This document shows positions 1 to 64,000 of a DNA stretch of 64,000 bases, piece by piece. The stretch's first letter is position 1. Each line of letters opens with the position of its first letter. The notes under the pieces were generated by a model. It saw only the letters and a program-made list of their open reading frames with translations. It did not search any database and was not told the origin of the DNA. The position numbers and the translations under genes were made by a program. This DNA comes from Caprimulgus europaeus (taxonomy: Eukaryota > Chordata > Aves > Caprimulgiformes > Caprimulgidae). The stretch lies in the NCBI GenBank assembly GCA_907165065.1, contig OU015551.1, positions 62,001-126,000 on the forward strand. The letters run 5' to 3'.

Positions 1-3000
1 CCCAGTTCCCTCAGCCAGGAACTCAGCACACTTGTGCTCCAGACCCTTCCCCAGCTCCGTTGCCCTTCTCTGGACACGCTCCAGCACCTCCAGGTCCTTC
101 TTGGAGTCAGGGGCCCAAAACTGAACCCAGCACTCAAGGTGTGGCTTCACCAGTGCTGAGTACAGGGCAACAATCAGTGCCCTGGTCCTGCTGGCCACAC
201 TTGCTGATGCAATCCAGGATGCTATTGGCCTTCTTGGCCACCTGGGCACATGGCTGACTTATATTCAGACACTTCTGACCAACACCCCCAGGTCCTTTTC
301 TGCCAGGCCAGCTCTCCAGCCACCCTGCCCCAAGCCTATAATATTGCATGGGGTTGTGACCCAAGAGCAGGACCCAGCAGTTGGGCCTTGTTAAACCTCA
401 TACAATTGGCCTTGATCCATTGATCCAGCCTGACCACATCCCTTTGTAGAGCCTTTCTACCCTCCAGTGGATCAACACTCCCACCTGATGGTATCATCTT
501 CAATCTTAATGAGGGTGCACTCAGTTTCCTCATCCAGTTCATTGACAAAGATATTAAAGAGAACTGTCCCCAGTCCTGAGCCCTGGGGAACACCACTTGT
601 GACTGGCCACCAACTGGGTTTCACTCCATTCACCACAACTCTTTTGGTCTGTCCATCCAGCCAGTTTTCCAGCCAGCAAAAAGTACACCCACCCAAGCCA
701 TGAGCAGCCAGTTTCTGCAGGAGAATGCTGTAGGAAATGGTGTCAAAGGCTTTACTGAAGTCTAGGTAGACAACATCCACAGCCTTTCCCTCATCCACTA
801 AGCAGGTCACCTTGACATAGAAGGAGATCAGGTTAAGTCAAGCAGGACTGGCCTTTCACAAACCCATGCTGACTGGGCCTGATCACCTGGTTGCTCCTGT
901 GATGGCTCTCAAGATGATCTGTTCCATAACCTTCCCCAGCACCAAGGTCAGACTGACAGGCCTGTACTTCCCCAGATCCTCCTTCCAGCTCTTCCTGTAG
1001 AGAGCCATCACATTTGCTAATCTCCAGTTGGCTGATACCTCTCCCGTTAGCCAGAACTGTTGGTAAATGGTGGAAAGTGGCTTGGTGGGCACTTCTGCAA
1101 GCTCCTTCAGTACCTTTGGGTGGATCCCATCTGGCCTCCTAGACTTGTGTGTGTCTAAGTGGTGTAGCAGGTTGCTAGCCATTTCCCCTTGGATTATGGA
1201 GGCTTCATTCTCCTCCCCATTCTGTACTCCAGCTCAGGGGGCTGGGTACTCTGTGAAAAACTGGTCTTACTGGTCTCTAAAGACTGAGAAAAAAAAGGCA
1301 TTAAGTGCCTCAGCCTTTCCTCATCCTTTGTCGTTATGTTTCTCCCTGCATCCAGTAAAGGATGGAGATCCTCCTCAGCCCTCCTTTTGCTGCTAATGTA
1401 TTTAGAGTAACATTTCTTTGTTGTTGTCTTCCACAGCAGTAGCCAGATTAAGTTCTAGCTGAACTTTAGCCCTTCTAATTCTCTCCCTGCATAACCTCAC
1501 AACATCCTTGTAGTCCTCCTGAGTTGCCTGCCCCTTCCTCCAAAGTTCATAAACTTTTTTCTTGAGTTCCAGCCAAAGCTCTCTGTGTAGTTTGCTCCCT
1601 CTTTAGGCTGGTCTTCTTCCCCACCAGCTCGTCTTTTGGCACATGGGGACAGCCTGCTCCTGGGCCTTTAAGATTTCCTTCATGAAGAACATTCCACCCT
1701 TCCTGGACTCCTTTGCTCTTCAGGACTGTCTTCCACAGGACTCTGGCAACCAGGCTCTGAAACAGGCCAAAGTCTGCCCTCCAGAAGTCCAAGGGAGCAG
1801 TTCTGCTGACCCCCCACTACTTCTCCAACAATCAAAAACTCTGTCATTTCATGATCCCTGTGACCAAGACGGGCCTCCAGCGATCACATCATCCAAAAGT
1901 CCTTCTCTGTTCACAAACAACAGGTCCAGCAGGGCACCTTCCCTAGTTGGCTCACTCACCAGCTGTGTCAGGAAGTTCTCTTCCACACACTCCAGGAACC
2001 TCCTGGACTGTTTCCTCTCTGCTGAATTGTATTTCCAGCAGATACCTGGTAAGTTCAGGTCCCCCCATGAGAATAAGGTCTGTCAATCATGAAACTTCTC
2101 CCAGTTGCTTCCAGAATATTTCAGCTGTCTCTTCATCCTGGTGAGGTGGTCTTTAACAGACTCACACCATGTTACCTGACTTGTTGGCCTTCCCCCCAAT
2201 TCCTACCCATCAACACTCCACCCTATTATCACCATCATCAAGCTTCTGACAATCAAAACCCTCCTTAACATACAGGGCTGCCCCATCACCTCTCCTTCCT
2301 TGCCTGTCCCTTCTGAAGAGTTTATAGGCATCCATTGCAGCACTCCAGTTGTGTGAGTCATCCCACCACATTTCCATGATGGCAGTTATGTCAGAGTTTT
2401 CCCCCTGTTTGTTGCCTATGCTGTGTTCATTGGTACAGATGCACTTCAGCTGGACTATTGATCCTGCCACCTTTCTGGGGGGAGAGGCCCCAGTTCCTAC
2501 CTGACCATTCTCAGGTGCTTCCACAGTTTCTAACACATCAGTAATTCTTGTGTCTTTGCTGCCGCATGGCTCTCCATCCCCTAGGCCCACTGAGCAGACC
2601 TCGATAGCACACCGTCCCTCAAACACTGGCGTGCCACCCTCAGGCTTGTCTCTAGTGAACCTGGTTTCATCGCTTTCCCCCTTCAAATCCAGTTTAAAGC
2701 TCTTTCAATGAGCCCTGCCAGGTCCTGTGCAAAAATCCTTTTCCCCCTTTGAGACAGGTGAACCCTGTCTGTCACCAGCCCTGGTGTTGTGTAGACCAAC
2801 CCATGATCAAAAAACCCCAAATTTTTGCCAGTGACACCAGACTTGGAGCCAGATATTGATGTGCTGGCTCTTCCTGTTTCTTCCCTCATCATTCCCTGCA
2901 GCTGGAGGGATAGTGGAGAACATTACTTGTACTCTGATCCCTTAACCAGTTGTCCCAAGGCTCTGAAGTCTTTCTTGATTGCCCTTGGACTTCTTGTTGC

Positions 3001-3900
3001 AACTTCATCACTGCCTACCTGAAAAATCAATAATGGATAATAATCCAAGGGCAGTACCAGGGTAGGAATCTTTCTCTTCACATCTTTAACCCGGGCCCCA
3101 GGGAGGCAGCAGACTTCCCTGAGTGGGTTTGGTCTGCATATTGGGCCTTCCATTCCCTTGAGAAGGGAGTGTCCTATGACAATGACACATCTTTTTTTCT
3201 TTATGGAAGCAGTTTTGACACAGGGCGTGGGCCAGCTTAACATCGACAATTGCGGCAACATCTCCAACCCAGATGGACCATCATCCTCCTTATTGTTCAG
3301 TTCCACTTGCAGAGCCTCATACCTATTAGGCAAGGGCACCTGAGAAGGAGGTAGTAACAAAGGAGACGTGACTCCTGCACCAGGCAGAAACTTGTTGCAA
3401 TTGCCCCCTCTCTGTGTTCAGCCTCTGTATCGTGCTCTGTCTGCCTCTTGGGCCTGTTGCAGGGGCTGCAGGGTGCAATTCTGGTCGTCTACTTCTCTCG
3501 CACTCCCTAATGCTCCTCAACCTACTCACCTCCTCCCACAGCACTGCTACTAAGTGGAGGCGTTCCTCTACCTGGATGCACCTCCCACACGTGTGCTCAC
3601 TCCTGGCATCAGGGCAGGGCACAGCAGTGTGTTCCCACAGGAGCTCTGCCTGGGAAGCTGGGTCAGTCGTGGTGGTGCGGAGCTTAGAGAGGCCGTGGCT
3701 TCCTGCTGGGTGGATACCATTGCTCCCTCCTTGGTGGAGCTGGAAGAGCTTCGGTGCTCTCCCTACCACACCCTCACTTGTGCACCCTCCTGCTCAGGTC
3801 TCATCAGCTGCTGTCAGTGAGCTGCGGTCTCCTGGCAGCTCTCTTGACTCCCCCACGGTCTCCCCACTTCAGGAGAATCCACCCTGTGTACCACGCCAAA
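1..3900 (-). mobile_element. CR1 LINE, long but decayed copy, 3' end beyond the window
   Basis: Read on the minus strand, this is a CR1 non-LTR retrotransposon. An ORF1-like part (about 2900-3770) has a CxxC-containing head (HTCGRCIQVEERLHL), a coiled-coil-like stretch (LWEEVSRLRSIRECER) and an esterase-like part with IVIGHSLLKGMEG. ORF2 remnants follow: an endonuclease-side fragment (2210-2686), reverse transcriptase pieces (883-1182 with KYRPVSLTLVLGKVMEQIIL; 472-810 with [20 protein letters not shown] and [10 protein letters not shown]) and the RT C-terminal side (60-364). Frames are broken by stops and shifts, and the catalytic F/YADD region reads IEDDT, so it is inactive. The 5' edge near 3900 is approximate. 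It sits in the UNC13A intron after exon 22. Confidence 0.88.
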
Positions 3901-3971
3901 GCATTCCACTGCAGACAGTGCCAGCACCGGAGCTGCTCGCCTCAGCAGCTGGAAAGATGGAGGCTGACTCA

Positions 3972-22365
<18,394 letters not shown>

Positions 22366-22394
22366 GGTCCCGGTAGCGGCGCCGGTGCCGAGGG

Positions 22395-22500
22395 CGCGGG
22401 GGGCGCTCGCTGCCGCCGCCGCCGCCGCCGCCCCTCTCGACTAGCGGGCGGCCATCTTGCTTCAGCACCGGGGACAGCTCCTGACGTCACCCCACCGCCC
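22395..22500 (-). promoter_or_regulatory. UNC13A: UNC13A core promoter with CRE, YY1 site and 5'-UTR CGG repeat
   Basis: A full palindromic CRE, TGACGTCA, lies at 22482-22489, and AAGATGGCCGCC, a YY1-type element, at 22447-22458 on the minus strand. YY1 sites often mark TATA-less start sites, so transcription probably begins around 22440-22460. A short CGG run (plus-strand GCC at 22412-22432) lies in the expected 5' UTR. If the start is upstream of the YY1 site, a 4-codon upstream ORF (MAAR) would be included. The start site is inferred. Confidence 0.65.
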
Positions 22501-23459
22501 CCGCCTTCAGGAGCCCCGCCCCACCCCCCCACCCCCCCCGCACCCCGGGGGGTGATCGGTTTTAGGGGGGGGAAGCCCCGTTTTGTGCAGCCCCGATGGG
22601 GTCCGTCACGTCCGCATTGCCGGGTGGGGGGCGTTGCCTGGCTTGTGCAGCCCTGGGGTCGTCTGTCCTGCCTGCCCCATCCCAGAGTGGGGATGGTTTT
22701 GGGGTGCAGCATTTACCCCATCCCTGGGGGAGGCAGAGAGGGGGCTCGCAGCCCCTAGGGGCAGGAGGCAGCAGTGGACGGTGCTGTGCCTGTTCAGAGA
22801 TGGGTCTGAGCAGGTGGGGGGGAAATTGGCGTCATCTCTCCCTGAGAAGGTCCTCTCTTTTCTCTCCACCTCCCAAAGAGATGCTTAGATCTGGGCACTG
22901 TGATCCTGGTTCAGGGGCCAAGGAAGGACCAACATCCCCACTCCACCTTCTGACCCTCATGGGTGGGGGTCACACATGGGGGTTAAAAGAGACCCAACCC
23001 CCCCCACACTCCACCAGCTGGGGACATGAGCCTTGTCACGGTTTCATCCTGAGCCTGCCCCTGTCTGCCTCCCCCCTTGCTCTGGAGCCTGGTGATGGAT
23101 TCATTCTTCCATTCTGCTGCTCTCAGTGCCCCTGTAGCATAAGCATGGCTGGCATCACACCACTCCCATGGTATCACGGCATCTTGCAGGGACCAGCAGA
23201 AGGTGGGGTCAGGGACACTAGGGGACAAAAAGATGCCAATGGAAACTGAGGCACAGGGCAGCAAGGGAACATGTGCAGGGCCTTCTGGGACCTGAGTGGC
23301 CTGGTCTGATCTCATATACTGGCCCCTGATCACTACTGGGAAGCCCCAGCAGGGCCTGAGTCCCCACTGGAATGAGTCGCAGGCCTCAAGCAGGTCAGTT
23401 TTCTGCCAGCGGGGGACTGAGGTTACTGGTGGCAGCAGCAGGAGACGCAGAGGATGACA

Positions 23460-23625
23460 TCCAGCACTCACACGTGCACACCTATGCACACACACAGAGC
23501 ACACACAGGCGTGTCCACGCGCATCCACACGTGCACACGCGTCTGCAGCAGCACACACATGTGCATTCCTGTGCCTTCAGCCATGCACAGGCACCCACAC
23601 ACACGTGCACACGGACATTACAGAG
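23460..23625. repeat. Alternating purine-pyrimidine (CACA/CGTG) repeat
   Basis: Imperfect runs of CACACACGTGCACAC type with interspersed ATGCAC. Strongly alternating purine-pyrimidine sequence of this kind can adopt Z-DNA. Confidence 0.85.
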
Positions 23626-24464
23626 TGGTAGCACAGGCAGGGCCACCCATGGTGAGCAGCAGCGAGGCCCAGGGAGCCAGGCTGGGAGCAGCACGGCTGC
23701 CAGCTCCCTCTCTCCTCCCCAGGGCCAGGGCCTCAGGCATGGGCAGGGGGCGATGAGGGAACTCCCTGGGAGGTGATGTGAGGGGCTGCAGAGGCAGACA
23801 GAGCCTTGCCTGCCAGAGAAACAGAGGCACAAAGAGCTGGGCTTTGCACTGATGGATCCATGATGAGGCAGAGGAGACAAGGCTGACCTGGGATGCCGAG
23901 GCTGTCCTGCTGCAGGAGCCCTCAGCTGGAACAGCTGACTCAGCCCTATCCCCTTCCCCACCACCAGAGCCAGCCCATGCCAGGGTGGGTGCCAACACCT
24001 CTCATGGCAGCCAGCACTGCAGCTTCCTGCCCTTGTCCCCTCTGCAGGGAGCTCACCCCCCTTCTGCCTCCTGTTGGCACATAAAAAGCACTTCCAGACT
24101 CCAGGAAAGTTGAGGTGGTGCCCAGGACGATAGACCATCTCTGCTAAACTGGGCTGCCTGCATGGTACCCCCTCAGCCCTGGCAGCATCCACTTCCCACA
24201 GTGACCCCTCCCATGACCTCTGTGCTGGTAGAGCTGCAGGACCCTGCAGGAGGGGCAGCCCCCCCCCAGATCCCGCCAGGGCCCTTCTCCACAGCCAGGG
24301 ATGTGCCAGGCCCTTCCCAACTCCAACAAGGTCTCTCCAGTCTCTGATGTATTTTTGGGTGCTGTCTTGTGGCGTCGCCTCCCTGCTTCAGCCAGCACTG
24401 CAGCCCCAGAGCTCTGCTCAGAGCAGGACACTTCTCCTCCGCTCACAGGCAGCCCATCACCCAC

Positions 24465-24585
24465 ATGTAGAATACACACACGTGCCACACCACACACGTG
24501 CACACAAACATGCTTGCACACACACATTGGTGCATGCACACACACACAGGTGTGCACACATTGTAACCCACATGCAGGCACACAC
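24465..24585. repeat. CA/GT-rich complex repeat
   Basis: Imperfect CACACA with CACACGTGCACAC and CATGCACACACACAC units, of the same composition as the array at 23460-23625. Confidence 0.85.
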
Positions 24586-26637
24586 CACTTTAAAACCATC
24601 ATTTCTGAGACAAACAGCAATTCTGAAACAGGAAGATTTTTCCTCATTCAGCACAGTCCATCTGTCCCCACCTACACAAGTGGGCCTGCACCCACTGCTG
24701 CCCAATGCCACCTGCAGCACCCTTGCCCCAAAGCGTCTCCCTTCCAGCCCTGGCACCCAAAGCTGAACTGCTCCCATGGTTCACGCTTGAGTTTATTCTC
24801 TGCCCCAAGCCCTCATTTGGATGAAAACAAGTCTTATCAGAAGAAGTAATGTTCATTAAAATCTCCTGAGTTTTCCCAAAAAAAGATCAAAAATAAGGAT
24901 TAAAAAATTGTATTAAAAAAAAAGTAATCTCCAGGCCTTGAAATTAGTTATTTCCAGGAGCTGAACTCCTGCAACCTGCATCTCATGCTGTTTCCCTGCC
25001 TATGCAGCTATTTCCCCCATACCCAAATCGTTCAGTGCTGTGTCCATAGCAGCAGCCAAGTCCCCCAACACAGGCAGTGCCCAGTGCTGGCAGACCCCAG
25101 CCACCAGGACACTCCCATCCCCAAAATCTTCTTGTCTAAATATCCCCAATTGTCATCAAATCCCCATCTCAACATAAAACCAGCTTCTCGTGACCCCTGT
25201 GCCTTCAAATCCAAAAAACTCCAAACCTCCTCCATCCTCCCAGCAAAACCCTGCGTCTCACCTGTCTGCTACCAGCACCACCGATGGTCACTGGGCTCCA
25301 GGGGTGCCCTGGGGAGCTGCTGCATCTTCTGGCAGAGCCGTGGAGAGGAGCCTGGAGGAGCCAGGCTCTGCAAGCATGTCTGGGCAATGAGGCAGGACTG
25401 GAAAAGCAGCAGGCAGCAGGCAAGAAGGTGGGCAGGGGGCAAGGGGCAAGGCAGGGTGCCCAGCAGAGACTGGAGTTTGTCCCAGTGGGTAGCACTGGGA
25501 AGGACGTGGCTGCAGCTGAGGATAACATAACCACAACCAGTGATTCAATCACATGCAGAGGAGGTGACCAGCCCATGACCCCTAGACCCCAACTCAAATT
25601 GTAATTACTGGGAGGACAGATGCTAAATCCAGATAAATTGATGGTGACATGGACAACTGACAGCCCTGAGTGCTCGCTGAAGGTTGAGGCTCCCCACAGC
25701 CGAGCCCAAAGTCCACAGATCCCTGGGTGGGGAGCAGGGGACAGGTTGGTTGGGGGTCAGGGGGATGGCGGGGGGGGCGCAGGCATGACCCCAGCTGGGA
25801 TCTCTGTAGCAAACATGCCACCAGTGGGACCCAAGGGACATCACCTCACCCCCCAGGAGCCTCTGACATCCTCAGAGCCATGTCATGCTGGGAACAAGCC
25901 AGGGCAACAGGGCCAGGGCTCCCAGGACGGGTCCTGCCATTGCTTTTTCCCAGTAACCAGATCCTGCCACCGCAGTGGGAGCAGAGTGGTCCTGCTGGTC
26001 CCCAGCCCCCCCAATCCCTCAGGTGAGACTTCCACATGCCCTGTGTCATCCTGGAGTTTCTGCAGACGTGAGAGCACGAGGGGAGTGGAGCCCCTCTGGG
26101 CTGAGCACGCTGCGCGTGGTGCACTGTTGGGAGAACACGTGTGGGCAGCACTGGGAGGGGTGGCATGGGGGTCGCCAGCCACTCAGAGACCTGTCTATGT
26201 GTCTGTCTGGTTTTAAGGGTCCCTGGCACAGAGGCTTGTGAGTTGGCAGTGGTACCTGCAGCAGTCCCTTCCCTGGGCAGACAAAGCCAAAGTAACCCCC
26301 AAAGCCTCGGAGATTCCGTGCATCCCTTTGCCTTCCCACCCCCAGGGTCCTTCCATCCCTACAATGTGGGTGCTGTCCCACCAGCATGCCCGGCTCATGC
26401 CCAGCTGGACACTGATACAGCCTCTACCGTGCAGTGACCACCCATGAGCCCAGCTGAGAACAGCCAGCACGACTCCCCCGCGGGCGGAAAGCTGCTGGAC
26501 GGAGATTATTCCTCACCTCCATTCAGCTGCTCTTCCCCTTGGGAGTGGCTGTGGGTGCTTTTTGGGGGAAGAAGGGTCTAGGATGGCCACAGGAGCAGGG
26601 TGTCACGCTGGGCACCTCCTGGAGTAGCTGGGTGGGA

Positions 26638-26730
26638 ATGGAGGTGTTGGGCACGGCAGCAGCACCGTCAGCTGAGGGCTCAGAGAAGTGGCAGCTGTGC
26701 TACAACATGAAGACGAAGATGTGGTGGATG
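26638..26730 (+). CDS. NFIC: NFIC distal alternative first coding exon (KWQLCY...WWM)
   Basis: A 93-nt coding exon from an ATG in strong context (G at -3, G at +4) to WWM, followed by donor GTGAGC, ending in phase 0. The 31-residue peptide ends AEGSEKWQLCYNMKTKMWWM. NFIA has a known alternative N-terminus ending in KWQLCYDISARTWWM, joined directly to DEFHPF of exon 2; the match in sequence, position and phase is clear. The reading frame is also open further upstream, with an in-frame ATG at 26539, so the start choice is not certain. Assignment to NFIC rather than a separate gene rests on the NFIC exon 1 lying 21.6 kb downstream on the same strand. Confidence 0.82.
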
Positions 26731-27654
26731 GTGAGCGGGGTGGCCAGGATGGGGAGTCAGGGTTGGGTCTAGGCTACTTCATTTTGGAGGGGGTAGGCCA
26801 ATCACAGGGCAAAAGTGGGACTTTGGGCCAAGGATGTGGGGGTCGTGCCGCAGCCCTGGCTGGGAGTGAGGGGGAGGAGGGTTGGGGTGCAACCTGCTCA
26901 CTGATGTTTGGTTGGTTGGGTGGTTTCCCTGCATCAGGGGTTTGTTTTTCTCTTTCTTCTTGCTGACCTTGGCCTTGCCCTGGGTCCCGGCCGGGCCTGG
27001 AGCTATGCTGGGTTGTCCTTGCCCAAGCTCACCCCACGTGCTCTGCTTCTGTGAATGTTTTTTGGAGAAAACCTTGCTGCTGGCAGGGAAGAGCATCTCC
27101 TACTTGGCCATGAATGTCTCTGTTGGCTTCTCAGCCTTACCCAGCCTCTGACAGCCCCTGTCCTTGGGACAGTGACCACAAGAGGACCTGGGTGTCTGTC
27201 CATCCCCCAGCATCTGCCCTGGCTCAAGGCAGGGGCTGGGAATTACCTTAAGACAGACTTCAGGCTTGTTTGGGCACAGCCCCAGGCTGGTTTTGGGAAA
27301 GAGGAATCCCTCCATAGGTCAGCAGCAAGAGGCTGAGCCAGGGGCTGTAGGTCCTTGGGGAGCAGCCAAGGTTTCTGCTCAGGCGTTTGCAGCAGCTCCC
27401 AAGCACCCTCTTTGCAAGGGACCCTATAGCTCTGCCAGGCTGGGATTTCTGGGACAGGCTGAGTGGATTCCTGCCAGAAAGCACCAACCACTGCCGTTGT
27501 GGCAGCTCAGACTCACGAGGGAAGCTGCAAGCAGCAGAGGGCACTCAGGCAGGGACAAACCCCTGGGACACTCGGGTGTCCCCATCCCTGCGCAGAGGTT
27601 GCACCTGGCATTGTACCAGTCCCAGCAGCTCTTGGGCACAGAGGGCAGGGACAC

Positions 27655-28545
27655 ATGATGCTGGTGACACAAAGCTGGGAGGAGTGGCTGACACAGCAGA
27701 GGGCTGTGCTGCCATCAGAGAGACCTGGAAAGGCTGGAGAGCTGGGCAGGGAAAAACTTAATGAAATATAATAAGGGCAAGTGTCGTGTGTTGCACCTGG
27801 GCAGGAACAGCCCCAGGTTCCAGTATAGGTTGGGAGATGATCTCCTAGAGAGCAGTGTAGGGGAAAGGGATGTGGGGGTCCTGGTGGACAGCAGGATGGC
27901 CATGAGCCAGCACTGTGCCCTTGTGGCCAGGAAGGCCAGTGGCATCCTGGGGGGCATTAGAAGGGCTGTGGTCAGTAGGTCCAGAGAGGTTCTCCTCCCC
28001 CTCTACTCTGCCCTGGTGAGGCCACATCTGGAATATTGTGTCGAGTTCTGGGCCCCACAGTTCAAGAAGGACAGGGAGCTGCTGGAGAGAGTCCAGCACA
28101 GAGCCACCAAGATGATGAAGGGAGTGGAGCATCTCCCCGATGAGGAAAGGCTGAGGGAGCTGGGGCTCTTGAGCTTGGAGAAGAGGAGGCTGAGGGGGGA
28201 CCTTATTGATGCTTATAAATATGTTAAGGGTGAGTGTCAGGGGGATGGAGCCAGGCTCTTCACAGTGATGTCCAATGATAGGACAAGGGGCAATGGGTGT
28301 GAGCTGGAACACAGGAGGTTCTGCTTGAACTTGAGAAGGAAATTCTTTCCTGTGAGAGTAACAGAGCGCTGGGACAGGCTGCCCAGGGAGGTTGTGGAGT
28401 CTCCTTCTCTGGAGACATTCAAGACCTGCCTGGATGCCTTCCTGTGTGAACTCATCCAGGTGTTCCTGCTCTGGCAGGGGGACTGGACTAGGTGATCTTT
28501 CGAGGTGCCTTCCAATCCCCAACATTCTGTGATTCTGCGATTCTG
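27655..28545 (+). mobile_element. CR1 LINE, 5'-truncated, ORF2 C-terminus intact over about 244 codons
   Basis: Starts within the reverse transcriptase ([10 protein letters not shown], from the F/YADD-TKLGG region). It continues as an open frame 27761-28495 with typical CR1 C-terminal text such as [40 protein letters not shown] and [20 protein letters not shown]. It ends in the 3' tail with ATTCTGTGATTCTGCGATTCTG (28525-28545). It is much better preserved than the copy at 1-3900, so probably a younger insertion, but it cannot transpose by itself. Confidence 0.95.
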
Positions 28546-30384
28546 ACAGGGCAGGACAGTTCCTGCCCAGGGCTGCCCTGCCGTGGTCGTCTGCAGTGCC
28601 CAGGGCAAGAGGCTGGGCTGGTATCAAATGCTGTAGGCAAAGGGCACTGACTTCTCAGCCCCCTCTGGCAAGCCCCCTGTGCCCCTGTGGGAACGTGGTG
28701 CCCCTTTGCTTGAGAGCACCCATGCTGCCCCTGCAGCCCCGTGGCCCTGCCTGCCCCACGAACAGAGCCAGGGTATCACAGCGAAAAAACTGGGCCTTGA
28801 GGCAGCCCCCGCAGCCTGGCAGCCCCACACTGCTGCAGCCAGCAGCGAGGGGGAGCTGGGTCGTGCCAGGACATCACAGCAGCCAGTGACACTTGGTGGG
28901 ATGGAGAGGGGCTGGCAGAGGCTCAGGGCTCTGAGGGGGTGACAGGGTGGCCCCGCTGCTTGGTGCCCCATGGTACACCTGCGTGTGCCAACGCTCACTG
29001 CAGTGCTCGCAGGGTTTGGGAGGGTTGGGGGAGTGGTGGGGGCTTGGGGAGGTGAGCAAACACAAACGGGACTCTAAATCTGAAATAAGGCTGGTCCTTT
29101 CAGTGCCTTCAGTCCACATTGCCCACCAAGGCAAAAAGCACGTCACTCACCTGCAAACAACTCCCAGATTATCTTGGGAATCCGTCTTCTGCACTCATAC
29201 CTGAGGAATGCCAGCAGCCCCAGGACTGTCTGTCCTCATCCTGGGAGAAGCAGCACTTGGAAAAAACCTGCTTTGCTGAATCAGGGCTGAGTGGAGATGC
29301 TTTCGGCAGGGATGAAAGATACTGCAGCCTCTCCCTGGCTCCCATCTGGGGATCTTTGGCTGGGAAAGTGCCCTAGCAAAGGTTGGAGCACCCTGGGAGC
29401 TGATCCACAGTCAACACAGACTCCCAACACCAATTCTGCCCCACAGCCCCTCACCACCATGCCCATCCTGCCCAGTTGTGAGCCCCCTGAGAGAGACAGG
29501 TTGTCCCCCTGCCAAGCTGGGCCCTGGCTTGTTGTATTTTGCATTCCTCTGTATGAAACAGGAGCAAAGGTTGGAGCTGACACAGAGGGACACAACCAGT
29601 GCCCAGGCTTTGCACCAGCCCGACCCAGCAGTGAAGGGAGCATGATGGATTGACCCATGAGAAAAAAATCAGGCTGGAGGTAGCTATGAATTATGTGGCT
29701 AAAAATACCTCTGAGGCATCTCTGGCTGAGACGTCCCCAAGCAAAGGCCCAAGGAGCCTGAATCTCTGCTGAAACCCCATCGATCACCCCCCTTCTTCAT
29801 GGGCCTGGACTGAGCATCTGACAGGAGTGTTTCACGGGCTTGGCTGGCTGTGGCATAGCCGATTTACTGCCGAGTGCCGGCAGGGATGTAGTGGGCTGAT
29901 CAGGTAACCGTAGTGCACAAGTCCCTGAGTCAGCAGGTATCGAGCTCAGGGTGAGGCCATCCATCTCGGGGAAGCTCAGCTGCCTCAGGAGAAAGGGAAG
30001 AAGCCTGCTTTCCAGAATCGTGCATAAAAAGACCCCACTGGGGACTATGGTGGCTGTGGATGGCAGAGCAGACCTTCACTGCTACGGTGGCAGAGAGATG
30101 CCCAGAAGTGCCCAGGGCTGACCACCCATGGCACCAGTCCCTGCCAGCGTGTCGAGCTGTTTGTGACACTGTCCCTTCCAAAGTGTGCTGGGACAGTCAC
30201 TGGTGGGTAAAACCAGGATCCTGCCCTGCCTGCCACAGCCTGTGTCAAGGGAGATGGGGGTAGCTGGGAGGGAGGAGGTGACAGGGCATCCGGACAGCAT
30301 GAAATGAATGTCATGGACCCACCCCTTCCCTGGCACAGGATTCCACAGGGTTTGTACCTTCACAAAATCAATGAAGGGCTTAGA

Positions 30385-30799
30385 GAGACGGCCATACAAG
30401 GAGGGGCTGAAGTCACTTGGTTTGTTCAGCCTGGAGGAGCCTGAGAGGAGATCTCATCATGGTCTAGAACTTCCTCCCCAGGGGAAGAGGAGGGGCAGGC
30501 GCTGAGCTCTCCTCTCTGGCCACCAACACCAGGAGCAGAGGCCATGGCAGGAAGATGTGGCAGGGGAGGGTGAGGTTGGCCATGAGGAAAAGGTTCTTGA
30601 GGCAGAGGGTGGTGGAGCACTGGCACAGGCTCCCCAGGGAGGTGCTGATGGCCCCAAGCCTGACAAGATTCCAGCAACATTTGGCCCTCAGGGCCATGGT
30701 GTGAATGTTGGGATTGTCCTGTGCAGGGACAGGAGTTGGACTTGATGATCCTTGTGGGTCCTTCCCACTCACAACATTCTATGATTCTTTGATTCTATG
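30385..30799 (+). mobile_element. CR1 LINE 3' fragment
   Basis: Recognisable CR1 3' text (GGGGCTGAAGTCACTTGG, TTCAGCCTGGAGGAG, GTTCTTGAGGCAGAGGGTGG) ending ACAACATTCTATGATTCT near 30799. Frames are decayed. The 5' boundary is approximate. Confidence 0.85.
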
Positions 30800-31175
30800 C
30801 TTTGTAACAAGCCCCTACATGCTCTTCCTAGGGAGAAGACTGACAAAGCCAAGATAAACCAGGAGTAAAATGGCAAGGAGCCCCTAGGAACCCAAGAGGC
30901 CAGCAAGGCCGTCCTTTCTGAAATGTCATCATGGGAATACTAGAGAAGGACGTTTGCAGCACTTGCATCAAACCTTGCTGCTGGCTATCAATGAGGAATG
31001 GTCAGCAATGCTTTGGAGAGTGTAACAACACTGTGCAAACTTCTGACACATGTATTGGAAACCACATTGTGCAATAATTCACCCATCTTGCTCCTGTTTG
31101 GAGGTGAGTCTGGCACCCCAGGCCAGGAGGAAGGACAGACTGATTTGTGTCCCTCAGCAGGAAGGCACAGGGGTT

Positions 31176-31269
31176 GTGTGAATGTTGGGACTGTCCTGTG
31201 CAGGGACAGGAGTTGGACTCGAAGATCCTGGTGGGTCCCTTCCAGCTCACAACATTCGATGATTCTAAG
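31176..31269 (+). mobile_element. Short CR1 3'-end fragment
   Basis: About 94 bp: GTGTGAATGTTGGGACTGTC, then GCAGGGACAGGAGTTGGACT and a tail ACAACATTCGATGATTCT. It closely matches the 3' end of the fragment at 30385-30799, so the two belong to the same or a close subfamily. Confidence 0.85.
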
Positions 31270-31779
31270 AAAAAGGTTTTTTTTCCCCCAGTTCCCAGGA
31301 CGATGCTGCTCCAGGTTTCCCCAGAGCCACCGGCCCCCACACTCGCCACTAGATGGACTCGCACTAGATGGCAGCAGAAGAACGCACATGGCCACGGCCA
31401 CGCTGAGCCCCGGCCGCGGAGCCGAGTTGAGCGGGGCTCCATGGCACGCGGGGGCCGCCGGCGGGGACAGCGCGGGCTGAGCCCAGGGACACCCCCGTGG
31501 CTCCAGCGGGACCGTAGGGTGGGGGGGTGTCAGGATTTAGGGGCCATCGTGGGCCCGAGGGCTGGGTGTGGGGTGCCTTTCGGGCGCTCGGGAGGCAAAG
31601 GTGGGACTCGGGGGGACATGGGGACCCTGGGCTGCTGGCACCCAGTGTGTCCTGGCACATTGTCACCTCCTCCGTGAGTGCCATGGCGCTGGAGGGTGGC
31701 CCCTCCCACCCCACTCCTCGCAGACGGGGTTGTGCAGGGGCTCGCAGCCTTGGAAACACGTGTGCCAATAGACCTGTAT

Positions 31780-32077
31780 GCACACCCACCAGCACGTGTG
31801 CACACATGGAGGCATGCACGCTTGCAAGCATGCACACATATACATGTGCGTGTGCATGTATGCACACAAACACACATGCATGGACACAGGCACACACAAA
31901 TGCGTGCACGCACACTCACAATCTGGTACCCACATGCACCAACAGGCTCTGACACATCCAGGCACACGCAGGCACCCGCACACAGCCGCACGCTCTCCCA
32001 TGCATGAACATACTCGAGTATATTTGCACAGCATGCATGCACAGACCCCCCACACACACACATGCGTGTAGGCACTT

Positions 32078-32108
<31 letters not shown>

Positions 32109-32115
32109 CACGTGC
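31780..32115. repeat. Alternating CA/TG/CG complex repeat
   Basis: About 330 bp of CACACATGCA, GTGCACACA and CACGCACACTCACA variants, ending in a nearly pure (CA)n at 32078-32112. Confidence 0.9.
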
Positions 32116-32269
32116 ACAGCCCTTCCCAAGGTTGCTTGTTTAAAAGTACCCGGAGAGGTAAATAGGGGGCAAGGCTGGGGTCCGCTGGCCGGGGCGGCCA
32201 GGGTCAGGGCGGTTGTGCTGTGGGGACTCAGCCCAGCTGCTAATGACCCATGGCCAGTGCCAGCTCTCT

Positions 32270-32370
32270 AATCCGTGCAGAGGTTCAGAACAAACTGTAC
32301 CAGCAATTATATAAACCAACTCTCCTCTATTTATTTAATTCCCTTTTATTTATTTACCGCTCAGCCAATT
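32270..32370. promoter_or_regulatory. Candidate conserved noncoding element
   Basis: AT-rich unique sequence (CAGCAATTATATAAACCAAC, then CTATTTATTTAATTCCC and TTTATTTATTTACCGCTCAG) in a GC-rich setting, with no repeat identity. Called from composition only. Confidence 0.4.
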
Positions 32371-32499
32371 GAAGGCAGGGGAGTGGTGCATCCCCCAGCC
32401 CTCTCGCAGCCTGCCGTGGGCTCGGCCACCCGCCAGCTGGCGTGAAGGGACACTGAGGGCCCCAGCACTCTGTGTGTCCCCCTGCCACAGACCTGAGTG

Positions 32500-32725
32500 C
32501 ACACTCATGTTCCTCAGCATGTGCATGGTGGCACCTCATGGTGTGAGTTGGGGGGATGTGGCAATATGCGTGTGTACTTGCACATGCAAACATGCATGTG
32601 TGCACACTGACATGCGTGTGAGTGCCCACACATGCCCACATGGGCACACGTTCACTCTCATCCACATGTGCAAACACATCCATGCACAAACACACCCACG
32701 TGTGCACACCGGCACCGTGCAGCAG
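32500..32725. repeat. CA/TG-rich complex repeat
   Basis: TGCATGTGTGCACACTGACATG-type sequence with CATGCACAAACACACCC. It is the fourth array of this composition within 10 kb. Confidence 0.8.
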
Positions 32726-33059
32726 TTGGCTCTCCCAGCTCCTGTCCCTGGATCCAGAAGGTGACATGAGGACACGAGGCCCCAGCCATGATCCCAGGGT
32801 GATGACAGCCTGTCAGGGCCTGGACTGGGAATGAAGGCGAGGCAGGGGGAGCAGTTCCTGTGGGGAAGGCGCAGGATGAGCTTGGGGTCCCCCACGTCCC
32901 ACTGGCACACGGTGGAACACCGGCACCCCGACAGCCGTCTCCCTCCGGGCTGATGTGGCAGGGCTCAGGCAGCAGCAGCTGAAGGGGCACAGGGTGGGGG
33001 ATGCCAGACCCCACACCCCTTCCCATCAGCTTCCCCCTCACCACGGCATCGCCCACCCT

Positions 33060-33220
33060 TCCCCCACCATTACATAAAAGTGCAATTACAGGAAATCAAG
33101 GGGCAAAATGTCGCACTGGAATTAATAACTGACTTGCAGTTGCAGTTTCACCCTCTGCTCTCGTTATTCCCCTGCTCCCCTGCCCACTTTGGTTAATGCT
33201 CCCTGGTGCTGTTTGCCATT
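33060..33220. promoter_or_regulatory. Candidate conserved noncoding element
   Basis: Unique, moderately AT-rich block including AAAAGTGCAATTACAGG and GGAATTAATAACTGACTTGC, lying between GC-rich flanks. Composition only. Confidence 0.4.
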
Positions 33221-33619
33221 AACCGGCTCCAACACCATGGGGAGGGCAAGACGCGGGCCCAGTTGCCCCAGTATAGCTTGGGCAGGGATGTGGTGGGAGC
33301 CCTCTCCCCATCCATCCTGGTTCCACTTGGGCAGGAGTGGGGGACCTGCAGTCCCGTCCACTCTGCCACCACCTGCCCAGTGCCTTTGGCCATGGCACCC
33401 CTGTCAGCTCCTGTGTGGGGAACAGGGCTGGGGGCACAGGGAGGGCTCCAAGCAAAGAGCAGTGGGGCACAGCCAAGACTCCCTCCTGTCCTCACACCAG
33501 GGACATGGTCCCTCCATGCCCTCCCCACCTCCCTGCACCCTGCCTGCTGACATCCCAGTCACCAGCATCATTTGTCCCTGGATCTGCATCCCCCCCATCC
33601 CTCAGCCTCCCAGTATTCC

Positions 33620-33930
33620 CTGTGCTCCCATTTTGTAATTGGGAGCAGGATCGACTCGCCGGGAGCTGGGGCCGGGCACTGGGGAGCCAGGGCCAAGCCA
33701 TTGTGCTGCGCAGACAACTCGCACGGGAGAGCTGCTGCTCCCGGATGAACCCGGCTGGCGCAGCCATTTCCTGGTGTGTTTCTTCTATATTAAAAAAAAA
33801 AAAACAACCAACCCCAAACCCAAAATTCTTCAACCAGTTAAGGTTGCTAAGAGACAACAATGTGCTTTATATGGTGCCTTATTGACAAAGCCCAGCTCTT
33901 AATAAGCTCAGAAATGAACGGCAAGCAGCT
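33620..33930. promoter_or_regulatory. Candidate conserved noncoding element
   Basis: Unique sequence including TTTTGTAATTGGGAGCAGG and AAGGTTGCTAAGAGACAACA with TTATTGACAAAGCCC. It stands out from the flanking GC-rich DNA. Composition only. Confidence 0.4.
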
Positions 33931-35940
33931 TGGAAAACCCACACTGCGGGGTTGTGAGCTGAGCACAGCCGCCACCTTCGTCCCCAAAAAATACCCTGAA
34001 CTCCGCCCCTGGCAGCTTCAGGGAATGGCTCTTCTCCCCCAGGGCCAATGCAGTGCCAGGGCTGGTGCCCCACTATCACCCCCACCCTGGGAGATGCAGG
34101 CATCCCCAGGGTCTAGCCATGCGCCACCGGCACCACCAGCGTTTTGGAGCCGCCTGCTTGGCACAGGTCCAGGGCCAAAAGCCATCTCTGTGCCAAACAC
34201 CCACCAGGCCTGGCACAGCTGGTGGCTTCCTTGGGAGGGGAAGAGAAGCCGGTAGCAGCGCCGGCTGGCTCTGCACTGCCTGACTGCGGCACAGCGGGGT
34301 GTTGGGTGCCATGAGCCCAACTCCAGCTGGTAAATGGGTCATGGGTGTAAGAGCCAACGGTGCCCATGTGGGGCCAGACCGGGTGTCTGCGCCATCATCC
34401 GGCAGGGAGCAGGGTCAGGCTGGGCTCTTTGGCACAGGGCACGCGGCGGGTGCTGGGCGCGCTGGGGCTTGGGTGAGGTTCCTGCCATGGCGTGTGCGGG
34501 CAGGAGCGGGCAGGAGCGGGTGCCAGGCAGGGCTGGCAGCCAGCTGGCATGGCAGGGTGGCCAGGGGGTGTTTGCAAGCAGCAGCCACCACTCTGCAGCG
34601 AGCTGGGGGGTGGGTGATGGGGGGATGGGCCAAGGTCATCCCTTCTGCCACTCCCTTGCCATGCCTGATGCACGACCCACAGCATGCCACCATGCCAGGT
34701 GTCCCCAGGGGGATGGCTCCTTCCCAACCAGCAGCCCAGACACTGGGGACCCCAGTGGGGACATCATGGGGGACAGGGGATGGCCAAGATGGGGCAACAA
34801 GGCATGGGCAGGAGGTGATGAAGGCAGTGAGGCCAGGATGCCAGTTGGGAACAGATGGTTGAGGGGAGCACAGCACAAAATGTGGGGCTCCGTGGGCTGA
34901 GGCTGGGCTCTCTCAGTGCTCCAGTGTCTGGCTCCCCCCTTTGCCGCAGCTCCCAGAGGAGCTCAGCAGCCTCATTTTTCCCTCCACTGGTGACTTGGGT
35001 GCTCCAGCCCTCACAGTGGGGAGAACCAGGCCCCAAGCATCCCCATGTCCCCCAGCTCCAGGTGCTGGCTCGGTGCCCAAACCAGCTCCAAGCCCAGCCT
35101 CAGCCCTGCCACAGCTACAGGCCCTGGGCAAGGAGATGCTGCAAGCTCCTGGCTGCTGCCCAAACAGTCCAGGGGGAAAAAATGCTGCAGGAGCACACAT
35201 GTGAGGAAGAGGAGGATCTGAGGGGGTGGGTAGTACAGGCCCCAGGCACTGGGGTGCCCATCAGCATACGGAGCCTGGGAACGTTGATGGCTGAGTTGAC
35301 TTTGGCTGGGGTGCACGGCTCCTGCTTCTGCCTCGCCCTGCCGACAGCAGCTTCTCCCAGCACCAGCCCCCACAACCTGGCTGGAGGCCAGCATCCCCGC
35401 TCCCCCCAGCAGCTCTGCCCCTCAGCACCACTGGACACGGGGAGGTGATGGGCACAGGGGAGATGTCACCCCACAGCATCTCCCGTCCACCCAGTGCCCG
35501 CTCCCCAAGGGGGCTCGGGTACCACTTCTCCCAGCGCCGGGGGCAGGTGGAGGCCAGGGCCAGATCCATGCCTGCCTTAGCCACGTCCCCAGCTTTTCAG
35601 CTTAGCGCTCAAATCAGCTTGCAAGGTGCCAGCTGCTTAGCACCCAAATCCCCAGCCAGGACTAAAAATAACCCCCCCAGGCTCAGCGGGTGGCAGCTGG
35701 CAGCAGGGGAGGAGCAGGGGGTCACCGTCACCACATCGGAGGTGGAAAACTGAACTCAGGAAGCTTCAACCCATGTGCCTGCAGCCACCAGGGCCACCAG
35801 CAAGAGTTGTCACCTGCCCTTATGGGGCCGCAACTTCAAAGCTGCAGGGACGGGACAACGTGCCCCCAAGCCCCACTCCAGCAGCGTCTGTGCCTGGCGG
35901 CTGCCTCTGCTGTGCCACGCCTGCCTGCAGCACGCTCAGA
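33930..35940. other. GC-rich NFIC intron segment without recognised features
   Basis: About 2 kb of C/G-rich sequence. Open frames exist because stop codons are rare at this composition, but none shows splice sites plus recognisable protein motifs. Confidence 0.6.
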
Positions 35941-36150
35941 ACATCGCCAGAGCCGTCACTGGTTTAAAAATAGCGTCTCAGCAGAGTGCAACCGCGTTCC
36001 CTAAAAGCCATGTGGTTCGAGTTAGAGGATTAATTGGAAATGCTTATTTTGATTTGCAAAGTGATTGGATTTTTCCAGGGCATTTTGAAAGGAAAAAAGT
36101 CTGAATTTAATTATCACTATTCCAAAAAGCACCATGGGACCAAGTGTTTG
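35940..36150. promoter_or_regulatory. Candidate conserved noncoding element
   Basis: AT-rich unique sequence including GAGTTAGAGGATTAATTGG and TGCTTATTTTGATTTGC. Composition only. Confidence 0.4.
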
Positions 36151-36459
36151 AGGCCATTTCATGTTTGCTTCACACTCCTCTCCAAAATGCAGGCAGGCTG
36201 CGGGGGATGTGACGGGGACACGGCAGGGATGTGGCGGGGATACCTCGCTGTGCCCCACACCCACTGTCAGGCCAGTCCCCGGCTCCCAGCAGAGCGTACG
36301 GGGACGTGGCCATGTGTCACACCAGCTGCTGCCAGTCCCAAGGGACCAAGCACCACCAGTACCCGCCAGGCAGCCCACGATGTGCGGCACAATGTGCCCC
36401 GGCATGGCTTGGGCAGGACAAGAGCTTCGGGTGGAACCATGTCTGCAGAGGCCAGGCCT

Positions 36460-36800
36460 GGTTTCAGAAGGGTTTTCTTTCACCAAGTCACTTTGTTTTG
36501 ACCAACACAGATTTTCAGCAGTAATTGCCTTTTTTTTTTTTTTTCTTTTTCTCAGGGAAAACATCGTTTTAAATTACATTTCTCTGGGTTGCCATTGAAA
36601 AATGAAAAGCAAATGCTCTTGCACGTTGGCAAAACGTGGACAAATGTCTCGGAATATTTTTGTCCAAATGAAAACAGTTTCAGTTCTTTTTCGAGATCTC
36701 TTTTTTTTCCTGAAAAGAAACCATAGTTGTCTTCCCAGTTATTCTAGTCAGACTGGTTTCGAGAAAGACTTCCCAGTTCAGAGGCTGGAGCTGGATTTAC
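36460..36800. promoter_or_regulatory. Candidate conserved noncoding element
   Basis: AT-rich unique block with TTTTAAATTACATTTCTC, GCACGTTGGCAAAACGTGG (containing an NFI half-site TTGGC) and TTCAGTTCTTTTTCGAG. Composition only; the half-site could be chance. Confidence 0.42.
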
Positions 36801-39240
36801 AGTGCTGCGAGGCAGGAGGTGCCCATGACAGTGCCACTGTGGCACCTTCGACTGCTGGTAGAAAGATGGGGCAGGAGCAGGGTGAGACCTGGCACAGCCC
36901 CTCACAAGGGTACTGGCCAGTCTGGGGTGCACGGGGCTGGGGAGACCCAGCTCCACGGCCAGGGATGCTCCATGCAGGAGGCTGGGGCTGGTAGGGTCCT
37001 CCTGAGGGCTTTGGAGATGTGACCTAAACCCCACATTTATGGGACAATTTGGGCCCCAGGTTTTGCACGGCGCTCCCCAAAGCCTTGCTCCCATCTCAGG
37101 ACTGGGTGCAGCGTGGGGGTGCCCTGGGGACTCTTCTGTCAGCTTCATTTCATACCAACAGACTATTGGGGTGGGATATCGACGCCCTGGCCCCACTTTT
37201 TGCAATCCGTTTGTTTTCCCTGTGTATTTGTGCCCTTCGCAGAGGCACAGGGGAGCTGACAAGATCCAGTGTATCCAGGGGTCTTCTGCAACCACAGCGA
37301 GGGATGAGCCTGTGCGGAGGGCTGGGGTGCAGGATACAGCTTTGCATGGTGCCCAGCAGCAGCAAAGCACCCGCAGGGGCCTGCTCCCAGCCAAAGAAAC
37401 CCTGAACCTAGGGTGCCTCTATAGGAACCTTTACTATTATTATAAACACCTTTTATTTGGAGGCTTTTTCTGCTTCCAAGCACCTCAGGCAGGTCTGGGC
37501 CTCAGAGTCGGGTCAGGATGGAGGGGACACGAGGATGCAGGATGGCCCCACAGCAAAGAGCCGTTTGTTCTGCACACATCAAAGTCCTGCTAGGCCACAG
37601 GAAGGGGAATACAAAAATCAACATTCAGCATTATCACTGGGCTGAGATTTGGCTCAGCTCCCCAGCCCGTGATACTGCCTTCCCCCTCTCTCCCACTCTG
37701 GGCGTACAGCCAGGATGTCCAGGCAGGTGGGAAGTGCACAGACATTTTGGTGAGTGGCTGCGGGTCTCATTTTGGTTCCACGTCGCAGTTTCCCTTGTCC
37801 ACTGCCCCTACAATACTCCTGCAATGGTGCTTTGCACATGCAGCATCCCATGTCTCATGGGCAAAGTGCTGAGCTGGGAGCAAGGTAGAGCTGCTGGGGA
37901 GGGAGAAGAAACGGTGCTGACAGGGCACAGGAAGATGTTTGCTGGCACAGTCACATGGCTCCCACCACATATTTACACACCAGAGCAAGCCCCGGTGACA
38001 AACACGGTGCCGCTTGGGTAAACACCGTCCCTCTGAGGAGATGCATCCATGGTCACCGTAGGGAGAGACTCAAGAAACAAAAAAAAGGGGGAGGAGGGAA
38101 AGCAAAAAAGGCAAAAAAAAGCCAAGCAACTGCCTTAAAAAATATATTTTTTCCCCTTGCTTGCTGCAAAGTGGGATGGGAGAAATGCTGGGAGCCGAAC
38201 ACCGTTTTCCATGCTTCCTATCAGAAAAAAAAAAAAAAAAAAAGCAACAAGCAGCAGCCCAAAACGGGGATACAAAGTCCACTTGTCACCCGCCGGGTGC
38301 AGCCTCCCACCCCGTGGCGGCAGCTGGGTGCTCGTGCAGGGCGCTCGGTGCACAATAGTGGCTGTTGTTGCCGGAGCCAGGAGCTGGCTGGGTTTCAGGC
38401 TCGGCAGAGCATGTGCCCACGGCCGAGGATCGGCGTCACTGGTGTTAACTCTCCACACCCCGATCCGAGTCCAAATCCTCTTGGTGCAGACTGGGGAAAC
38501 TGAGGCACAGTTGCCTTCGCCTGGGCAAGATGCTCAAGGGGATGAGCTTGTCCATCCGCAGCCTGAGAATGTGCCCCCCCCAGCCCATCTTCCTGCATTA
38601 ATTTCAGGTTTAGCAGCTCAGTCTAGACCAGGACCATGAGAGGTCGCTTCCCCCCCGGCCCAGCACCCCTTTCCCAGGGCTATCCAAGGACCCCACCTGC
38701 CCCGGCAGAGGTGCCTGCCCCTGGGCATAGCTGGCTAACACCATGTGGCTGAAGAGCACCCACCACTCGCTGGGTGCTGCCAAAATGCACCGCGTTGACG
38801 CTGCCTCCAGAGCAATGCCTGTCCCTCAGGGGACTGCCACCACAGCCCGCCCAGGCACTGTCACACACGTGCCACCCGGGCACTACTGCATCTCCTGGAG
38901 AGCCTCCGGCAGGTACCGCTCCGGCATCCCTTGGTGCCTGCTCCATGTGTCTGGGCTGGCTGCACCTGGGATGCTTTCTGGCCTGCAGGCTGGCACACTA
39001 GGGTGTGGGTGCTATGCTAGAGCTGGGGATCCCCTGCCACCACCCCAGGATGCTGCAGATGGGACAACCCCAGCAAAAGGTCGGTGCTCTCCCCTCTGCC
39101 GCTGCAGCCGACATCCCGTGCTGGACACTTTGGGCAACGAGCCCTCGGCCCCAGGGCAGCGTGTGCAGCTGCGGGCGGGCGCTGCCACCTCGACACCCGG
39201 CGAGCACGGCTCCAGCGCCAGCAGCTCACACAACTGCTGC
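36800..39240. other. GC-rich NFIC intron segment, mostly featureless
   Basis: About 2.4 kb. Small AT-rich patches occur at 37400-37470 and 38110-38245 (the latter with an A18-type run). No exon or repeat family was recognised. Confidence 0.55.
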
Positions 39241-39868
39241 AACCACAAAAGCCATTTTTTCCTCCCCACTCAGTCGAGCTGTCCCATCCTGCTAATAAAA
39301 AAAAATAATAAGGACATGGAAAATTCTGTAATATCCCTTTCCAGCTTCTTGGATTTGGCTTTTGCTAATTTGAAGCAGACCCCAGAGTGGGGGCAGGGGT
39401 AGTCAAATCAAACCAGAATCGCTGCACGGAAAGCCAGTTTTCACAAAAAAAAAAACCCAAGCCAGCAACCCCAACATTTGAATGCAGCAGGGAAGAAAAA
39501 AAAAGTTTAATGTGTGCTTAAAAACAAACGAGCAGTGGAATCATTTTTAATTATGAGCCTATTTTCAAAGCCCTTATTACTTACAGTACGCTCAGCATCC
39601 GAGTAATTTTCCTCTCTCATAAAATCGTGGCAGGAGAAGGGGAAAGCAAGCCCTTTGTGCGGCCAGAGAGCTTTGCAAGGAGAATATTCATGCCAATTTG
39701 TCTGCGGTAATTGGTTTAGCTATAGACTTAGGCTGGCAATTGATTATGTGAGTTGCTAAACTTTTCCCAGAGAAGGCACCCTTCACCCGCTATTACTTTC
39801 ACGTATGCCTCCTCTTTACGTTGCTTCGGGATGCGTCTACTCTGTAGAGTTTTGCATACTCTACTGTG
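39240..39868. promoter_or_regulatory. Candidate conserved noncoding element adjoining duplicated element copy A
   Basis: AT-rich unique sequence with TGTCTGCGGTAATTGG, GGCAATTGATTATGTG and TTACTTTCACGTATGC, continuing directly into the duplicated element at 39869. The density of homeodomain-like TAATT and ATTGAT cores is notable. Confidence 0.5.
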
Positions 39869-40061
39869 TACAAAATCCCTGTTAGAATCAATCTGATCCC
39901 TTGTAAAAATGGGCAGGGCTCACTGAGTCCCCAAAGAAAAAATAAAAAAGAGGGAGAAAACGATTAAATAAAACTAGGGGAACGCCAGTGTAGCTTGCTT
40001 TAATTTTATTTTAAGAATATATAATAAATTAGCATATTATTTCTCACACTGAAATAATTTT
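39869..40061 (+). repeat. Duplicated noncoding element, copy A
   Basis: About 193 bp nearly repeated in the same orientation at 44198-44400. The two share an uninterrupted identical stretch of 64 bp, starting CAGTGTAGCTTGCTTTAATT and ending ATTATTTCTCACAC, plus further near-identity leftwards with few substitutions and a 10-bp gap. It is not a known interspersed repeat that I recognise, and has no coding potential. Confidence 0.9.
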
Positions 40062-41190
40062 TTGTCTCTCTGCGCCGGCACAACTGGCAGTTCGTTCTGG
40101 AAAACATGTAATTCTGTGCCGTTCCCTTCAAACTTTCTTCTTGCAAATTCCAGCCCAGTTTTCTCCCCTGGCAAACAAAATCATCAGAGAAACCATTTCC
40201 GACTGCAGCAAATGATTGGTCCAAAGGGCCGCTGGAGGGGCTGGCACTGGGCTCGGCAGGCACGGGGCTGCGCCAGGAAAGTGAACCCCGACACCTGGCC
40301 CTGGTGTCAAACTGCAGCAACTGGGTGATGGCAATTTCCCATCACTGTTGCTGGGGGGTTTGGCCTCCAGTATTGCTCTGGAGCCCCAGTCCCCAATATC
40401 ACACACAGCAGGAGAATGGGGGCTCCGGGCCCGGCACAGCTCCCCACAGCAGCGGGCACAGGCAGCGGAAGCAGGTAGCTCGTTACCTCCCCGCGCTTCT
40501 GTTTGCTTTGGCAACTCATTAAAATTCCTCCATGATTCCTCCCCCTCCCACTCCAGCTCCAAAATGCCACCACCGGATGCCTTTGTCCTCCCCAGGCCCC
40601 AGCAGCTCCCAGGAACTGAACCCCCAGGGGACAGGGGTGCCACCCGGGCAACGGGGCGCAGAGCCCAGACACGCTCACCACACCCGCTGACAGCCACTTT
40701 CACTTTCTGCTCCCAAAAGCCGGTACAACGCTTCCCTGCTCCTCTGCCCCCCGCCCCCCCCCCAGCAAAGCCATATTTGGGGTGATTTTTACTCCCCACC
40801 CACCCTTGGGTGCTGCTCCCATTAGCACATGGGTGTTTCAGGGGCCCCCTGGCATTGGGGTGCTGCTGGGTGCAGCGCGGCGGTGGCACTTGCTGTGCGA
40901 CCCCACCGCACTGGGGAAGCCATCGGGGTCAGGGCACCGAGATGTTCCTGCTCCCAAAGCCAAGCCTTTCCCTGCTGCCGGGGTCAAGGGACGTCCGCAG
41001 TGGTTTGGTGGCTCTGCCAAACGGCACAGGGATGATGGCAGGAGCGCCCATCTGACAGGTCTGTGTGCAGAGAGGGGAAAAAAAGCAAATCTGGCTGCAC
41101 TCGCACCAAACAAAGAGACAGGACCGTATTTCACCCCCTTCCTCCCACTCCAAAAATTTCCCCAAATTTCCCAATACTGACACGACAAAC
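40062..41190. other. NFIC intron segment
   Basis: Starts with unique, moderately AT-rich DNA (to about 40230) and then turns GC-rich. No exon or repeat family was recognised. Confidence 0.5.
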
Positions 41191-42400
41191 CACTGGGAGA
41201 GTGGCCGCACTTGATTTATTTCTTAAAAAAAAAAAAAAAAAAATTAGGAAATATTTCCTGGTTGCATTCGGAGTTTGGTTGTTTGGGTTTGTTTGTTTTG
41301 ATTTTTTTTAACAAGTGAAATTTCGGCGTTTGCAAGAGTTCCCAGTGCCGACATCCACACGTGTCTGCAAAAACCCCAACAGGGCAAAAACCTCTCAGGT
41401 CTGGACGGCGGCAGCACCGCAGCCCTGTGCGTGGATTTAGAACTATTTGGCAGCAGCAAGGCCAGCGCACACAGGAAAAGGGAAAAAACTCTCCCTTTTG
41501 ATGCAAAGAAACAAGTTTTAGGATCAGTTCAGGGGAGATTGGCCCTGGCGAGGTCAGGATTCCCAATGCAGAGCGGCGCGGGAGCGGGGAAAGGGCTTAC
41601 AAAGGGGGTTTCTCACCAGCCGTGGCTCTTTGAGGGCTGGTTTCCAACAAATCCATGGGGAAGATGTAATGTTTGAGTTGATGGAAAAAATGGGGTGGTT
41701 TTTTGTTGGGTTTTTTTTACATCTAACCTGCAGCTAAAAAAAAAAAAAAAAAGCACCACAGGAAAAATCCTTAAAAATTCCTGCAGAATAATTCACTGAA
41801 ATCTGCTAGCAATTTTTAAACTGAAATCCCCCCGCCTTGTCAGCAAGACTTTCACCAGTTAAAAACCTGCTTTATAAAGAAAGAGAAAAGGAAAAAAAAA
41901 AAAAAATCTTTTTTCATTCCACGTTTTAGCTTTGAATTGAGCCAGGACAGACCTCTGCCTGTTTGGGACCCAGGCCAAGAGCCATATGCAGGAATAAAGT
42001 AAATAAATTCTGGTCAAAACCAGAATATTCTCCTTAAAAGTTACTTTAAAAGCAAAGAAAGGCAGCAACAATGTTCCAATGTGGGTTATTTCCATTTCTC
42101 TCCCCTCTTTCCAGCAAAGGACACGGTTCGGTGGTACCGGCAGTCCCAAGTGCTGTACCCAGCAGAATGGGACCTTTGAAAAAAACCCTGCAAAAATACT
42201 AGAAATGAGCCCAAGAAAAAGGCTAATGAGGCTGGTGAATATTTTCCTGTGGCAATGAGGGGGTTACCCACCCTGTGCTGCTCCACAGGTATCTGCACCC
42301 CCTTGGCTCAGCCCAAAAGTTGGCATTGAGGCGTCTTAGCAGCACAAATGAACCATGAAATGCCTTTTAGAAATAAAATCCAGGTTTGAGGAGGGGGCAA
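41190..42400. promoter_or_regulatory. AT-rich unique block, candidate conserved noncoding cluster
   Basis: About 1.2 kb with several A or T runs (41225-41241, 41737-41752, 41890-41906) and non-repetitive AT-rich sequence such as CTGCAGAATAATTCACTGAA and AAGTAAATAAATTCTGG. No coding potential. Confidence 0.4.
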
Positions 42401-43160
42401 GCGTGGCTGTCTGGGCTGCTGGGGCTGTGCCGGGGGCTCAGGGGGTGGCTGGAGCTGTTGGGATTGGTACAGGCAAGCGCTCCTGCCCACGGGCGCCTGG
42501 CTGGATGGGCGACACGGGGCACTGGGAGCAGCGTGGGCTGTCACCAGCTTCTTGTAGTAGCAAATTTCACTGGGGGCAGGGGCCAAATTTCGAATTGTTC
42601 CCAGCACTGATTTTACAGGCGGGTGGTCAGGAGCCTTCAAACGGGCTGGGATAGAAACCTGAAGAACGAAACAAAGGGCCTGCCTGACCCAGCCTCTCCG
42701 TTTCTGCGCCAAAATACGAGTAACTCGCTTTCAACCCCCGGGGTTCAACCCTTGCAAAAACCCACTAGGAGGAACAGAACTGGACCCCTAATTCCTCTTT
42801 TAAAACAAACAAACAAAAAATTTGAGGCAGCAGCAATGACCTACACAGGAAAATTAAATTGGGTTTGGATTTGCCCCACTCTCCTCTGAACACTCTTGAC
42901 AGGCAGCCTGGAAACAAGCAAAAAAAAATGTTTATAGTATTTATAGTGTTGTCTGGGGTTTACACTAGGAATTGGGGCTGAGGCTGGGGTGGCTGCAGGG
43001 AACTGGGTCTGACTGGGACAAGTGGGGACGGGTCAGCAGCAGGCCTGCACCCCAGAGCCCGCACCCCTGGGGCTGAGCCCACCTGCAGCAGGGCCACCGG
43101 GATCAGGGCTGTGGTCGCTCTGGCCCCGGTGGTGGCAGGGACCTACAGGTGCCACTTGCT
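42400..43160. other. NFIC intron segment, mixed composition
   Basis: GC-rich stretches alternate with AT-rich patches (42780-42960). Nothing specific was recognised. Confidence 0.5.
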
Positions 43161-44197
43161 GCACTGAGATAATTTCAACCCTGGATCATTGTTGTTACAG
43201 TTCACGCAGGATCAGTCCCCGGGCCCCTCGCTCAGGTAGGAAAAATGGGATTAATTTTTGGCAGGGACACACAATGTCCCTGTAGGCCACTGGAAACCCA
43301 TGGGGGTGTCAGAGCCGAGGCCGGCAGCCCTTCAACCCCAGCTTTGAATCATCCAGGAAATATTTTTAACATTACTACAAAAATAAATAACTACAGCAGA
43401 ACCCCCTTCCCCACCATCCCACGTGCCAGGCCCTCACAGAACTGGAAATAAAAGCCCAGCCCTGCTTTACCTGCCCCCCTCATCATCCCATCAGCCCCCT
43501 TTTTCCTCCTCACCTGCCCGGCACTGGGCTCGGGAGCCTGGAACTGACAGCTTGGCATGGCCAGGGAATCTCCCACAGCACCAGGATTGAAACCAAACAT
43601 CCGCATCCTCCCCAAAATATGAGGAGCTGGAGGAGCTGCGGAATTGCCACAGCAAAATGAGGCACTGGCAGGACAGAGGGGAGCTGTCAGGTGGGCACCA
43701 ACAGCAGCTTTGGAAGCAGTTAAAAACTGGCAAATTCTCCCCCAAGTTTATTTCTGTGCTGTATCTCACCCCAGTGTCGGGCAGAAATGAAAACTCTATT
43801 CTGCGAGCAAAGTCACTGCCGAGTTTACATTCCTCAAGGCTTATGGAGCTGGGACGAGGCGAGTGAACTGCTTGTTTCAGCCAGAAGCCTTTTTTTCAGC
43901 TTTAAAACAGGGAAGTGACTTTTTTGAAGGGGGGAGCAGATGGTGATTTAAAAAAAAAAAAAAAATTTCGAGAGCTTGTATTTTTTTTTTTTTAATAGAA
44001 AGCTGGAACAAAATTAGATCACATTTCCATAAGGCAAATCACTGTACTTCGGTGTCTGACAAACAACTTGAATGGCAGTAAGATATACCCTGTGAATGCA
44101 CAAATTATGCCGTGTAATGTCCAGTATTTCGGTATGTACACGGTGGGTTCAGCAGGCAAAGGGGATATGGAGATGGATAAAATAAAACTCTAGGGTA
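43160..44197. promoter_or_regulatory. Candidate conserved noncoding cluster left of duplicated element copy B
   Basis: Unique AT-rich sequence including ATCATTGTTGTTACAG, GAAATATTTTTAACATTAC and AGATCACATTTCCATAAGGC, leading into copy B. Confidence 0.42.
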
Positions 44198-44400
44198 TAC
44201 AAAATCCCTGTTAAAATCAATCTGATCCCTTGTAAAAATGACCAGGGCTCACCAAGTCCCCAAAGTCCCAAAGAAAAAATTAAAAAAGAGAGAGAAAACG
44301 ATGAATTAAAACTAGGGGAATGTCAGTGTAGCTTGCTTTAATTTTATTTTAAGAATATATAATAAATTAGCATATTATTTCTCACACCTGAAATAATTTT
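44198..44400 (+). repeat. Duplicated noncoding element, copy B
   Basis: Second copy of the element at 39869-40061, 4.33 kb to the right, just left of the NFIC CpG island. It differs by a handful of substitutions, a TCCCAAAG-type insertion of about 10 bp and one extra C near the right end. Flanking sequences on both sides do not match copy A, so the duplicated unit is the element itself. Confidence 0.9.
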
Positions 44401-44640
44401 AAAACAATACAGACAGCGATTATGTTCCTGTTTATTCAAGACTACGGAGCGTGCCTAAAAATACAGACATACAGTACAACGCTTTGCCCCTTAATAAACT
44501 GAAAAAAGATTTCTAATTTTTGTTGCCTTCCTATAGAAAAATACGGTTATTGGAAAGGATTAAAAGATTAAAGGATTACTCGATAACAAGGGTTAAAAAT
44601 ACAAGTCCAGACACAAAAGGAGTCCATAGACATGAAGGGA
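44401..44640. promoter_or_regulatory. AT-rich block between duplicated element copy B and the NFIC CpG island
   Basis: Unique AT-rich sequence (CAGCGATTATGTTCCTG, CTTTGCCCCTTAATAAACTG) that ends sharply at the CpG island. It could be a proximal enhancer or part of a longer conserved block with copy B. Confidence 0.4.
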
Positions 44641-44649
44641 ACCGCTCTC

Positions 44650-47600
44650 CCCAAAGCACCCTTCCCCTCTCCCGGACCAAACCCGCTCCCAGGGCGCTGC
44701 CAACTTCCCGAGCGCGAGCGGGACCGGGGTAAACCCCCCCCCTCGCCTCGGGGCTGCAAAGCGGCATGTGGTTTTGAGAGGGGGGGGGGGGGGGGGGGGG
44801 GGGCAGCCAGCGGGGTTCTGCTTGGGGGGAGAAGGGGGTTCCGGGGGGGGGCACGAAGAGTACGGGGCGGTGAAGGTGCTGAGGGGGCACCAGGGAAATG
44901 GGGGGGCGGGGATGAAAGATGCCCCGGGGGGACCAGAGTCTGGGGGAGAGGCTGGGTGGCAGGGGTGGGGGGTGGCCTTGGGGAAGGGAGGGGGTGACGG
45001 GGAAACGTTCGTGGAAGAAAGATGAGGGGGGCCGCGGGGAGGGGGTTCCGTGGGCCGGGGATGGAGGTGAGCGGTGGATCTCCGCGGAGCGGGGCTGGTG
45101 GAGGGTGCGGAGCCGGGGGGTTGTGCGGGGCCAGGGACGCGGGGGATGCCCGCGGGAGGGGGCCAAGTCTACCCGCCGCGGTGCCCGGTGCAAGGGCGGG
45201 CGGCCGGGCCCGGCTCTGCCCGCGGCTCCTCCCCGCTCTGCGGTAGCTCTGCTCCGGGACCGGAGCCGCGCCCCCCCCGTCTCTCCCTCTCTCTTTCTCT
45301 CATCTCCCTCCTCCCCCCCCCTCGCGCCGAGCAGGGCCGGGGGGGCGGCCCCGCACCTCCCTCCGCAGCCCGCCGGGCCCGGGGGGGCCGCGCCGCAGCC
45401 CCCGCCACCTACCAGCACCACCCGGGGGTCGCCGTCGCGCTGCCGGAGGAGCGAGGTCGGAGCCTTCCTCCTCCTCCCTCCCCACCCCCGCACCGGGAGC
45501 GTCTCCTCCGCAGCGCCGCCGGTGCCCCGGGCGAGGGGAGGAGGCAGAGGAGGAGGCGGAGGCGGCGATGGGGCCGGGGCGCTGCGGACTGCGAGGAGGA
45601 GCTGTGCCCGGCCGGAGTTGGGCTGCGCTGGGGAGGGGTGGGGGGGTGCCAGTTTTGCTTTTCCATAGGCGCAGCCCGGCCCTCTCCCCGTTCCTTTTTG
45701 TTTGTTTGTTTGTTTGGGGTTTATTTTTCAATTTTTAAAAAATAGATTTTTTTTTTTCTTGCCTTCCAAAAATAACCACCGTCCCGTTCCCCACCCCGTT
45801 TCCCCCAGCCCCGCCACCCCCGCGGCACATGAGGCCGGGCTGGGCGCGGGCACCGCGCTGCTGCCGCCCCGCCGCCGCCTCCCGCAGCCGCCCCGGAACT
45901 CGCCGCCGGCGGCGGCCGGCCCGGCCCAGCCCGGCCCCCGAGGCGCTGAGGCAGGAGCATGGCCCACGGCAGCGAGATGGAGCCGGCCAGAGGGTGACCG
46001 CCCGCGGGGGACACTTTGCCGTTGCCGGTGGCATCGGGGGAGAGTTTTCTTCTTATTAGGGTTTTTAATTTCTTTTATTATTTTTGAGGAGCAACGTGTT
46101 TGGTTTTTTTATCCTCCTCCTTCGACTCGGTGGAAAACACACGTTTTAGAACAAAATACCAAAAAAGCCCACCCTCTTTGCTTTGCTTTTCGCAGCAACT
46201 TGGAAGCCCGTTAATTGCACTTGGCTATGGTAGGTCCCGTGACACTTTCATTTTCTCTTCTACTTCCCTCCCCCCCAGTGTGCGTTTGTCTGCGTGTGCA
46301 CCCACGAGCAAAAGTTGACTGCCGGGGAGGGGGCGGCGGGGCCGGCAGCGGAGTTTAATCCGGGGCGGGGGTGCCAGGGTGGTGACTCTCCTCCCTCCCG
46401 CGGTATAAGACGGGGGAGGCGGGGGCGGGAGCCGCCCGGCGGGGAGGTCGCGGCGCGGCGGGAGTGGGGGGGGGAGCCTCCGCAGCTGGCGGAGGGTTGG
46501 ATGGCGCTGAAAATGGCCGCTACAAAAGGGGCGGGGAGGTTGGCAGCCGTACCGACTTGAACTTGGAAGTGACGCCCGGGAGGGTCGCGCTCAAGTGCGG
46601 GGGGGGGGGGGGGGGGGGGAACAAAAAAAACCGTTTTTAAAAAACAATTCTCATCCTCGATGTAATAATAAAAACACCCCCCCGTCCCCGCCGTGCTGGG
46701 CTTTTCTCCTGCCGGGCCAGGGGGGGGAAGCAGCGCCGCGGCGCCCCCCCCCCACTAAGGGGAGGATGAAGGATGGACGGGGGGCGGGCCCGGCCGGCGA
46801 AGTTTGCGGGGAAGCGGGCTGGTACCGCCGCATCCCGCGGGAGCGGGGCTGCTTTTAACACAGGGAAAAGGGGTGGGGGGGCGGCGGAAGGTGATAAACC
46901 CCAACTGTCCCGGCGGGGGTCGTCCCCCGGGGGCTGGAGAAAGTGGAGAGTGAGAATTGTTGTGCGGAAGAAGGGCTGGCAGGGCACCTTCCGAAAATCA
47001 TCAAAAGCCTTTTTCTCCTGCGGGGGAAACGCGGCGGGACTGGAGCTGTGGCCCCGCGGCCCCCGTCCGCCTGCGGTTACACCGAGCCCAGCTGTGCGGG
47101 TCTGTGGGGAGGAGGGAGCGGGACTATCCCGCGGGGCTGGGACTCGCTTTCCTGGTCTGGAGCCGGGGATTCCCTTTGTTTCCCGGCCGTACTCTCGCCC
47201 TTGCCCGTTCGCTAATTAGCTTGATTAACGCCGCAGAATTGCCGGGTGGCCGGTGGTGGTTCTGGAGTGAGAACTCGCGGTTTGGAGTTTGATGGACGCG
47301 GGTCTCAGCTTTTTGAATTTCTGTCTTTGTGCGCTCGGGGCGGGAGGGGCGCGGCGCGGGACTCCCCCCCCCCCCCCCCCGGGGCCCCGGGGAAGAGCGT
47401 CGCGGTGTTGCCGACCGTTAAAATAAGGAGGGAGGGGGAACGGGGACGGGAGGAGGAATAAGCGTCTCTCCGCGGGAGATGCGGCGGGAAGGAGTGCGGG
47501 GCACCGGGGCTGGGTGCGGGGGGCACCCTCCCCTCCACCCCCGGTGTTCTGGTCTCCCGGTCTCCCGGGGCCGCTGCCCAGAAGTTGCCCATGAATCTGC

Positions 47601-48480
47601 AGATTTTTTTCTTTCTCCTCGCCGTATTGGCTCCGTTTATTTTAATAATCATAATAATAACCCAAAACAACACAAAACGGGCTCGCTCGCCCGGCGCTGC
47701 CCGGCCCGGTGGGCACGAGGGGGACTCGCCCCCCCGCTCGCCCCTGCCCCGCAGCGCCTCGGCCCTGCGAGCCAAAGGGGGTTCCTACATCTTTAAATGG
47801 GATGTAATATTTTGGGATGGGCTTTTTCATAACGTCACTTCATTCCTCGCTCCTTTTTTTTTCTTTTTTTTTTTTCATTTTCTCATTCTTTCTTTCCTCC
47901 CTCTCTCCACTGCCCGGGTCTTGGATGGAGCCGCTTCCCCTATAACTTCCCCGCTGCCCGGCCGCCCCTGCCTGCAGGCTGGGTGCAGACGCCCCTCCGG
48001 CGAAGATGAGCCTTTTGCCTCTTTAAAACGCTTTCGCTCCCCCCCCCCCTCAACAAACAACAACAAAAAAGCGCTTTATTTTCCAAGGAGGGAAAATTTT
48101 GCTTTTTTTTGTTTTTATTGAAGGGGGTGGAAGTTGGACCCTTTTTATTTCCTCCTCGACGCCCCCTCCCGCGGGGCCGCCCCCCCCTGCCCGGCTGCCC
48201 CCCCCCGGGCCCCGCAGAGCCGCTCCGGAGGAGAGAGAGAGAAAAAACGCCCGGACTGCTCCAGCCTCCGAAATGACTCAGTAACTTTTACGCCTCGAGT
48301 CTCAGCCCTGCAATTAGCCACTTTCCCAGCACGGCTCGGGATGTATTCGTCTCCTCTCTGCCTGACCCAGGTAACCGGCCCCTTCGCGTCGTCTCCCCCC
48401 CCTCCGTTCGCCCCCCCTTTGCCGCAACAGACTTTTACAGTTGCAATGCAAGGAAAAAAAAAAAAAAAAGCACCCCCCCC
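44650..48480 (+). promoter_or_regulatory. NFIC: NFIC proximal promoter CpG island and 5' UTR region
   Basis: Nearly 4 kb of CG-rich sequence with many CG dinucleotides, beginning abruptly where AT-rich sequence ends at about 44640 and finishing after exon 1. Homopolymer runs occur at 44780-44803 (24 G), 46599-46619 (21 G) and 47364-47380 (17 C). An AP-1-type TGACTCA lies at 48274-48280, 60 bp before the ATG. The transcription start was not located. Confidence 0.75.
48341..48370 (+). CDS. NFIC: NFIC proximal exon 1 (MYSSPLCLTQ)
   Basis: The ATG at 48341 encodes MYSSPLCLTQ and stops at the donor CAG|GTAACC in phase 0. This is the exact N-terminus of NFI-C; NFIA and NFIB have MYSPLCLTQ and MMYSPICLTQ instead. 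NFIC is a nuclear factor I protein that binds TTGGC(N5)GCCAA sites as a dimer and acts in gene activation, tooth-root and cell-differentiation programmes. The next exon would begin DEFHPFIEALLPHVRAF and encodes most of the DNA-binding domain; it was not found through 64000, so intron 1 runs off the window. The exon lies near the right end of a large CpG island. Confidence 0.93.
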
Positions 48481-49779
48481 CCCCCCGATAAAAATAACAG
48501 GGAAAAGACAGGTTGGGGCTGCCTTCCCCCTCCCCCTGCCTTTTTTACGGTTTTCTTTGGGTGTTTCTGGTGCTTTTTAGGGTTTTTCTGCCCCTGCTTT
48601 CACTTGGGGCACGGAGGAGGGGAGGTTGCGTTGTGGTTTGGGTTTTATTTATTTTTTTCGCTGCGCCTGGAGGTGGGTGGTGCGGGGAAGCCGCTGGCTT
48701 TAGGGCTGCAGGAGGACGTGGTTGGGTGCAGGGGGTCCCTGGTTGGGTTTGGGGGGGCTGGAGGGGGTTGGCACTTCTTGTTCTGCCTTGGCTGCGTCGC
48801 TTCTTGCATAGCATGAAACTCCCCCCCTGCCCCCCTCGGCCTCCACCACCTCGCACCAGCCAGCTGCACATGGTGGGGTGCAAAGAGGTGGGGTGGGACA
48901 CAGGCTTTTTATTCAAAATCCTCCAAGTTTGGGACAGTTTGCACGCAGCTGCGCCATGCTGCGCTAGCAGGCGAGAGAGTGGTGGGAGTGCTACATGGCG
49001 GGGTGGGAGTGCACCCCCTCAGTCTCTGGGGTGAGGGGTGATGCCAGCCTCAGTCTGCTTGTAGGGGTGTTGAGGGGCAGCCCTGTGCCATGTGCGTGGG
49101 GACGCTGGTGTCACTCCAGGCCACGCCGACGTGGCCTGGTGGCATGCAGCAGGGTGCCGTGCTAGGGCCCACGGTGCAGGCAAGGGGGGAAGTCTGCCTC
49201 CAACAATGGGTACAGCCCTGGGGTGGGCAACTTTGGGGACCCTCCCCTTGCCTGCACCACGACTGCTGCGGCTCTGGTTTTGCTCTGGCTTTATCGATCG
49301 CTGATATTTATTTAATTATTGAACAGGCAGCTCTCCCCTCACCCTGGCTCGTAACCTCTTCCCTGCTGGCAGCCGCTGCCTGCTCCCAATTCGGCCTCGT
49401 GTCGAACCCCGTGAGGGGCCTGTTCTGCTGGTGGGGGGGCTTCTGCTGGACCCCCATGCCCACACCAGGGATTCTCCTGACAGACCTCGTCCCTTGTGCC
49501 AGAGCTACAGGCTTAGCCTCAGCTGCCCCGTGGGGGTTTGGGGGTGTCCCCTCAGCAGCACCACAGCACTTGTGTTGTGCCGGCGGGCAGTGCAGGGTCC
49601 AGCCTCATCTCTGGCTCTCCCTGGGTGCGGTGCAGCATGTGAGGCTGGTGACGGCACAGGCATGGGCACCAACCGGGGCATGGGCATGGGCACGGGTGAG
49701 CAGCGCTGGGGCTGCTCAGATGACCCTGGGGATGGTGCTTCCCGTCGTGTGGTTGACTTGGCAAGGGTCACACCTCAGT

Positions 49780-50020
49780 CTGTCTTTTTTGCTTTTCTAT
49801 TCTTATTGTTTTTTCTTCTCTATTTTCTTATTATTTTCTTTTCTTTTTTCTATTTATCTTTTCTCTATTTTAATATTCTTTTTTTTCTATTTTTCTTTTA
49901 TTTTTTAATATTTTTTCTCTATTTTTCTCCAGTTTTCTCTATTTTTCTTCTCTTCTTTTCTTTTCCTTTCCTTCTTTCCTTTCTTTTCTTTTCCCTTCTT
50001 TACTTTTCCCTCCTCTCCCA
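49780..50020 (+). repeat. Homopyrimidine (T/C) low-complexity tract
   Basis: About 240 bp almost wholly T and C on the plus strand (TTTTCTTTTC, TCTATTTTTC variants) with scattered A. The long open frames across it (Phe, Leu, Ser) are by-products. Confidence 0.92.
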
Positions 50021-51257
50021 CCCCGATTCCGTCCTTCCCAGGGGTCCCACCACCTCCCTACCATGGCAATCTCCAGCTGGTGCTGGGTTGGCAGAGCCTG
50101 TTGTTGCCAGCTAACAGTGCTGGTCTGATGTGGGAAGCCGTGCGGTCGCTGGCTGGCCAGGCCAGGGCTGGCAGGAGCCGCTCTGCTCACAAACCCGCGC
50201 TGTTCCCAGCGCTTCGTCCAGGCGACGGAGAGGAGCTGTTTTTTCCTCTGTGGATCCCAGCCTCCACCCCGCTGCCTTCGCGCGCAGAAGGCTCCGGTTT
50301 CCACCCCCCCTCCCCGCCCTGCCCTGGTGTAGCCTCAGCTCCAATCCCGCCTGGTGCGGGTGGGGTCAGACATCGTCTGCACCTACCGAATCCGGCTCCC
50401 CACCGCCCCTCTTCCCCATCCCCTGCCAGCGGAGCCGTTCCTGTTCCCATCCCACCCGCGCGGAGGCTCACCCAGCCTTGGGAGCCGCGGATGGTGATGT
50501 GGATACATTGGAACGTGCGCGGGAGCCGCCCTGCCTCTGCCTTCCCGCATCTCCTCGCCGCTACCGCTGCCACCAGCCCCTCGAGTCCAGCACAGCCGCT
50601 CGGACCCTGGCTGCCACTTGGGCAGCCACCCTTCTCGCAGCCGCCCTTCCCACATGGAGTGGGTCTAAGCTGGGACTTGGCAGCCCAGAGGCACCAAAAT
50701 AGCCCTGGCAAAGGCATCGTCCATGACACGCTCCCGGCCAGGGCCTCGGCTGAGTCTCGCATCAGGCGAGGAGGGTGACTTTGTGCTCTCCTTAGCTCTC
50801 TGTCCCTGCTTGGGGACTTCCTCTCACTCCCCCAGCTCACCTCTGTTCCCCCTCGGTGACAGGTCAGGAAGTCAAGAGGGAGCTGCCGGGATTAGCAGGG
50901 AAGTGGCACCGGCACCACACACGAGGCCTTGCCCTGCCCATGGGGAAGCAGGGGGGGTTCCAGCTGCCAGGACTCCAAAATAACCCCAAGACTCAGCACC
51001 CACCACTGGCGCTGCACGTGTGACCCATGGACTGAGGAGCCAGCGGTGTTTCCAGAGTGTAACAGTTATTCCTGACTCCTGTATCTGCAGTGAGGTTGGG
51101 ATGTGGTGGGATTTGGGATACTCCCAGCAGGTAGATAGGCAAATTTTGCTCCTGCAAACCTCTGGCTCATCTCTGGCGCCTGGCAGTTGGCCCAGCAGTT
51201 CCTGAGCCCCGCGCTTTGGTACTCATCAGCTGGGAGCGAGATGAGGTGGGAACCAGC

Positions 51258-51423
51258 CAGAGCGGTGGGAGCCAGGTGTTCCACTGGGGTCTGGCCAGAG
51301 ACCCTCTCCCCTCTCCCAGGCTCCAACAGACCCATGGAGCCTGAGAGACCAGAACCAGGGTCTCAGACCAGAAACAGGGTCTCTGGCCAGACCCTGACAA
51401 GATGCCTGGCTCCCACTGCTCTG
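51258..51423. repeat. Imperfect inverted repeat (foldback), 48-bp arms
   Basis: Left arm 51258-51305 and right arm 51376-51423 are reverse complements at 38 of 48 positions, with the inner 19 bp (GGGTCTGGCCAGAGACCCT) perfect; all ten mismatches are transitions. The 70-bp spacer holds a smaller inverted pair, CAGGCTCC and GGAGCCTG. Transcribed, it would form a long hairpin. Confidence 0.85.
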
Positions 51424-52029
51424 CTCAGACACATCCTTGCAGACTGGTTTCGGTGCAGCAACTGCTGCCCAACCGAGAGCTGTCAGCTGGGCACAAACCC
51501 CTGCACACGCTGTAGCCAGCGGCACCTGATCCTGGGGGCCTCAGGGAGCAACCTGGCCATGCTGGCCTGGCACAAACCTTTGTACCAGTAAACACCATCA
51601 CCACCTGGGGAAACAGAAATGCTGCGCTGTCTGGGAGACACACGGACTGCAAGAGGCATTGTGGCCACGTGGCCCAGTCACAGCCGCATCTCCTGGGTGC
51701 CGAGAGGGATCTTGCGTCTCCGTGGCTGGTGCCGGTTGACTCTGCGTGTTCCTCGGCTGGTATCACTGGCTTGGGCATGTGGCCCTAACGGGGCCTGCTG
51801 GGCACATTTTACCAGGGCATCCTTTGGCGAGCCTCCTTCCCGAAAGCACCACAGCTTTTTAGCAAGAGAGGGGAGCACTGGTGCTCACCCCCTTCACCAG
51901 TAGCTCTGGCAAACTGGTTTCCAACTGGGAGCTCAGATCGGCTGCCAAAGGATGGGAGCAGCAAGCCAGGCATGGCAAGGGGAGAGAGGGAAGGTTGCAA
52001 CACATTTTCAATTCTCCCATCTGCTGAGT

Positions 52030-52048
52030 ATTGTTTGTGAAAAACAAT
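52030..52048. promoter_or_regulatory. Inverted SOX-like motif pair
   Basis: ATTGTTTGTGAAAAACAAT: two ATTGTT/AACAAT cores facing each other with a short spacer, within a slightly AT-rich unique block at 51990-52090. SOX factors can bind such pairs as dimers; function is inferred. Confidence 0.35.
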
Positions 52049-55000
52049 GAGGCCGTTCTTTAAGCGCAACCTTCGGGAGATCCTTGCTTTTCCCATGAGG
52101 CACCCGCCGTGCCACGCTTGCCTGCCCTGGCTAGCCCTGCCCTGCTGCTCACACCGGCAGCGCTGCCAAGGACCCTGCTGCTTCTGCCCGATTGGATCTT
52201 GAATCCTCACCCGGCAAAAACAGATCCTGTGTAAAGTGTGGTTTATGAAGCCAGATCAGAGGGCTGGGATGGGCACATGGGGTGGCAGGCAGGGTAAGGC
52301 CTGCTGCACGAGAGACGCCATCGTGTGAGAGCCGAGCGGCCGTGCGGCCGGTGCTCACGCTGCGCCACTCTACCGCATCACCTTGAACTTGGCTGAGGCC
52401 TTGCACAATAAATCAGCCGCCCTCCTCCAGCGCGCTGAGGCACCCGCCGATAATTCACCTTCCCAGGCAGCTCTGCCCCTGCCTGCGCTTCCCTCCCTGC
52501 CCACGGTTCCCTCTCTGCTGGTGTTTCCCTCCGTACTGGGGCAGGGAGCGAACCCGGCGCGTGCCCAGTGCTGCAAGTGTCTGCACGCTTTGGCAGCTTG
52601 CTGAACAAAGCCCAGCAGCCAGGGCCCAGCTTGCTGCCTGGCGAGCTTGAAGCGAGTGGAGAACAGCTCCCTTTGGAGCTTTTTTAATTCCCCTGAGCCC
52701 AGGTGGGCTGGGGATGGCTGCTGGGAGTCGTAGCCTGAGCCTGCTTTGGCCCAGCGTTTTCTCCCATCTTGCAGGGGTGGCTGGTGCAATGGGGTGTGGG
52801 CAGGGCAGTGCCACCATGGCAAGGCTCGGTGGGCAGAGGAGCTGTGCCCAGGGCCAGGCAAGCCAGCCATGCTCCCCTTGGTGAGGCACAGGATAGACCA
52901 CGAGTGGCAGCTGCCCTGGGAGCCCTGGGCAGCTCCAGCGCGCAGAGCTCGAGAGCTCTGGGGAGATCCGTCCTGGCCCAGAGTGGCACGCGGCAGGGAG
53001 GGCCAGGAGGTGGGTTTGGCACCCAGAAGGAGAGGGGAGGACAGTGTCCCCTGCTTTTGGGGGCAATGGAGGCAGGTCCCTGCAAGGCAAGGCTCTTTGG
53101 TCTGGCCAAGGATGGCTCTGGGGACAGGGATGGCTTGCCCTGCCTGCTTGCCAGTTTCACAGCTTTCCTTGCCCAGTGCTGCCTGCACCAGCCTTCCTCA
53201 GGCCGGGCCCCTGGACACTTCCCCACAGCCTGAGGGATGCCCATCATCCCTCCATCCTGTCACTCCCAATGTGGCTGCACGTGTCCCAGAGACAGGCTGA
53301 GCCCTGGCTGCAGGGGACCATCCATGGGGTCCCTTACTGGAGGGGAAGAAGGAGGAGGCAAAGTGTCTTCATGTGAGTCTGGCTTGCTGCCTGCCACCCC
53401 CGGCCGTGCTGCGGCACTTCCCGCGCCAGGATGGCGGTGCTGACGCTGAGCACCGCTGAGGGGGCTGAGCGCTGGCAGGAGCAGGCCTGGGGTATCCTGT
53501 CCCCCCGAATCCCTGCACCCAAGACAGGGGGTGCAGACAGGGCCTCAGGGTGCCAGAGGAGTGATCTGCTCCTGGAGAGCCCACGGGGCAGGGATTTCTC
53601 CTGTGGCAGCTTGGGTTGTGCTGGGCAGGTCGGAGCAGGGCGTCAAAGGTGATGGGGAGCGGCCAGGGCACCAGTGGGTGCTCAGTCCAGCCGGGTCGGG
53701 CTGACATTGCGTGACATCACCAGTAACTTTGCCATGGCATGGCTAGGGGCTGCTGGTGGGGCTGAGCCCGAGAGTGGCACAGCCTCACGGGGTCCAGAGG
53801 TGCCCAGTGCCAAGCCCTCATGGGTTTTGGGTACCAAAGCACCTTTGGAGGCTTTGGATGCACCGAGGCAGCAGAGGCAAGAGCCTGAGCTCAGCCTCCC
53901 TCCCTGCCAGGCCAGCTAAGCACCCTGAGACAGTGTCACCCTTGGGGAGGGGACACAGACCCCTGGGATGTGCCAGCTGCAAGGTGGGGATGCACAGGGT
54001 CCCCGCAGGCATCCTGGGGCCTGGCTCACACCCGGGCGGGCGGCTGGGCTTGCCATCCGTCACGTCGGCCCTGGGCAGGCATCCCCCGCAGCCGCGCTGC
54101 GCTGTGCCAGCTTGGCCAGGACCCAGCGCCCTGAGCTGGCCGCCAAGACCCGGCACTTCCCAAGTCCTGGAGAGGAGCTGGGAAAGGATCCCATGGCCCA
54201 GGTGCAGCAGCGCTCACGCGCCGGGGACCCGCAGGCCAACCCCTGCCAAAGATTGATTTCTCGGTTAACTCACCACTGCTTTAAAAGCACATTAATCCTC
54301 CCTTCCCCAGCCAGCAGCCAGCTCAAATCAGCATTTTGGGCAAAATCCCCAGGTCCAGGTTTTGGGCTGCCCACCGTGTGCAATGCCCTCCCAGCCACTG
54401 CCACTGCTTCGGGAGAGACCACGGCTCTTTGGCAGCACTGCTTGGCACGGGAATGCCAGGATCTGGCTCTCCTGCTGACCCCTCTTCCCTGGGAGTTTGC
54501 TTGAGTCTGTGGCCAGGTGGATTTTTTTAAAAAACTGGGATTTTTATCTTGTTTTTTAAGAAAGCTTTTGCTCTCCTTGCAAAGGGCCCCTGCATTCCCT
54601 TTGTGGGGAAACGGTATTTGACCGGCTGTTGTCCAAAAAAAACCCCCAACATGTTTCTGATCACGAAAAACCAAGAAATATTTTTGCTTTCAAAGGAAAA
54701 AAAAAAAACCAAGAGAGAAATGTTGATTTTCCACCCAGACATTTCCTTTTTTTCCCGAACCAGCCCCAAAACGAGAGGCGCCGCCGCTCCCTCCTTGCCC
54801 CAGGATGCTGTCCTGGGAGCACAGTCCCACTGGGGACACAGTGGATGGCACCCAGGACTTGCCCAGGCACTGGCGACAAGGGTGATGGCAGTGCCAAGTG
54901 TGGGGTCTCTGCTCAAGGATCTCAAGACCCCCTGCTTGCAGCAGGCACCGTGGGCTACCAGGGAGGGTGGAGAGCGCTGGTGACCTGCTGGCTGTCCCCA

Positions 55001-55179
55001 GGGAGCCACCCGTCATGCTATTTGCTGCAAAGCTTCCCGCTGCCATCCTGTCTCGCCCCGGTACAACAGGCAATGAGGTTGCTTCATCCCACAGTTGCTT
55101 GGTGGGAGCTGTGATGTGCCAGATCCTGCACCCCCCTCCCGCCGTCCCTTGGCTCCTGCCCAGTGATTTGGGAAAGTGA

Positions 55180-55345
55180 GACGGCGCGGGCTGTAACGTG
55201 ACCCCCACCACGCTGTGCCGCAAAATCTCTTTTAGTAACCTGTGCGCCAGGACGGGCGAGCAGCGCGGCGTGAATATCAATGAAGCGGCAGTGGCGAAAA
55301 GTGCAGAGTAAAAGGTTTTTGTGGAAATGGCATTGCATGAGAAAG
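55180..55345. promoter_or_regulatory. Candidate conserved noncoding element in NFIC intron 1
   Basis: Unique block with CTCTTTTAGTAACCTGTGCG, GGCGTGAATATCAATGAAGC and GGCATTGCATGAGAAAGAGA, standing out from the surrounding repeat-like GC-rich text. A second short block follows at 55790-55870 (GTTTGTTAAACAAATTTC, an inverted TTTGTTAAACAAA). Composition only. Confidence 0.42.
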
Positions 55346-58300
55346 AGAGCGAGCATGAGCGAGCGCGCACCCAGAGCCTGCGCCTGCCTGCCAGCCGCTG
55401 CCGCACACATGGGTGTGCCAGGGCGCGCGCCAGCCTGCGCACGTGTGGCCGGGGGGCTCGGGGCTGCGCGTGGTGATTTGGTGAGGTGCCGGGGCCGTGG
55501 TGCCCCGGTGAGCACAAGGGCAGTGGGATGGGGGTGAGTGAACGGATGGGGCTGTGAAGTGCCGGCTGTGGGGGCATGTGGCCAGGGTGAGGGGCTGCCA
55601 CGGGCAGCACGTCTGCAGGGGCTGAGGCACTGCCCGTGGCACAGTGTGGCTCCGGCCATTGTCTGGCCGCAGGGAACCGCTCCTCTGCCCTGGCAGAGCA
55701 GCCGAGGATCAAAGGCGCGGGCGGGGATGGAGCGGGCCTGTGTGAGCAGCACCCCTGGCTGCGTGCCACCCCACCTTCCCGCTCCGCTCCCCCGGGAGTT
55801 TGTTAAACAAATTTCTCTAATTGCACAAGCCGAGGAGTTTGTTGAAGAAAAAAGCCGGGGAAATTCCCCTCCTCTGGGCCACCCCTTCCCCGCTTCCCCC
55901 GGGGCAGCCAGCGGAGAGTGAGCGGGTCCCTCCCGCACCCCCCGGCTCTGTGGGAGGCTGCGACCCTGACGCCTGCGGGGTGCAGCTGCGGGGTGTCCTC
56001 AGGTCACCCCTGCCCATGCAGGAACATCCCCCCCTCGACCTCCTCGGAGCCATGTCACCCGCATCCCCTCTCCTCCAGCCCACGGGGTCAGACCCTGTCA
56101 CCGAACGCAGTGACACCCAGCACCACCGCCTGCCCTTGCCGGCTGGCATTCTTCATCTGAGCCCCCCTGCCCGTGGGCAGCCTCGACACCAAATCCTCTG
56201 GGATTAACAAACGCTTGGGATAAAAGCCTCAGCTTGGCGGGGGCTCTTTACCGGGTGGGGGCTGTGGCGGCGGCCCTGCCAAGAAGGCAGGATGCGCAGC
56301 TGGGCGCCTGCCCCTGCTCCCGTTGAGGTCATGGCTATAGATAGCCTGGGAGGGTGCAGGACTGAGGGCAGAATCCATGCACACCCGTGCCTGCTCCGCT
56401 GGGAGCCCTGTGGGCACCCACTGCCTCGCAGGACGGGTGCTGGCAGGGCTCTGGGGGCTGCTGGCTTGGGGGGGCTTGGCTGGATCAACCACCAGCCACT
56501 GACAGGTGACAAACAGGTGCTGCAAGGTGTGACCCTACACCTGCAGGGACATGCTGCCCAGCCCCACCAAGTGTCACCCAGCAACACCATCCCCTCAGCA
56601 GTGAGCAGGTCCTGCAGCCTGCAGCTCCATGGGCAACACAGCGACTGGGAGCGACTTTCGCTCGTTTCCTTCCTCAGCTGCTATCAAGCAAAAGCTGGGC
56701 TAGGGCATCCCCACCACAGGGGTGCACCCATGGGTGCAGAGCTGCTGGGTCAGAGAACGCGGGGCCGAGGTTTGTACCCTCCAACCGCCCAATCTCAGTG
56801 CAGCTCAGCTCCCTCCCAAAGGCGAGCGCATGCCCGGGGTGTCCTCGCCAGCCCCACGGGGCCCTGGAGCACCGGGGAGGCTACGGAAGGCGTTGTTGAT
56901 GAGGGCACTAAAAATAGAGTGGGACTGGGATGTTAATGGGACTTTGTGGGAAACCTGGAAACATTTTCTCATCCCTGTAAATGCGTCCAGATGCATTAGC
57001 AATGACTGCATCGCATCCTGAGGTACCGCCGGAGGGAACCAGGACGCACTCACCAGCCGCCTCGCCTGGTGGTGATGAATTGGTTGGAGAGGGGACTCGC
57101 TGGCAGTAGTGCCAGGGCCAAGCTGCAGCCTTGCTGTGTCCCATGTGGAGATGGGGACAGGAGCCAGCCGGCTGGAGCTCACCTGGCATTACTGTGGCAA
57201 GGACCCTGCCCGCTCAGACAGTCCCTGTCCCCAGGGTTCCTGTGCCTGGCACCCCGGTGCGCACGTGGCTCCACACGCGGCAAGGAGCGTGTGAGTGTGT
57301 GGGGGCTGGGAATGGCACCGCGATCCCCAAACCTTGGGTCTTTCCAAAGCGCCGTGGGGCGGGTGGGGTGAGGGCTGACATGATGCAGAAGAACCCCTGG
57401 TCCCAGGGCCAGTGCTGCTGGCAGCACTGTGCCCTGCTGGCATCCTGGTGCACCCCATTGTGGTATTGATCTGGCAGGAAAATGGGGATTTTCCTTCTGC
57501 TCCACCATGAAGCCAGTCACTGGGGAACTGGCTCCTGGAGCACCTGTCTCCACTCAGGGACCTTGGACTCCCCCAGGGGATGGCTCAGGGCCAGCCCAGG
57601 CAAGTAGCCCAGGCCAGGTGGCTGGTGAACTTCATGTCACAAGGCAGGCTGGCACAGCCATCTCCACAGTATGGCAGTGTCACTTCACGGTTACAGTACC
57701 GTCCTGAGAGGCAAGAACAGCCCCACCCCATGCCCCAGTTTACCTCCAGGTAGGGAACAGCAACCGGCATGGGAGAGGGTGCTGCCCACTGACTCATCAC
57801 ACTGGGGACAAGGGCACCGGCCACAGCCACCAGCCTCCGCGCTAGGCACTGCCATGGCCCAGCCTCCCAAACAGACTCCTATTGTCCAGCCCCTGCTCCT
57901 GCCGCTTGGGAGGCATCCAAAACTCTCCCAAAACAGGACCCGGCTGGGATCAGCCTTTGAATCGCCCCAGGAAGGCTCTGCTGAGCTGCCAAAAGCAGAT
58001 AAATCCCGGCCCTCTCCCCCCTGGCTAAAGGCAGTGGCATCCTTCAGGGCTCAGGGCACAGGATCCAGCTTGGGGTAGTGCTGACCCTTTGGGGACTCAT
58101 CTCCCTTTGCTCTCTGGAAGAGCCTGTTGCCACCCTGTGCCTCAGTTTCCCCAGCCCCTGAGGAGCCCGTGAGATGCCAGAGCAGAGGCTGAACTGTTGG
58201 CAGTTCCATGGAGCTGCAAGGCGGTTGTGAACTCTTCACCGACGGGGTCTCGGGGGTGGCCAATCCTCCTGCAAGGCTGCCAGCAAGTCGGCAGAAGGAT

Positions 58301-60734
58301 GGGGCTATTTTTAACTGGTGATTGGCTTGGCAGCAGGGTGAGCACCGCGAGCCTGTTGCGGAGCTCCCCATCACGAGGTGCAGAGACACCCCCAGTGCCC
58401 TCCCCTCCCCCAGTGGGCAACTCCGGGAAGGAGCTGGGGACCCCTCTCTGCACCCCCACACCTCTAGTGGTGCCTGGTGGGGGAGGAGGGATTAATCTTC
58501 CTCGGAAAGGCCCGGATGGAGCAGGCGGGGAGGGAAATAAAACCTCCTGCATCAGGGGCTAAAGCCAGACTCAGAACCCTGGGCTCAGCCCAAGGGAACT
58601 GGGGGGTTCTGCCTGGTCCTGGCTTTGTTGGTGCCGAGGGGAAGATGCTGAGCTGGGGCTGCCTGCCCTCCCTGGGGCAAACACAGTGCTGCTGGCCTCA
58701 GGGCATCTCCTGCCTCAGTTTCCCTCTGTGCTCCTAGTGGTTAAAGCTACCACTTCCTACGTCACATCCCAGCAGCTCCCAGACTGGAACCGTGGGGTGC
58801 AGGGTGGGTGAAGTGCTGGGTCTTGGGCACCATGCCAGCCCTGCCACCCCCGTAGCCGAAGTCTCTGCCGTGTGCCGGAAGCGGGGCTGGGAGGCACAGG
58901 GCCACCCCCAGGGCCCTGTGCTTGACACAGGGCTGGGCAGAGGAGCTGGCAGTGCTGGGGCCGGTTGGCAAAGCTTTTTTTTTTTCCCCAGTTCATAAAC
59001 ATTTCCCTTCCTTGGAGCCCCAGGGGGGTTTCAGCTGGGAAGCCACGTGGCCCCAGCACTGCTGGCCACGGTATGCTACCCAGGGCGGGAGAACATCTCC
59101 TTGACCGTGAGCTGGGTCCCCTCCACGTTCACCCAGTGCTGTTTGCAGGGCTCTTCCTGGACCCCAGCAGCCACCATTGCATCCTGCCTCTCCTGCACAG
59201 GATGGCCTGGCAGGTGCCATGCCTCAGTTTCCCCGTCTTTGGAAAGGCATTTCCGCACCCTGGGGACAGGTGGGGTCACCCCGGGGAAGCAGCTGAGCTG
59301 TCAGCTCTTGCACCCTGAGTGGGGCGGGCAGAGACAGCACCTAGGGAAACTGAGGCACCTGGGGTATCTGAGTGAGTCTACCCACTGCCAAGTGTCCCTC
59401 CCCAGCGCCCTTCTGGCTGTGCCACTGGTGCTGGCTGTGCTGCTGCTGGGTACCATTCCTAAGACATCTTTACCCCTTCCCTGCACCCTGGGCACACCAG
59501 TTTGGGGTGTATTTAGCAAAGCTGGGGACCAGTTGTTGCTGGGGGTGAGAGTGCGTGTGGGTGGACCAGAGGCAGGGCGATGGGCACTTGGTTGGGGCAT
59601 GTACTGTGCCGCTAGAGAAGCCCCCCCCGGCTTCAGCCCACCTGAGCTGCCGACTGCCGGTGGTGCTGCCGCCCTGGGGAGGGCTGATGCCGGCTGGCAC
59701 AGGCCCAGGCAGCGCTTGCACCCGAGCCCGGGGCTGCAAAGAGCTGCTTTTCTTCCTGTTCTTTTCCAAAGCAACTGGCAGGTTCGCTGCCTGCCGCGGC
59801 CTCCCGTGACCCGCGGCCTCGGCGCGCTCCCCGCACCCGCGCTTCCAGCCTGCGCACCTGCGAGGGCGAGCGGCAGCGCTGCCTCCCGCGCCGGCACGTA
59901 GGCACAGGCAGGTGGGCACCGGCCCGGCGCAGGGTGCTGGCGGCACCCACGGGGCATCGGGGACCCGCTCCGGAATGGCTCTGAGGGCGGTTTGGAGCAG
60001 TGCCAGGGCAGCTCTACCAGGAGTCTGGGACTGCCGTGATCCTGGATGCATGGTGAGCGCTGGGTGCTTTACTGTCCCATCTGCTGCCTCCCAGTCTGAT
60101 CCTGAGTGGGACTGAGCATCGAGGGGTAGATGCAGTGTGGGAGCTGCTTTCTGGCCTTGCATCTGTCCTATCTGACCCTTGCAACAGGGTGGCCGCATCC
60201 AGAGCATGCTGTTGGTATGGTGCAGCACGTCCACAGCCTGGAGCCACAATGGGTGTTGACTGGAGGATGCTGTTGGCTCTGAGGGGAAAAAAAGCCCCAG
60301 GGTCTGGGAAGAGGAACTACAGGGAGGTTGTGCCGTGTCCTGCCTTCACCTTCACCCACGCCGGCGGTGCCAGCCAGGCTGCCCCAGGCACCAGGGCTCT
60401 GTGCCCCGGCACAAGCTGCAAGAGGGGGTTTGCAATCATGGGACAGGGGAGTCCCCACCCCGGGGTAGCTGCCGCTGCCGGGAGCTCGGGGGGAGCGTGG
60501 CCACGACAGCACGTTCTGTCCCGTGGGCAGCTCCGGCATGAGACCAGCACGGCTTGTGCCATCCCCGGCTGCTTTCCTGGGAGCTGCAGAGGCTGCTGCG
60601 CTCCTGCCTGCTGACCTGCACTTGGCATGCCTCAGTTTCCCCCTCCAGCACAGCAGAGCCACTCTCCAGGGCTGGGGAAGCCTGGTTAGGACTCGCCAAG
60701 CAGGCTGGGAAGCCTGGCCACACTATGCTGGTGA

Positions 60735-60970
60735 GCAGCAAAAATTATGAAAAAGCTCTTGTTAATAAATACTTTATGATGAATCCAAATAGATTTCCTC
60801 CTCTGGAGCAATTATTGTAAAATGGGCTCTTACACGGTGCAGGGCCAGCCCTCGAAGGGCTGGGTGCTTCTCGGGGCCTAAGTGCCTCTTTCCATCCCCT
60901 TTAATGAGCACTTCCCAATCATTTGCATCTGTCTCAGACGCGGGTCTCTTTACCAGGTTAACTTATTACC
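60735..60970. promoter_or_regulatory. Candidate conserved noncoding element in NFIC intron 1
   Basis: AT-rich unique block including CTTGTTAATAAATACTTTATG, AGCAATTATTGTAAAATGGG and CCAATCATTTGCATCTGTC (octamer-like ATTTGCAT). Composition and motif content only. Confidence 0.45.
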
Positions 60971-63389
60971 AAGAGCCACTTTGGTGAACAGTTAAGAAGC
61001 GGCTCCTGGAGGCTTTGCTGGGGCTGCACAAGGTGGCTTTGGCTGTGCCAGGGGCACCCGTGGGCTCTGGCAAGGGGAAACTGAGGCCAGGGTGAGGAGC
61101 AAGTCCCTGCCATGGCCCTTTTGGGTACCGGGATTTTGTGATTTTCAGGCTTCCCGTGGGGGCACGGTGCCCAGCGTCGATCTTGCTAGCCCCTGCCCAG
61201 GCTTGCGTGGCCACAGGGAGTGGGACCTCGCAGGAGTGGCAGCCGTGGGAGCCAGCAGCAGTTTGGAGGTGTGTGGCTGGCTGGTGGGGAGGCTGAGCAT
61301 CCTTTCATCAAATCAAGCCTGTGTGGTCCCTAGGGGGCCGGGATTGCAGCGAGGTCACCCCACATCGGTCCCTGCCCACCATGGGGGTGGCATCCCGCAG
61401 GGCCATGCTGGTGGGGAGCAAAACCCAGTGCCGAGGTGAACGTCTCCTCCCGTCCCCCTCCTCCTCTGCTCCTGCCCCTCCTGTGAAAACTGCTTGGGAA
61501 TTTCCCGAGGAAACATTTTTTCAGTGGAAAATTCAGGCGGTTCGGCCAAGCCCAACCTGTTTGGACAAGGCGCTGAGTGGAGGATGCTTGGAGGCTGGGC
61601 CACGGTGCCTGTGCCTGGCACTGTGTCCCCACGTGGCACGGACATCCCCACTGTCCCAAGGGTGGGAGACACCTGCTGAGGCTGAGCAGTCGGGGTGCAG
61701 AGCCGCACCCCTGGCCGAGCCGGTGAGGACAGGCAGGAGCACAGGGAGAGGCAGTGCCTGGGCTGTGAAATCCCTGGCTCCCTGGTGCTGCTAAAACCCA
61801 GGCTGCGGGAGGAGTTAATCCTGGCGCATCGTGCTCAGCTCCATGCAGAGCATCACTTTTTCCCCTCCCCACTCCATAAGACTGAGACCAGGACACAGCC
61901 AGGCTTGACCCGTGCCTCAGTTTCTCCTCACAGCATCTGTCACAGAAAGCCAGCACCCCTGCAGGGGAGTGTGAGGGGGGCCCTGTGCCGGGGCCAGCAG
62001 CACCCCAACATAGACGCGCTCCTCCCTGAGTCGTGGGGCTTTACAAGATCGGGCTGGATGGAGCCCAGGCACAGGCTTTGCTGCCAGATTCCCATCCGGA
62101 AATGCCCCGGGAGCAGCCTCGTCTAGGGTATTGCAGCACGTCTCTGCTTCCCAGCCCTGCAAAGGAAAAACAGAAACACTTAACCAGCCCTTTGCCGCGC
62201 TCCGTGCTGCCAGCGGGGCTGGGAGGGCCGGCAGGGATCAGGGACGGGGACATACGGAAAGGACAGACGGAAAGCGCATCCCTGCCTTTGCGTCCTGAAG
62301 CGGAGCCGTGCGTGAAGCTGGCCGGTGGCAACCTGGGTGATGTGCCCGGCTGCGGGGCTCACTGGCTGCACTGTGCCAGCAGCACGGTGGGGACGTGGCC
62401 ATGGGGATGGTCCCCAAGTCCTCTAGCTTGTCCCCTGGGCACTCAGCTGTAGGTGTCCCACCCATCCGACTGGCTGTCCTGGTGCCCCCCGGCCGCCCTC
62501 ACCTGGCCTCGCTAAAGCAGCTTAACTCCACGCGGCATCTTGGAGCGGGATCAGCCTGGCGGGAGGGAAAGTTGGCGCAGGGCTGATTGGCTTTGGGTGC
62601 AGCTCCGATCCCGCCATAATCCTGGGGCGGGGGGGGGCACAGTGGCCTTGGGGCACTGAGGGCTGTAGGAGCTTCTGTGCGCAGTGGTTTTTTGGGGGGT
62701 CCTAGACATGGGTCCAAGTGGGATCTGAACTTCCTTGGCACTGTGGTGCAAGGAAGCAAAGCTGGTGTCAGCTCAGAGCCCCACAGAAACCAGGGCTCAC
62801 ACTCACTGCCCTGTGGCAGAGCACCCAGCATCCCCTGGCCCTTGCAGCATGAGCAAGCAGCACCCAAGGGTGCTGCCTCCCCCAGCAGGGATAACCTGGG
62901 TCTTGCCCAACATCCCTGCAGTGGTGCCTGAGGTGACTGCCCGGTGGGAGGACAGGGACAGGGACAATGGTTCTGTGTCCCCCAGCCTTGCGGCCAGCCC
63001 TGCTGCCAGCTGCCTGGGGAGGGTGGCAGGGCTGGGGGATGGCAGCAATTTGTAGGGCTCGTCTGAATAACCGGCCACCAAGGAAGATCAGCCGCCCACC
63101 GCCCTGGCCAAGTATTGTTTTTGGAACTCGCTGCTGCTTTTTTCAGCTCCTGTCTTACTTTTCTTTGACCTTCCTCCCTGATTTAAGACACATGCCCAGC
63201 CCTTGCCCAGCTGCAGTGAATTAGCGGCTTCTGCTGGGGGGGGAACCAGACCCTGTGGCCTTTGCAGGGCTGCAGCTGCCCTGGGAGCAGCCAGTAAGGA
63301 CGTGTGTCCCTGGCAGGGATGGGTCCCCATGGGTGCGATGGGTCCCCTGTAGGGTATGGGTGATCACCTTCAGGGTCGCAGCAGGGACT

Positions 63390-63680
63390 GTCAGCTCCTG
63401 GGGACAACAGGATCTGTGCCGGGGGTTGTGCTGGCAAAAAATGGAGTCTGTGCCTGAGGGGACTCTTGCAGGGTCAGTGGGGCTGTGCTGGTGGTTGGTG
63501 CTGGAGGTTATTGGTGTCTGTGCTGGGATGTCTGTGTCAGACCACAGGGGGGTCTGTGCAGGGGGTGCTGGTCCAGGGGACATCAGGGGCTGTGCTGAGG
63601 GACCTGGGCTAGCTGTTAGCAGGGTTTGTGCTGGGGGAGCAGGTTTGGGGTTTCCTAGGGGCTGTGCTGGACTTGGGGCC
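63390..63680. repeat. Degenerate G/T-rich minisatellite
   Basis: Irregular iterations of GGGG(T/C)TGTGCTGGGGG and GTCTGTGCTGG with unit spacing of roughly 30-40 bp. Confidence 0.55.
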
Positions 63681-64000
63681 AAGTGGGAGTTAGTAGGGTC
63701 CATATGGGGCTGGTGCCTGCCAGGAGCCCGCTTCAAGGGACACTGTTCCCGCCACACAGGGTCACTTTGGGACACGGCTGCTTTGGCCAGGGAGTGGCAT
63801 TGCTGCACTGGGATGAGTGGGACAAGCCACCACCTCTGGAGCTGTTTGCCCCATCTTACTGCTGGGGCTCCATCCTCCCCTGGCTCCCGCCTGCAGCCAC
63901 ATCCTGGGTCCCTCCCTGGAGCAGCGCCTGCCCTTGGCACCCTCCACACTGGGTGGGTAACAAACCCAGGCACGACCCTGCGAACCGGGGTCGCAGCACT

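Follow-up and report, generated by a model that had tools for sequence, protein, structure and literature searches.

Alternative N-termini in the NFI family

NFIA and NFIB use a distal alternative exon that encodes an N-terminus carrying the motifs KWQLCY and WWM. We take the NFIB exon to be the alternative first exon known for that gene. For NFIC, a human isoform begins MDEFHPF. Its initiator methionine must be supplied by an exon with a terminal ATG ahead of DEFHPF, a property shared with the bird exon described below; unlike the bird exon, however, the human form is not known to carry KWQLCY, and its first exon lies nearer to the usual one. More generally, each NFI gene encodes various splice isoforms, of which the canonical ones have the DNA-binding domain in common, as stated in one study (PMC11775196).

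Here we describe an exon in a 64,000-nucleotide stretch of the Caprimulgus europaeus genome (hereafter the window) that is very probably real, coding and ancient, and homologous to the distal exons of NFIA and NFIB, as judged from comparisons of sequence. Among the matches listed in our searches of the open-access literature, no description of such an exon in NFIC was recognised. These searches found no word starting with KWQLCY (the string inside a longer word would be missed) and no co-occurrence of "NFIC" with "alternative first exon" in that spelling. It is quite possible that automated annotations of bird NFIC already include the exon.

A probable distal coding exon of NFIC

The domain PF10524, which marks the start of the NFI DNA-binding region, was found above the cut-off in four genes, on contigs C33, C27, C11 and C37 (16 matches listed). 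The NFIC match lies at C27:126984, which is 984 bases beyond the end of the window. The usual first exons read MYSPYCLTQ (C33), MYSSPLCLTQ (C27) and MYSPLCLTQ (C11), and from these peptides we take the genes to be NFIX, NFIC and NFIA, respectively, with MYSSPLCLTQ presumed to be specific to NFIC. The gene on C37 is presumably NFIB, since the other three are accounted for and its DNA-binding exon is read as NFIB-type. The translation of the NFIC gene has RPECREDFVLSITGKK in common with the Nuclear factor 1 C-type chain 9xvd, and the A-type chain differs there. The best overall bit score was to an A-type chain (357.5 vs 354.4 for the C-type), and the presumed NFIX differs from the RPECREDFVLSITGKK stretch by one residue only. 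The gene is identified as NFIC by an NFI DNA-binding exon with NFIC-type residues together with the usual exon 1 MYSSPLCLTQ; the genome's remaining three NFI genes are located elsewhere.

In the usual NFIC exon 1, positions 48341 to 48370 of the plus strand are coding, and GTAACC follows. This exon lies in a CpG island (45001 to 48500; GC 0.56-0.78 and CpG observed/expected 0.76-0.96 in all seven 500-base windows). No match to the DEFHPF exon, which encodes the DNA-binding region, was found within the window; in NFIC this exon begins at window-coordinate 64987, about 1 kb beyond the window end, at a phase-0 acceptor (CCACAG/GATGAGTTC). A divergent neighbour on the minus strand has its start codon at 22363 to 22365 (MSLLCVGG...) and further exons, on the same strand, at 17377, 17036 and 16451. 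From UNC13A motifs, we take this gene to be UNC13A. Its start is also associated with a CpG island (21501 to 22500; CpG observed/expected 0.78 and 0.84 in two 500-base windows).

The distal exon lies between these two starts, on the plus strand. Its coding part runs from 26638 to 26730 and translates as MEVLGTAAAPSAEGSEKWQLCYNMKTKMWWM. The frame is open upstream as far as a stop at 26455, and the first ATG that it contains is the one at 26638. The exon finishes in a coding tail of the form KWQLCY-(6 residues)-WWM (26686 to 26730; KWQLCYNMKTKMWWM), the part that is conserved among the paralogs in both DNA identity and whole-genome matches. It is directly followed by a phase-0 splice donor (ATG/GTGAGC; GTGAGC at 26731 to 26736), with the NFIA and NFIB donors at the same place. 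This frame and donor agree with the preliminary description, which had also placed the exon 21.6 kb upstream of the usual exon 1 and 4.3 kb from the UNC13A start; the ATG at 48341 and a measured distance of 4.27 kb (from 22365) bear out both figures. The acceptor of the DEFHPF exon is likewise in phase 0, and a junction with the distal exon would keep the frame, as had been proposed.

The donor is good, yet not rare. When scored with donor weights, 22 of the 2933 plus-strand GT sites of the window, this one included, reach its score or better. Equal-scoring donors of the form ATG/GT also occur at 23649 and 60050; thus the donor alone is no evidence of an exon, and it is the preceding peptide that provides it.

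Homologous exons at NFIA and NFIB

The last 22 residues of the exon (26665 to 26730) were compared with the whole genome (1.18 Gb in 121 contigs), in a search that scores best candidates only. Three matches were listed: the site itself (E 1.2e-9), one at the NFIA locus (C11:4014619-4014678, minus strand, E 0.008) and one at the NFIB locus (C37:47666208-47666267, plus strand, E 0.017). Both non-self matches lie on the strand of the gene concerned and upstream of its NFI DEFHPF exon, by 109 kb in NFIA and 106 kb in NFIB. With the NFIA distal peptide as query, five matches were obtained, of which the top three were NFIA, NFIB (E 1.4e-12) and the NFIC exon (E 0.004); the other two had E-values of 0.5 and 2.6.

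The NFIA exon reads MKLADSIMAGKTSDGSIKWQLCYDISARTWWM and the NFIB exon MKVADSIMAGNASDSSIKWQLCYDMSARTWWM, with phase-0 donors ATG/GTGAGT and ATG/GTAAGT, so that all three distal exons finish in ATG ahead of a GT donor. The earlier claim that an NFIA alternative N-terminus ends in KWQLCYDISARTWWM is borne out by the NFIA locus of this genome, which encodes it. The three peptides align with one gap, and the first methionine, A8, S15, KWQLCY and WWM are invariant; in the 17 residues from the first methionine, only M1, A8, S15 and K17 are shared by all three paralogs. Like the NFIA exon (MKLADS...KWQLCYDISARTWWM), the NFIC exon has KWQLCY and WWM at equal spacing, a methionine at nearly the same place (one residue closer to KWQ), a phase-0 GTGAG donor, CpG-poor surroundings and, on the gene's own strand, a position 5' of both the usual exon 1 and DEFHPF. 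The exon order in NFIC (26686, 48341, 64987) is the same as in NFIA (4014663, 3911327 and 3905680, minus strand). The two differ in the middle six residues, in the N-terminal half, in the upstream flank, which is unalignable, and in the distance from the distal to the DEFHPF exon (38 kb in NFIC vs 109 kb in NFIA). The NFIB exon (MKVADS...KWQLCYDMSARTWWM), for which only the distal and DEFHPF exons of the gene were located, matches that of NFIC in peptide, phase and strand, with a GTAAGT donor and about 106 kb to DEFHPF. In the hexapeptide between KWQLCY and WWM, NFIC agrees with NFIA at none of the six positions and with NFIB at just one.

Since the peptide is short and searches with single sequences give E-values of only about 0.004 to 0.02 between NFIC and its paralogs, a chance resemblance has to be considered. 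We scored the window with a 15-residue table for which the distal exons of NFIA and NFIB in this genome were the sole source. The NFIC site reached 73, and the runner-up in the window 29. When the window was resampled 40 times with a first-order Markov model and both strands were scored, the top site averaged 31.1 (sd 4.1), with a maximum of 42. Moreover, the two other genome matches listed for the NFIC peptide both fall upstream of NFI genes in the correct orientation, and the DNA-level matches fall at the same exons. The resampling control and the whole-genome placement lead us to reject chance, whose probability we regard as negligible; the homology to an NFIA-type exon asserted in the preliminary description stands.

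No KWQLCY exon was found at NFIX by pattern and tblastn searches (best E 0.59) in 99,001 bases, 5,100 of which read N, reaching from exon 2 to a point some 91 kb beyond the usual NFIX exon 1 in the upstream direction; genome-wide, two single-protein queries found no fourth copy. Several weak tblastn and pattern hits at NFIX (C33, about 911-1010 kb) are paired about 5.6 or 13 kb apart, which suggests that the assembly has duplicated segments upstream of this gene. Among solved structures, the NFIC distal peptide had no match, and the NFIA distal query had only weak matches to unrelated molecules (best E 0.16).

Conservation of the coding tail

At the DNA level, the similarity of NFIC to its paralogs is limited to the coding tail and the donor, with unalignable flanks. 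In ungapped counts anchored at KWQ, the tail is identical at 33/45 bases between NFIC and NFIA, 33/45 between NFIC and NFIB, and 39/45 between NFIA and NFIB. For the N-terminal coding half, the corresponding counts are 19/48, 19/48 and 40/48, and for the intron 11/49, 12/49 and 19/49. Upstream of the coding part, NFIB has a flank in common with NFIA (72/99), unlike NFIC, which matches NFIA at 24/99 and NFIB at 25/99 bases; blastn likewise detected no likeness of NFIC to NFIA or NFIB in the upstream region and the surroundings of the start codon. We regard the shared upstream flank as peculiar to NFIA and NFIB and not as part of what defines the distal exon.

By blastn, NFIC and NFIA are 72.6% identical over 62 bases (26674 to 26735), a figure near that of their DNA-binding exons (75.0% over 543 bases). 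In narrower DNA comparisons the distal exon was the sole match listed each time (E 9e-6 for NFIA, 1.8e-4 for NFIB). When the window and the sequence that follows it were compared more widely with 129 kb of the NFIA locus (plus strand, E up to 0.1), the matches comprised the distal exon, the DNA-binding exon, repeat-like stretches at 28.3-31.3 kb and short matches with E 0.004 to 0.07. The distal exon had E 0.001 there and the best unrelated short match 0.004, so what matters in this comparison is that the match falls at the NFIA exon. The stretches at 28328-28541, 30585-30793 and 31195-31273 each have three or four counterparts upstream of NFIA, and look like copies of one interspersed repeat.

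Could the exon be a decaying relic, kept since the NFI duplications and no longer used in NFIC of this bird? The divergence of the middle hexapeptide and of the N-terminal half, together with the unconserved promoter region, would fit such a history, and the lack of a detected NFIX copy makes loss from a paralog appear possible. Still, KWQLCY, WWM, the open frame and a good donor persist between flanks that have no detectable similarity, and in neutral simulations with equal base changes about two thirds of the runs gained a stop within the 45-base tail. In the comparison of NFIC with NFIB, the twelve base differences of the tail cause 5 residue changes and no stop (neutral simulation P 0.012); for NFIC and NFIA the same simulation was not significant (P 0.061). 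Over these 15 codons only, pS (0.77 and 0.97) exceeds pN (0.19 and 0.17) for NFIC against its paralogs. Individually, these selection statistics are weak; more persuasive is that frame, motif and donor have survived with nothing alignable on either side. We consider a relic very unlikely.

Predicted promoter and start of a putative distal transcript

There is no CpG island at the NFIC distal exon, where CpG observed/expected is 0.32 and 0.23 in the two 500-base windows of 26001-27000. In this respect the three genes are alike, with values at the distal exons of 0.31 (NFIA), 0.36 (NFIB) and 0.29 (NFIC). NFIA and NFIB have about 155 bases in common upstream of KWQ, extending beyond the ATG and including ATTAGGTGTCTTATCT, a candidate promoter element of their distal transcripts. 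The block that these two genes share around the distal exon measures 240 bases at 79% identity, starting about 105 bases upstream of the distal ATGs. Within it, ATTAGGTGTCTTATCT lies about 34 bases upstream of the first ATG and contains a GATA-like CTTATC. In NFIC, neither CTTATC nor AGATAA is present on the plus strand of 26001-26700. By analogy with its paralogs, a promoter at the NFIC distal exon is likely, and the second promoter suggested in the preliminary description is plausible.

An exon that is real and coding need not be the first. A non-coding exon further upstream, perhaps from the CpG island at UNC13A, might splice into it, with no promoter just 5' of 26638. In favour of this arrangement is the CpG island about 4 kb upstream at the UNC13A start, set against the absence of one by the exon itself, along with acceptor-like sites ending at 26022, 26345 and 26526 and a 5' flank that is unconserved with NFIA and NFIB. 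Acceptor-like sites are, however, common by chance, the NFIA and NFIB distal exons are likewise CpG-poor, and the NFIA-NFIB conservation upstream of KWQ is what one would expect of a first exon that has a leader or promoter of its own. An upstream leader exon seems to us rather unlikely, though it is the alternative that we take most seriously.

Translation would start at 26638 in NFIC. In the distal exons of NFIA and NFIB, a second ATG (MAGK... and MAGN...), with A at -3 and G at +4, stands in a more favourable start context than the first; the distal protein of these two genes may therefore begin there.

Proposed function of the distal exon

We postulate that an ancestral NFI gene possessed an alternative 5' coding exon that was passed on to NFIC, NFIA and NFIB. 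An mRNA containing this exon would skip the usual exon 1 and join ...WWM/DEFHPF in phase 0, leaving the DNA-binding domain intact and replacing the ten residues MYSSPLCLTQ with about 31 residues that end in KWQLCY-(6 residues)-WWM. Going by the match to the NFIA and NFIB exons in sequence, reading frame and position, it is very likely that NFIC makes a protein with this alternative front end. The mRNA would most likely be driven by a distal, CpG-poor, tissue-restricted promoter, as we infer for NFIA and NFIB. Next to the DNA-binding domain, the conserved aromatic peptide probably alters partner binding or activity, and not the DNA sequence preference. Taken as a whole, an inherited NFI exon that gives NFIC an alternative front end, probably from a distal promoter, is an explanation in which we have considerable confidence.

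A more far-reaching version, which we regard as decidedly improbable, would have an undescribed bird NFIC promoter, divergent from neuronal UNC13A and about 4 kb away from it, drive a neuron-restricted KWQLCY...WWM form of NFIC. The mammalian MDEFHPF form would then be a remnant of the same exon after loss of the upstream frame.

Under the favoured explanation of an inherited alternative exon, the annotated 5' end of NFIC would shift by about 21.6 kb. Only if the exon is used would NFIC have a second promoter and most of the interval between UNC13A and NFIC be NFIC intron. The alternative NFI front end would then be an ancestral feature, of which this genome keeps a copy in three or more of its four NFI genes, and bird NFIC transcripts could start beside UNC13A. 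Experiments with the MYSSPLCLTQ form alone would, if this is true, miss part of the NFIC output.
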